Shown here: in pieces, positions 1-64,000 of the stretch
How positions within the stretch are numbered: the stretch's first letter is position 1
Layout: each line of letters begins with the position of its first letter
Assembly: GCA_902600205.1 (NCBI GenBank)
Contig: CACKIN010000001.1
Location: 62,001 to 126,000 of the forward strand
Direction: 5' to 3'
Source of the DNA: an uncultured Pelagibacteraceae bacterium
GTDB taxonomy: Bacteria > Pseudomonadota > Alphaproteobacteria > Pelagibacterales > Pelagibacteraceae
DNA length: 64,000 nt
Notes under the pieces: generated by a model
The model's database searches: none
Told to the model about the DNA's origin: nothing
Seen by the model: the letters and a program-made list of their open reading frames with translations, nothing else
Program-made: the position numbers and the translations under genes

Positions 1-759
1 GAGATATTTGTAGACTATAAATCTATCTTAACAAATGATGGATTTAAAAACTTTTTAAAAAGTCTACATACTTATGGTTTCTTAGTAATTAGAAATTGCG
101 AAACAAATTTAAAATGTGTTGAAAAAATTGCTAATAAAATTGGATATGTAAGAAACTCTATATTTGGAGGACTATGGAGTTTTGAGTCTGACGAAAATAA
201 AGCTGATAGCGCTTATACTCAAGAAGAGTTAAGACCACATACAGACTCAACATATAGTAATGATGCTCCAGGATTGCAATTACTATTGTGTTGCGATTAT
301 AATGCTAAGGGTGGTGACTCAATAATGGTTGACGGACTAAAGATTGCTGAAACAATCAAAAAAGAAGACCAGCAAATGTATGAGTTGCTTACAAAAATAA
401 ATGTAAAGGGTAATTACATTGGTGATGGAGTTTTTCTAGAAGCGGAAAGACCAATATTTAAATTAAATAAAAATAATGAAATTATTCAAGTAAGTTTTAA
501 TAATTACGATCGAGCACCGTTTAGATTTGAAAAGGATTTAACTTTAAAGTTTTATGAAGCAATCAAAGAATTTGATCTACTTGCTAATAATAAAGATTAC
601 CAATGGAGACATGTACTTAAACCCGGAGAGCTTTTAATATTTAATAATTGGCGAATACTTCATGGAAGAGGATCATTTAGTGGAGTAAGAAAAATGTCCG
701 GATGTTATATAAACAAAGAGGATTTTGATAGTTCTTGTAAGATGAACGGAATAAATTAA
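1..759 (+). CDS. TauD/gamma-butyrobetaine dioxygenase-like Fe(II)/2OG oxygenase (5' end outside window)
   Basis: Frame 1 is open from base 1 (EIFVDYKSILTNDGFKNFLK...LRPHTDSTYSNDAPGLQLL...LIFNNWRILHGRGSF); HxD and the C-terminal NWRxLHGR motif fit BBOX/TMLH-type TauD enzymes. The listed ORF at 274 is an internal start. Confidence 0.8.
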   Translation, partial: EIFVDYKSILTNDGFKNFLKSLHTYGFLVIRNCETNLKCVEKIANKIGYVRNSIFGGLWSFESDENKADSAYTQEELRPHTDSTYSNDAPGLQLLLCCDYNAKGGDSIMVDGLKIAETIKKEDQQMYELLTKINVKGNYIGDGVFLEAERPIFKLNKNNEIIQVSFNNYDRAPFRFEKDLTLKFYEAIKEFDLLANNKDYQWRHVLKPGELLIFNNWRILHGRGSFSGVRKMSGCYINKEDFDSSCKMNGIN

Positions 760-781
760 TTTAATAATTTAATTTAGTAAA

Positions 782-1666
782 ATGACAAAATCTCTTTCAA
801 TGATCTGCGCATTACTTACAACTTTTATTTGGGGTACAGCTTTTATTGCACAAGATACCGGTATGGACAACATCGGTCCTTTAACATTCAATTCAGCAAG
901 ATTTGTTATAGGATTTTTCACTATTTTACCACTTGCGTTACTCTTTGAAAGGAAGAAAATCAAACTAGAGATACTCTCAAAATCAAAACTATTTATAAAG
1001 TATTTAGTTTTTATGGGAGTTTCGCTTTTCTTCGGAACCTTTTTACAACAAACCGCCCTTCAATACACAAATATTGCAAATGCTGCATTTTTTACAGTAT
1101 TTTACGTACCTATAGTTCCAATTTTATTATTTTTTATTTATTCAAAAAAAGTCCATTGGAGTATATGGCCGGCAATTGGTCTTTGTGTTTTAGGTGTATA
1201 TCTACTAAGTGATTTTTCTAATTCAGAAATAATGTTAGGAGATGGTTTGGTTATTTTATGTTCTGTATTTTGGGCATTGCATATAATATTTGCAGGTAAA
1301 TTCATGGAAGAATTCGATATTCCCATGTTTTATGCAGCATTACAGGCTTTATTTGTGGCAACACTCTCAATAATTTTTTCATATGCTTTTGAGGAAATTG
1401 ATATTTCTAAAATTTTAATGGAAAGTAGTTCAATACTTTATGCTGGTGCATTATCAGGTGGAATTGCCTTTACATTACAGATGTTTGCTCAAAAAAATAT
1501 AGAAGAAGCACCTGCCGCAATTATTTATTCGTTAGAGGGGGTGTTTGCTGCAATTGCTGGATGGATAATTCTTAATCAGTTTTTAACTACGAATAATATG
1601 ATTGGATGTTTTTTAATATTGGTTGCTGTAATTTCTTCTCAAATTTCTCCAAGTACTAAAACTTAA
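782..1666 (+). CDS. DMT/EamA-family transporter
   Basis: 294 aa, ~10 hydrophobic helices, EamA repeats (TTFIWGTAFIAQDTGMDNIGPLTFNSARF; EGVFAAIAGWIILNQ). Confidence 0.88.
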   Translation: MTKSLSMICALLTTFIWGTAFIAQDTGMDNIGPLTFNSARFVIGFFTILPLALLFERKKIKLEILSKSKLFIKYLVFMGVSLFFGTFLQQTALQYTNIANAAFFTVFYVPIVPILLFFIYSKKVHWSIWPAIGLCVLGVYLLSDFSNSEIMLGDGLVILCSVFWALHIIFAGKFMEEFDIPMFYAALQALFVATLSIIFSYAFEEIDISKILMESSSILYAGALSGGIAFTLQMFAQKNIEEAPAAIIYSLEGVFAAIAGWIILNQFLTTNNMIGCFLILVAVISSQISPSTKT

Positions 1667-2430
1667 GAATATGCAATTACAAAAAGGATTAATGCAAGAA
1701 ATGTTCTGTAATAAACAAAAAGGTTTAAATTAAAATTTCTTACATAAATCAAAAAATATTTTATTGTTAAATAAGAAAAAACAAATGATAAAAAGACTGC
1801 AAATATAAACAAAAAATTCATATTTATATTTGTATTAACAATATCTTTCATGCTTAGTACACTTGCTCCAGCTAATGCTGGAATGGATAAGTAAAAGGAT
1901 ATTTTAGAAGAGTCTACTCTATCAAAATTTAAAAATCTTGATGTAGTAATTATAATTCCAGATCTACTAACTCCAGGTATAATAGCCAATATTTGAAAAA
2001 TACCTATTAGTAAAATATTTTTAAGATTTAAATTATTACTAATTTTATTTTTAATTGTAGATCTGTCAGCAATAAATAATAATATTCCAAAAATTAATGT
2101 TGTCCAAGCTATCACTTTTAAATTTCTTAAATTTTCAATTAGACCCGATGAATAAAAAAAGTAGCCAATAATAATTAATGGAATTGATCCTAAAACTATC
2201 AAAAGTAATAAAGATTTGTTTTTGGTTATATTTAATAAATCTTTTCTAAAATAAAAAATAATTGCTAAAAGCGACCCTAAATGGAGGCTTATATCTAATT
2301 GAAGTGAGCTAACATTAAAATTAGAAACCTTTGAAATTATAATGAGATGAGCAGAGGAACTTACGGGGATAAACTCAGCAACTCCTTGAATCAATGCTAA
2401 TATTGATGTTTCTATATATTTTGAAATCAT
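1663..2430 (-). CDS. uppP: Undecaprenyl-diphosphatase
   Basis: IQGVAEFIPVSSSAHLI and IPGVSRSG signature motifs of the BacA/UppP family. Confidence 0.95.
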   Translation of the reverse strand: MISKYIETSILALIQGVAEFIPVSSSAHLIIISKVSNFNVSSLQLDISLHLGSLLAIIFYFRKDLLNITKNKSLLLLIVLGSIPLIIIGYFFYSSGLIENLRNLKVIAWTTLIFGILLFIADRSTIKNKISNNLNLKNILLIGIFQILAIIPGVSRSGIIITTSRFLNFDRVDSSKISFYLSIPALAGASVLSMKDIVNTNINMNFLFIFAVFLSFVFSYLTIKYFLIYVRNFNLNLFVYYRTFLALILFVIAYS

Positions 2431-2607
2431 TTGAGAATTGAATAGATAGTTAAAAGATTACTTAAATAAGGCAATTACTATTACGCATAGCTATTATGCA
2501 AATTTGAGAAAAATTAGAAAAAACTTGGTTTTTTAAAAATATATGTCAGAATATATTACCTAGTTTTACTTTATAGGTATTTAAAATTCGTATATAAGCC
2601 GACTCCG

Positions 2608-4041
2608 ATGACAAATAAAATGCTTCAATTTGTGGATATAGGTCAACAAAATCCACCTAAAAGAGACAAATCTAAGAGAAAAGAGGATTTTGGAGAGATA
2701 TATCAAGAATTTATACATGATAGAGCCAAAGAGCAGTCAAGTAGATGTTCACAGTGTGGCGTCCCTTTTTGTCAGGTTCATTGTCCTTTAAGTAATAATA
2801 TTCCAGATTGGCTGAAACTCACTGCAGAAGGAAGGTATGAAGAGGCATATCACTTATCACAAAGCACAAATAATATGCCAGAGGTATGCGGGAGAATTTG
2901 TCCTCAAGACAGACTATGTGAGGGTAATTGTGTAATAGAACAGTCTGGACATGGAACTGTTACTATAGGATCAATTGAAAAATATCTAACTGACAAGGCA
3001 TGGGAAAATGGATGGGTTAAACCAATAAAAGTAAAAATCGAAAATGAACAAAGTATTGGGATTATAGGTGCAGGACCTGCAGGGTTAGCTTGCGGAGAAG
3101 AGCTTAGAAAAAAAGGATATCAAGTAACAATATACGACAGATATGACAGAGCTGGTGGATTACTTATTTATGGAATTCCAAACTTCAAATTAGAGAAACA
3201 TGTAGTTGAAAGAAGAATTAAACTTCTAAAAGATGGAGGAATAAACTTTGTAAACAATTTTGAAGTTGGTAAAGATTCTACCCTAAAACAGCTACAATCA
3301 AAACATGATGCAATTTTAATTTCTACAGGTGTTTACAAACCCAGAGAAGTAAATTTGCCAGGAAATGACTTAAGCAATATTTTTCCTGCAATGGAATTCC
3401 TAACAGCATCAAATAAAAAAGGGTTGGGTGATAAAGTTGAAATGTTTGATAACGGTACGCTAAATGCTGAAGGAAAAGATGTTGTAGTTATTGGTGGAGG
3501 AGATACAGCAATGGATTGTGTAAGGACATCAGTTCGACAAAAAGCTAAATCTGTAAAATGTTTATATAGAAGAGATAGAGAAAATATGCCTGGGTCTGCT
3601 AGAGAAGTAGGAAATGCAGAGGAAGAAGGTGTTGAATTTATTTGGTTAAGTAATCCAAAAGAATTTAAAGGGTCTAATAAAGTTAAGAGTATTATAGTAG
3701 ATAAAATGAAATTAACTGATCCTGACGAGAGTGGAAGAAGAAAACCAGTTGTAGAAGAAAATTCAGAATTTGAAATAAAAGCAGATTTAGTGATTAAGTC
3801 TCTAGGATTTGATCCAGAGGACTTACCTATTCTTTTTCAAGAGCCAAGATTAAAAGTTTCACAATGGGGAACTATTAAGGCTGACTTTGATACATTAGAA
3901 ACAAGTATTCCTGGTGTATTTGCGGCAGGAGATATTGTTCGAGGAGCATCATTAGTTGTATGGGCTATTAAAGATGGAAGAGATGCAGCAACTTCAATCG
4001 AAAGTTTTCTTCAATCAAAACAAAAAATGAAAGTTGCATAA
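2608..4041 (+). CDS. gltD: Glutamate synthase small subunit
   Basis: N-terminal Cys motifs (RCSQCGVPFCQVHCPLSNNIPDW), FAD GAGPAGL and NADPH GGGDTAMDC motifs. Confidence 0.96.
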   Translation: MTNKMLQFVDIGQQNPPKRDKSKRKEDFGEIYQEFIHDRAKEQSSRCSQCGVPFCQVHCPLSNNIPDWLKLTAEGRYEEAYHLSQSTNNMPEVCGRICPQDRLCEGNCVIEQSGHGTVTIGSIEKYLTDKAWENGWVKPIKVKIENEQSIGIIGAGPAGLACGEELRKKGYQVTIYDRYDRAGGLLIYGIPNFKLEKHVVERRIKLLKDGGINFVNNFEVGKDSTLKQLQSKHDAILISTGVYKPREVNLPGNDLSNIFPAMEFLTASNKKGLGDKVEMFDNGTLNAEGKDVVVIGGGDTAMDCVRTSVRQKAKSVKCLYRRDRENMPGSAREVGNAEEEGVEFIWLSNPKEFKGSNKVKSIIVDKMKLTDPDESGRRKPVVEENSEFEIKADLVIKSLGFDPEDLPILFQEPRLKVSQWGTIKADFDTLETSIPGVFAAGDIVRGASLVVWAIKDGRDAATSIESFLQSKQKMKVA

Positions 4042-7000
4042 TGGATATCCAAAAAAAAAATCGTGAATTATTAAAAAAAAATCATGTTTATGATGAGGAA
4101 ATGGAACATGATGCATGTGGAGTAGGTCTTGTAGCTTCAACCGAGGGGCTAAAATCAAGAAAAGTAGTCGAATATGGAATTGAAGCTTTAAAAGCTGTTT
4201 GGCACAGGGGCGCTATCGATGCCGATGGAAAAACAGGTGATGGAGCAGGAATACATATTGAGATACCAAAAGATTTTTTTGCAGAGAAAATAGAAATTAC
4301 TGGACATAAACACGATAATTCAGATTTATGTGTAGGAATGATCTTTCTTCCGAGGAACGATTTTGGTGGTCAAGAGCAATGTAGAACAATAGTAGAGAGC
4401 GAACTCACAAAGAAGAATTTTAATATATATGGATGGAGACAAGTACCGGTTGATCCATCTGTGCTTGGTGAAAAAGCTGAATTAACAAGACCTGAAATTG
4501 CTCAAGTTTTGTTTACACATAATGATAAATCAATTGTTGGTAAAGATTTAGAGAGAATACTATACGAGACAAGAAGAAAAATTGAAAAAGAAGCTTTAAA
4601 AAACCAATTAAATAACTTTTATATTTGCTCATTTAGTTCAAAATCAATTATTTATAAAGGAATGTTTCTTGCAGAAGCTTTGTCAGACTTTTATACAGAT
4701 TTAAAAGATGATCGTTTTATTTCAAGATATGCAATTTTTCATCAGAGGTTTTCAACTAATACAGCACCAAGCTGGGATTTAGCTCAACCGTTTAGAGCTA
4801 TCGCTCATAATGGTGAAATAAATACACTTAAAGGTAACGTTAATTGGATGAATATACACCAAGAAGAAATGTTCAGTCCATTATTTGATGATATGAAAAA
4901 TTTGAAACCAGTTATTCCAGCTGGAAATTCTGACTCTGCATCACTAGACAATGTTTTTGAATTATTAAATATTTCTGGTCATTCAGCACCTTTAGCAAAA
5001 CTTATGTTAATTCCAGATGCGTGGTCAAAAAAAAGTAAAGTTTTGCCAAAAGATCATCAACAGTTGTTTAATTTTTTAAATAGTACAATGGAACCTTGGG
5101 ATGGGCCTGCTGCTGTTGCAGCGACAGATAATGAGTGGGTAATTGTTGGAAGTGATAGAAATGGTCTAAGACCATTAAGATATACTGTTACAAGAGACAA
5201 ACTTTTATTTGCTGGATCTGAAACAGGTATGATTAATTTAAATGAAAAAAAAATTGTTTCGAAAGGACGACTTGGCCCTGGTGAAATATTGGGTGTTAGA
5301 ATTGAAAAAGGAAAAGTTTATACAAATAATGCAATTAAGAATTATTTAGCAAAAGAATTTAAAAAGTTTAACAACCAGATCATTGATCTTGATAAAAAAT
5401 TTCCAATAGAAAATGAAAAAAACCAGTATTCAGGTTCTGATTTAAAAAAAATACAACACTGTTTTGGCTATAGCCTTGAGGATTTAGAACTAATCCTTCA
5501 TCCTATGGCTGAAGATGCCAAAGAAGCAACTGGATCCATGGGTGATGATACACCTCTTGCTGTATTATCTGACAAATATAGGCCTCTTTACCATTTTTTT
5601 AGACAGAACTTTAGTCAAGTAACAAATCCTCCAATTGACTCTTTAAGAGAAAATAAGGTTATGAGTTTAAAAACTAGGTTTGGAAATCTCGGCAATATTC
5701 TTGATTTTTCAGATCTTACTGAGGAAAACATTTATGTTTTAGACAGTCCTATTCTTTCAAACAATCAGTTTGAAAAATTTGTAAAGTACTTTGGTGATAA
5801 TTATAGAATTTTAAATTGTATTTTCGATAAAGAAGAAACACTAGAAAATTCAATTGATAAATTAAAAAGGGATGCAGAGAAAGCAGTCAGAGAAGGTGTA
5901 ACTCAACTTATTTTGTCAGATAAAAATATATCCGAAACAAAACTGCCAATGCCAATGCTTTTGTGTATTGGAGCAATAAACACTCATTTAATAAAATTAG
6001 GACTAAGAGGATATGTTTCTATCAATGTTCAAACAGGAGATGCTCTTGATACACACTCATTTGCTACACTTATAGGTGTCGGGGCAACAACTGTAAATCC
6101 TTATCTTGCATTTGATAGTTTATTTCAAAGATATTCCAAAAAACTTTTTGGTAAATTTTCTTTTGATGAGTGTGTTAGTAGGTATATAAAATCTGTAAAC
6201 TTTGGCCTGTTAAAAATAATGTCAAAGATGGGTATTTCTGTTTTAAGTTCTTATAGAGGAGGATGTAATTTTGAAACTGTAGGACTAAGTAGAACAATTG
6301 TTAAAGATTATTTTCCAGGTGTAATATCTAAAATTTCTGGAATTGGATTAAGTGGTATAGAAAAAAAGATAAGAGGTATACATAAGGATGCTTTTGATAT
6401 TCATTCAAATATTTTACCCATAGGAGGAATTTATAGATATAGAAAAAATGGAGAAACTCACCAATATCAAGGAAAATTAATTCATCTTTTGCAAGCTGCA
6501 GTTGGATCAAATTCTTATGATACTTATAAAAAATACACCAAAGGAATTTACAGTTTAAAACCAATTAATTTAAGAGATTTAATTGACTTTAAAAATCAAG
6601 AGGCAATAGCAATTGACGAAGTCGAGCCAATAAGTGAAATCATGAAAAGATTTGGAAGTGGAAGTATGTCTCATGGTGCTTTATCAAAAGAAGCTCATGA
6701 AACACTTGCTATGGGTATGAATAGGATAAAGGGAGCTTCTTGTAGTGGTGAAGGTGGAGAAGATGAAAAGAGATTTAAAGTTTTAGAAAATGGAGATAGC
6801 GCTAATTCAAGAGTAAAACAAATAGCATCTGCAAGATTTGGAGTAACTATAAATTATTTAAATAATTGTAATGAAATTGAAATTAAAATTGCACAAGGTG
6901 CAAAACCTGGTGAAGGGGGTCAATTACCTGGGTTTAAGGTTACTGAAGAAATAGCTAAATTAAGACATTCTACTCCAGGAGTGACACTAATTTCACCTCC

Positions 7001-8537
7001 TCCACATCATGATATTTACTCAATAGAAGATCTCGCACAACTAATTTATGATTTAAAGCAAATCAATCCTAAGGCTAGAGTTGGTGTAAAATTAGTAGCT
7101 TCCTCTGGAATAGGAACTATTGCTGCAGGAGTTGCTAAAGCAAAAGCTGATATCATTTTAATTTCTGGCCATAATGGTGGAACAGGCGCTACTCCTCAAA
7201 CAAGCGTTAAATATGTTGGTATTCCATGGGAAATGGGATTAACAGAAGCAAATCAAGTTTTGACTTTAAATAAACTACGACACCTTGTTACTCTGAGAAC
7301 GGATGGAGGAATTAAAACTGGAAGAGATGTAGTTATGGCAGCAATGATGGGCGCAGAAGAGTTTGGTGTAGCTACTACAGCGCTAGTTGCAATGGGATGC
7401 ATTATGGTAAGACAATGTCATTCTAACACTTGTCCAGTCGGTGTTTGTACTCAAGATGATGAACTTAGAAAAAAATTTACTGGTACACCAGACAAGGTAG
7501 TGAACTTATTTTCTTTTATAGCGGAAGAAGTAAGAGAAATTCTAGCAAGTTTAGGTTTTAAGTCTCTTAATGAGGTCATTGGTAGAACTGACTTATTAAG
7601 GCAGGTAAGTAAAGGATCACCAAATTTGGATGATTTAGATTTAAATCCTTTATTTGTACAAGCAGACCCCGGCAAAAATAAAAGATATTGTGAGAAACCT
7701 ATAATTAATGAGGTTCCAGATACATTGGATCAAAAAATTTGGCCAGAGGTAGAAAACTTAATAGATAATAATTCTCCATTAGATAAAACATATGAAATAA
7801 AAAACACTGATAGAGCAGTAGGTACAAGAATCTCTTATCATTTATATAAAAAATTTGGAAATAATAAATTAGAGGAAAATACTTTTTTACTCAATTTTAA
7901 AGGATCAGCCGGACAATCATTTGGAGCATTTGGGATTAAAGGACTTAAATTAATTTTAAAAGGGGATGCTAATGATTACGTTGCCAAAGGTTTGTCAGGT
8001 GCATCTGTAATAGTTAAACTTCCTGAGGAAAGTAATTTGGTCTCAAACGAAAATACTATTATAGGAAATACAGTCTTATATGGAGCAACATCGGGAACTT
8101 TACTAGCAGCAGGACAAGCGGGTGAAAGATTTGCAGTAAGAAACTCAGGAGCAACTGCGGTAGTTGAAGGTTGCGACTCAAATGGATGTGAATATATGAC
8201 TGGGGGATCGATTGTAATATTAGGTGATGTTGGGGATAATTTTGGAGCAGGTATGACAGGTGGAATGGCTTTTGTATATGATCCTAAAAATGAATTTCCA
8301 AAAAAAGCAAATCCAGAGACAATTATTTGGCAAACACCCGAGACAGAGTTTTGGAAAAATAATTTAAAGAAATTAGTCTCAAAACATTATCAAGAAACAG
8401 AGTCTAATGTTTCTAAAAATATACTCGAAAATTTTGATTTAGAGGTAAATAATTTTTTACAAGTTTGCCCTAAAGAAATGATAGATAAACTTGAAAATCC
8501 AATTACTAATAAAAGTATTGTTGGCAAAGCTAGTTAA
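4041..8537 (+). CDS. gltB: Glutamate synthase large subunit
   Basis: 1498 aa; glutaminase class II N-terminus (CGVGLVAS), synthase and GXGXG domains; overlaps gltD stop. Confidence 0.97.
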   Translation: MDIQKKNRELLKKNHVYDEEMEHDACGVGLVASTEGLKSRKVVEYGIEALKAVWHRGAIDADGKTGDGAGIHIEIPKDFFAEKIEITGHKHDNSDLCVGMIFLPRNDFGGQEQCRTIVESELTKKNFNIYGWRQVPVDPSVLGEKAELTRPEIAQVLFTHNDKSIVGKDLERILYETRRKIEKEALKNQLNNFYICSFSSKSIIYKGMFLAEALSDFYTDLKDDRFISRYAIFHQRFSTNTAPSWDLAQPFRAIAHNGEINTLKGNVNWMNIHQEEMFSPLFDDMKNLKPVIPAGNSDSASLDNVFELLNISGHSAPLAKLMLIPDAWSKKSKVLPKDHQQLFNFLNSTMEPWDGPAAVAATDNEWVIVGSDRNGLRPLRYTVTRDKLLFAGSETGMINLNEKKIVSKGRLGPGEILGVRIEKGKVYTNNAIKNYLAKEFKKFNNQIIDLDKKFPIENEKNQYSGSDLKKIQHCFGYSLEDLELILHPMAEDAKEATGSMGDDTPLAVLSDKYRPLYHFFRQNFSQVTNPPIDSLRENKVMSLKTRFGNLGNILDFSDLTEENIYVLDSPILSNNQFEKFVKYFGDNYRILNCIFDKEETLENSIDKLKRDAEKAVREGVTQLILSDKNISETKLPMPMLLCIGAINTHLIKLGLRGYVSINVQTGDALDTHSFATLIGVGATTVNPYLAFDSLFQRYSKKLFGKFSFDECVSRYIKSVNFGLLKIMSKMGISVLSSYRGGCNFETVGLSRTIVKDYFPGVISKISGIGLSGIEKKIRGIHKDAFDIHSNILPIGGIYRYRKNGETHQYQGKLIHLLQAAVGSNSYDTYKKYTKGIYSLKPINLRDLIDFKNQEAIAIDEVEPISEIMKRFGSGSMSHGALSKEAHETLAMGMNRIKGASCSGEGGEDEKRFKVLENGDSANSRVKQIASARFGVTINYLNNCNEIEIKIAQGAKPGEGGQLPGFKVTEEIAKLRHSTPGVTLISPPPHHDIYSIEDLAQLIYDLKQINPKARVGVKLVASSGIGTIAAGVAKAKADIILISGHNGGTGATPQTSVKYVGIPWEMGLTEANQVLTLNKLRHLVTLRTDGGIKTGRDVVMAAMMGAEEFGVATTALVAMGCIMVRQCHSNTCPVGVCTQDDELRKKFTGTPDKVVNLFSFIAEEVREILASLGFKSLNEVIGRTDLLRQVSKGSPNLDDLDLNPLFVQADPGKNKRYCEKPIINEVPDTLDQKIWPEVENLIDNNSPLDKTYEIKNTDRAVGTRISYHLYKKFGNNKLEENTFLLNFKGSAGQSFGAFGIKGLKLILKGDANDYVAKGLSGASVIVKLPEESNLVSNENTIIGNTVLYGATSGTLLAAGQAGERFAVRNSGATAVVEGCDSNGCEYMTGGSIVILGDVGDNFGAGMTGGMAFVYDPKNEFPKKANPETIIWQTPETEFWKNNLKKLVSKHYQETESNVSKNILENFDLEVNNFLQVCPKEMIDKLENPITNKSIVGKAS

Positions 8538-9291
8538 CTTTTTTAATTATTTTTTGTAGTTCTTTACAAATTATACTTAAATTTTTACTTGAGGAGAGAC
8601 TATGATCTCCATTCTTTATTATTAAAAGCTTTTTATCTGCTTTAGGAAAAGTTTTTAAAACCATTCTTGAGTATTTTACAGGTACTACCTCATCTTTTTG
8701 TCCGTGAACCATTGTGACAGGTATGGTATTATTAAACTTTTTATTAAGGACTTTATTAGTAGTTTTTTTTCCATCAAAAATAAGCTGTTTAGTAATTAAG
8801 TATTCATAATCACCATTTTTAATTTTAGATATTCCTTTTTTGTTTATTTCATACTTTGTTTTTTTTGGAAATTTTTTCCACATAATTCTTGTAAGAAACT
8901 CAGGTGCAGATCCAATACCTAGGAAGCCTTTAATTTGAGAACTAAAATATCTGTGCATTATCATCGAAATCCATCCACCCATACTTGAACCAATTAAAAT
9001 AAAATCATTTTTTTTTACTATTTTATTAATTGCAGTCTTCGCATCATTTGACCATTTTGTAATATTACCTTTTGTAAATTCTCCTGAAGACCTTCCATGA
9101 CCAAAATATTCTAATGCTAAAAACCCTAATTTATTTTTAATGCTAAAATTTAAAAATTTCTTAGGTTTATCTCCATCTATATCTGATGCAAAACCTGGTA
9201 AAAAAACTATGTAGAGATTTTTCTTATAATTATTTGCGATATATCTTAGTTTTTTATATTTAGAAATTCTTAGAAATTTATTTTTTTTCAT
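8530..9291 (-). CDS. Alpha/beta hydrolase
   Basis: GSSMGG nucleophile elbow, YFGHGRSSGEF, MVHGQKDEVVP, NGDHSL. Confidence 0.85.
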   Translation of the reverse strand: MKKNKFLRISKYKKLRYIANNYKKNLYIVFLPGFASDIDGDKPKKFLNFSIKNKLGFLALEYFGHGRSSGEFTKGNITKWSNDAKTAINKIVKKNDFILIGSSMGGWISMIMHRYFSSQIKGFLGIGSAPEFLTRIMWKKFPKKTKYEINKKGISKIKNGDYEYLITKQLIFDGKKTTNKVLNKKFNNTIPVTMVHGQKDEVVPVKYSRMVLKTFPKADKKLLIIKNGDHSLSSSKNLSIICKELQKIIKKVN

Positions 9292-9330
9292 ATAAAGTAT
9301 TCATGTTGACTAGGTATATATTATTATCAC

Positions 9331-10485
9331 ATGCAGTCTAAATTAAAAGTACTACAGGTAATTCCTAAGTTAGGTTATGGTGGGGCAGAAACTGGTTGTT
9401 ACGATATTGCACATTACTTGCCAGAAAATAATGTTAGATCATATTTAATTACAAGTGGTGGTGAACTTCTACAATACTTAGACAGAAAAAAAGTCAAACT
9501 TATTAGACTTCCTGTTCACTCAAAAAATCCTATACTCATTTTTATAAATTCACTAATTATTTCTGCAATTATTTTAATAAATGGGATAAATATTGTTCAT
9601 GCTAGAAGTAGAGCGCCTGCATGGTCATGTTTAATTGCAACAAAAATTACAAGAAGAAAGTTTGTTACGACTTTTCATGGAACCTATAATTACAAAAATA
9701 AGTTAAAAAAATTTTATAATTCTGTAATGGTTAGATCTGATTTAATCATTGCTGGATCTAATTTTATTTTTTCACACATCAAAGAAAATTATGCAGAATA
9801 TCTAACAGATAAAAAAAAATTACTTTCTATATTTAGAGGTATAAATACGGATTATTTTGACTCTTCAACAACACTAGAAACTGATGAAGATAAATTATTT
9901 AAGTCATGGGATTTGAAAGTCGGAAAAAAAATAATTTTATTACCAGGTAGATTAACAGCTTGGAAAGGCCAAGAAATGTTTTTAGAGGCATTAAGTAAAG
10001 TAAATATTCAGTTAGGGAACGATTCTTTCATTGCAGTAATTTTAGGTAACGACCAAGGGCGAGATCTTTATAAAAAAAAATTAATTAGACTTGTTGAACA
10101 ATACAGACTTACCAAGCAAATAAGATTTATTGATCATTGTAAAAATATGCCATTAGCTTACAAAATATCTGACATAGTTGTCTCCACCTCAATTGAACCT
10201 GAAGCTTTTGGAAGAGTTGCAGTAGAAGCTCAATCTATGCAAAAATTAATTCTTGCCAGTAATATTGGTGGATCTAATGAGACAATTATTGATGGAAAGT
10301 CTGGACTATTGTTTGAAGCAGGTAATTCTGATGATTTATCAAAAAAAATTATACAAGTTATGAACTTTGATCCTAATGAACTTTCAAAAATGTGTAATTT
10401 TGGAAGAGAAAATGTCGTAAAGAAATTTAATGTTGAAAAAATGTGTTTTTCTACTTATTCAGAGTACAAAAAACTATTTAATTAA
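9331..10485 (+). CDS. Glycosyltransferase family 4 (GT-B)
   Basis: GYGGAETGC N-terminus and EPEAFGRVAVEAQ C-terminal motif. Confidence 0.88.
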   Translation: MQSKLKVLQVIPKLGYGGAETGCYDIAHYLPENNVRSYLITSGGELLQYLDRKKVKLIRLPVHSKNPILIFINSLIISAIILINGINIVHARSRAPAWSCLIATKITRRKFVTTFHGTYNYKNKLKKFYNSVMVRSDLIIAGSNFIFSHIKENYAEYLTDKKKLLSIFRGINTDYFDSSTTLETDEDKLFKSWDLKVGKKIILLPGRLTAWKGQEMFLEALSKVNIQLGNDSFIAVILGNDQGRDLYKKKLIRLVEQYRLTKQIRFIDHCKNMPLAYKISDIVVSTSIEPEAFGRVAVEAQSMQKLILASNIGGSNETIIDGKSGLLFEAGNSDDLSKKIIQVMNFDPNELSKMCNFGRENVVKKFNVEKMCFSTYSEYKKLFN

Positions 10486-12404
10486 TGCCAAATATTACAT
10501 TACCTGACGGAAAAAAATTAAACTTTGATAAAAGTGTAACAGGTTCAGAGGTTGCAGAAAAAATAAGTAAATCTCTAGCTAAACAAGCCTTAGTAATGAG
10601 TGTAAATGGTGAATTAAAAGATTTATATTCAACAATAGATAAGGATAGTTCAATAAAAATTTTTACTGCAAAAGATCCTGAGGGATTAGAAGTTATTAGG
10701 CATGATACAGCACATATTATGGCAATGGCCGTCCAGGAATTATTTCCAGGGACGCAGGTAACAATTGGTCCAGTTATAGAAAATGGCTTTTATTATGACT
10801 TTGCTAGAAAGGAACCTTTTACCAGTGATGACCTTAAAAAAATTGAAAATAAAATGTCAGAGATAATTGATAAGGATGTAAAAACTAGAAGGGAAATTTG
10901 GGAAAGAGATAAGGCAATATCTCATTTTAAAAAAATTGGAGAAAAATATAAAGCTGAAATAATTGAAAGTATTCCAAAAAATGAGATGCTTACGGTTTAT
11001 CATCATGGTGATACATGGCATGATCTATGTAGAGGTCCCCATTTAGAATCTTCTAGTAAAATTGGTAAAGCATTTAAATTAACAAAAGTATCAGGGGCTT
11101 ATTGGCGAGGGGATTCTAATAATGAAATGTTGCAAAGAATTTATGGAACTAGCTGGGCCAATCAAAAAGACCTGGATTTGTATCTTCAAAGAATAGAAGA
11201 AGCAGAAAAAAGAGATCATAGAAAAATAGGTAAAGAGATGGATTTGTTTCATTTTAGAGAAGAAAGTCCTGGCTCTGTATTTTGGCACCAAAAAGGATGG
11301 AACTTATTTCAGAAACTTATTTCTTATATGAGAATGAAGCAAGAAACTGCAGGATATCAGGAAATAAACACTCCAGAAATATTAGATCGATCACTTTGGG
11401 AAAAATCTGGCCATTGGGAAAAATTTGGCGCAAATATGTACACCTCTACTACTCCAGATGAAAAAGTTTTTGCTATTAAACCAATGAATTGTCCTGGATG
11501 TGTTCAGGTTTTCAATCAAGGTTTAAAAAGTTACAGAGATTTACCACTCAAAATGTCGGAATTTGGAAAAGTTCATAGATATGAGCCCTCTGGAGCACTT
11601 CACGGATTATTGCGTGTTAGAGCATTCACTCAAGATGATGCACATATTTTTTGTACAGAGGAGCAAATCACAGAAGAATGTTTGAGCGTAACAAATTTGA
11701 TTTTAGAAATTTATAAAGATTTAGGATTTGAAGATGTAATTTTGAAATATTCTGATCGACCAGACTTAAGAGTTGGAGATGATAAAGTTTGGGACAAGTC
11801 AGAAGCTGCATTATTGGAGGCTATAAAGGCAACAAAATTAGAATACTCTGTAAACAAGGGTGAAGGGGCTTTTTATGGTCCTAAAATAGAATTTGTTTTA
11901 AGAGATGCAATCGGAAGAGATTGGCAATGTGGAACTTTACAAGTTGATTTAAACTTACCAGGTAGGTTAGGTGCATCATTTATTGACAGTGATGGAAACA
12001 AAAAAGTACCTGTCATGCTACACAGAGCTTTATTTGGTTCATTAGAAAGATTTATAGGAATTTTAATTGAAAATTACTCTGGAAAATTACCATTCTGGCT
12101 TTGTCCAGTCCAAACTATAGTTATACCTATTTCAAGTGATTTTGATGAATACGCAAAACAAGTAAACAATGAGTTAAAAAAAGTTGGTTTAAGTTCTGAA
12201 GTTGATTTAAAAAATCATAATTTAAATTATAAAATTAGAGAACATTCAATAACTAAAGTCCCAATGCTACTAATATGTGGAAAAAAAGAAGTTGACAGCA
12301 ACACAGTAACTATTAGAAGATTGGATTCTAAAAAACAGGAAACTATGGAATTAAAAGAATTCTTAAAAAAATATTCTGCTCTTAACAAAGCACCTTCAAT
12401 CTAA
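10485..12404 (+). CDS. thrS: Threonyl-tRNA synthetase
   Basis: TGS domain, HDTAHIMAMAVQELFP, MNCPGCVQVF, class II motifs. Confidence 0.97.
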   Translation: MPNITLPDGKKLNFDKSVTGSEVAEKISKSLAKQALVMSVNGELKDLYSTIDKDSSIKIFTAKDPEGLEVIRHDTAHIMAMAVQELFPGTQVTIGPVIENGFYYDFARKEPFTSDDLKKIENKMSEIIDKDVKTRREIWERDKAISHFKKIGEKYKAEIIESIPKNEMLTVYHHGDTWHDLCRGPHLESSSKIGKAFKLTKVSGAYWRGDSNNEMLQRIYGTSWANQKDLDLYLQRIEEAEKRDHRKIGKEMDLFHFREESPGSVFWHQKGWNLFQKLISYMRMKQETAGYQEINTPEILDRSLWEKSGHWEKFGANMYTSTTPDEKVFAIKPMNCPGCVQVFNQGLKSYRDLPLKMSEFGKVHRYEPSGALHGLLRVRAFTQDDAHIFCTEEQITEECLSVTNLILEIYKDLGFEDVILKYSDRPDLRVGDDKVWDKSEAALLEAIKATKLEYSVNKGEGAFYGPKIEFVLRDAIGRDWQCGTLQVDLNLPGRLGASFIDSDGNKKVPVMLHRALFGSLERFIGILIENYSGKLPFWLCPVQTIVIPISSDFDEYAKQVNNELKKVGLSSEVDLKNHNLNYKIREHSITKVPMLLICGKKEVDSNTVTIRRLDSKKQETMELKEFLKKYSALNKAPSI

Positions 12405-12950
12405 GTGGCAGATTTTAAACAAAACTATTTTCAGAAAAGAACTAAGCCTAAAGGTCCTAGAACTAACCAAAGAATAACTTCTCAAGATGTTCAAGTTATC
12501 GCAAGTGATGGAGATAATCTGGGTATTCTTAATTTGCAAGATGCAATTAATAGAGCTAAAGAGGAAGGTTTAGATTTAATTGAGATTGCTCCAAATGCAA
12601 AACCTCCTGTATGCAAAATTATGGATATGGGAAAATATAAATATGATGCTCAAAAAAAAGCAAACAAAGCAAAGAAAAAGCAAAAAAAGATTGAATTAAA
12701 AGAAATTAAATTAAGACCCGTTACAGAGGTACATGATTATAGTTTTAAAATAAAAAATGCTCAAAAATTTATTGCTAAAGGAGACAAGGTAAAATTTACA
12801 ATAAGATTTAAAGGAAGAGAATTACAGCATTCAAGTTTGGGTAATGAGTTAATGGATAAGATCAAACAGGATATGGAGACTGTTGGACGAGTTGAGCTTC
12901 AACCCAAGTTTGATGGTAAACAAATGATTATGGTTATCCAGCCTTTATAA
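12405..12950 (+). CDS. infC: Translation initiation factor IF-3 (GTG start)
   Basis: KEIKLRPVTEVHDYSFKIKNAQKFIAKGDKVKFTIRFKGRE; begins at the base after the thrS stop codon. Confidence 0.96.
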   Translation: MADFKQNYFQKRTKPKGPRTNQRITSQDVQVIASDGDNLGILNLQDAINRAKEEGLDLIEIAPNAKPPVCKIMDMGKYKYDAQKKANKAKKKQKKIELKEIKLRPVTEVHDYSFKIKNAQKFIAKGDKVKFTIRFKGRELQHSSLGNELMDKIKQDMETVGRVELQPKFDGKQMIMVIQPL

Positions 12951-13004
12951 GCCTTATTTCTGGTTGTAAATTAATATTAATATTTGTATAACCCCACAAA
13001 AATT

Positions 13005-13211
13005 ATGCCTAAATTAAAAACAAAAAGTTCAGCAAAAAAAAGATTTAAAATATCAGCTAGAGGTAAAGTTATAACTGCTCAAGCTGGTAAAAGACATGGT
13101 ATGATTAAAAGAACGAATTCACAGATAAGAAAGCAAAGAGGTACAACGGTAATGTCAAAACAGGATGGTAAGATTGTAAAATCTTATATGCCGTATAACC
13201 TAAGAGGATAA
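13005..13211 (+). CDS. rpmI: 50S ribosomal protein L35
   Basis: [15 protein letters not shown]...[12 protein letters not shown] at 13005 preferred over the track's TTG at 12984. Confidence 0.95.
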
Positions 13212-13212
13212 A

Positions 13213-13569
13213 ATGGCTAGAGTAAAAAGAGGTGTAACAAGCAGAGCTAAGCACAAAAAAGTATTAAAGGCTGTCAAAGGTCAGTGGGGAAGAAGAAAAA
13301 ATACCATAAGAGTTGCTAGACAGGCTATGGAAAAAGCTATGCAGTATGCTTATAGAGATAGAAGAAATAAAAAAAGAGACTTTAAATCACTTTGGATACA
13401 AAGAATTAATGCTGGAGTTAGATCTGAAGGTTTAACATATTCTAAATTTATTAACGGCCTAAGTAAGACAGGTATTAAAATAGATAGAAAAATACTCGCT
13501 GAAATAGCTTACGATAATCCAGAAGCATTTAAAACTATAGTTAAAAAAGCTCAAGCAGCATTAAACTAA
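13213..13569 (+). CDS. rplT: 50S ribosomal protein L20
   Basis: [35 protein letters not shown]. Confidence 0.97.
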
Positions 13570-13612
13570 TTTTCATTGTTGTTTTTCTAGAGTTAACAAA
13601 TATTCTACGAAT

Positions 13613-14680
13613 ATGTCCGATATAAAAAAAATTAAAGATGAATATTTAAAAAAATTAGACAACAATCTAGACATAGAAAGTGTCAATCAAATAAAAACTG
13701 AATTGTTTGGTAAAAATGGACAAATTTCTAATTCGTTTAAAAAATTAGGTTCGCTACCTAATGGTGAAAGAAAAAAATTTGCATCAGATTTAAATTCAAT
13801 TAAAGAGGAACTACAAGAAAAAATAAATTCTAAACTCCAAGAAATTGAAATTAAAGAGATTAATTCTAAACTTGAGAATGAAAAAATAGATGTAACTTTA
13901 CCTGAGAGAGAAATAAAACCTGGAAAAATACATCCTGTTTCACAAGTTATTGATGAGATATCTTCAATATTTTCTGAAATAGGTTTCAGTGTAGAAGAAG
14001 GGCCGGATGTAGAAAATGAACATTATAATTTTACTGCATTAAATACTCCTGATAACCATCCAGCAAGAGATATGCATGACACTTTTTATTTAGATAATAA
14101 TAAAGAAATACTATTAAGAACTCATACATCTCCTGTACAAGTTAGAACAATGTTGAATGGAAAACCTCCATTTAAGATTATAGCTCCTGGAAGAACATAT
14201 AGATCTGATAGTGATCAAACTCATTCCCCAATGTTTCATCAAGTCGAAGGACTTCATATTGATAAAGAAATAAATATGGGTCATTTAAAAGGCTGTTTGA
14301 ATTATTTTATAAAATCTTTTTTCGAAATAGATAAAATAAAAATGAGATTTAGACCTAGCCATTTTCCATTTACTGAACCATCAGCAGAAGTTGACATTGG
14401 TTACGAGTTAAAGGACGGAAAAATAGTTATTGGTGAGGGAGATAAATGGTTAGAAATCCTGGGATGCGGAATGGTACACCCAAATGTCCTAAAAAATGTA
14501 AATGTAAATCCAGATAAATACCAAGGCTATGCTTTTGGTATTGGTATTGATAGACTTGGAATGCTGAAATATGGCATAAACGATTTAAGAGCTTTTTTTG
14601 AGACTGACTATAGATGGCTTAACCACTTTGGTTTTGATCCTTTGGATGTTCCTTCAAATTACAGAGGTCTAAGCAGATGA
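13613..14680 (+). CDS. pheS: Phenylalanyl-tRNA synthetase alpha subunit
   Basis: [45 protein letters not shown]. Confidence 0.97.
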
Positions 14681-17085
14681 AATTTACAATGAGTTGGTTA
14701 AAGGAACACCTTAAAACCAAGCATAAAGACATTCAGATCATTGATAAATTGACTGATGTTGGACTTGAAGTTGAGAGTTTTGAAAATATTAGCTCTGATT
14801 TCGACAATTTTAAAGTGGCAAAAATTGTAAATGCTGAACAACATCCAAACGCAGATAGACTTAGGGTATGTGATGTTGATATAGGGCAACAAAATATTGT
14901 TAAAGTTGTTTGTGGAGCACCAAACGCTAAAAAAGGTCTTTTAACTGTTTACGCTGGTCCTGGATCAGTTATTCCAAAAAATAATATGAAACTTACAGTT
15001 AGCAAGATTAGAGGTGTAACCTCATATGGAATGCTATGTTCGGAGTCCGAATTAAAATTATCAGATGAAAGTGAAGGAATAACAGAGCTAAAACTAAGTA
15101 AATATTCAGACAAAATAGGTAAAAATTTTTTAAATAATAAAACTGAAAAAGTTGTTGATTTATCAATAACCCCAAATCGACCAGATTGTTTAGGAGTCAG
15201 GGGCATAGCCAGAGATCTTGCTGCGGCAGGAGCTGGTAAATTAAAAAGTATTTCACATAAAAACATCAAGAAGAATGGATCTCAAAACGTAAAAGTTTCA
15301 ATCACTAAAGATAAAGACCAAGGTTGTACAATTTTTGGGAGTTGTCTCATAAAAGGGGTGACCAATAAAGAAAGTCCAAAATGGTTGAAAGAGAAAATTG
15401 AGTCTCTTGGTCAAAAACCAATTTCAGCAATTGTAGATATAACTAATTATGTCATGCTTGATTTAAATAGACCTCTACATGCATATGATGCAGATAAAAT
15501 TGATAATGAAATCATAGTAAGAAACTCAAAAAAAGGAGAAACCTTTGAAGCCCTAGACAATAAAGAATATAAATTAGACGATGGAATGTGTGTTATATCC
15601 GATCAATCTGGTGTGTTAGGCTTAGGAGGGATAATTGGAGGAACACGTTCTGGTACTGAGTTAAAAACTAAAAATATTTTATTGGAGTCTGCATACTTTA
15701 TCCCAAGATCAATAAGAAAAACTTCAAAATTACTTAACATTGACACTGATGCTAAATTTAGATTTGAAAGAGGAATTGATCCTCAATCAATAGAGACAGG
15801 ATTGCTAAAAGCTTCTCAACTTATATCAGAAATTTGTGGAGGAAAAATTAGTAAATTTGATATTCAAAAAATTAAACAATATAAAAACTCAGAAATTAAA
15901 TTTAATACTTCGTTATTCGAAAAAATAACAGGTTTTAAAATCAAAGATAATGAAATTATTAAAATTTTGAACGATCTGGGCTTTAAAGTTTCCAGAAAGA
16001 AATCAGAATTAAAATTAAAGATTCCTTCTTGGAGACCTGACATAAGTCAACCGATAGATATAGTTGAAGAAGTTGTAAGAATTAAAGGGTATGAAAATAT
16101 TGAAACTATAGAGCCAGAAAAAAATAGATTAAAAGACACATTAAATAAACAACAAAAACTCTTTCATTTTTTACAACGTTCTGTAGCATCAAAAGGTTAT
16201 TTTGAGACTGTTACATGGTCATTCACAGACTCAAAAATAAACAATTTTTTTAAAGAAAATTTAAAAGAAATTAAAATAGTAAATCCAATAAGCTCAGATT
16301 TAGATGTTTTAAGAAATTCAATTTTTTCAAATTTAGCTTTTTATTTAAAGAAAAATTTAGATAGAGGATTTAAAGACATTTCGCTTTTTGAAATTGGACC
16401 AATTTTTAAAAATAGCCAGCCGGGAGAACAGTTGACGGTAATAGGTGCAATAAAATCAGGAAAAATTTCAAGATTAAACTGGAATGAAAAAGAAAGATCA
16501 GTTGACATTTTTGATGTGAAAAAAGATTTAATTCAAACATTAATGGAAGCTGGATATGACAAACAAAGTTTTTTTATAAGAGACAAATCTCCCACATACT
16601 ATCACCCTGGAAAATCTGGCTCAGTTTATCTTGATAAGGATGATATTGATCCTGTTGCATATTTTGGAGAACTTCATCCAAATATTGTTAAGAAACTCGA
16701 TATAAAAACTGAAGGAGTAGTTGGTTTTGAGATCTATCTAGATTATTTAAAAGATAATAAAATAAAATTAAAAGATCAAAAATCCAATTTTGAATATTCT
16801 GACTATCAAAAATCAGAGAGGGATTTTGCTTTTGTTGTAGATAAAAATTACAAAGCACAGGATTTAATAGAAATCATAGCATCAATTGATAAAAATTTAA
16901 TAAAATCAATTAAAATTTTTGATATTTATGAAGGTGAAAATATTCCAGATGGAAAAAAATCAGTAGCTCTAAATGTTACAATTCAATCATCTGAAAAAAC
17001 ATTAGAGGAGAGTGATCTTGAAAAAATCAATAAATTAATAATTACAACTGTTGAAACTAAGTCTGGGGCAAAAATTAGATCCTAA
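14677..17085 (+). CDS. pheT: Phenylalanyl-tRNA synthetase beta subunit
   Basis: 802 aa; tRNA-binding EMAP domain, B5 domain, C-terminal FDX-ACB domain; ATGA overlap with pheS. Confidence 0.96.
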
Positions 17086-18897
17086 ATGTCCACTGAAATT
17101 GATAATATAAGAAATTTTGCAATTATCGCCCACATTGATCATGGGAAGTCAACAATAGCAGATAGAATTATACATAGATGTGGTGGTTTAACAGATAGAG
17201 AAATGAAAGCACAAGTTCTCGATTCGATGGATATTGAAAGAGAAAGAGGTATAACAATCAAAGCTCAAACAGTAAAATTAAATTATAAATCTAAAGATGG
17301 AAAAAATTATATTCTTAATATAATAGACACACCAGGACATGTTGATTTTAGTTATGAAGTAAGTAGATCTTTGTATGCTTGTGAGGGTTCAATATTAATT
17401 GTAGATAGCACTCAAGGTGTTGAAGCTCAAACACTAGCAAATGTCTACCAGGCCCTAGATATAAACCATGAAATAATTCCTGTTTTGAATAAAATTGATT
17501 TACCTGCCTCTGATATTGATCGTACAAATAAACAAATTGAAGATGTTATAGGTATTGATACAACTAATGCTGTTCCATGCTCAGGAAAAACTGGAGAAGG
17601 AATAGATGATATCTTGGAGCAAATTATTCAAGTTTTACCTGGTCCAAAAGGTGAGAGAGATGAAAAATTAAAGTGCCTGTTGGTAGATAGTTGGTATGAC
17701 ACTTATCTAGGTGTAGTCATTTTAGTAAGAGTAATAGATGGGAAAATTAAAAATAATATGAAAATTAAAATGATGTCTACAAATAAAGAGTATTTTGTTG
17801 AAAAAGTTGGAGTTTTTACCCCTAAACCAAAAGATGTGGATGAACTAAATTCGGGAGAAATTGGATTTATAACAACTGGTATAAAAGTTTTATCAGAGAC
17901 AAAAGTTGGAGATACGATTTGTGATGCCGATAAACCATTATCAGAGATTTTACCTGGTTTTAAGCCTAGTAAACCTGTAGTTTTTTGTGGATTGTTTCCA
18001 GTTGATAGTTCTGAATATCAAAAATTAAAAGATGGCTTAGCAAAGCTCAAATTAAATGACTCAAGTTTTTCTTTTGAACCGGAGTCATCATCGGCCTTAG
18101 GACTTGGTTTTAGGTGCGGTTTTCTGGGTTTATTACATCTTGAAATTGTAACTGAAAGACTTGAAAGAGAATTTGATATTAATCTTCTAACCACAACTCC
18201 AGGAGTTGTTTATAAAATACATATGAACAATGGTAAGGTGCAAGATTTACAGAATCCATCAAGTTTACCTGATCCAACACTAATTAAATATATTGAGGAA
18301 CCATGGATAAAAGCTACAATAATCACTCCAGACCAATATCTTGGACCTATAATAAAAATTTGCCAAGACAAAAGAGGAATACAAACTAATTTGAGTTACT
18401 CAGGCAACAGAGCTGTTGTAAATTATGAATTACCATTGAATGAGGTTGTTTTTGATTTTAATGACAGATTAAAATCAATGACAAGTGGATATGCAAGTTT
18501 TGATTATGAAATCATAGGTCATAAAGAGGGTGATCTTGTTAAAATGAGTATATTGGTAAATGCTGAACCTGTTGATGCTCTAGCAATGATGATACACAAA
18601 GACTTTGCACAAAAAACAGGAAGAGAGGTATGCGAAAAATTAAAGGATTTAATTCCAAGACATAATTTTATGATACCAGTTCAAGCAGCAATAGGTGGCA
18701 AGATCATAGCAAGAGAAACGATCAAGGGTTTTAAAAAAGATGTTTTAACCAAAATTCATGGAGGAGGTGCCGTGGATAGAAAAAGAAAATTACTTGAAAA
18801 GCAAAAAAAAGGTAAAGCAAGAGCTAAACAATTTGGAAAAGTTGAAATTCCTCAAGAAGCATTCATTGGAGTACTAAAAATAAATAAAGAAAAATAA
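17086..18897 (+). CDS. lepA: Elongation factor 4
   Basis: [23 protein letters not shown], LepA C-terminal KKMRxxG-type region. Confidence 0.97.
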
Positions 18898-18901
18898 AAT
18901 A

Positions 18902-20869
18902 GTGTTTGTAAAATATTTAAAAAAATTAATATATATTTTTCTTCTCTTATTTTTTTTAGTTGGAATTTATCAAGCAATTAACTACGATCCTAAATATATC
19001 AACAGAGCGCCTATTCAAATTGACTTTAATAAAATTAGAACCCCATTTATTAAAAGAGTTTTTTTGAAAACTGAATATTTAATTCACAAAACTTTTGTTA
19101 AAAAAAATATCCCTAAAATAGAAAATGCCGACAATTTACCAAAATATAAGTATATTTACTCTGATATTGAAAATTACAAAAATATAGTAGAGGATAAAAA
19201 AGCAAGCAATAGATGGCATAGATCAAATCAAAATAGTGAGTCACAGAGATTCTCTGAACTTGACCTAATAAATGAAAATAATGTTCAAAATTTAGAGGTT
19301 GCTTGGATTTATAAATCTAACGACGATGTTGGACAAATTCAATCTAATCCAATTATAGTTGATGATAAAATAATAGTGCCAACCCCTGGGCACTATATTG
19401 TTGCATTAGATAGTAAATCTGGAAAAGAAATTTGGAGATTTAAATCTAAATCTAATTTTCCTGCTCAACGAGGATTAATTTACTGGGAAGGAAACGAAAA
19501 ATCTAATCCAGGAATTTTTTTCTCAGATCAATTGGGCTTATATAAATTAAATATTAAAGATGGAACTTTAGACAAAAAATTTGCGGAAAATGGATTTAAA
19601 AAAACTGTATTATCAAAAACTGCACCAGTCATCATAGATGATAATTTAATCATTTCAACATTTGCTCCATCTATTGACTTTATTAATCTACACAATGGAA
19701 AAACAAAATGGAAGTTTTTTTTAAAGAAAAAAAATAATGGATTTTATGTAAATAGTAATTCAAGACTTGGTGGATGTAATCCATGGGGTGGTATATCAGG
19801 TGATATAAAAAATAAAATTGTATATATTTCTACAGGTAATGCACAACCAGATTATTATGGAAATAAAAGACCTGGTAATAATGAATATTGCAATTCTATA
19901 ATCGCCTTAGATGTTGAGAACAAAAAAAAAATTTTTGATTTTCAGGAAATTTCACATGATGTTTGGAATAGAGATATTGCATCCCCACCAATACTTGGAA
20001 GTTTGAAAATTAAAGATAAAATAATTAATATTGTAATTGGATTAAGTAAAACTGGGAATATAATTTTGTTAGATAGATTAAGCGGAAAACCAATCTATGA
20101 TATACGATTTAGACTTAGTGATGATAAATCTACTTTTGGAAGCTATTATCTAGACTTAGAAAAACCAAATCCTTTAGAAAAATTTGAATTTTTGAAAAAA
20201 GACTTAATAAATATAAATTCTGAACTAAATAGTGAGGCTCAAGAAAAAATTAAAAACAAAAAATTTGGTTTTTATATAAAACCTAGTTCTAATTATGACT
20301 TATTAACCTGGACAGGATATGGAGGTGTACCTTGGACTGGAGGTTCATATGATGATAAAAATGATATACTCTATGTTAACTCAAATAAAATACCTGGAGT
20401 TATTAGATTAAAAGAAGAAAACCCAGAAAAATATAATCTTAAAAGTTTTAATTTAAGTAATGGATTTCCGGGAACCAAACCACCTTGGGGTAGTTTAAAT
20501 GCAATTGATTTAAGAAGTGGTGAAATAAAATGGAAGGTTCCATTGGGTGAATATGAGGAATTAACAAAACTAGGGTATCCCAAAACAGGCACTGAAAATT
20601 ATGGTGGAGCATTAGCTACAAGAGGAAATATAGTTTTTGCTAGCGGATCTTTAGACCGAAAGTTAAGGGCTTATTCAAGCAAAAATGGTAAGGTGTTATG
20701 GGAGCATTTGTTGCCAAATCATTCCTTTGTTGCTCCATCAACATATATTAGAGATAATGAACAATATTTGATTGTTATTGCTACAGGTGGAGGTGTATTA
20801 AAGAAAAAATACCCTAAATATGTTACATCAGGGGATACATATATTGCTTATAAATTGAAACAAAAATGA
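18902..20869 (+). CDS. Membrane-anchored PQQ-dependent (quinoprotein glucose-type) dehydrogenase-like beta-propeller
   Basis: N-terminal TM helix, then PQQ/WD-like repeats (NPIIVDDKIIVPTPGHYIVALDSKSGKEIWRF; EISHDVWNRDIASPPI; ALATRGNIVFASGSLDRKLRAYSSKNGKVLWEHLL); GTG start. Confidence 0.8.
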   Translation: MFVKYLKKLIYIFLLLFFLVGIYQAINYDPKYINRAPIQIDFNKIRTPFIKRVFLKTEYLIHKTFVKKNIPKIENADNLPKYKYIYSDIENYKNIVEDKKASNRWHRSNQNSESQRFSELDLINENNVQNLEVAWIYKSNDDVGQIQSNPIIVDDKIIVPTPGHYIVALDSKSGKEIWRFKSKSNFPAQRGLIYWEGNEKSNPGIFFSDQLGLYKLNIKDGTLDKKFAENGFKKTVLSKTAPVIIDDNLIISTFAPSIDFINLHNGKTKWKFFLKKKNNGFYVNSNSRLGGCNPWGGISGDIKNKIVYISTGNAQPDYYGNKRPGNNEYCNSIIALDVENKKKIFDFQEISHDVWNRDIASPPILGSLKIKDKIINIVIGLSKTGNIILLDRLSGKPIYDIRFRLSDDKSTFGSYYLDLEKPNPLEKFEFLKKDLININSELNSEAQEKIKNKKFGFYIKPSSNYDLLTWTGYGGVPWTGGSYDDKNDILYVNSNKIPGVIRLKEENPEKYNLKSFNLSNGFPGTKPPWGSLNAIDLRSGEIKWKVPLGEYEELTKLGYPKTGTENYGGALATRGNIVFASGSLDRKLRAYSSKNGKVLWEHLLPNHSFVAPSTYIRDNEQYLIVIATGGGVLKKKYPKYVTSGDTYIAYKLKQK

Positions 20870-21747
20870 AAAAAAAGATTGCTATAGTAACTGGCGCAGA
20901 CAAAAAATATTTTTCATATTTAAAAAACTTAGTTTTGTCCTTAAAAAAATCAAAAACCTTAGAATTATGTGATCTATGTATTTTATTAGTAGATGAAGAT
21001 AATAAATATTTAAGTGAAATTGATAGTTTAATAAATAAAAAAAAAAGGGTTTCATTTAGCCCAAGACTATTTTTTGATGATAAAAAAAATTGGTATAAGC
21101 TCCTTACAGAAAGGCCTTTTTTAAAAGACCATTTCCCTGGTTATGAAAAATACATTTGGCTTGATGCAGATACAGAAGTTTTAAATATTCAAGGTATAAA
21201 GAATTTGATAGAGGCAACAGATTTAAAAGATTTAGCAATTTCACCAGAAATGAATGAGTCATATGTTTTTAAAAATACAAAGTTTGGAATAAAAAAAATT
21301 TTTTCATCTTTTTATAAAATTTCGGGATGGTCATTTAAAAATTATAAACGATATTTCAGTAAAGATTTAGGAGAAGATTTATTTTTTAAACCTTTGTTTA
21401 ACAATGGAGTTTTTTGTATGAGGTCAGACTCGATATTTTGGGAATTATGGAAAAATGAGTATCAGGGTGCTTTAAATAAAGCTAAAACAAGTTATGGTAT
21501 AAAAACTGATCAATTGTCATTAAATAAATTAATTTACGAAAATTTTGAAAAAACTTCTATACTAGATTCAACTAATAACTGGTTAATTTTTAAATCGGAA
21601 CCAACAATTAAAGATGGTGATAATTTTTATACGCCATCATACCCAAGACGAATAATAAATATATTTCATTATACGAACTATAAATCAAATGAAAGTTTTA
21701 ATTGTTTAGAGAATGAAACGCAAAGACAAATTCAGATTTTAAAATAA
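20866..21747 (+). CDS. Putative glycosyltransferase (GT-A/GT8-like)
   Basis: DxD-like WLDADTEV motif; overlaps the upstream stop by 4 nt. Confidence 0.6.
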   Translation: MKKKIAIVTGADKKYFSYLKNLVLSLKKSKTLELCDLCILLVDEDNKYLSEIDSLINKKKRVSFSPRLFFDDKKNWYKLLTERPFLKDHFPGYEKYIWLDADTEVLNIQGIKNLIEATDLKDLAISPEMNESYVFKNTKFGIKKIFSSFYKISGWSFKNYKRYFSKDLGEDLFFKPLFNNGVFCMRSDSIFWELWKNEYQGALNKAKTSYGIKTDQLSLNKLIYENFEKTSILDSTNNWLIFKSEPTIKDGDNFYTPSYPRRIINIFHYTNYKSNESFNCLENETQRQIQILK

Positions 21748-21751
21748 ACAT

Positions 21752-22657
21752 ATGAAAATCAACCAAGATGAAAAAAAGAAAATTGTCGAAAAACAAAATT
21801 TATCATATAGAAAAAAAGTAAGTAAAAATAATAAAAATTTTTTTAAAAGTATACTCAAAGAAATTATAACTTCAGGAAAAAAATTTTATTGGAAAAGTTT
21901 TTTCAATATTTCTTATCTATATAAGTCTTTGTTATTTTTAATTCTAAAAAAAAAAATTGTAACAAATAAAATTTCACTTTTAATTCCTACTAGAGAAAGA
22001 GTTTTAAAATTTGACAGATTTATTTCAAGTGTAATTAAAAATACCCAAAATATTAGTAGATGCGAAATTTTGGTCCTAATTGATATTGATGATCCTGAAA
22101 AAGATAAATATTTTGAATTAATAGATAAGTTAAAAGAAAAAATAAATATAAAAATATTTAATGAAACTTTGAGTACTCATGCCAAAAGAAACAATTTTTT
22201 AGCAAAACAGAGTTCAGGACAAATTTTGTTTCCTGTGAACGATGATATGATATTTGTTACTAAAAGTTGGGATTATTTATTAGATATAGAATTTTCCAAA
22301 AATCTAAAAAATAAACCATTTTGTGTATGGGTAAATTCTGGGAACAAATACCCATATTTATTTTGTCATTTTCCAATAATTAACAGATCATGGTATGAGA
22401 CTTTAGGCTATGTAGGTTGTGAATTATTTCACTTTTGGTATTTAGATACTTGGATATGTGATTTAGCTAAAAGATCAAAACAATTCATTTATGCTAGTAA
22501 AATTAGATTTAAAGAATTTAATGCTCAAGCGAATATTGATGAATTCGATAATACTTACCTAAGAAATATTGCTGATAATAAGTTAGAAAAAGATATCGAA
22601 ATATGGGAAAAATCAATTTATCAAAGAATTGATGAGGCAAATAAACTAAAAAATTAA
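21752..22657 (+). CDS. Glycosyltransferase family A protein
   Basis: ISLLIPTRERVLKFDRFISSV N-terminus, FPVNDDMIFV (DDD-like) motif. Confidence 0.65.
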   Translation: MKINQDEKKKIVEKQNLSYRKKVSKNNKNFFKSILKEIITSGKKFYWKSFFNISYLYKSLLFLILKKKIVTNKISLLIPTRERVLKFDRFISSVIKNTQNISRCEILVLIDIDDPEKDKYFELIDKLKEKINIKIFNETLSTHAKRNNFLAKQSSGQILFPVNDDMIFVTKSWDYLLDIEFSKNLKNKPFCVWVNSGNKYPYLFCHFPIINRSWYETLGYVGCELFHFWYLDTWICDLAKRSKQFIYASKIRFKEFNAQANIDEFDNTYLRNIADNKLEKDIEIWEKSIYQRIDEANKLKN

Positions 22658-22658
22658 T

Positions 22659-23951
22659 ATGATTTCTTCAGTAATAGGTCTTGGTAAGTTGGGCTTCCCT
22701 TTTGCACTATTTTTAGCTTCTAAAAAACAGAAGGTTATTTGTTATGATAGTAACAAAAAAATTTTAAATGATATATCTAATTTAAAGTCTCCATATATTG
22801 AACCTAATACTTCAAATTATTTAAAAAAGTATTCTAAGAATATTCATATTTGTAAGGACTTAGATTATTTAATTAATAAAAGTCAAATTTCTCATTTGGT
22901 TTTACCTACACCAAGTTTAAAAAATAATTCATTCTCAAATTCTTTTATATTGAGAGTACTTGATAAAATAGGTTCTTCTCTTTTAAAAAAAAAAAATAAA
23001 AAACATATAATCAATATTACAAGTACTGTAATGCCGGGATCTTGTAATATATTTAGTAAATTTCTCTCAAATAAAGGATTAAATATAAATAAAGATTTTT
23101 TAATTACATATAATCCACATTTTATTGCTCAAGGTACTACAATTAAAAATTTAGAAAACCCAGATTTTGTTTTAATCGGTAGTGATTGTAAAGACGGTAA
23201 AAAATTAATTTCTTACTATGAAAAAATTTACAAAAAAAAAATTAAAATTTCATATTTAAATTCTACAGAGGCAGAGATAGCCAAAATTTCAGTTAATTCT
23301 TACATTACCACAAAAATTACATTTTCAAATTTTATTTCTGAAATTTGTCAAAATACAAAAAATGTTGATGCAAATAAGGTTTTGAAAACCATTGGAGAAG
23401 ATCACAGAATTGGTCATGATTATTTGGGCATTGGAACAAAATATTCTGGCCCTTGTTTTCCAAGAGATAACAAAGCATTAAATTATTTTGTTAATGGTAA
23501 ATCAAAGTATTCACTTCCTAAATATATTGATAAAATTAACAACCAACAAACTAATAGACTCATTGAGATGATAAATAAATCTTTAAAACTTAAATATCTA
23601 AAAAAAATTGGTATATTTGGGTTAACTTATAAAGATAAAACTACTATAATAAAAGATAGTCAGTCATATGACTTGATAATTGAATTAAGAAAAAGATATA
23701 AGAAAAAAATAAATGTTTTTGATAAAAATGTAAAACCGAGTCAAAATTTTATATCAAAGTATAAATTATTATATTTTGAAAATATAAATTTGTTCGTAAA
23801 AAAATCAGATTTATTAATTGTAATGTATCCAAACAAGGAAATAGAAAAAAAAATAACAAAATCAAAAAAAAAATTAGTTATTGACTGTTGGAATTTGATT
23901 GATCCAAAAAAAACACGCTCAAAAGTAATTAAATTGGGTAATTATTATTAA
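22659..23951 (+). CDS. UDP-glucose/GDP-mannose 6-dehydrogenase family
   Basis: GLGKLGFP Rossmann motif, [23 protein letters not shown], catalytic-Cys region [13 protein letters not shown]. Confidence 0.85.
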
Positions 23952-23956
23952 TTTTT

Positions 23957-24046
23957 GGAGAGGTGGCCGAGTGGTTGAAGGCGCACGCTTGGAAAGCGTG
24001 TATAGGGGAAACTCTATCATGGGTTCGAATCCCATTCTCTCCGCCA
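23957..24046 (+). tRNA. tRNA-Ser (GGA)
   Basis: Full cloverleaf with long variable arm; anticodon stem ACGCT/AGCGT-like around TTGGAAA; encoded CCA. Confidence 0.97.
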
Positions 24047-24112
24047 TTTTCTCTCAAAATTATTACAAATTTTAAAAATAAAAATTATTTATAAAATCTG
24101 ATCAAAATTCCG

Positions 24113-24134
24113 CTTAAATACTCACTTATTTAAG
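24113..24134 (+). terminator. AT-rich hairpin in the tRNA-Ser/gyrB spacer, possible terminator
   Basis: CTTAAATA-ctcact-TATTTAAG perfect 8-bp stem followed by T-rich tttatttt. Confidence 0.35.
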
Positions 24135-24195
24135 TTTATTTTGTAAAGAGATTTTATTTAAGATATCAAAAATGGTATAAAAGAATACTTCCTAA

Positions 24196-26262
<2,067 letters not shown>

Positions 26263-26265
26263 TTA

Positions 26266-27543
26266 ATGGCGATAAGTAACAGTTCCAAATCATCTCACTT
26301 GAATAAAGTAACTTATGTTAATTTAAGGTGGATAGGTATAATTGGGCAATTTATAACTATAAATACTGTTGCATTTATTTTTGAATTTAAATTTTATTTT
26401 ATAATTGCAAATTTTGTAGTTCTACTAGGTGCCTTAAGTAATATTATATTATTTTATTTCTTTAAAAAAAATCAACTTCAAGAAAAAATATCTTTAATGT
26501 TTTTAACAATCGATATTTTACAACTAAGTATATTACTTTATTTGACAGGAGGAACTATTAATCCATTCTCAATATTTTTAATAATCCCAAGTATTTTTGC
26601 ATCTAATAGTCTAAGTATTAAAACAAATATTTTACTTATATTTCTTACTATTTGTTCAATTATTTTCCTTACTTTTTTTCATTTTGAATTGCCCGCTCCA
26701 TTAAATGAATATGTTTTTAGCAATTATTATTATTTTTCTGTACCTATTGCTCTAATTATCGCATTGATTTTTTTAAGTTTTTTTGCGCTTACATTTGGTA
26801 ATGAGTCAAAAGTTAGAAAAGAAGCATTAGATAAAATACAAGAAGTCATTTCTAAAGAACATGAATTAGTATCTTTAGGTGGACAAGCCGCCGCTGCCGC
26901 TCACTCACTGGGTACTCCTTTATCTACGATAAAGATAATTTCTCAAGACTTATATAACAATTTTAAAAATAATAATGACGTTAAAAAAGATATTGAATTA
27001 CTTGTAAGTCAAGTTGATAGATGTAATGAAATTTTAAAAAAGCTATCTTTAAATCCTATTGTGGAGGATGATTTTATAGATAAAAATATAAGCTTACAAA
27101 ACTATGTTAAGGAAATCGTTAATTCTTTTAAAGAAATATCTGAAAAGAATTTTATTATTAATATTGAACAAGACTATAATTCATTCGAAATATCAAAATC
27201 AATTGAAATTGTATACGGTATAAGAAATTTTATTGGAAATGCTAACAAGTTCTCAAAAAAAAATATATATATTTCAATCACTAGTGATAGTGAAAATTCA
27301 TCAATATCAATAGAAGATGATGGATCAGGATTTCCAAAAGATATTTTAACAAAGATCGGTGAACCATATATTAAATCTTTTCAATCTAAAAATAAATCTA
27401 GAGCAGGATTGGGTTTAGGAATATTTATTGGCAAAACCTTGTTAGAAAAAAACAAAGCTAAACTTTTAATTAGAAATTCTGAGACTAGAGGTGGTGCTGA
27501 AATTAAAATTGAGTGGTCTAATAAAGATTTAAAAAGTTTTTAG
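26266..27543 (+). CDS. regB: RegB/PrrB-type redox-sensing histidine kinase
   Basis: Multi-TM N-terminus; GGTINPF (quinone-site GGxxNPF), [20 protein letters not shown]-box, VDRCNEIL redox-Cys region, G-box [14 protein letters not shown]. Confidence 0.85.
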
Positions 27544-29333
27544 TGAAGTTTTTTATTTTCAAATAGTCCACTTAACTGGTCTATCATAACATCACCTAAC
27601 TCTTGCACATCTGAGATTTTAATAGCTTTTGTATAATATCTTGATACATCATGCCCGATACCTATTGCTAAAATCTCAATTTCACTTTTGGTTTCTATGA
27701 ATTTAACAATTTTTTTTAAATTTTTTTCCAAAAAATCCCCAGAATTTACTGATAAAGTTGAATCATCCACAGGTGCACCATCTGAAATAACCATAAGTAT
27801 TTTTCTTTCTTCTTTTCTTTTTTTTAGTCTATTAAATGCCCAAGTAATGGCTTCTCCATCTATATTTTCTTTCAGCAAACCTTCTTTTAGCATTAAACCT
27901 AAATTCTTTTTTGATTGTCTCCAATGAGAATCAGCGCTCTTATAAATAATATGTCTAAGATCATTAAGTCTTCCAGGATTTTTCATTTTTCCTAATTTAT
28001 TCCATTCTTGCCGACTTTTTCCTCCTTTCCAATTTTTTGTAGTAAATCCAAGTATCTCTACTTTAACTGAGCATCTTTCCAAAGTTCTTGATAAAATATC
28101 AGCACAAATTGCAGCTATTGTTATTGGTCTTCCTCTCATTGATCCAGAGTTATCAATCAATAATGTCACTATTGTATCTTTAAAATCTAAATCTTTTTCT
28201 TTTTTAAATGATAAGGAATTGTAAGGATCAATGATAATTCTTGGCAACTTTGAGCTATCTAATAATCCCTCTTCAAGATCAAATTCCCATGATCGATTTT
28301 GTTTAGCCATTAACTGTCTTTGCAATTTATTTGCTAATTTAGTAATTAAATCTTGAAAGCTAGTGAGTTGCTGGTCCAAATTTTTTCTTAGTTTTAAAAT
28401 TTCCTCTGCAGTTTCTAAATTCTCTGCTTTGGCGACTTCATCAAACTCTGTTGTAAATACTTTATACTCTTTATCGCTTATACCTAAATTCTTTTTTTGG
28501 ATTATGTTTTCCGATTCCATTTCTTCGTTATTTTCGTTAGCAAGTTGGTCGTCAAGTCTAAATTCATTTACATCATCCTCGCTGTCCATACCTTGAGATA
28601 TATTTTCATCCTCACTTGTCTTACTAGATTGTTCATTTTCTTTATCTTCATTGTTATTTGGATTGTTTTGATCTTGTGTGTCATCTTTTTCATCATTTTC
28701 TTTTTCGGTAGTGTCATCATTTTCAAATATATCCATACTTTCTAAAATCTCTGAAAATTTATTATTATAAATTTCTTGATTTTCTAAATTTGCTTTTAAA
28801 AAACTTAAATGTTTTTCTATTGACTTATTGAAATCATTTTCCCAAAATTGAAGAATTTCTTTATTCCCAGGACTTAGTTGCACATCAAAAAATTTATTTG
28901 TCATATAAATTTCAAAAGCATCTATTATATTAGTATCTTCTTTTTTCTTAATTTTTGTTTGTTCAAGTGATTGAAGTCTATATTTGTAATTATCTTTGAA
29001 ATTCTTTGAAATACCCTTTAGCATTTCCGAACCTAACAACTCATATCTTACTTTTTCTGCTAAATGATAAAGTGTTCTACAAGATGGATTTTTTGGACTA
29101 TTTTTGTTTAGTAATTTTCTATTTGAAAATCTTCTTTTTAAAGCTTCAGAGTCCGTTTCGGCTCTTAGTTTTTTAAATTGATTCTTGTCAGAAATATTAT
29201 CAATTTCACCAACACTGAAATCTTTTTCACCTTTTTTCTTATTTTTATCTACTTGATAATCATCTGAAATAACTCTGTAGGTTGATTGTAGCGCTTGTTT
29301 AAATTTTTCTTTAATACTATCTTCTTTGTTCAT
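27540..29333 (-). CDS. cobT: CobT-type VWA protein (cobaltochelatase subunit family)
   Basis: Acidic linker plus C-terminal VWA domain with [19 protein letters not shown]; adjacent to cobS. Confidence 0.9.
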
Positions 29334-30307
29334 TAAACTTGAATATTGATCATTGATTCTGGAAGTTCTTCACCAAAACATCTTTGATAATATTCAGCAA
29401 TAGTATTTTTTTCAGCATCGTCACATTTATTTAAAAATGTAACTCTAAATGCATATCCTATATCTTTGAAAATTTCTGAATTTTCGGCCCAATGCAGAAC
29501 TGTCCTTGGACTCATTACTGTTGATATATCACCAGCCATAAAACCTTTTCTAGTTAATGAGGCAACTTTTATCATATTTGATACTTGATCTTTTCCTTTA
29601 GAGTTATTTAAATTTTTATTTTTTCCTAATATTATTTCCATTTCCTTTTCTAAGCTAAGGTAGTTAAGTGTGGATACAATATTCCATCTATCCATCTGTC
29701 CTTGGTTTATCTGCTGAGTTCCATGATATAATCCTGTTGTATCACCCAGACCCACAGTATTTGTTGTTGCAAAAAGTCTGAAAAATTTATTTTGTTTAAT
29801 GACTTTATTTTTATCTAATAATGTAAAACTTCCCTCAGACTCAAGCACTCTTTGAATTACAAACATTACATCTGGTCTTCCAGCGTCGTACTCATCAAAA
29901 ACTAAAGCCACGGGATTTTGAATTGACCAAGGAAGTATACCTTCTTTAAATTCAGTTACCTGTTTACCATCTTTTATAACTATTGAGTCTTTTCCAATTA
30001 AATCAATTCTACTTACATGACTGTCAAGATTAATTCTTATACAAGGCCAGTTTAATCTAGCAGCTATCTGTTCTATATGGGTTGATTTTCCAGTACCATG
30101 ATATCCTTGAATTAAAACTCTTTTATTAAAAGAGAAACCTGACAAAATAGCTAGTGTTGTATCTTTATCAAACTTATAAGTTTTATCTATTTCAGGCACA
30201 TACTCACTTGATTTAGAAAATGCATCTACTTCCATATCACTTTCAATTCCAAAAGTTTGTTTAATTGATAATTTAATATCCGGAGTATAGTTAATATTTG
30301 GTGTCAA
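29333..30307 (-). CDS. cobS: CobS-type AAA+ (MoxR-like) ATPase
   Basis: [21 protein letters not shown] Walker [15 protein letters not shown] Walker [23 protein letters not shown]. Confidence 0.93.
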
Positions 30308-30824
30308 TTTTTTCCTTATATGTATTTTTTAATTGAGTGTAGGCCAAAGTAATTATTTTTAGCTTGTCTTCAAATTTTTTATTACCAGCATTCATATCAG
30401 GGTGAAATTTTTTGACAAGTTTTTTAAATTTTTCTTGTACTTTCTCCCATTTTAATCCAACGCTTATTCCTAATATATTAAAGGCTTTTATATCATTATT
30501 GTTAAATTTAAACCTATTCATGTTATTAAAATCATTATTGAATTTAAATTTATCCATTTCGTCTTTAAGAGCATTACTCCATAAAACTTTAAAAAAATTG
30601 TCAGAGGAACTGAAACTTTGAGTTGGTTTGTGCCAAGTCATGTCCGAACGTAAAAATTCAACTATTTGTTGATCACTCATGCCTGTGAAATAGTTCCAGT
30701 TTTTATTAAATTCTTTCACATGATTTAAACATAGTAATCTATAATTTTTACTATTATCCCTTTCTTTAGGGGCTTTATATAAGCCTTCAGCAGTACAATT
30801 ATTCCAATCACAAATATTTTTCAT
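30291..30824 (-). CDS. J-domain (DnaJ-family) protein with N-terminal Cys/His motif
   Basis: C-terminal J domain AFNILGISVGLKWEKVQEKFKKLVKKFHPDMN (HPD present). Confidence 0.88.
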   Translation of the reverse strand: MKNICDWNNCTAEGLYKAPKERDNSKNYRLLCLNHVKEFNKNWNYFTGMSDQQIVEFLRSDMTWHKPTQSFSSSDNFFKVLWSNALKDEMDKFKFNNDFNNMNRFKFNNNDIKAFNILGISVGLKWEKVQEKFKKLVKKFHPDMNAGNKKFEDKLKIITLAYTQLKNTYKEKIDTKY

Positions 30825-30844
30825 AGTATATAATACTTTAAAAT

Positions 30845-31105
30845 ATGGATATTAATCAACTTATCAAAATTATAGAAAAAAAAATTTTGTCGCAGAGTTG
30901 TATTACAAAAGTCATGATTGAGGATAAGACATTTCTTCATAAAAATCATCAAACAAATCAAAAAGGGAAATTTCATATTTCACTTTTGATTGAGTCAGAA
31001 GAATTAAAAGAAAAAAATAAATTATATTCAACAAGATTTATTTACAAAATTTTAGATGATGAATTAAAAAATTATATTCATTCTTTACAAATAAAATTAT
31101 TATAA
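30845..31105 (+). CDS. BolA family protein
   Basis: 86 aa; HFHISLLIESEEL... and YKILDDELKNYIHSLQIK-type BolA C-terminus. Confidence 0.75.
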   Translation: MDINQLIKIIEKKILSQSCITKVMIEDKTFLHKNHQTNQKGKFHISLLIESEELKEKNKLYSTRFIYKILDDELKNYIHSLQIKLL

Positions 31106-32200
31106 ATTGTTAAAAATATATCTCTTCAAAACCAAAGGATTGGCCTGAAAGTCTATTTTTATTTTGCCAAAATTTTTAATTAGTATTAAATTAATTCTAT
31201 CAGAATTGTTCTTTTTATCACTTTTCATAAAATTTAAAATCATATTGGTATCCTTTTTTTTAAAAAAACTATTAATTTTTATTTTCATACCAATTCTATT
31301 TATATGATTAATGATAATATTTAATTTTTCTTTTGATAGCATTTTATTTTTATAACTAAATTCTGCTGCACTTTTAATACCTAAAATTACAGCTTCTCCA
31401 TGATTTAATTTTTGAGAAAAACCCAAAGTAGATTCATAGGCATGGGCAAATGTATGACCTAAATTTAACACTTTCCTAAAATCTTTTTCATCCACATCTT
31501 TTTCCACTACGATTTTTTTTAAATTACAAGCTTTTAAAATAGATCTTTCAATGAAAGGTGATTTTAATTTTAAAATTTTTTCTAAGTTTTTATCTAGATA
31601 TAAAAAATTTTTATAACTATCTATTATACTACTTTTTAATATTTCGGCGTATCCACAAATAATTTCTCTCTCAGGTAAAGAACTAAGAATATTTATATCA
31701 GATACAACTAAATCTGGTTGATAAAAACTACCAACTAGATTTTTTCCAAATTTATTATTTATTCCTGTTTTTCCACCTATTGATGAGTCTACTTGTGAAA
31801 GTAAAGTTGTTGGAATATTTATAAATTTTATTCCTCTTTTAAAAGTACTTGATGCAAATCCAACTATATCTCCAATTATTCCTCCACCAAAAGAAATAAC
31901 ACAATCTGATCTATTAAATCTTTTTTCAAACAAAACTTTGTGAATTTTTTCAATTGATTGATAATTTTTATTTTTTTCTGATGATATTAACTCTATTTTG
32001 AATATTTTTTTAGATTTGAGTTTCTTAAATAATGTTTTTTTAAACGCATATGGAATATTTTTATCAGCAACAATTAAGCATTTTTTGAATGTAATATTAC
32101 TATCACTTAAAATTTTATCTATTTTGTTTAATAAGTTTCTTCCAACTAGAATTGAGTAGTTTTTTGTATTTGTTTTTATTCTTATTTTATTTATTCTCAT
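31100..32200 (-). CDS. aroB: 3-dehydroquinate synthase
   Basis: SFGGGIIGDIVGFASSTFKRGIKFINIPTTLLSQVDSSIGGKTGIN; LNLGHTFAHAYE. Confidence 0.97.
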   Translation of the reverse strand: MRINKIRIKTNTKNYSILVGRNLLNKIDKILSDSNITFKKCLIVADKNIPYAFKKTLFKKLKSKKIFKIELISSEKNKNYQSIEKIHKVLFEKRFNRSDCVISFGGGIIGDIVGFASSTFKRGIKFINIPTTLLSQVDSSIGGKTGINNKFGKNLVGSFYQPDLVVSDINILSSLPEREIICGYAEILKSSIIDSYKNFLYLDKNLEKILKLKSPFIERSILKACNLKKIVVEKDVDEKDFRKVLNLGHTFAHAYESTLGFSQKLNHGEAVILGIKSAAEFSYKNKMLSKEKLNIIINHINRIGMKIKINSFFKKKDTNMILNFMKSDKKNNSDRINLILIKNFGKIKIDFQANPLVLKRYIFNNL

Positions 32201-32699
32201 AAATATCTAATATCTTATTTATAATTTGAACTTTGTCTAATTTATCACAATTTATTTTATAGTTAGATAATTCGTAAATTTTTGATCTTTCTTTAATTAA
32301 ATTATTTATTTTATCTTTCGTGAGGTTTATCACTATTGGTCTTTTTTTACTTTTGTATATTCTTTTAATAATTGTTTCGTTTTTCCAATTAAGCCAAAAA
32401 GATAAACATTTTTTTTGACATAATTTTCTTATCGATGAATTGATAAACCCACCACCACCTAGAGAAATTATGTTATTTTGAGATTTAAGGTATTGTAAAG
32501 AAATTTTTTCTTCAATTTTTCTAAAATAACTTTCTCCATTTCTTTTAAAAATATCTGAAATAGATAATGACTCAGCTTCCTCAATCTTTTGATCAATATC
32601 AATAAAATCAATATTTAATTTCTTTGATAAAATTTTACCAATTGAGGATTTTCCAGATCCCATCATCCCAATTAATACAATGTTTTTTTTTGATTTCAT
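32187..32699 (-). CDS. aroK: Shikimate kinase
   Basis: GMMGSGKSSIGKIL P-loop, DIDQKIE, LGGGGF. Confidence 0.95.
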   Translation of the reverse strand: MKSKKNIVLIGMMGSGKSSIGKILSKKLNIDFIDIDQKIEEAESLSISDIFKRNGESYFRKIEEKISLQYLKSQNNIISLGGGGFINSSIRKLCQKKCLSFWLNWKNETIIKRIYKSKKRPIVINLTKDKINNLIKERSKIYELSNYKINCDKLDKVQIINKILDIYENK

Positions 32700-32754
32700 G
32701 AGTTTCTATATTGAAAAAACACAAATATGTCTTATTTTGAAATTATTAAATTAT

Positions 32755-32937
32755 ATGCAATTTACAAAAAATACAAGTAAAGGCAAACTGTTAAGCTTGG
32801 GCTTTGTTTTGAAAATTTTAATTGCAATTTTTATAATTATATTTAGCTTTATTTTAATCAATCGGATCAATTTGCCTGCACCAGTTAAACAAATTGAGAA
32901 AATCTTACCAAATGAAAATTTTAAAACAATTAAGTAA
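32755..32937 (+). CDS. Small single-TM protein of unknown function
   Basis: MQFTKNTSKGKLLSLGFVLKILIAIFIIIFSFILINRINLPAPVKQIEKILPNENFKTIK; internal ATG at 32755 of the 32680 ORF. Confidence 0.6.
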   Translation: MQFTKNTSKGKLLSLGFVLKILIAIFIIIFSFILINRINLPAPVKQIEKILPNENFKTIK

Positions 32938-34648
32938 GATTTTAACTTTAACATTTTTTGTTTTATTAGTTCAATCTGCTAAGGCCCAGGAAATAAAAGA
33001 GATTTGGTCTGAGATAGAAAAAAAAGATATCTCCAATATTGAGTCAATAAAAAATGAGGATAGCACAATTGTTGTAAATCAACTTGAAGGCGTCAAAGTA
33101 AAACTTTCAGATGAAAATATTCTTGTAGATCAAAATTTAGATAATTCTAATAGTTTGTTGTCTGGATTATTTGACCCTGATGACAACGATTTGAAACTTG
33201 ATATGTGGTCAAAAACAGATGGAGCAGAAATTAAAAAGCAGCTTGAAAAAATACAGTCTAAAAATTTGTCCAGTTTTTCTGAGAGATTAATGGACGTAGC
33301 ATTATTAACAAACTCGTATATTCCAAATCAAAATTTTTCGCAGGATGAATTTGAAAGCTATACACTTGATCATCTAATTAAAAAAAAAGATTTTAATTTA
33401 GTTGAGCAATTCATAAAAAAAAATTCATCAATCAAAGATAAAGAAAGACTTATAAAACATATAGCTGATTATTATTTGTCATTAAACAGAATAGAAAATT
33501 CATGTTCAGCCATTAACAGTTTAAATTTAATAACAGAGGAATATTTATCGTATTATAAAATTTACTGTTTAATTATTCAGGATAAAAAAAATGAGGCTCA
33601 GTTGTTGTTTGATCTTAACTCCGAGATAGATAATTTGGATGATTTTTTCGTCAAAAAGTTTGAGGTATTAATGGGATACGAGGATAGTAATTATATTTTA
33701 TCTGATGAAAATATTCTCTATTTTCACTTATCTCACAAAACTGATAAAAAATTAATATATTATCCATCAGTAGAATCCAAAGAATTTATTTGGAAATATT
33801 TATCTAGCTCAAATTTACTTAAAAATTTAAATGATTTTAATCTTAGTGATATCGAACAGGTGAAGTTTGTAGAGAAAGCAACCAGTGAAGGTATTTTTGA
33901 AGAAAGAGATTTATTGAATTTGTACAAAAAATTTCAATTTGAGATTGATGACTTGATCAATTATGAGAAAGCATACAAAAATTTACCTGATTATGAAGGA
34001 AGAGCTCTACTATATCAGAGGTTTCTTCTTACAGATAATACAGAAAAAAAACTTTTATTGTTATCAAAATTGAATAAATCTTTTGAAAAATCAAATTTCA
34101 AAAAATCATTTGATGATGAGCTGTCTAAATTATTAAAAAAAATGAATGAAGATGAAATTTCTCCAAAATTCTCTTCTTTTTATAAAAATAACTTAGTAAC
34201 TGATGCAAACAAAAAAAATAAAATTAAGTTTAACGATGAAGTTTTTCATCAATCGAGAGTGTTAAATTATTTTTTGAATAAGCAAAGCTTACCTAAAACA
34301 CAAAAATTAACTGACAATTTGTTATCAAAGATAAAAAAAGATAAAAAATATTCTTTTGACTTTAAAGATATTGTATTGTTGCAATCACTAAAATCAGATG
34401 GAATTCAAATAGGTGAAATTGATGCACTGTCTCAATACATATCCGAATTAAATCCTGAATTTGATAAAATGATAGTTAATAATGAGTCAGGTATGATATT
34501 ATTAAAAGTAGTTGAAATTATTGGTGAAAAAGAGCTAGATGAACTAAATAATAGAACATTGAATCTAATAGTCGAAATTATGAATAGAGCAAAATTAATT
34601 AGTTTGAGAAATGAACTATTGTTGGAAATTCTACCGTTAAAAGTTTAA
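32912..34648 (+). CDS. Secreted/periplasmic conserved hypothetical protein
   Basis: Signal peptide (MKILKQLSKILTLTFFVLLVQSAKAQ); overlaps the preceding small ORF; no recognisable domain. Confidence 0.75.
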   Translation: MKILKQLSKILTLTFFVLLVQSAKAQEIKEIWSEIEKKDISNIESIKNEDSTIVVNQLEGVKVKLSDENILVDQNLDNSNSLLSGLFDPDDNDLKLDMWSKTDGAEIKKQLEKIQSKNLSSFSERLMDVALLTNSYIPNQNFSQDEFESYTLDHLIKKKDFNLVEQFIKKNSSIKDKERLIKHIADYYLSLNRIENSCSAINSLNLITEEYLSYYKIYCLIIQDKKNEAQLLFDLNSEIDNLDDFFVKKFEVLMGYEDSNYILSDENILYFHLSHKTDKKLIYYPSVESKEFIWKYLSSSNLLKNLNDFNLSDIEQVKFVEKATSEGIFEERDLLNLYKKFQFEIDDLINYEKAYKNLPDYEGRALLYQRFLLTDNTEKKLLLLSKLNKSFEKSNFKKSFDDELSKLLKKMNEDEISPKFSSFYKNNLVTDANKKNKIKFNDEVFHQSRVLNYFLNKQSLPKTQKLTDNLLSKIKKDKKYSFDFKDIVLLQSLKSDGIQIGEIDALSQYISELNPEFDKMIVNNESGMILLKVVEIIGEKELDELNNRTLNLIVEIMNRAKLISLRNELLLEILPLKV

Positions 34649-34663
34649 AATACCTCATTAATC

Positions 34664-35185
34664 ATGACAATAAAAACCATTATAACAGAACCAAACGAGA
34701 TTTTAAGACAAGTTTCAAAACCAGTAGCAAATGTGGGCAATGATGAAAGAAAGCTAATGGATGATATGTTGGAAACAATGTATGCAGCTAATGGTATTGG
34801 TTTGGCAGCAATTCAAATAGGAATTCCTAAAAGAATTATAGTTATGGATATTTTAAAAGATGGAAAGAAAAATCCAATGTTTTTTGTTAATCCAATAATA
34901 AAAAATAAAGACAAAGAAAAAACAACATATGAGGAAGGATGTTTGTCAGTTCCTAATTATTTTGCTGAAGTTGATAGACCAAAATATTGTGAGGTAGAAT
35001 ATTTAGATTATAATGGGGAAAATAAAATTTTAAATGCTTATGGACTTCTTGCAACTTGTATACAACATGAAATGGATCATCTTGAAGGAATACTTTTCAT
35101 AGATTATTTATCTAAATTAAAAAAAACAATGATTGTCAAAAAATTATCAAAGAAAAAAAGTAATCCTGATCGTATTATTGTTTAA
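34664..35185 (+). CDS. def: Peptide deformylase
   Basis: GIGLAAIQIG, EGCLSVP, QHEMDHLEG. Confidence 0.97.
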   Translation: MTIKTIITEPNEILRQVSKPVANVGNDERKLMDDMLETMYAANGIGLAAIQIGIPKRIIVMDILKDGKKNPMFFVNPIIKNKDKEKTTYEEGCLSVPNYFAEVDRPKYCEVEYLDYNGENKILNAYGLLATCIQHEMDHLEGILFIDYLSKLKKTMIVKKLSKKKSNPDRIIV

Positions 35186-36105
35186 TGAGCAAAAAAATTG
35201 CTTTTATGGGTACACCCAATATTTCGGGTCAAATATTGAAATCACTGTACCAAAATGGTTTTAATATTGAAATTGTATATACCCAACCACCTGTCCCATC
35301 AAATAGGGGACATAAACTAAATAAATCTCCTGTTCATATCATGGCTGAAATATTGAATATTCCAGTTAGAACTCCAGTAAAATTAGATAATATTGAGGAA
35401 AAAAAATTTCTCAAAAGTAAAAATATTGATTTAGGTATTGTTGTTGCGTACGGCCAAATTCTTAAAAAAGATATCTTAGCACTGCCAAAATTTGGATGGA
35501 TAAACATTCATTATTCACTTCTACCAAAATTGCGAGGTGCAGCTCCAATCCAAAGATCCATTATGAATAATGAGAATTTAACAGGAATTTCAATTATGAA
35601 GATGGATGAGGGTTTAGACACAGGTCCAGTTTGCAATCAATACCCAATAAACATATTAGATAACGAAAATAGTGAGGATTTGTCTAAAAGATTGAGTAAT
35701 TTGGCTTCTGAAAAGATTTTAGAAAATATTGACAATATTTTAGAAAATAGAGCTGTATTTAAAGATCAAGATCATAGTAAATCTTCATATGCAAAAAAAA
35801 TCAAAAAAGAAGAAGGAAAAATAATTTGGCAAGAAAATAATAAAAAGATTATAGGAAAAATAAATGGCTTATATCCTAGTCCAGGTGGATGGTTTGAGTT
35901 TCAAGGAGAGAGATATAAAATTCATAAAGCTGAATTATCAATTAACACTGGAAAATCAGGTTACGTTTTGTCGGATAATTTAGAAATTGGTTGTGGTGAA
36001 AATTCTATTAAAATTATTGAAATTCAAAGACAAGGAAAAAAAGTCCAAAAAACTGGGGAGTTTTTGCTCGGTAGTCAAATTAAGAAGGGTACCAATTTGA
36101 ATTAG
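35185..36105 (+). CDS. fmt: Methionyl-tRNA formyltransferase
   Basis: INIHYSLLPKLRGAAPIQRSIM; 1-nt overlap with def. Confidence 0.96.
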   Translation: MSKKIAFMGTPNISGQILKSLYQNGFNIEIVYTQPPVPSNRGHKLNKSPVHIMAEILNIPVRTPVKLDNIEEKKFLKSKNIDLGIVVAYGQILKKDILALPKFGWINIHYSLLPKLRGAAPIQRSIMNNENLTGISIMKMDEGLDTGPVCNQYPINILDNENSEDLSKRLSNLASEKILENIDNILENRAVFKDQDHSKSSYAKKIKKEEGKIIWQENNKKIIGKINGLYPSPGGWFEFQGERYKIHKAELSINTGKSGYVLSDNLEIGCGENSIKIIEIQRQGKKVQKTGEFLLGSQIKKGTNLN

Positions 36106-36107
36106 AT

Positions 36108-36848
36108 ATGTTTCGTTATCAAATTTTAATTGAGTATGTCGGTAGCTCTTTTATAGGATGGCAAGTTCAAAAAAAAGGTAAAACCATTCAAGGATTAATT
36201 CAAAAAAAGATTTCAAAACTTCTAGATGAAAAAATAATTGTTACTGGTTCTGGAAGAACAGACGCTGGTGTTCATGCTATTGAACAATCTGCACATTTCG
36301 ATTGTAGGAATAAAATTAAAAATTTAAAAAAGTTTTTATATTCTATTAATTATTTTCTAAATAAAAATGAAGTAGCTATTTTGAAAATTAAAAAACAAAG
36401 TTTAAATTTTCACGCACGCTTTTCAGCAAAAGAAAGAGTGTATAAGTATATTATTTATAATCAATCAACCAAGCCTATTATTCAAAATAATCGAGGATGG
36501 TTTATTATAAAAAAACTTGATTTTGAAAGTATGAAAATGGCAGCAAAAAAATTAATTGGAACTCATGATTTTTCATCATTTAGAGCTTCAGGATGTAATT
36601 CGAAAAGTCCTATTAAATTAATGAAATTGGTAAAAATAAAAAAATTAAAAAGTAAAATTGAATTGGAATTTAGATCACAATCATTCTTAAAACAGCAAGT
36701 AAGGTCGATGGTAGGTTGTTTAAAATTTATAGGAGAAAAAAAATGGTCTATTAAAAAATTTGTGAATGTTATAAAGTCAAAGGATCGAAAACTATGTGCG
36801 CCTCCTGCACCTGCTGAGGGATTGTATTTAGTAAAAGTTAAATACTAA
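36108..36848 (+). CDS. truA: tRNA pseudouridine(38-40) synthase
   Basis: GSGRTDAGVHAIEQSAHFD catalytic motif; FLKQQVRSMVG. Confidence 0.96.
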   Translation: MFRYQILIEYVGSSFIGWQVQKKGKTIQGLIQKKISKLLDEKIIVTGSGRTDAGVHAIEQSAHFDCRNKIKNLKKFLYSINYFLNKNEVAILKIKKQSLNFHARFSAKERVYKYIIYNQSTKPIIQNNRGWFIIKKLDFESMKMAAKKLIGTHDFSSFRASGCNSKSPIKLMKLVKIKKLKSKIELEFRSQSFLKQQVRSMVGCLKFIGEKKWSIKKFVNVIKSKDRKLCAPPAPAEGLYLVKVKY

Positions 36849-37317
36849 TTTTTTTATTACTCATTGCGAATTTTTTGTTAATTCTCCACCTAGACTCTGC
36901 TCTTACAATATAGCCACAACAATTTTTTGATTTACATTTACAAGGAAATTGCTTGTAATCTTTATCATAGCCAAAACCATAGTCACAAGTTAGTTCTTCT
37001 CCTTTTCTTATATTTTTTATTGCCTTAACCCATATCTTAAGTCCTTTACCATCATAATCGCAGTTATTTTCACAAGAGTGATTTATTAGTCCGGCTGTAT
37101 TCCATGGAAAGTCTCCATCAAGATCATATTTTTTATTAACAGTAAATAAGTATATTGGTTTGCTATTATCGTATTTATCGGACTCTTCTGTCTGTTTTTT
37201 TGTAATTAATTTTCCTATATAATCTATTATCTTCTCACCCTCTTTTATATCTCGTGTAGCGTAAAGTCCTTTACCTTTTTTATCGATATCTGACTTTTTA
37301 ATTTTGTATGGTTTCAT
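36838..37317 (-). CDS. SET domain-containing protein-lysine methyltransferase-like protein
   Basis: KGLYATRDIKEGEKIIDYIG, GLINHSCENNCD (NHS), GEELTCDYGF, post-SET CKCKSKNCCGYI. Confidence 0.88.
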   Translation of the reverse strand: MKPYKIKKSDIDKKGKGLYATRDIKEGEKIIDYIGKLITKKQTEESDKYDNSKPIYLFTVNKKYDLDGDFPWNTAGLINHSCENNCDYDGKGLKIWVKAIKNIRKGEELTCDYGFGYDKDYKQFPCKCKSKNCCGYIVRAESRWRINKKFAMSNKKISI

Positions 37318-37348
37318 ATTTCTTTACTTATTATTTAGAAAAAATTTA

Positions 37349-38278
37349 TCAATTAAATTCTATTAATGCATCAACATGTCGTTTAGTACTGTTTTGTAGT
37401 GCTCTTAAATCGTAGCCACCTTCAAGAATTGAAACTACTCTCCCTTTACAAAAAGACTTTGAATACTCTAATGTTCTTTTAGTAATTTTGTAAAAATCTT
37501 CTGAACTTAGCATAAGTTGTGCTAAAGGATCGTCAATATGCGCATCAAAACCGGCAGAAAACAATAGAAATTCTGGTTTAAATGTCTTTAATTTATTTAA
37601 AACGATTTCGTAGGCATTTAAATATTCTTCAGAGGTCGTCCCAGCTTTTAATGGAATATTTAACACATTATCAAAATTTCCCTTTTCTTTTTCCGACCCT
37701 GAACCTGGGTAGTATGGATATTGGTGAGTTGAAATATATAAAACTTTTTCGTTATCGTAGAAAATATCTTGTGTTCCATTACCATGGTGAACATCGAAAT
37801 CAACTATAGCAATTTTGTCGTATTTATATTTTTCAATTAAATAGTTAGCACCAACAGCTACATTATTGTAAATACAAAATCCCATAGCCTTATTTTTTTC
37901 AGCATGATGACCAGGTGGTCTGACAGCACAAAATGCATTATTAAATTCTTTGTTTTCTACTCCATCTATTGCTGAAATTATTGAGCCCACTGCATCTTTT
38001 GTTGCATCTTTACTTCCAGGAGAAATGATTGTATCTCCGTCTAAAAATACTAAACCTTTTTTAGGAAATGACTTTTCTACTTGATTAACATAATCCTCAG
38101 AATGAGTTTTATTGATAAGGGATAAATTAAATTTTGCTGGTTTTTTCCATATAAGATTTTTGTCATCTATTTTTTTAAAATTCTCAATTACCGCAGTAAC
38201 CCTATCAATTTTTTCTGGATGACCATCTCCAGTATCATGATTTTTATAGGTATCTGATATTATAAGGCCAGTCTTCAC
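37349..38278 (-). CDS. Histone deacetylase / acetylpolyamine amidohydrolase family protein
   Basis: RPPGHHAEKNKAMGFCIYNNVAVGA, IAIVDFDVHHGNGTQDIFY, SAGFDAHIDDPLAQL. Confidence 0.92.
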   Translation of the reverse strand: MKTGLIISDTYKNHDTGDGHPEKIDRVTAVIENFKKIDDKNLIWKKPAKFNLSLINKTHSEDYVNQVEKSFPKKGLVFLDGDTIISPGSKDATKDAVGSIISAIDGVENKEFNNAFCAVRPPGHHAEKNKAMGFCIYNNVAVGANYLIEKYKYDKIAIVDFDVHHGNGTQDIFYDNEKVLYISTHQYPYYPGSGSEKEKGNFDNVLNIPLKAGTTSEEYLNAYEIVLNKLKTFKPEFLLFSAGFDAHIDDPLAQLMLSSEDFYKITKRTLEYSKSFCKGRVVSILEGGYDLRALQNSTKRHVDALIEFN

Positions 38279-39432
38279 TTAAAATAATGTTTTAAAATAT
38301 TTAAATATATTAAGCTTAATTTTTTCAAATCAGTCAATGAAACTGCTTCATCAACTTTATGCATTGTTTTTCCAACTAAGCCAAATTCTAAACATGGAGC
38401 AATTTTTCTTATAAATCTAGCATCTGAGGTGCCCCCAGTTGTTGACAGTTTTGGTTTTATTTTGGTTATTTCTTTTATAATTTTTTGTATCATAAAAGTC
38501 GTATGATTTGGCTTTGTGAGAAAAGCTTCTCCCGAAACAGCATAATCAATTTTATATTTGGATTTAGTTTTATTGCAGATTTTTTTCAAAATCTTTTCGA
38601 TCTTATTTTTGATTGAATTTGAAGTATGCTTATTATTAAATCTTATATTAAATGTTGCATAAGCAATTCCAGGAATAACATTATCAGCGGTATTATGTAT
38701 ATTAATCTTTGTGATTTCCAGGTTTGTAGGCTGAAAATCTTTTGTACCTTTATCAAATTTTATATCTTTAAGTTCCTTTAGTATTTTTACAATGGTTGTA
38801 GAAGGGTTGTTTGCTCTATGAGGATAAGCTACATGCCCTTGTATACCGGTAATTGTTAATCGTCCAGTCACGCTACCTCTTCGCCCAATTTTTATCATTT
38901 CTCCCAATTTATTTGGATTTGTTGGCTCTCCAACTAAGCAGAAATTTATTTTTTCTTTTCTCTTTTTTAAGTAATCAACAACTTTTTTAGTTCCATTAAT
39001 AGCAACACCTTCCTCGTCTCCTGTAATCAAAAGACTTACAGATCCCTTAAACCCTCTATTTTTCTGAGTAAAAATACTAACAGCAGACACAAATGCAGCA
39101 ATTGAGCTTTTCATATCATTTGCTCCTCTACCAATTAAATGACCTTTCTTAATTGATGGTTTAAATGGGTTTACCGTCCAATCATTTAAATTTCCAGCAG
39201 GGACAACATCTAGATGTCCTGCATAACAAAAATTAGGACCTTTATTTCCCAATCTTGCATATAGGTTTTTTACTGGTTCACTTCCTTTTTCTTTAAACTC
39301 AAGAATTTTAGTTTTAAACCCAAGTTTTTTTAGCTTCCTTTCCAGAAATTTCATAACTCCTGCATCTTTAGGAGTTACAGTTGGAAATCTAATTAGCTCC
39401 TTTGCTAATTGTAATTCATTTATAATTGCCAT
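38275..39432 (-). CDS. dapE: Succinyl-diaminopimelate desuccinylase
   Basis: YAGHLDVVPAGNLNDWTVNPF, GRGANDMKSSIAAF, GDEEG, TTGGTSDARFI. Confidence 0.95.
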   Translation of the reverse strand: MAIINELQLAKELIRFPTVTPKDAGVMKFLERKLKKLGFKTKILEFKEKGSEPVKNLYARLGNKGPNFCYAGHLDVVPAGNLNDWTVNPFKPSIKKGHLIGRGANDMKSSIAAFVSAVSIFTQKNRGFKGSVSLLITGDEEGVAINGTKKVVDYLKKRKEKINFCLVGEPTNPNKLGEMIKIGRRGSVTGRLTITGIQGHVAYPHRANNPSTTIVKILKELKDIKFDKGTKDFQPTNLEITKINIHNTADNVIPGIAYATFNIRFNNKHTSNSIKNKIEKILKKICNKTKSKYKIDYAVSGEAFLTKPNHTTFMIQKIIKEITKIKPKLSTTGGTSDARFIRKIAPCLEFGLVGKTMHKVDEAVSLTDLKKLSLIYLNILKHYFK

Positions 39433-39437
39433 TTAAA

Positions 39438-40265
39438 TTATTCTCTCAAGAGATCGTTAATAGAAGTTTTTGATCTGGTTTTCTCATCAACTTGTTTAAT
39501 TATTACTGCACAATACAGAGAGGGCGCAGATGAATTATTTTTATCTGGAAGTGAACCTGGAACCACAACTGAATAAGGAGGAATTTTTCCGTAAGTAATT
39601 TCACCAGTTTTTCTATTAATAATTTTTGTAGATTGTCCAATGTACATTCCCATACTTAGAACAGATCCTTCTCCTACAATTACACCCTCTACAACTTCAG
39701 ACATTGCACCCAAAAAAACATTATCTTCTATAATTGTTGGAAGTGCTTGTGCAGGTTCTAATACACCACCCACACCTGATCCTGCAGAGATATGACAATT
39801 TTTTCCTATTTGGCTGCAGCTTCCTGCTCTTGCAAATGTATCAATCATTGTACCCTCATCAATATATGCGCCGATATTGACGTAGCATGGCATTAAAACT
39901 GCATTTTTGCCTACAAAACTTCCTTTCCTTACTGGAGAGTTAGGTACCATTCTAAAACCAGCTTTTTCATGATCTTCTTTTGTCCATCCTGCTGTTTTTC
40001 CTTTAAGTAAATGCGATTTATCATACCAACTACTGTAAGGACCATTTAAATTTTCCATAGGATACAATCTAAAACTCAACATGATTGCTTTTTTTAAATA
40101 TTGATGAGTTACCCACACACCATTTATTTTCTCAGCCACCCTCGATTTACCACTATCTAAATCATCGATAACTTGATTTATTGTATCTTTAAGAGACTGT
40201 TCAGATGACGGGTTTACTTGATCTCTATTTTCCCAAGCATCATTTATAATATTTTCTATACTCAT
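39438..40265 (-). CDS. dapD: 2,3,4,5-tetrahydropyridine-2,6-dicarboxylate N-succinyltransferase
   Basis: Left-handed beta-helix hexapeptide repeats; [42 protein letters not shown]. Confidence 0.96.
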
Positions 40266-40269
40266 AATT

Positions 40270-40932
40270 TTAAGAGTTTTTTAATAACCTTATTTCTTTT
40301 AAAAATAAAGAGAGATTTTCTATTTTGTAGTCAATATATTCTTTGTTAGATTCCTTTTTTCCCCAATACTCGTTATTGATTAGCCAAACTGTTGTAGCCC
40401 CTCTTTCTTTACCAATTGACAAATTTTTTGCAATATCTTCAATATAAATCGTTTCTTTTGGATTAATATCAAATTTTTTAACCATTAAATCGAATGCTTT
40501 TGCGGCTGGTTTTGGATGATAATCAGCATCAACAATATCAAATACATCATCAAATAAGTCATCTATACCTAAGTGTGTAGTAATATTTTTAACATGTTCC
40601 TTGCTTCCATTAGTAAAAACAAATTTTCTTAAATCTAATTTTTTTATTTCTTCTCTTAAAACAATATCTTTCTCCATAAAAGATAGATCAATATCATGAA
40701 CAAATTGTAAAAATTCTGTTGGGGGAATATCATGGTGTATCATTAATCCGTTCAGACTTGTGTTGTATTTGTGAAAATAATTGGTTTGTAGCTCTTTTGC
40801 TTTTTTTAAATCAATCTTTAATTTTTTTGAAATATACTTCGTCATTCTTTTGCTTACTTGACCAAATACTGCCTCTAGATCTTGATAAAGAACACCATCA
40901 CAATCGAATAAGATATTTTTTATGTGTTTCAT
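40270..40932 (-). CDS. HAD-family hydrolase (pyrimidine 5'-nucleotidase-like)
   Basis: [33 protein letters not shown] motifs. Confidence 0.85.
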
Positions 40933-41777
40933 CTTCTTATTAATGTTCCTGCACCTTTATCTGAAAATAATTCGAACAAAATTGAATGTTTTTTTCTTCC
41001 ATCTATGATTCCTACTCCTGTAACCCCGTTCATTACTGCATCAAGGCATGTATTCATTTTGGGTATCATCCCCTCTGTGATTATTTCATTATTTATCATT
41101 TCTAAAATTTCAGAAGAGTTTATCTCTTCGATAAGCTTTTTATCTTTATTTAAAACTCCTTCCACATTAGTCATCAATAATAATCTTCTACATTTTAAAG
41201 ATTTTGCTATAGCTCCTGCAGCTGTATCTCCATTAATATTATATGTTTGATTATTTTTTCCCAGACCTAAAGGAGATATAATTGGTACTGCATTTGTTTT
41301 GATTATATCTTTTATTTTGTCTACATTTATTTTATTTGGAATACCAACAAATCCTAGTTCCTCTGCTTCTGGAATAACCTCTATAGCATTGTTTTTCTTT
41401 GTATTTAGAGAAACTGCATTTGCACCTTTTTCAACTAAAGAATTTACAATATCCTCATTAAAGTCGATAAGGACATTTTCAACTACGTTAATAATTTTTT
41501 CATCTGTAACTCGTAATCCTCTTATAAATTTTGATTGAATATTTGATTTATCTAATTCTCTTTTAATTCTGGGTCCACCTCCATGAACTATTATTATAGA
41601 AAGTCCCAATTTATTTAAAATACTAATATCTGAAATAAAATTATTAAAGATATTTCTATCAATAAAAACATTCCCCCCATATTTAATTACAATTAACTGA
41701 TCTTTATATTTATCTATGTATTTTTTAAATTCATCGATTGTAGGACCATCCTTAGGTACAATTTTCTCTATTTCCAT
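40929..41777 (-). CDS. argB: Acetylglutamate kinase
   Basis: VIKYGGNVF, IIVHGGGPRIKRELDK, ITEGMIPKMNTCLDAVMNGV. Confidence 0.96.
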   Translation of the reverse strand: MEIEKIVPKDGPTIDEFKKYIDKYKDQLIVIKYGGNVFIDRNIFNNFISDISILNKLGLSIIIVHGGGPRIKRELDKSNIQSKFIRGLRVTDEKIINVVENVLIDFNEDIVNSLVEKGANAVSLNTKKNNAIEVIPEAEELGFVGIPNKINVDKIKDIIKTNAVPIISPLGLGKNNQTYNINGDTAAGAIAKSLKCRRLLLMTNVEGVLNKDKKLIEEINSSEILEMINNEIITEGMIPKMNTCLDAVMNGVTGVGIIDGRKKHSILFELFSDKGAGTLIRR

Positions 41778-41779
41778 TT

Positions 41780-43462
41780 TTAAACTGTTTTGACAGTCGT
41801 TCTCTTAATGATGATGTACTGTTGAGCCATTGTTAATATGTTATTTATAGTCCAGTAAATGACTAGTCCAGCTGGGAAAGGAGCTAATATTACTGTTAAA
41901 AATAAAGGGAAAAACATAAATATTTTTGCTTGAACAGGATCAGGCGGTGTTGGATTTAGTTTTTGCTGCATCCACATTGAAACACCCATTAAACATGGCC
42001 AAACACCAATAAGTAAAAAAGAAGGAGGGTCCCATGGAATTAGACCAAACAAATTAAATATAGAAGTAGGATCTCTTTCACTTAAATCTTTTATCCAACC
42101 AAAAAACGGTTGATGTCTCATTTCAATAGTCACAAATAAAACCTTATAGATTGCAAAGAAGAATGGAATTTGTATGAAAATTGGAAGGCACCCGCTGATT
42201 GGATTAACTTTCTCTCTTTTGTACAATGCCATCATTTCTTGTTGAAGTTTCATTTTGTCCTCTTTATGTAACTCTTTTAGCCTTGTCATTTCTGGTTGGA
42301 GAACTTTCATTTTAGCCATTGATTTAAATGAGTAATTAGCAAGTGGAAAAAATACTAATCTAATACAAGCAGTAATCATAATAATTGCTATTCCAAAATT
42401 TCCAGCAAGATTAAAGAAATATTGAATTGCAAAAAATAAAGGTTTCACGATAAAGTAGAACCATCCCCAATCTATAGCTAAATCAAACTTGCTAATATTT
42501 TCAGTTTCAGCATAGCCATCAATAACGTTTACTTCTTTTGCCGCCACTATTGCTCTGATAGAATTAGTTTTTGTTTCATTAGCACCAATTTCAGTTGCAT
42601 CTGTTTCTATAAAATTTGCTCTAAATTTATTTTTATAATCAAAATCAGACCTGAAACTCTTCCCATTTTCTGGGATAAGACTAGCAATCCAATATTTGTC
42701 AGTAATACCCAGCCACCCGGTATTCGCATTTATAGAGTATTTTTTTTCCTCAATATCATCATAATCTTCTTCAACTAATTGATCGTCAAAAACACCAATT
42801 AGACCCTCATGCAAAATATAAAAATTTGTTACATCTGGCGCGATGTTTCGTATGATTTGACCGTAAGGATAGAAATTATAAGTTTTATCAGAATTATTTT
42901 CTATGGTTTGTTTAATATCGAAAAGATATTGATTATCAATACTTATTTCTTTTATAAATTTGATATTCTGATTATTTTTCCAACTTAATTTTATCGACGA
43001 ATTTGGAGTAAGTTTACTATTTCCTTCAATCTTCCATAATGTTTTTGAATTTGGTATATCAATATTTTTATTAGTTGTTGCCCATCCAGTTTCTACGTAG
43101 TATCCATTTTCAGATTGTTTAGGATTTAACAATACAACATTATCATCTCCATTTAGAGTGTTTGTGTAATTCTTAAAGGTCAAGTCATCAATAGACGAAC
43201 CGAGCAATGAAATTGAACCTTTAATTTTATCATTTTCAAATAAAATTCTTTCATTCTCCTCCAAAGCTTCATCTCTTGAAATCTTAATTATTTTCTCATC
43301 TTGAGCTAATGTAGGTGCATCTGATGAAGAATTTTGACTTGAAATGTTTTTATCATTTGAGATATTTTTTTGATCCACGACAGGAGGAGCAAAAAATAAA
43401 CTGTAAAGTATTATGACAGCTGCACTTAAAGATATAGCTGCAATTACGTTTTTTGTATCCAT
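41780..43462 (-). CDS. yidC: Membrane protein insertase YidC
   Basis: 560 aa; KMKVLQPEMTRLKELHKEDKMKLQQEMMALYKREKVNPISGCLPIFIQIPFFFAIYKVL. Confidence 0.97.
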   Translation of the reverse strand: MDTKNVIAAISLSAAVIILYSLFFAPPVVDQKNISNDKNISSQNSSSDAPTLAQDEKIIKISRDEALEENERILFENDKIKGSISLLGSSIDDLTFKNYTNTLNGDDNVVLLNPKQSENGYYVETGWATTNKNIDIPNSKTLWKIEGNSKLTPNSSIKLSWKNNQNIKFIKEISIDNQYLFDIKQTIENNSDKTYNFYPYGQIIRNIAPDVTNFYILHEGLIGVFDDQLVEEDYDDIEEKKYSINANTGWLGITDKYWIASLIPENGKSFRSDFDYKNKFRANFIETDATEIGANETKTNSIRAIVAAKEVNVIDGYAETENISKFDLAIDWGWFYFIVKPLFFAIQYFFNLAGNFGIAIIMITACIRLVFFPLANYSFKSMAKMKVLQPEMTRLKELHKEDKMKLQQEMMALYKREKVNPISGCLPIFIQIPFFFAIYKVLFVTIEMRHQPFFGWIKDLSERDPTSIFNLFGLIPWDPPSFLLIGVWPCLMGVSMWMQQKLNPTPPDPVQAKIFMFFPLFLTVILAPFPAGLVIYWTINNILTMAQQYIIIKRTTVKTV

Positions 43463-43465
43463 AAA

Positions 43466-43708
43466 CTACTTTTTCTTTTTGATAGGATCAAATCCTTCGC
43501 CACCACCTAAAAATTTTACAGGGTGACAACTTAGAATTCTTTTGAGTCCGTTAATACTTCCTTTAAAAATTCCGTACTCTTTTAGACTTTCTATAAAATA
43601 ATCTGAGCATGTCGGAAGATATCTACAGTTATTTCCTAAAAATGGGGATATTATAATTTGATATAATTTGATAGTTTTGATCATTAAATATTTTATAAGT
43701 TTATTCAT
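43466..43708 (-). CDS. yidD: Membrane protein insertion efficiency factor YidD
   Basis: YQIIISPFLGNNCRYLPTCSDYFIESLKEYGIFKG. Confidence 0.95.
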   Translation of the reverse strand: MNKLIKYLMIKTIKLYQIIISPFLGNNCRYLPTCSDYFIESLKEYGIFKGSINGLKRILSCHPVKFLGGGEGFDPIKKKK

Positions 43709-44046
43709 TTTATCTTTTTTAAATCCTCAAGTGTTACCGTTTTTATTTTCTCATAAGGATCATTGTTAACAGATATTCTTGCAATTAATAAATAGCAATA
43801 ATTTAGATTAATATTAATTGTTTTTAAAGCATCATTCATTATATTTCTTAATCTTCTTTTAATTCTATTTCTAATAACAGCATTTCCTAATTTTTTTTTG
43901 GCTACAAAGCTTATATTTAATCTGCTTGTATTTTTATCTGAAAGTTTTTTAAAGAAAATTGTTAAATACTTATTAGAAATTTTTTTTCCACCAAGAATTG
44001 ACTTAAAGTCCTCATTTTTAGAAAGGCTAACAATCTTTTTTCTCAT
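43705..44046 (-). CDS. rnpA: Ribonuclease P protein component
   Basis: NISFVAKKKLGNAVIRNRIKRRLRNIM RNR motif; next to rpmH. Confidence 0.93.
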   Translation of the reverse strand: MRKKIVSLSKNEDFKSILGGKKISNKYLTIFFKKLSDKNTSRLNISFVAKKKLGNAVIRNRIKRRLRNIMNDALKTININLNYCYLLIARISVNNDPYEKIKTVTLEDLKKIK

Positions 44047-44183
44047 TAAGCGTTTGTTAATTTTTTTCTTCCTTTAGCCCTTCTTCTTTTTAATACTTTT
44101 CTTCCACCCTTGGTTTTTCTTTTAGCTCTAAAGCCAACAGCTTTTTTTCTTTTTCTATTACTTGGTTGATATGTACGTTTCAT
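44046..44183 (-). CDS. rpmH: 50S ribosomal protein L34 (absent from ORF track because short)
   Basis: Minus-strand translation [45 protein letters not shown]. Confidence 0.96.
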
Positions 44184-44266
44184 TGTTGTTAAATTAATGT
44201 TAAATTTCGGTAGTTATACAAATATATGTATATAAGTACAGTCATTTTTAATAAGTTAAAAAATCA

Positions 44267-44986
44267 ATGAATAGAGAAAAAAAAATTAAAGTATTTTTAG
44301 GCTCTGCTTACATTTTGATAGTATTTGTTTTTTTATTGTTTTTTTTTAATAAATTTTCATTTCAGGATTTTTCTAGTTATGAACTAATAAGAGAAAATAG
44401 AAATGCTTTGGAAGAAATTAAAAATGGTAATATTTTTTTATCAAGTATTATTTTTTTATTAGGTACTATAGTATGGGTTCTTTTGTTGGGTTTTGGTTCA
44501 CCTGTATTTTTAGTCGGTGGTTTTATTTTTGGAAAGTGGTTAGGAACTTTGCTTATAGTATTTGGATTATCAATTGGTGCAACACTTTTATATGTATTTG
44601 CTAATTACTTTTTAAAAGATTTAGTTGAGAAGAAATTTTCATCACGTTTTAGTAATTTGACTGAAAAATTTAAAAAGAATGAATTCATTTTTTTTCTAGT
44701 TTATAGGTTTATTGGTGGTATTCCTTTTTTTATTTCAAATATTTTACCAACAATTTTTAATGTTAAAGTTAGAAACTTTTTTTTAGGTTCAATAATTGGA
44801 ATGACCCCACAATTATTTGTTGGAGCATCTCTTGGAGCTGGTTTGAATAAGATATTAGAAGAAAATTCTGAAGTTCCAACTTTTCTTGAACTAATTTTTA
44901 CTCCAGATATTTATTTGCCAATTCTTGGTATTATAATTTTAGTTTCAATTGGATTTATATTTAAAAAAAAATTTTACACAAAATAA
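44267..44986 (+). CDS. TVP38/TMEM64 (DedA/VTT-domain) membrane protein
   Basis: GSPVFLVGGFIFGKWLGTLLIVFGLSIGATLLYVFANYFLKD and FLVYRFIGGIPFFISNILPTIF. Confidence 0.85.
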   Translation: MNREKKIKVFLGSAYILIVFVFLLFFFNKFSFQDFSSYELIRENRNALEEIKNGNIFLSSIIFLLGTIVWVLLLGFGSPVFLVGGFIFGKWLGTLLIVFGLSIGATLLYVFANYFLKDLVEKKFSSRFSNLTEKFKKNEFIFFLVYRFIGGIPFFISNILPTIFNVKVRNFFLGSIIGMTPQLFVGASLGAGLNKILEENSEVPTFLELIFTPDIYLPILGIIILVSIGFIFKKKFYTK

Positions 44987-44989
44987 AAC

Positions 44990-45063
44990 TGGTGCCCTCA
45001 CCCAGAATTGAACTGGAAACTCATCCTTACCATGGATGTGTTATACCATTTAACTATAAGGGC
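44990..45063 (-). tRNA. tRNA-Thr (GGT)
   Basis: GCCCTTA TA GTTAAATGGTATAAC A CATCC ATGGTAA GGATG AGTT TCCAG TTCAATT CTGGG TGAGGGC A CCA. Confidence 0.95.
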
Positions 45064-45158
45064 AATATTTAACTCAAATTAGTGTATAAATTTAATTTTT
45101 TCAAATTATTGCCTTAATTTTTTTTTAAAATAAGTTATATCTTATTAAGGAAAATGTT

Positions 45159-45356
45159 ATGGGAATTCACTACACATATGGAGCTAATAAAAATGCAAAG
45201 CTCATGGAAAAAAAAGCAAAAAGAGAAAAAAAACTTGCTGAGAAAAGAGCCAAGAAGCAAATCAAAACTGGACCAGTAAAAATAGAAGATGATAAAACAA
45301 TTCCTATTGATCAAGTTATCACTCTAGATCATCTTACAAATCCTGACAAAAAATAA
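45159..45356 (+). CDS. Small Lys-rich conserved hypothetical protein
   Basis: 65 aa MGIHYTYGANKNAKLMEKKAKREKKLAEKRAKKQIKTGPVKIEDD...; AAGGAAA upstream of ATG. Confidence 0.65.
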   Translation: MGIHYTYGANKNAKLMEKKAKREKKLAEKRAKKQIKTGPVKIEDDKTIPIDQVITLDHLTNPDKK

Positions 45357-45359
45357 ATT

Positions 45360-45464
45360 ATGAGTTCAAAAAAAAACAATTTTAGCAAACTTGAACTTGC
45401 TTTAAGAAAAAATTTAAGAAAAAGAAAAGAATTCCAAAAAAAAACAAAGAAAAAAAATAAATAA
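45360..45464 (+). CDS. Very small Lys/Arg-rich microprotein upstream of dcd (absent from ORF track)
   Basis: [39 protein letters not shown] stop/start overlap with dcd. Confidence 0.6.
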
Positions 45465-46018
45465 TGTCAGTTCAATCTGATAAGTGGATTATTCAAATGG
45501 CTAAAGATAATGATATGATTTCTCCATTTGAAGATAAACAAGTTCGAGGTGATAAAATATCATTTGGCGTATCATCGTATGGTTACGATGCAAGGGTCTC
45601 TGACGAATTTAAAATTTTCACTAATGTAAATTCTGAAATTGTAGATCCAAAAAATTTTAAATCATCTAATTTTATTACTAAAAACTCATCAGAGTGTATA
45701 ATACCACCTAATTCTTTCGTGTTAGCAAGAACAGTAGAGTATTTCAAAATTCCAAAAAATGTTTTGGTAATTTGTTTAGGAAAATCTACCTATGCACGAT
45801 GTGGAATAATAGTTAATGTTACGCCTCTTGAACCAGGATGGGAGGGTCATGTAACTTTAGAATTTTCAAACACAACCCCATTACCAGCAAAAATTTATGC
45901 TAATGAGGGTGTTGCACAATTTGTGTTTATCAAAGGAAATGAAGATCCATCAGTTTCATATGCAGATAGAAATGGCAAATATCAGGGCCAAAAGGGAGTT
46001 ACACTTCCAAAAATATAA
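45464..46018 (+). CDS. dcd: dCTP deaminase
   Basis: [66 protein letters not shown]. Confidence 0.97.
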
Positions 46019-46020
46019 TA

Positions 46021-47283
46021 ATGGACAAATTTATTGTTAAAGGCCCTAATAAATTAAAGGGAGAGATTACAATTTCAGGTTCTAAAAATGCTGCTTTACC
46101 AATACTAGCATCAACAATTTTATTTGAAAAAGAAGTTGTAATTAAAAATTTACCAAGAGTGAAAGATATAGATACAATGATTAATCTTTTAAAATCCCTT
46201 GGGTCAATAATAAAATTTAGTAAAGATAAAAAAACTGTTAAAATAACAAAGAAAAAAAAACATAAATTTTTTGCCTCATATTCTCTTGTTAGAACAATGA
46301 GGGCTGGAATTTTAGTTTTAGGTGCCCTGATTGCTAAATATCAAAAATCTATTACTTCTTTGCCTGGAGGCTGCTTAATTGGAGCAAGACCTATAAATTA
46401 TCATTTAAATGCACTTAAAAAACTTGGAATGAAGTATGAAATCAAAAAAGGTTACATACATGCAAATTCTAAAGGAAAACTAAAAGGCGCAAAAATTAGA
46501 TTTTCAAAAATCAGTGTTGGGGCAACTGAAAATACAATTATAGCAGCATGCTTAGCGAATGGAATTACAATACTTAGAAATTGTGCAATTGAACCAGAAA
46601 TAATTGATTTAATAAATTTTTTAAAGTCTGGTGGTGCTAAAATAAAATTTATTGGCAAGCGGACTTTGAGGATTGAGGGAGTAAAAATTTTAAAAAGTAC
46701 TATTTACTCAGTTATGTCAGATAGGATAGAAACCGGAACTTTTTGTGTCGCAGCATGTTTGACTGGTGGTAATATAAAGATTAATAACTTTGATCCTAAA
46801 ATTATAAAAGCAGAACTATCTTTACTGAAGAAGGTTGGAGCTAAAATTAAAACAAGTAAAAATCAAATCCATATACTAGGTCCGAAAAAAATTAAAAATA
46901 TCACCAATTTGGTAACAAAAGAGTACCCAAATTTTCCAACAGATTTGCAAGCACAATTCATGGTTCTTTTATGTAAGGCAAAAGGAAAAAGCTCAATAAC
47001 GGAGAGTATTTTTGAAAATAGATTCATGCATGTTGCTGAATTAAGAAGATTAGGTGCTGAAATTATAATTAAAAAAAATAAGGCTATAATTTTAGGTAGT
47101 ACAAACTTCAAAGCTGCAGAACTAATGTCTAGTGATTTGAGAGCTTCAGTTGCATTAGTTTTAGCTGCTATGGTCGCGAAAGGATCATCTATAATAAATA
47201 GAATTTATCACCTTGATAGAGGATATGAAAATATAGAGAATAAATTAAGAAAAGTAGGCGTAAATATAAGACGGATTAGTTAA
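46021..47283 (+). CDS. murA: UDP-N-acetylglucosamine 1-carboxyvinyltransferase
   Basis: ISGSKNAALPILASTIL, LPGGCLIGARPINYHL (catalytic Cys), YPNFPTDLQAQFM. Confidence 0.97.
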   Translation: MDKFIVKGPNKLKGEITISGSKNAALPILASTILFEKEVVIKNLPRVKDIDTMINLLKSLGSIIKFSKDKKTVKITKKKKHKFFASYSLVRTMRAGILVLGALIAKYQKSITSLPGGCLIGARPINYHLNALKKLGMKYEIKKGYIHANSKGKLKGAKIRFSKISVGATENTIIAACLANGITILRNCAIEPEIIDLINFLKSGGAKIKFIGKRTLRIEGVKILKSTIYSVMSDRIETGTFCVAACLTGGNIKINNFDPKIIKAELSLLKKVGAKIKTSKNQIHILGPKKIKNITNLVTKEYPNFPTDLQAQFMVLLCKAKGKSSITESIFENRFMHVAELRRLGAEIIIKKNKAIILGSTNFKAAELMSSDLRASVALVLAAMVAKGSSIINRIYHLDRGYENIENKLRKVGVNIRRIS

Positions 47284-47690
47284 TGGAAAATCAATACTTA
47301 AAAAAAATTATTGCACAATCTCCCGAGGATCTTAATGTCATTTCTGCTTGCTGTTCAGAAGGGAAAGTAAATATTAAAGATGTTAAATATTTAGCCTTAA
47401 ATAAGATTTTTTTGATGTCTATATCAAGACACAGCAAAGAGGAAACAAATAAAAATAAGTTAATAAAAAGTATCATTAAATTTGAATTTATAAATTCCTC
47501 TAAATCTAAAAATATAGACCAAAAAGATCCTAATCTGTCATTAAAACTCTTAACTATTGATATATTTAAGAAAGAAGGGAATTTTGAAATAATTATGTTA
47601 TTTTCAAAAAATAGAATTATAAATCTTTCTGCTGAAGTAATTGAAGTAACACTCGAGGATCAAAAATTAGAAAATGATAAAAGAAATTAA
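47283..47690 (+). CDS. DUF2948 family protein
   Basis: SPEDLNVISACCSEGKVNIKDVKYLALNKIFLMSISR; located between murA and hisD. Confidence 0.8.
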   Translation: MENQYLKKIIAQSPEDLNVISACCSEGKVNIKDVKYLALNKIFLMSISRHSKEETNKNKLIKSIIKFEFINSSKSKNIDQKDPNLSLKLLTIDIFKKEGNFEIIMLFSKNRIINLSAEVIEVTLEDQKLENDKRN

Positions 47691-48939
47691 TTGTAATAAA
47701 AAAAATTATTGGGAAAATTTTACAAAATTTCTAGATCGTAGAAGGTCTGCAAATAAATCGGTAAATAAAGATATATCCAAAATCCTCAGTGATATTAAGA
47801 AAAATAAAATTAAAGCACTTATAAAGTATGAAAAAAAATTTAGTAAAAATAGTCAAATTAAGCCAAGTATTAAAGACATAAATAATGCAATTAAATCTCT
47901 GGATCCTAAGATTAAAAAAGCCATTGATTTTGCATACAAAAGAATCCACAATTTTCATGTTTCACAGAAAACTAGAAATATTTTTTTTAAAGACAATTTA
48001 AATAATAAAATAGAATATAAATATGTACCAATCCAATCAGTAGGTATATATGTTCCTGCAAACTTACCATCCACATTGTTGATGAATGCTATTCCTGCAA
48101 AAATTGCGGGTGTTAAAAAAATCATACTAGCAAATCCAAAAAATAATGGAAAATTAAATCCTGCAGTTTTGTATGCTGCAAAAAAATTAGGGATTAATGA
48201 GATTTATACGATGGGTGGAGCGCAAGCTATTGGTAGCTTAACTTATATTCAAAAAGTAAACAAAATTGTTGGTCCAGGAAATATTTTTGTTGCTGGTGCT
48301 AAAAGGCAAGTTTTTGGAGATGTGGGTATTGAAGGGATGATTGCAGGTCCATCTGAAATAACAGTATTAGCAGATGCCAAAACTAATTTGAATGAAGTTA
48401 CAACATCTATGATTGGTCAAGCAGAACATGATATAAATTCACAGTGTATTTTAATTACAAAGGACTCAAATTTAATTAAAAAATTTAAAAAAGATTTGAA
48501 TTTAAAATTAAAAAAAATACCACGAAAAAGTATTGCTACTAGAAGTATAAAAAATAATGGACTCATTCTAAAAGCAAATAACGACAGGCAAATTATCAAT
48601 GCAATTAACGAAATAGCTCCTGAACATTTAGAGATAAATGTAACTAACTACAAAAAATATAAAGATAAAATTTTTAATGCAGGAAGTATTTGTATAGGAA
48701 AGTATTCTCCTATGGCTTTAAGCGATTATGCTGTTGGTACAAACCACGTATTACCTACATATTCTTCAGCTAAATTTTCTTCAGGATTAAGTCTTAGTGA
48801 TTTTTATAAAAAAATTAGCCTTATAACACTTTCAAAAAAAGGTGTTGAGAAAATAGGAGAATACGCTACATATCTCGCAGAGTATGAAGAATTAAAAGGT
48901 CATGCTTTAAGTATAAAATCTAGAATAAATAAGGAGTAA
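47674..48939 (+). CDS. hisD: Histidinol dehydrogenase
   Basis: [46 protein letters not shown]. Confidence 0.97.
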
Positions 48940-48944
48940 AAAAT

Positions 48945-49160
48945 TTGTCGAAACAAGATTTATTGGAATTTAAAGGTAAAGTAATCGATCTATTACCAAA
49001 TGCGATGTTCCGAGTAAAACTTGAAAATGATCATATTGTAACTGCACATACAGCAGGCAAATTAAGAAAGAACAGAATTAGAGTTCTTCAAGGTGATAAT
49101 GTTACCGTTGAAGTAACACCTTATGATTTGACAAAAGGAAGAATAATTTTTAGGTTTTAG
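48945..49160 (+). CDS. infA: Translation initiation factor IF-1 (TTG start)
   Basis: [70 protein letters not shown] upstream. Confidence 0.97.
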
Positions 49161-49165
49161 AATAT

Positions 49166-49241
49166 GGCTTCGTAGCTCAGTTGGTAGAGCAGAGCCCTGA
49201 AAAGGCTTGTGTCGCTGGTTCGAGTCCCGCCGAAGCCACCA
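49166..49241 (+). tRNA. tRNA-Phe (GAA)
   Basis: GGCTTCG TA GCTC AGTTGGTA GAGC A GAGCC CTGAAAA GGCTT GTGTC GCTGG TTCGAGT CCCGC CGAAGCC A CCA. Confidence 0.97.
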
Positions 49242-49358
49242 CAAACTGTTAAAAGTGCGCTTGATTAAAGCTTGCATTCAAATTTAAAATCTAATAATTA
49301 TCCCGCTAGCTGAAGTTTAGCTAAGTTTAATACAATAAAGAAAGAGTAAACAAAAAGT

Positions 49359-49571
49359 ATGAGTACATTAAAAGGTAAAGTAAAGTGGTTCAACGGTAAG
49401 AAGGGCTACGGTTTTATAGAAAGAGAAGACGGAGAAAAAGATTGTTTCGTTCATGCAAGCGCAGTTCGTGAAGCAGGACTTCGTTTTTTGAATGAGAACG
49501 ACGCTGTAGAATTTGAAATTCAGGATGGAGACAAAGGTCCAAGCGCTGTAAATTTAAAGAAAACATCTTAA
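49359..49571 (+). CDS. cspA: Cold-shock protein
   Basis: [36 protein letters not shown] (RNP1/RNP2). Confidence 0.95.
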
Positions 49572-49591
49572 AATTTATTTCATTTAAAATT

Positions 49592-49636
49592 TTGTATAGG
49601 AATATAGTAGGGAAGCCTATAAATATTCCTATACAA
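49592..49636 (+). repeat. Perfect 14-bp inverted repeat downstream of cspA (terminator or structured RNA)
   Basis: TTGTATAGGAATAT (49592-49605) / ATATTCCTATACAA (49623-49636), 17-nt loop; no following U-tract. Confidence 0.75.
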
Positions 49637-49645
49637 TACATACTT

Positions 49646-49665
49646 GCATTTTAAGTTTAAAATGC
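49646..49665 (+). repeat. Second inverted repeat after cspA
   Basis: GCATTTTAA-gt-TTAAAATGC perfect 9-bp arms. Confidence 0.65.
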
Positions 49666-49682
49666 TATTTAACTCTCATGAT

Positions 49683-49761
49683 TATAAATAGTTACATCCT
49701 TGTATCTTGCAAAAGACATCATTTTCATGCTGGCTTGCAGCTAGCTATTTAACTATTTATA
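49683..49761 (+). ncRNA. Candidate structured element between cspA and tRNA-His
   Basis: Outer arms TATAAATAGTT (49683-49693) / AACTATTTATA (49751-49761) enclosing inner hairpin GCTGGC-TTGCA-GCTAGC (49729-49745). Confidence 0.3.
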
Positions 49762-49800
49762 AATTTAAATTTAACTCTAATTAGTATAAAACAACAACAA

Positions 49801-49875
49801 GCCCTGGTGGTGAAATGGTTATCACGTCAGTTTGTGGAACTGAAATTTTTGGTTCGATCCCAAGCCAGGGTACCA
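49801..49875 (+). tRNA. tRNA-His (GTG), no encoded G-1
   Basis: GCCCTGG TG GTGA AATGGTTA TCAC G TCAGT TTGTGGA ACTGA AAT TTTGG TTCGATC CCAAG CCAGGGT A CCA. Confidence 0.95.
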
Positions 49876-49879
49876 AAAA

Positions 49880-51274
49880 ATGAAGAAAGAAAATAAATTA
49901 ATACCTGGGTTACCCTCAGGGTTTGAAGATCGTTGGGATAAAAAACTTCTTCTCAAAAAAAAGCTTTTATCAGCAATTGAGAATGTTTTTATTAAGTTTG
50001 GTGCTGAGCCACTAGAAACTCCATCGTTTGAGATCAGTGAAAATATTGGATCATTTTTGGCAGAGGATGAAACTAACCCTATGTCTGATGTATTTTCATT
50101 TAAAGATGGAGATAAAAATATTACTCTTCGATATGATCTATCTAGCCCCTTAGCAAGATTTGTTGCTCAAAATAATCAAGAGTTACCATCAATTTATAAA
50201 AGGTATGCCATCCAAAATGTTTTCCGTAACGAAAAGGCAGGTAATGGAAGATATAGAGAATTTTTACAAGCAGATTTTGATATTGTGGGAAATGTTAATT
50301 CATCACAGGCTAATGCTGAGCTTTGCAACTTAATTTCAGCAGCATTAATTGAATGCGGATTAAAGAAAGATCAATTTACAATAAATGTAAGTAATAGAAA
50401 AATAGTTCAGGGATTGTTAGATGATTTGAAAATATCTAATGAAAAGCAATTAAAAGTTATTAGAGCAATTGATAAACTTGATAAACCTGGTTTTGGATTA
50501 AACGGTGTAGAAGATCTCTTAAGAAAAGAAAGAAAAGATACTAGTGGAGCTATCACAAAAGGTGCAGATTTAAAGGATGAGCAGGTTGACCAAATATTAA
50601 AATATCTAAAAATAAAGGATTTAAAAGAGCTGAAACAAAGCTTAAAAAATCCATTGTCACAAGAAGGAATAAACGAGTTGGAAGAATTTTTTTTGGTTCT
50701 TGGGTATGGATCAAGTTTAGATCAAGTAAAAACTAATTTTACAATTGTGAGAGGTTTAGCTTATTATTCTGATTTTATTGTGGAAACAAATCTAAATTTT
50801 AAAGTTAAAAATAACAAAGGCAAAGAAGTAGATATCGGTAGCATTTGCTCAGGAGGAGCTTACGCAAAGCTCATATCTAGGTTTAAAGGTGTAGATATTC
50901 CTGGGACAGGCATTAGTTTTGGCGTAGACAGACTTTTATTTGCATTAATGCAATTAGATCAAATTCAATTAGATGAACAAAAACCAGTTTTGGTATGTGT
51001 AATGGACCAAAAATATTTAAAAAATTACTACGAAATTTTAGATCTCTTAAGACAAAACAATATTAATGCTGAAATATTTTTAGATTCTAAAAAAAATCTC
51101 GGTAAACAGCTTACTTTTGCAAATAAACGCAAATTGCCAGTTGCCATTATCTGTGGAGAAAATGAGTTTAAAGATAATACAGTGACAATTAAAAATTTAA
51201 GAGGTGTTAAGGGAGAGAACAATAAAACTTTTTCAAAGAAAGATTTAATTAATGAAGTCAAAAAACTTATCTGA
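49880..51274 (+). CDS. hisS: Histidyl-tRNA synthetase (divergent alphaproteobacterial type)
   Basis: TLRYDLSSPLARFVAQN, RYAIQNVFRNEKAGNGRYREFLQADFDIVG (class II motif 2 region), GTGISFGVDRLLFAL. Confidence 0.92.
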   Translation: MKKENKLIPGLPSGFEDRWDKKLLLKKKLLSAIENVFIKFGAEPLETPSFEISENIGSFLAEDETNPMSDVFSFKDGDKNITLRYDLSSPLARFVAQNNQELPSIYKRYAIQNVFRNEKAGNGRYREFLQADFDIVGNVNSSQANAELCNLISAALIECGLKKDQFTINVSNRKIVQGLLDDLKISNEKQLKVIRAIDKLDKPGFGLNGVEDLLRKERKDTSGAITKGADLKDEQVDQILKYLKIKDLKELKQSLKNPLSQEGINELEEFFLVLGYGSSLDQVKTNFTIVRGLAYYSDFIVETNLNFKVKNNKGKEVDIGSICSGGAYAKLISRFKGVDIPGTGISFGVDRLLFALMQLDQIQLDEQKPVLVCVMDQKYLKNYYEILDLLRQNNINAEIFLDSKKNLGKQLTFANKRKLPVAIICGENEFKDNTVTIKNLRGVKGENNKTFSKKDLINEVKKLI

Positions 51275-52301
51275 GAATATTCTTAAATCTTTAAAATCAA
51301 GTGGATTTGATTACATCGATTTAGATACAGTCATACCTACCAATTTAATTCTTGAGAGATCTGGTGAGTCATTTAGAAGTTTAATTTTTTCATTTGTTGA
51401 CCAGAATGGAAAAGAAATTTGTTTAAGACCAGATTTAACTGTTGCGTCTTGTATTAAGTATCTTAATCAAAAAAACAAGAAATCTTCAAAAGTTTTTTAC
51501 AGTGGACAAGCCTTTAGAAAAGTTCAGAAAAAAACCGACAAAATTATTAGAGATCAAATAGGTTTTGAGATTTTAGGATCAAAAGATGAGAAAAGAGATG
51601 ATAAAAAAATCATAAATACAAGTATTAAAGTTATAAATAAATTTAGATACAAAACTGGAAGTATTACAGTTGGGAATGTTGAAATTTTTCACTTATTAAT
51701 AAATAAATTAGATATCCCGAAAAGATGGAGACTTCGATTACAAAGACATTTTTGGAGAGAAAATTATTTTAATGAATTGTTGAAACGTTTAGAGACAAAC
51801 TCAGATGTAGATGAAACAGTAGTTGAATTGGATAAAAAAAGATATTTGAAAATGTTTAAACAAAATCAAGATAGAAATATTGCGGGTCGTACTTTAAACG
51901 AAATTTTATTAAGGTTTGATAATAAAATTAAAGATCCTAGAAGGCAAATAAAAGGCCAAAATGTTGTAAAAATTATTAGAGATTATTTAAAAATTAGTTG
52001 TCCTATGAGCAAAGCAGCAGCTACTCTAAATACTTTTTTTAAACAAAATAAAATTAATCTTAGTGTTGGAAAGAATTATTTTCCAATAACAAAAAATAAA
52101 GTTTCAAAGTTAAATGTAAATTTTTCATCTTCATTTGGCAGACATTTGGAATATTACACAGGTATGGTTTTCAAAATTCAAACAAAGGTAAAATCAAGAA
52201 AAATTGAGGTAAATGGTGGCCGTTATGACAATCTTATTAGTGATTTAGGTTCTAAAACAAAGGTTCCAGCTGTTGGAGGTGCAATAAATTTAAATGATTA
52301 A
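51252..52301 (+). CDS. hisZ: ATP phosphoribosyltransferase regulatory subunit
   Basis: HisRS-like fold without a full set of synthetase motifs (ICLRPDLTVASCIKYL, YSGQAFRKVQ), next to short-form hisG. Confidence 0.88.
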   Translation: MKSKNLSENILKSLKSSGFDYIDLDTVIPTNLILERSGESFRSLIFSFVDQNGKEICLRPDLTVASCIKYLNQKNKKSSKVFYSGQAFRKVQKKTDKIIRDQIGFEILGSKDEKRDDKKIINTSIKVINKFRYKTGSITVGNVEIFHLLINKLDIPKRWRLRLQRHFWRENYFNELLKRLETNSDVDETVVELDKKRYLKMFKQNQDRNIAGRTLNEILLRFDNKIKDPRRQIKGQNVVKIIRDYLKISCPMSKAAATLNTFFKQNKINLSVGKNYFPITKNKVSKLNVNFSSSFGRHLEYYTGMVFKIQTKVKSRKIEVNGGRYDNLISDLGSKTKVPAVGGAINLND

Positions 52302-52971
52302 AATTGGCATTCCTAGCAAAGGTAGACTTAGAAAAGACACTTTAAGTATCTTTAAAAATAAAAATCTTAAAATTTTATCAGAAAGAGGAGAAAGAGATCT
52401 TTTTGGATATATAAAAGGAAATAAAAAAATAAAAATAGTATATCTCCATGCAAGAGAAATTATTGAAAGATTAGGAGATGGATCATTAGATATAGGTTTT
52501 TCAGGTTATGACCTATTAAAAGAGTCTGAATTAAATATTCAAAATAAAGTTATTATTAATAAAAAACTCAATTATGGAAATGCAACTCTAGTTGTAGCTG
52601 TTCCTGACGAGTGGATAGATGTCCAAACACTTGCTGATTTAGAAGAAATATCTTTTGATTTTAAAGATAATAAGAAAAGTAGATTAAGAGTTGCAACAAA
52701 ATATCCAAATTTAACCAAAGATTTTTTATTTTCAAAAGGAGTGACTCAATTTAAATTAGTACCTTCCCTTGGAGCAACTGAGGTATATCCATTTACTGGT
52801 TCATCTGAGATTTTAACCGATATAACCAGTACAGGAGAGACTTTAAAAGCTAACAATTTAAGAATTTTAAAGGATGGAATTATTCTTAAAAGTACAGCAA
52901 TCTTAATGTCGAATAATAAATCAATTAACCAAATTGGTTTAAAGAAAATTTTAAATTTACTTAGTCCTTAG
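52294..52971 (+). CDS. hisG: ATP phosphoribosyltransferase, short form
   Basis: IGIPSKGRLRKDTL, DGSLDIGFSGYDLL, DITSTGETLKANNLR. Confidence 0.95.
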   Translation: MIKIGIPSKGRLRKDTLSIFKNKNLKILSERGERDLFGYIKGNKKIKIVYLHAREIIERLGDGSLDIGFSGYDLLKESELNIQNKVIINKKLNYGNATLVVAVPDEWIDVQTLADLEEISFDFKDNKKSRLRVATKYPNLTKDFLFSKGVTQFKLVPSLGATEVYPFTGSSEILTDITSTGETLKANNLRILKDGIILKSTAILMSNNKSINQIGLKKILNLLSP

Positions 52972-53015
52972 CTTTTCTAATTGAATTTTAAAATTTCACG
53001 TATATCTTACGAATC

Positions 53016-54116
53016 ATGAATACTATAATTCTTGTTTTACTTTCACTCTCACTTATTAGTTCAGTATTAATTATATATTTGAATTTTAAATCAAAGAATG
53101 AATCTCATAATGAGAAGGAAAATCAGGAGATTCAAAGGCTAAATCAAGAAATTATAAATTTAAAAGATTCTTTAAATACAACAATAAATAGCACTATGAA
53201 CTCAATGGCTACTTCTTTTAATAATCTTTCATCAGGTGTAACAAAAGATATGACGAATGCTTTAACTCAAGTAGATCAAAAAGTAGCTTCCTTTAATGCC
53301 CAAGTTGAAAATTTGAATGAAAGTCAGAAGGGCATTAATCAAATATTGGCAGGTGTTAAAAAGTATGGAACCTTAGCCGAGTTTAGTTTGGGCTCCCTGA
53401 TTAAGGATTTGATGCCAGCATCTCAATATTCATCAAATGTAAAAATGAAAGAAGATACGGGTGAAAATGTTGAATTTGCAATTAAACTTCAAGATGGGAT
53501 TTTGGTTCCAGTTGATAGCCACTTTCCAGTTGAAAGATTTAAGGCCATCCAAGATGCTCATCAGGAAGATGACAAAAAAGCTATGGCTGATGCAAGAACT
53601 AAACTTGCTAGAGCATTTAAAGAAAAGGCTAAAAGCGTGAACGAAAAATATATCGTCCCACCAAAAACGACAGATTTTGCGATTGTTTATGCACCAACTG
53701 AAAGTTTATTTTTAGAATTAGCTAATTATCAAGATCCATCTACAAAAGAATTATTAACTCAAGAATTAATGAAGAAACATAAAGTAACTATCATGGGCCC
53801 TAACAATTTATCTGGTTACTTACAATCACTTCATATGGGATTTCAGAGCTTACGAATTAAAAAGAATGCATCTGAAATATATGATCATTTGAAAAAAATA
53901 AGCACCAGATTTAATATGCATTTTAACAATGTTTTAGTTTTAAGAAAAAAATTAGAAGAAGCAATGTCGGTAGTTGATAGTTTTGGTAAAGATGCAAGAG
54001 CAATAAACAGAAGTGTTGACTCAATAAAAAATCCTAATGATGACGATGATCCAGATCCAAGTTCTCCGTCTTCAATTTCAGGTTTTGGTCAGGATGAAAA
54101 ACGAAAAGTTTCTTAA
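53016..54116 (+). CDS. rmuC: DNA recombination protein RmuC
   Basis: N-terminal TM, coiled coil, GTLAEFSLGSLIKDLMPASQYSSNV ... DSHFPVERF RmuC core. Confidence 0.93.
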   Translation: MNTIILVLLSLSLISSVLIIYLNFKSKNESHNEKENQEIQRLNQEIINLKDSLNTTINSTMNSMATSFNNLSSGVTKDMTNALTQVDQKVASFNAQVENLNESQKGINQILAGVKKYGTLAEFSLGSLIKDLMPASQYSSNVKMKEDTGENVEFAIKLQDGILVPVDSHFPVERFKAIQDAHQEDDKKAMADARTKLARAFKEKAKSVNEKYIVPPKTTDFAIVYAPTESLFLELANYQDPSTKELLTQELMKKHKVTIMGPNNLSGYLQSLHMGFQSLRIKKNASEIYDHLKKISTRFNMHFNNVLVLRKKLEEAMSVVDSFGKDARAINRSVDSIKNPNDDDDPDPSSPSSISGFGQDEKRKVS

Positions 54117-54127
54117 AGCCTAAATGA

Positions 54128-54814
54128 ATGAAATGGAGTAATAAATTTATTTATCCAAAATCTACAAGGTCAATTGAGGATGGATATAGAAAATACTCCT
54201 TAGGTAAGGAAAAACTACCAAGTGTTACTACAATCTTAAGTGCTACTAAATCCGAAGAGGAAAAAGCAGCCATCAAAAATTGGCAAGAAAGGGTAGGTTT
54301 TAAGGAAGCAAATAGAATTAAAACTGAAGCATCTTCAAGAGGAACGTCAATGCATTCTTATATTGAAGATTACTTAAGAGGTAGGATTAATGAAAGCTTT
54401 TTTGAAAGTAATGAACAATACAAAAATATGGCCAAAGAAATAATTGAAAAAGGTGTAAATAGTAAATTAGATGAAATTTATGGAATGGAAGAAACTATCT
54501 ATTATCCAGAACAATATGCTGGAACTGCAGATTTAATTGGAATTTATCAGGGAAAAGATGTCATAATAGATTTTAAGCAGAGCAATAAACCTAAAAAAAC
54601 AGATTATATTCAAGATTATTTCTTGCAACTTGGAGCATATACTTTGGCTCATGATGTCGTACATGGAACAAAAATGAAAGCAGGGATAATCTTACTCTGT
54701 ACAAAAGATATTCTATTTCAAGAATTTAAAATTGAAGGTGCAGAATTAGAGATGTATCAAAATTTATTCATGGGAAGAGTTAAAAAATTTTACGAGATGA
54801 ATAATATAGCTTGA
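54128..54814 (+). CDS. PD-(D/E)XK exonuclease, MGME1-like
   Basis: LPSVTTIL...W, RGTSMHSYIEDYL (H76), YAGTADLIGIYQGKDVIIDFKQSNKPK (D135, D148, K150), QLGAY (Q167/Y171). Confidence 0.8.
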   Translation: MKWSNKFIYPKSTRSIEDGYRKYSLGKEKLPSVTTILSATKSEEEKAAIKNWQERVGFKEANRIKTEASSRGTSMHSYIEDYLRGRINESFFESNEQYKNMAKEIIEKGVNSKLDEIYGMEETIYYPEQYAGTADLIGIYQGKDVIIDFKQSNKPKKTDYIQDYFLQLGAYTLAHDVVHGTKMKAGIILLCTKDILFQEFKIEGAELEMYQNLFMGRVKKFYEMNNIA

Positions 54815-54938
54815 CTTTAACCAACCAATACATAGAACAGAAGAAACTAACTAGAAGCTACTTGTTTAGATGCAAAGGTTTAGTCTTAAAAAACTTTCCA
54901 AAAACCCATCAAAACAAAGCTAATTTGAGGTTAACAAT

Positions 54939-56372
54939 ATGAATTTAGCAATTTGGGATATAGAATCATCGAGTGCTAGCACTGACTTTGGTAGCATTAT
55001 AGAAATTGGGGGAATACTATTTGACGAGAACTTTAAAGAAAAAGATAGATTTAATCTTCGATGCAGACTTCATGAAACTGAGATTTTTCAAGCTGCAGCT
55101 TTAATAGTTAACAAGACATCAATTAAACAACTTACTCAAACAAATCTAAGTCATTATCAAATGCTTGGGCAGGTTGAAAAAATTTTTAAGAAATGGAGCC
55201 CTGCTATTTTCTTAGGATGGAGTTCACTAAATTTTGATGAGGAGATGATAAGAAAAGAATTTTTCAAAAGTATTAGGTATCCTTATTTGACAAATTCCAC
55301 ACCAAATACAAGACATGATGGAATAAATATTGCAAGAGCTGCATATGCGGTAGATCCAACTGTTTTAGAAACTGAAATTAATGAAAAAAATAACCCAGTT
55401 TTTAAATTAGCATCACTGGCTCAGATGCAAGGAATAGATGCAAGTGATGCACACTCTGCACTTGCTGATGCAGAACTTACTGCAAAAGTGTTGAAAATTG
55501 TAAAAGAAAAACAGGAACACACTTGGGAATCTTTTTTAAGTACTTCAAATAAATCTAATACTGAAACCATTATGAAAAAAGGAGAAGTTGTAACTTTAAA
55601 TGAGTATTATTATGGAAAGTCCAGGCTTCATTTAGTCGTACCGTTACATCCAAAACATTGTATGCATCCTATTTATCAAGGATGGTATTACACAATAGAT
55701 CTTAGAACAGAAATTCAACCATTAATTAATAAATCTATAAATGAATTAAAAACCGAGATGAAAAAAACACCCAAGTTTTTAAGAACGGTTAGATCAAACA
55801 AAGCACCAATAATTATTGATGCAAAATATGGCTTGAATGTTGAACCATATAATAAATTAGATAAAAACGTTATTAAAAAAAGAGCTGAATTTGTTCAAAA
55901 CAATGAACAGTTTTCACAAAATATTTTGACTGCCCTTCGTGAGGTTGCAGAAGAAAAAGAGCAATCAAAATCCCAAGAGGATATATATGCAGAGGAAAGT
56001 ATTTATACAAAATTTACATCGAACAAGGATACCGCTCTGTTTCCAAGTTGGCATGAGGCTCCATGGAAAGAAAAATTAAATTTATTAGATAAGTTTGACG
56101 ATGATAGATTGGTTAGTTTTGGTAAAAAAATCATCTTTCAAGAAGCTCCGGAGATACTTCCAGTCTCTATGTATAAGTCCATAAGGAGAGATATAGCAAA
56201 AAGAATACTGAGTGAAAAAAAAGAAAAATGGTGGACTATTCCAACTTTATATAATGAAATTGATACTTTAAGAGAAAAATATACTAATGAAAACGACAAT
56301 GAAAAATTAACCCTTTTGGATGAGTTTAATAATTATGCAATGTCAATTCAAAAAAAGTATGAAAATGTTTAA
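54939..56372 (+). CDS. sbcB: Exodeoxyribonuclease I (DnaQ-fold)
   Basis: IWDIESSS (DxE), LGWSSLNFDEEMIRKEFF, HDGINIARAAYAVDP, DAHSALADAELTAKVL. Confidence 0.85.
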   Translation: MNLAIWDIESSSASTDFGSIIEIGGILFDENFKEKDRFNLRCRLHETEIFQAAALIVNKTSIKQLTQTNLSHYQMLGQVEKIFKKWSPAIFLGWSSLNFDEEMIRKEFFKSIRYPYLTNSTPNTRHDGINIARAAYAVDPTVLETEINEKNNPVFKLASLAQMQGIDASDAHSALADAELTAKVLKIVKEKQEHTWESFLSTSNKSNTETIMKKGEVVTLNEYYYGKSRLHLVVPLHPKHCMHPIYQGWYYTIDLRTEIQPLINKSINELKTEMKKTPKFLRTVRSNKAPIIIDAKYGLNVEPYNKLDKNVIKKRAEFVQNNEQFSQNILTALREVAEEKEQSKSQEDIYAEESIYTKFTSNKDTALFPSWHEAPWKEKLNLLDKFDDDRLVSFGKKIIFQEAPEILPVSMYKSIRRDIAKRILSEKKEKWWTIPTLYNEIDTLREKYTNENDNEKLTLLDEFNNYAMSIQKKYENV

Positions 56373-56439
56373 TGTATAAATATAAATTAATCTCAATTTT
56401 ACCTATTGAATATATACAAAATTAATCTATATCCTTCTC

Positions 56440-56760
56440 ATGGCTACAATAAATGTAACTGATGAAAACTTTGACGAAAAAGTTTTAAAAAGTGATAAAC
56501 CAGTTCTTGTAGATTTTTGGGCAGAATGGTGTGGACCTTGTAAAATGGTGGGACCCATTTTAGAGGAAATATCAAATGAAATGGCTGGGGAAGTTGTAGT
56601 TGCAAAACACGATATAGATTCTCAACCTAACGTTCCAACTCGATATTCGATAAGAGGAATTCCTACTATGCTATTATTTTCAGGTGGAGAGTTAAAAGCT
56701 ACTAAAGTTGGCGCTACACCTAAAAGCGATATAGTTTCTTTTATTAAGGAAAATATCTAA
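56440..56760 (+). CDS. trxA: Thioredoxin
   Basis: VDFWAEWCGPCKMVGPILEEI. Confidence 0.97.
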   Translation: MATINVTDENFDEKVLKSDKPVLVDFWAEWCGPCKMVGPILEEISNEMAGEVVVAKHDIDSQPNVPTRYSIRGIPTMLLFSGGELKATKVGATPKSDIVSFIKENI

Positions 56761-58022
56761 TTTAATTTTAAAATTTCTCCTACAAGATAAAGTGAGCCTA
56801 TACAAACAATTATTGTATTTTCGTTTTTTGATAACGATTTTATAGCACTTTCAATACTTTGTGATCTTTTAATATTTAAATTTAAATCATTTAATTTACT
56901 TTCCAAATCTTCTTTTGATATTGCACCATCCTGATTAGGAATATCAATCAAAGTTATAGAATTAACTATATTTCTGAAAGATTTTATAAATTCTATATGT
57001 TCCTTATCTTTCATCATTCCAACTATTAGATTTACCTCTTGATTTTGGTTTTTTATCCAATTAGCAATAGATAAACTTGCACTTATATTATGACCACCAT
57101 CAACAATTAATCTATTGTTGCCTGCAATCGTTTTTAACTTACCACTTTTGATTTCTTCCAATCTTCCTTTGAGTGAAATATTTTGAATACCATTAATTAT
57201 TTCATTATCTTTTATATTAAATATTTTTCGTGATGCAGCAATCGTGGTGCTTATATTATAAAGTTGATGATTTCCAAGAATATTTGGTTCAGGTAACACC
57301 ATTTCACCTAAATAATCTTGATATTGAATAAAACCATTTTCAGAATTTGTAATATTAAAATCTTTTCCAAAAAAATATTTATTAGAAGTATTTTTTTCTA
57401 ATGACCTTTCAATCTTATATCTTACTTTATCGTTGACTTGTTTATTAACAAATATATTTGAATTTAAAAGTTTATTTGTTTTTTCATAAATTACTCCTTC
57501 AATTGATTTATTTTCTAGCCATTGGAAGTGATCGTTATGAATGACACCAATCAGAGTCATTAAATTTTCCCTGAATACATTTGTACTGTCAAATTGATGA
57601 AATAGTCCTGCTTCTATGATATTAATATTGTCTTTGAAATTTTCAGCATATTTTATGAATGTGCAAGTTAAAATTTCAAATAATGTTGCGTTGTCGTCTC
57701 CTAAAATTCTTTCAGTATCTTCTAACAAATCGATTAAATTTTCCTCATCAATTTCCTTGTCATTAAATATATATCTTTCTGTATAAGAGAGAAGGTGTGG
57801 AGAGGTGTAAAGATTACATTTGTATCCAGCTTGGTTTAGAATTGACTTTAGACTATAGCACATACTTGCTTTGGCATTAGTACCTACAACAGTAACAATA
57901 TTTTTTAATTTAGATTGAGGGTTGCCAAGTTTTTTTAAAAGATTGAAAGTTCTCTCTAAAGATAAATCAAGTTTTTTCTTATGATGCTTCTCGAGTTTGG
58001 ATATTATTTTCTGAAGTTTCAT
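56757..58022 (-). CDS. folC: Bifunctional folylpolyglutamate/dihydrofolate synthase
   Basis: LSLERTFNLLKKLGNPQSKLKNIVTVVGTNAKAS, YTSPHLLSYTERY, VDGGHN; between accD and trxA. Confidence 0.9.
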   Translation of the reverse strand: MKLQKIISKLEKHHKKKLDLSLERTFNLLKKLGNPQSKLKNIVTVVGTNAKASMCYSLKSILNQAGYKCNLYTSPHLLSYTERYIFNDKEIDEENLIDLLEDTERILGDDNATLFEILTCTFIKYAENFKDNINIIEAGLFHQFDSTNVFRENLMTLIGVIHNDHFQWLENKSIEGVIYEKTNKLLNSNIFVNKQVNDKVRYKIERSLEKNTSNKYFFGKDFNITNSENGFIQYQDYLGEMVLPEPNILGNHQLYNISTTIAASRKIFNIKDNEIINGIQNISLKGRLEEIKSGKLKTIAGNNRLIVDGGHNISASLSIANWIKNQNQEVNLIVGMMKDKEHIEFIKSFRNIVNSITLIDIPNQDGAISKEDLESKLNDLNLNIKRSQSIESAIKSLSKNENTIIVCIGSLYLVGEILKLN

Positions 58023-58908
58023 CTAAATTTTCTAAATGTATATCAGAATTTTTTCTTAGTAATATGGAAAGTAGTTTACCCACTTCATCTTGAATATCTT
58101 TTCTTTGCACAACTCTGTCAACAAATCCATGTTTTTCAACAAATTCAGCTGTTTGAAAATCTGATGGCAGCTCCTCTTTAACGGTAGATTCTATTACACG
58201 ACGACCAGCAAAAATTATATTTGCTCCCGGTTCCGCAAAATGTATGTCACCTAACATTGCAAAAGAAGCTGTAATTCCACCTGCTGTTGGATCAGTGAAA
58301 CAGACGATATAAGGTAAATTATTATTTTTAAGTTCGTTTATTGCAAGTGTCGTTCTAGTCATATTCGCTAGTGCTATAGGTGACTCAAACATTCTTTGAC
58401 CGCCGCCACAAGGAAAGAACAGATAAGGGGTTTGATTATCAATCGCGTGCTGTACACCATAAATTATTGCCTCGCCTTCTGCAGCACCAACTGATCCTCC
58501 AATAAAATCAAAATTAATTGCACCTGCAGTAACTTCAATTCCATTAATTTTTCCCTTTGCAATCATTACCGCACAATTTTGATTTGTTTTCTTTCTAGCT
58601 ATTTTAAGTCTTTCTTTATAAGACTTTGTATCAACCCAATTCAATGGATCTTCGGTAGGTATTGGAGTCTCTAATATTTGATAAGAATTTTTTCCAAATA
58701 TTATATCAAATCTTTGTCTACAACTTATTCTATGATGCTTCCCACAAAGATTACAAACCCACAAATTATTTTCTAAATCTTTCTTTAAAATTGGTCCTTT
58801 ACAACAGCTTGTCCAATCTGAGTTTGCTATATCCTCTTTCGAAGGTCTTTTTCGAAGTACCTTCTTTATCTTTTCACCAAATTTTATAGCTTTTGTTAAC
58901 CAATTCAT
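57979..58908 (-). CDS. accD: Acetyl-CoA carboxylase carboxyltransferase subunit beta
   Basis: Zn-ribbon-like N-terminus, PYLFFPCGGGQRMFESPIALANMTRTT, DPTAGGITASFAMLGDI. Confidence 0.96.
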   Translation of the reverse strand: MNWLTKAIKFGEKIKKVLRKRPSKEDIANSDWTSCCKGPILKKDLENNLWVCNLCGKHHRISCRQRFDIIFGKNSYQILETPIPTEDPLNWVDTKSYKERLKIARKKTNQNCAVMIAKGKINGIEVTAGAINFDFIGGSVGAAEGEAIIYGVQHAIDNQTPYLFFPCGGGQRMFESPIALANMTRTTLAINELKNNNLPYIVCFTDPTAGGITASFAMLGDIHFAEPGANIIFAGRRVIESTVKEELPSDFQTAEFVEKHGFVDRVVQRKDIQDEVGKLLSILLRKNSDIHLENLDETSENNIQTREAS

Positions 58909-59705
58909 GATATTTTTTTTCTTAGCTTACTGACCATCTTACTTACATTTATGACAGGATTTTGTCTATTGTTTAAACTCCTCGTAATTTCTTTACAAAT
59001 TTGACTTCCAACCACAAGTCCATCGGTATTTTTAAACTTTGATATTGTTTTTTCAGTTATTCCAAAACCAATAACACAATTTTTGTTTGGATTTATTTTT
59101 TTAATTTTATTGTAATTAGCCAATATTTTGTTTGGAGAAACTTTTAGCTTTCCTCCGGTTGTAGACAGCATACTGATATAGTAAATCATATCATGAGAGT
59201 CTTTTGTGATACTTTTTAGTCTTTCATTCGATGTTGTAGGAGATAATAACTGAATAAAATTAATTGAATTTTTTTTACATTTCTTTGAAAAAATTTTGTT
59301 TTCTGGCCATGGTAAATCTACAACAATTAAACCATTAACCCCTGATTTTTTACATTTTTTTAAAAAATTATTTTCACCATATTGGAAAATCATGTTGTAG
59401 TAACCCATAAGTATTATTGGCTTAGAATTTTTGCTAGTTTTAAAATCTTTAACGATTTTAAATATATCATTCATTTTAATACCATTTTTGATTGCTCTAT
59501 ACGAACTTGTTTGTATTTGTCCGCCGTCAGCAACTGGTGTATTATGAGGTACACCAACTTCTAAAATATCTGCATAATTTGAAATTGCTTTTAAGATTTC
59601 TAAAGATTGTTTCTTTGAGCTATCACCAGCTACAGTATAAGTAAGCAACGCCGGTCTTTTCTCATTTTTTGCTTTTTTAAATGCAAGGCTAATTGGATTT
59701 AACAT
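58905..59705 (-). CDS. trpA: Tryptophan synthase alpha subunit
   Basis: ILEVGVPHNTPVADGGQIQTSSYRAIKNG, VIGFGITEK. Confidence 0.96.
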   Translation of the reverse strand: MLNPISLAFKKAKNEKRPALLTYTVAGDSSKKQSLEILKAISNYADILEVGVPHNTPVADGGQIQTSSYRAIKNGIKMNDIFKIVKDFKTSKNSKPIILMGYYNMIFQYGENNFLKKCKKSGVNGLIVVDLPWPENKIFSKKCKKNSINFIQLLSPTTSNERLKSITKDSHDMIYYISMLSTTGGKLKVSPNKILANYNKIKKINPNKNCVIGFGITEKTISKFKNTDGLVVGSQICKEITRSLNNRQNPVINVSKMVSKLRKKIS

Positions 59706-60933
59706 ACTTCTTTCCCAATTTTTTTTCTAAAATACCTCTATCTTTATATGCATCTCCGCAACTATTAATAATTACAATCGTATTTTTGCTAAATTTTTTT
59801 GCTTCTTTGATGGCAACTGAGAATGCATGGCTCGGTTCGAGAGATGGTCTTAAATTTTCATATTTTGTAACTATTTGATAGGCCTTTAATGCCTCTTCGT
59901 CACTAGCCGCTGTATACCTTGCGCGCTTTGTATCTTTTAAAAAACAATGAAGTGGTGAAATTCCAGGATAATCAAGACCAGCAGAAATTGACTCGGTCTC
60001 TTCAATCTGACCATCGCTATCCTGATTTACATATTGAGCAGCACCATGAAGTATACCTATTTTGGAACCATAAGTTAAAGGAGCTGCATGTCTTTTACTT
60101 TTAGCTGGTCCACCTGCTTCAACCCCAATAAACTCAACTTGCTTTTTATCATAATCCATAAATTCATTCCAAAACCCAAAACTAGAGGAACCTCCTCCAA
60201 CACAATTATATAATTTAATTTTTTTAGGGACTTCACCAAATTCATTTATTAATTGAACCTTAAGCTCTCTAGATATTTGACTTGTACTCCATCCACATAT
60301 ACGCACAAAAATTGCAGGACCAACTGTACTACCAACACACATTGCAGTTGTATCACAATTTGCAACCCAAAATCTCATACACTCAGAAACAGCATCCACA
60401 AGTGTTTGACTTCCTGAATATACAGGAATTACATCTGCACCATTTTTCTTCATTGCTTTAACATTTGGTTGTTGTCTTTTAATATCCTTTGCTCCCATGA
60501 AAATTTTGCATTTAAGACCAAATTTCTTAGCAGCCATGCTTAACATCTTACCAGCGTACCCAGCACCGGTGTCTCCAATTATCACTTTTTTTCCTGACCT
60601 TTTTGCTAATAAACAATGTACAGTTGCATTATATATTTTGTGAGCTCCACCGTTAGCATCAGAAACAACCTTTGACCAAATCTGTGCTCCTCCAACATGT
60701 TTTGTTAAATTATTTAACTTAATAAATCTTGTTGGTGTTCCAATCCAATTTTTGAAATATTTATCTCTTTCTCTTATAAAGTTTTTGTCATTTTTTAATT
60801 TATTGAATTGTATTTCCAGATCTTCTATAGGTTTTTTAAGGGTCTCTGGAACAAAATTTCCTCCAAATTTACCACCCCAGAAACCGAGTTTGTCTCCTTG
60901 ATCTATAACTGGAATTCCTTTTCTAAGTTTCAT
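59689..60933 (-). CDS. trpB: Tryptophan synthase beta subunit
   Basis: GGAQIWSKVVSDANGGAHKIYNATVHCLLAKRSGKKVIIGDTGAGYAGKM; CVGGGSSSFGFW. Confidence 0.9.
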   Translation of the reverse strand: MKLRKGIPVIDQGDKLGFWGGKFGGNFVPETLKKPIEDLEIQFNKLKNDKNFIRERDKYFKNWIGTPTRFIKLNNLTKHVGGAQIWSKVVSDANGGAHKIYNATVHCLLAKRSGKKVIIGDTGAGYAGKMLSMAAKKFGLKCKIFMGAKDIKRQQPNVKAMKKNGADVIPVYSGSQTLVDAVSECMRFWVANCDTTAMCVGSTVGPAIFVRICGWSTSQISRELKVQLINEFGEVPKKIKLYNCVGGGSSSFGFWNEFMDYDKKQVEFIGVEAGGPAKSKRHAAPLTYGSKIGILHGAAQYVNQDSDGQIEETESISAGLDYPGISPLHCFLKDTKRARYTAASDEEALKAYQIVTKYENLRPSLEPSHAFSVAIKEAKKFSKNTIVIINSCGDAYKDRGILEKKLGKKYVKSN

Positions 60934-61543
60934 AAAATTGTTAAGTTTAGTAGTTTATTGATTTTTTTAATATCTTTCTTACCTTCTTCATTCTCTAATG
61001 AACCACTTAAGTCAATAAAAAAATCTTTATTTTTAAAATTAGGAATATCATCTATTTTTATATTTCCAGCAATCATTTTATTTATAGAATTTGGTAATGA
61101 ATTTAATAAGTCGTGGTCAAAGCCTAATGATTTTTCATAACCCTTTCCGTCAAAAAGAAATATATCTGAAATACCAGTATAATTTTTGTATTTTTCAACA
61201 TCAATTTCATTAGCAATTGTAAAAGTTGAAATAATCTTAATATTGTATTTTTCTTTGATATTTTTAGTCCTTTCAGGACTTACATCATATAATTGATAAT
61301 AATCAAAATTTAGATCTTTAATTTTCTCTAATTCTTTATCGCTTGGATTAACAAGCACAGACACAAAGCTTGTATTTTTTCTATTAGTATATAACAATTT
61401 TCTTAAATTTTCATGATCAACATATCTTTTACTTTTTTATAATTGGAAATGAAACCAACAAATTTTGGAGGATATTTGTGATTCAAAATAAAATTTAAAG
61501 TGACAAGATCAGAGACCCCACAGATTTTTATGCCTTTGATCAT
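60930..61543 (-). pseudogene. trpF: Phosphoribosylanthranilate isomerase, interrupted by a 1-nt frameshift (or sequencing error)
   Basis: N-terminal frame from 61543 MIKGIKICGVSDLVTLNFILNHKYPPKFVGFISNYKK then stop at 61403; the other frame continues SKRYVDHENLRKLLYTNRKNTSFVSVLVNPSDKE... to 60930. Total 614 nt; one extra A in the A6 run (61433-61438) restores a 204-codon gene. Confidence 0.88.
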
Positions 61544-62214
61544 CAATTTAAATGATGAATTAGTTTTTTTAGATTATTTGTAATATTTCCCTTTGTAATT
61601 GGCCTTCCAATTACCAACCAATCTGCGCCTTTTTTAAATGCTTCTTTTGGTGTAAGTATTCTTTTTTGATCGTCATGTGTAGATTTAAATCTTATACCAG
61701 GAGTTATAATTTCTTTTTTAAAAAATTTTTTAACTGTATTTACTTCCTGAGCGCTACATACAATAGCATCTAATTTAGCTCTTTGAGCTAATCTAGCTTG
61801 TTGTGCTACAATACTTTTTGTTTTTTTATTAAATCCAATTTCTTTTAATGATTTATTATCAAGCGAGGTTAATACTGTCACTCCTACTAATTTCGTTTTA
61901 CCACAAACTTTTTTTGCTGCCTTTAATGCTTCAATACCTGAATTTATATGTATTGTTAAATAATTAAATTTTAAATCGTTTACAGCTTTGATTGTAGACA
62001 TACACGTATTAGGTATATCTGATAACTTATAATCTCCGAAGGTAATTTTATTTTTTAATTTTGATATAAATTTTCTTCCTCCTTTTGAGTTTAAAAATTC
62101 TAAACCAAATTTATAGCCAATATGTAGTTTTGAGTTTTGTGATATTGATATTATTTCTTTAATCTTCTTTATACTTTTACTGTCACAAGCGATAAATATT
62201 TTATTTTTTTTCAT
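61543..62214 (-). CDS. pyrF: Orotidine-5'-phosphate decarboxylase
   Basis: TFGDYKLSDIPNTCMSTIKAV, ITPGIRF, ADWLVIGRPITK; TGATG overlap with trpF. Confidence 0.93.
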   Translation of the reverse strand: MKKNKIFIACDSKSIKKIKEIISISQNSKLHIGYKFGLEFLNSKGGRKFISKLKNKITFGDYKLSDIPNTCMSTIKAVNDLKFNYLTIHINSGIEALKAAKKVCGKTKLVGVTVLTSLDNKSLKEIGFNKKTKSIVAQQARLAQRAKLDAIVCSAQEVNTVKKFFKKEIITPGIRFKSTHDDQKRILTPKEAFKKGADWLVIGRPITKGNITNNLKKLIHHLN

Positions 62215-62491
62215 TAACTTTTCTTGCCCACTCTTTAGACATTTTAAATAATATTGCTTTCTTTTCTGGTGTACTTATTTTTTCATTAGTTTTTGGATTT
62301 CTTGAAATTCGAGCTTTTTGAACCCTTGGTTCAATTGTAAATATATCTCTTAGCTCTACTCTTTCGCTTCTTTTTAGCGCTTCTTGCATCTCATAAATCG
62401 TTATATCAAATAATTTAATCAAATCTTTTTTCAGAAAATTTGGATAATTTTTCGCTAATTCTTTTATTAAGTCTGACTTTACGAATGACAA
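62201..62491 (-). CDS. ihfB: Integration host factor subunit beta / HU-family DNA-binding protein
   Basis: LIKLFDITIYEMQEALKRSERVELRDIFTIEPRVQKARISRNPKTNEKI; next to rpsA. Confidence 0.88.
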   Translation of the reverse strand: MSFVKSDLIKELAKNYPNFLKKDLIKLFDITIYEMQEALKRSERVELRDIFTIEPRVQKARISRNPKTNEKISTPEKKAILFKMSKEWARKVNEKK

Positions 62492-62494
62492 TTT

Positions 62495-64000
62495 TTATTC
62501 TGAGTCCTTTTTATTTTTTTTATCATCTAATTGTTCAGAAAGCGATGAAAAGGGAAGATTTTTTCCACTTAAAGGACTCGAATGTTCTTTAATTGCTTTA
62601 GCGTTCATTATTTCCTCAAGCAATTTGATACTTAAGGATATCTTTCTTTTTTCGAAATTTAAATCAGCTATTGCTGCGTCAATCCTTTCACCTCCAACAA
62701 AACGTGAAGGCCTTGCATCAGATGCGCTCATTGCTATCTGTGATTTTTTTATCAATGTTTCAATTTCACATCCCTCTGGTTTGACTAGTAATCCTTTATT
62801 ATCTGATGAAATTACTTTAACTGTGATGGCATCATTTACTTTTTTGTCTTTAAACCAGTCAAAAGGATCTTTTTGCAGTTGCTTTAAACCCACTCGTACT
62901 TTTTGTTCTGATTTCTTGATTTCTAATACTCTAACTTTTAACTTATCACCCTTTTTATATTTTTTTAATTCCTCTTCTGGATCTCCAGTAAACGAAAGGT
63001 CATTTGAGTGTAAAAAACCGTCAATATCAAAGTCAGCTAATTTTAAATATATAGCGTATTCATTAGAGTTGCTTACTACCCCATCAATATCTGATCCTAC
63101 TGGGAAGCTATTTTCTAGTTTTGAGTAAGGATTTTCTTTTGTCAACCTATGTGATATTGCCACCCTTCTTTTTTCCTTATCAATTTCTGTAATAACACAA
63201 TCTATCTGGTCACCAACGTTAAAAATTTTTTTTGGTGATATATTTTTTTTAGTCCAACTTATCTCACTACTATGCAGGAGTGTGCTTAAACCAGCTTCTA
63301 ATTCGCAAAAACAACCATAATCTGTAATTTTTACTACTTTAACTTTGTACTGACTTCCAATTTGATAATTTGAAATATGTTCAAATGGATCAGGAGATAG
63401 CTGTTTTATTGAGCAGCCAACTTGCAATTTATCCATATCAATTGAAATTACTTTTAGATCATGTTTTTCACCTATATTAAATATTTCGTCGGGATGGTTA
63501 ACTCTACTGTAGCTAATTTCTTGTAAGTGACACAACGTATCTATTGTTCCCTCAGGTGTAGTGACTTCAAAAAAACAGCCAAATGATGAATATCCTTTAA
63601 CGACTGCATCTTTAATTATATCTCCAACTTTGAACTTTTCTATTATTTTTACTTTATCTTCTTTTTTATTTGATGAAACTACTTGTCTTCTAGATACTAC
63701 GCTATTTCCTCTAACCATATCAAGTTTTATCAAAGCAAATTTTTGTTCAACTCCAATTAAATGGTCAATATTTTTAATTGGTTTATCTGATATTTGTGAT
63801 CCTGGACAAAACATTAATGAACCTGTTTCAATATGTTCAACTATTACACCGCCTTTAGTTTTCTGAGTAATTTTTCCATTTATAAGTTCATTATTTTCAT
63901 AACATTTGACTAATTTGTTCCAACCTTTTATTTTTTGAGCTTTTTGCGCAGAAACTATTACATCACCATTTTTATCCTCAATTTTTTCAAGTAACACTGA
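62495..64000 (-). CDS. rpsA: 30S ribosomal protein S1 (5' end outside window)
   Basis: Multiple S1 repeats (VGDQIDCVITEIDKEKRRVAISHRLTKENPYSKLENSFPVGSDIDGVV); frame remains open to the window edge. Confidence 0.95.
   Translation of the reverse strand, partial: SVLLEKIEDKNGDVIVSAQKAQKIKGWNKLVKCYENNELINGKITQKTKGGVIVEHIETGSLMFCPGSQISDKPIKNIDHLIGVEQKFALIKLDMVRGNSVVSRRQVVSSNKKEDKVKIIEKFKVGDIIKDAVVKGYSSFGCFFEVTTPEGTIDTLCHLQEISYSRVNHPDEIFNIGEKHDLKVISIDMDKLQVGCSIKQLSPDPFEHISNYQIGSQYKVKVVKITDYGCFCELEAGLSTLLHSSEISWTKKNISPKKIFNVGDQIDCVITEIDKEKRRVAISHRLTKENPYSKLENSFPVGSDIDGVVSNSNEYAIYLKLADFDIDGFLHSNDLSFTGDPEEELKKYKKGDKLKVRVLEIKKSEQKVRVGLKQLQKDPFDWFKDKKVNDAITVKVISSDNKGLLVKPEGCEIETLIKKSQIAMSASDARPSRFVGGERIDAAIADLNFEKRKISLSIKLLEEIMNAKAIKEHSSPLSGKNLPFSSLSEQLDDKKNKKDSE

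Follow-up and report, generated by a model that had tools for sequence, protein, structure and literature searches.

Why does a SAR11 chromosome carry a gene that resembles the one for a human mitochondrial exonuclease, where did it come from and what might it do there? The gene lies at 54128..54814 on the forward strand of the window, by which we mean the whole 64,000-nt stretch of DNA analysed here, from an uncultured Pelagibacteraceae bacterium. It is labelled MGL below (MGME1-like PD-(D/E)XK exonuclease gene), an assignment based on sequence, fold, conservation and dN/dS. The open reading frame (ORF) is intact and uninterrupted, starts with ATG and encodes 228 aa. A preliminary description of the locus had pointed to the motifs LPSVTTIL, GTSMH76, GTAD135, D148-F-K150 and QLGAY, all of which are found in the 228-aa ORF, and had ascribed to both proteins a 13-residue spacing between the two aspartates, which our alignment confirms as common to MGL and human MGME1 (YIGLLD...VIDWK). 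That the gene sits on the chromosome of an alphaproteobacterium was also right, the lineage being SAR11/Pelagibacteraceae.

Among Pfam families, MGL gave a marginal match to PDDEXK_1 alone (23.1 bits, cut-off 22). Searched with phmmer against PDB sequences, it matched human MGME1 at E = 1.9e-9 and nothing else better than 0.1, and a profile of 12 MGL relatives matched MGME1 at 7.5e-16 over residues 25–226. The AlphaFold2 model of MGL (pLDDT 92.8) had MGME1 as its best Foldseek match (E = 3.9e-12, TM 0.74/0.85); the top nine matches were all MGME1 structures (E 3.9e-12 to 5.7e-11, TM to query 0.69–0.74), far ahead of weaker matches to DinG (4e-5), RecE (7e-5), Cas4-family proteins (about 1e-4) and AddAB (2e-3). 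Given these phmmer, profile and Foldseek values, the likeness is not due to chance.

The active site agrees with the fold. Human MGME1 uses H180, E223, D238, D251 and K253 as metal-site or catalytic residues (PMC6237815), and each has a counterpart in MGL, with residue pairs counted by hand along the profile alignment: H76 (codon 54353..54355, as all of these on the forward strand) aligns with H180 of the metal site, E121 (54488..54490) with E223 of motif I, D135 (54530..54532) with the metal ligand D238, D148 (54569..54571) with the metal ligand D251, and K150 (54575..54577) with the catalytic lysine K253. All five are unchanged across the 12 relatives. Membership of MGL in the MGME1-like/phrog_298 exonuclease family is well supported, and in calling the protein MGME1-like the preliminary description was correct on sequence, fold and active site alike.

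As grounds for refutation it had named a closer likeness to phage exonucleases, or to Cas4, RecB or AddB, than to MGME1; this holds for phage exonucleases but not for Cas4, RecB or AddB. A Cas4 identity is rejected on the score against the Cas4 profile TIGR00372 (13 bits, cut-off 65) and on the weak structural match. An iron-sulfur Cas4 is expected to carry a cysteine cluster, whereas the catalytic domain of MGL has none, C191 being the sole invariant cysteine among the 12 relatives; the neighbouring ORFs, as identified from their sequences, include no cas genes. An AddAB/RecB nuclease subunit was likewise rejected, as MGL is a stand-alone protein of 228 aa, neither joined to a helicase nor encoded beside one, its neighbours being rmuC and exoI, and its structural match to these enzymes is weak.

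The closest relatives of MGL are found in phages. The profile of PHROG 298, a phage exonuclease family, matched MGL at E = 1.8e-51 over residues 9–224, and tblastn with MGL matched 987 phage records, the best being the pelagiphage-like 023Pt_psg01 (45.1% identity) and pelagiphage HTVC023P (44.6%). Marine viral contigs were up to 51–52% identical, which puts the marine-phage and pelagiphage exonucleases of PHROG 298 at about 45–52% identity to MGL. A maximum-likelihood tree built from 55 proteins put the Pelagibacteraceae copies in a single clade (98/97 support) among phage sequences. Profile, phage records, viral contigs and tree thus all agree with the phage derivation that the preliminary description had offered as an alternative. 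In a Salmonella phage the homologue sits beside UvsY and UvsW, in cyanophages beside gp33/gp59, and in HTVC023P and DSL-LC04 beside SF2 helicases, surroundings that fit work in recombination or replication. A second, far more divergent family member occurs in a pelagiphage (HTVC026P gp13, L332), and plasmids of Thermus, Scytonema and Synechocystis carry distant relatives at about 28–34% identity (for example, L329 and L330).

These results bear on a further suggestion, that the gene might speak to the origin of MGME1. On one reading along these lines, MGL is the ancestral gene of Alphaproteobacteria from which the mitochondrial enzyme derives, kept in SAR11 and lost elsewhere. The PDB searches are what this reading has in its favour, as MGME1 was the only significant match by sequence and the best by fold. 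However, phage members match human MGME1 as well or better (HTVC023P at 2.2e-10, and cyanophage P-RSM1 at 5.8e-12 over a match spanning the N-terminal two thirds, against 1.9e-9 for MGL itself), with the RaK2 phage member weaker than MGL at 2.8e-3. Human MGME1 also stood apart from the Pelagibacter clade, outside the whole phage and Pelagibacter set; its branch measures 3.8 changes per site and, for one eukaryotic sequence, is too long for precise placing. With that single sequence in the tree, MGL and eukaryotic MGME1 did not form a group from which phage proteins were excluded, and the phylogeny lent no weight to a special link between Pelagibacter and MGME1.

The distribution of MGL points the same way. 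Copies 97–99% identical were found in Pelagibacteraceae records, and 27 of 37 genus genomes, mostly incomplete and including the window's own, carry the gene, where about 28.6 would be expected from completeness if it were universal. A family sample had it in 23/25 genomes of the window's genus, so that the absence from related genomes raised by the preliminary description as grounds for doubt was not seen within the genus. MGL was not found in two nearly complete genus genomes (G865 and G885), and it is therefore not strictly essential; in G036 (L081), it is split, and reading through its two overlapping pieces meets in-frame stops, which points to either a damaged copy or a fault in assembly. 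Outside the genus, the family sample yielded one carrier, in genus g456. No copy was found in 24 sister-family genomes or in either of the two complete genomes of sister genus g5, sampled Alphaproteobacteria had no close relatives outside the Pelagibacteraceae, and of 399 genomes sampled across the phylum, the window's own was the sole match at E<=1e-14. Class-wide matches to phrog_298 fell mostly in ORFs of about 1000–1400 aa, which we set aside as probably AddB-type; of two shorter exceptions, one (L024) had no ORF matching MGL. Another alphaproteobacterium (G154, L026) encodes a 312-aa stand-alone PD-(D/E)XK-like protein with the motifs GTSVS, KYAGTIDL and FDYKTG.

A gene essentially absent from the other Alphaproteobacteria and Pseudomonadota sampled and from sister lineages of the same order, and confined to Pelagibacter and one genome of a neighbouring genus, is a poor candidate for an ancestor of MGME1. 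Its distribution, the tree and the equally good phage scores lead us to reject an alphaproteobacterial origin of MGME1 by this route and to consider it highly improbable that MGL is the ancestral gene. The tree is unrooted in practice, so we infer the direction of transfer, from phage to host, from distribution.

If MGL came from a phage, it could still belong to a prophage, or to the remains of a recent phage insertion, rather than to the host. Its clear phage family would suit that reading, but its surroundings do not. Immediately upstream, 11 nt separate the MGL start from the stop codon of rmuC (53016..54116, forward strand; 366 aa; Pfam RmuC 2.6e-46). Downstream on the same strand come an exoI/sbcB-like gene (54939..56372; 477 aa; Pfam Exonuc_X-T_C 9.2e-17 and RNase_T) and a thioredoxin gene, trx (56440..56760; named from sequence, WCGPC motif), the conserved right-hand edge of the locus. 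Most relatives have the order his genes, rmuC, MGL, exoI, trx, then folC and accD on the opposite strand, and exoI follows MGL in nearly every one; even the divergent MGL copies of G879 and G864 occupy the same neighbourhood. In sister genus g5, rmuC, exoI and trx are present, with MGL missing from between them. No phage structural genes were found near MGL among the ORFs of the window. MGL is under strong purifying selection, with dN/dS well below 1: seven comparisons gave dN of 0.006–0.147 against dS of 0.12–2.1, dS being saturated for the more distant pairs. With flanks of rmuC, exoI, trx, folC, accD and his genes in many genomes, near-universal presence in the genus and this degree of constraint, a recent prophage was rejected, and we regard the prophage reading as scarcely credible.

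The rmuC neighbour is less constant. MGL precedes a different rmuC type in G012 and G031, two loci carry an oppositely oriented rmuC-like gene, and two further loci carry no rmuC; rmuC thus changes while MGL stays with exoI. This exchange (window type, G012/g5-like type, opposite-strand or none, with exoI in place) was seen at loci L070, L071, L080, L091, L093 and L095. Other neighbours (trx, folC, his; L065–L096) are mosaic among close relatives, thioredoxin being 98% identical in one and about 37% in others, as if alleles had been exchanged by recombination.

Swapping of rmuC types next to MGL, as variable loci often do, together with a phage origin and related genes in pelagiphages, could indicate that MGL is a domesticated phage nuclease serving in defence, acting on incoming phage or plasmid DNA or on replication intermediates, and not in housekeeping repair. 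Against this, MGL keeps a stable single locus beside the core exonuclease gene exoI across the genus, in no mobile island, and its amino-acid sequence is strongly conserved, with no rapid change. A defence role is, on balance, unlikely.

A housekeeping role gains interest from what MGL carriers lack. ExoVII and RecJ provide two-way or 5'-to-3' degradation of single-stranded DNA (ssDNA). ExoVII (XseA) was absent from 37/37 genus genomes (log10 P of about -27 for incompleteness as the cause) and from all genomes of the window's genus in the family sample; 23/24 sister-family genomes have it, as do four of the family's other genera. Over both samples combined, ExoVII occurred in 0/49 MGL carriers and MGL in 0/44 ExoVII-bearing genomes. 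Six other genera of the family had neither, bar MGL in the one g456 carrier. ExoVII loss therefore did not require MGL, a strict one-for-one replacement is weakened, and as few as one or two events may underlie the mutual exclusivity.

RecJ was absent from 20/20 genomes of the window's subclade (log10 P of about -16), a group with 100/99 support in the MGL tree; g5 and most of the sister family have RecJ, and in the genus its presence is patchy. Among the genus genomes tested, 6/29 MGL carriers and 3/10 non-carriers had RecJ, and a dependence of RecJ loss on MGL is unsupported. The RecJ copies retained in the genus score about 381–446 bits at full length versus about 546–569 in sister groups. 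A PDDEXK_1 search of 15 well-assembled genomes of the order found only MGL in G012 and one 231-aa ORF in G045, so AddAB-type nuclease domains appear to be missing across the order.

MGL could nevertheless be a ssDNA exonuclease accessory to ExoI and RmuC, the losses of ExoVII and RecJ being unconnected with it and a matter of mere genome streamlining. Some genera lack ExoVII and MGL alike, and RecJ loss does not track MGL, as this would predict; the absence of ExoVII from every carrier, and of MGL from every ExoVII-bearing relative, argues the other way. We hold the accessory role to be a real, if minority, possibility.

We consider it most probable (roughly 0.6) that MGL is a captured phage MGME1-type ssDNA exonuclease, now a core gene, that most likely supplies ssDNA trimming of the ExoVII/RecJ kind. 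An ancestor of Candidatus Pelagibacter would have captured the enzyme at the rmuC–exoI locus, where it would then have become a core chromosomal gene. Human MGME1 attacks ssDNA at either end, with a rate about 3.1 times higher at the 5' end (PMC11551736), and the combination of monomeric state, both-end action and 5' bias is known for human MGME1 only (PMC6237815, PMC11551736). Having the same fold and active site, MGL probably also degrades ssDNA from both ends and faster from the 5' end. The activity, polarity and cellular role that we infer are those of a two-metal PD-(D/E)XK enzyme that, by homology, would thread ssDNA and degrade it from its ends with a 5' preference, most likely giving the 5'-to-3' or two-way trimming for which other bacteria use ExoVII and RecJ, beside the 3'-to-5' activity of ExoI. 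Candidate tasks are to resect broken ends so that RecA can load and to remove flaps. In cells with no ExoVII, no AddAB and, in the window's subclade, no RecJ, MGL is a natural candidate for such 5'-end resection or flap trimming.

SAR11 bacteria, which rank with the ocean's most abundant cells, show very frequent recombination, with RecBCD, RecF, MutS and MutL reported missing (PMC12374537). MGL beside exoI offers a concrete candidate nuclease for DNA-end preparation in Pelagibacter. What is new is that, in a lineage with no ExoVII, a phage MGME1-type exonuclease has become a conserved gene on nearly all Pelagibacter chromosomes; in the open-access literature searched, we found no paper linking MGME1 with Pelagibacter or with a phage-family origin. 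A bolder proposal, which we put forward tentatively and think rather doubtful, is that in Candidatus Pelagibacter the phage enzyme functionally replaced ExoVII, and in the window's subclade RecJ too, as the main 5'-acting ssDNA exonuclease, paralleling a phage-type MGME1 in mitochondria. If true, two reduced genomes would have come independently to rely on one phage enzyme family. The Pelagibacter gene does not reveal the origin of mitochondrial MGME1, yet MGME1 belongs to an exonuclease family widespread in tailed phages, and this membership suggests a phage connection for it.

Set beside known systems, MGL shares the PD-(D/E)XK superfamily with Cas4, RecE, lambda exonuclease and the AddAB/RecB nuclease domains, which are far weaker structural matches (E 1e-5 to 1e-2, TM to query <=0.5). 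With ExoVII (XseA) and RecJ, both missing from the window's subclade, it has in common the proposed biochemical slot, although their folds are unrelated to its own. Human MGME1 resembles MGL in fold, in the five active-site residues, in the spacing of the aspartates and in a similar core length; it differs in being only about 20% identical, on a very long branch, and in having a mitochondrial targeting region that MGL lacks, and MGL is no nearer to it than the phage members are. The phrog_298 exonucleases of pelagiphages HTVC023P and HTVC027P, phage DSL-LC04, cyanophages, jumbo phages and Kuttervirus are homologous over the full length, have the same size and motifs, and reach 39–46% identity in the closest named phages; unlike them, MGL is a conserved chromosomal gene that holds a fixed host locus and forms a clade of its own.
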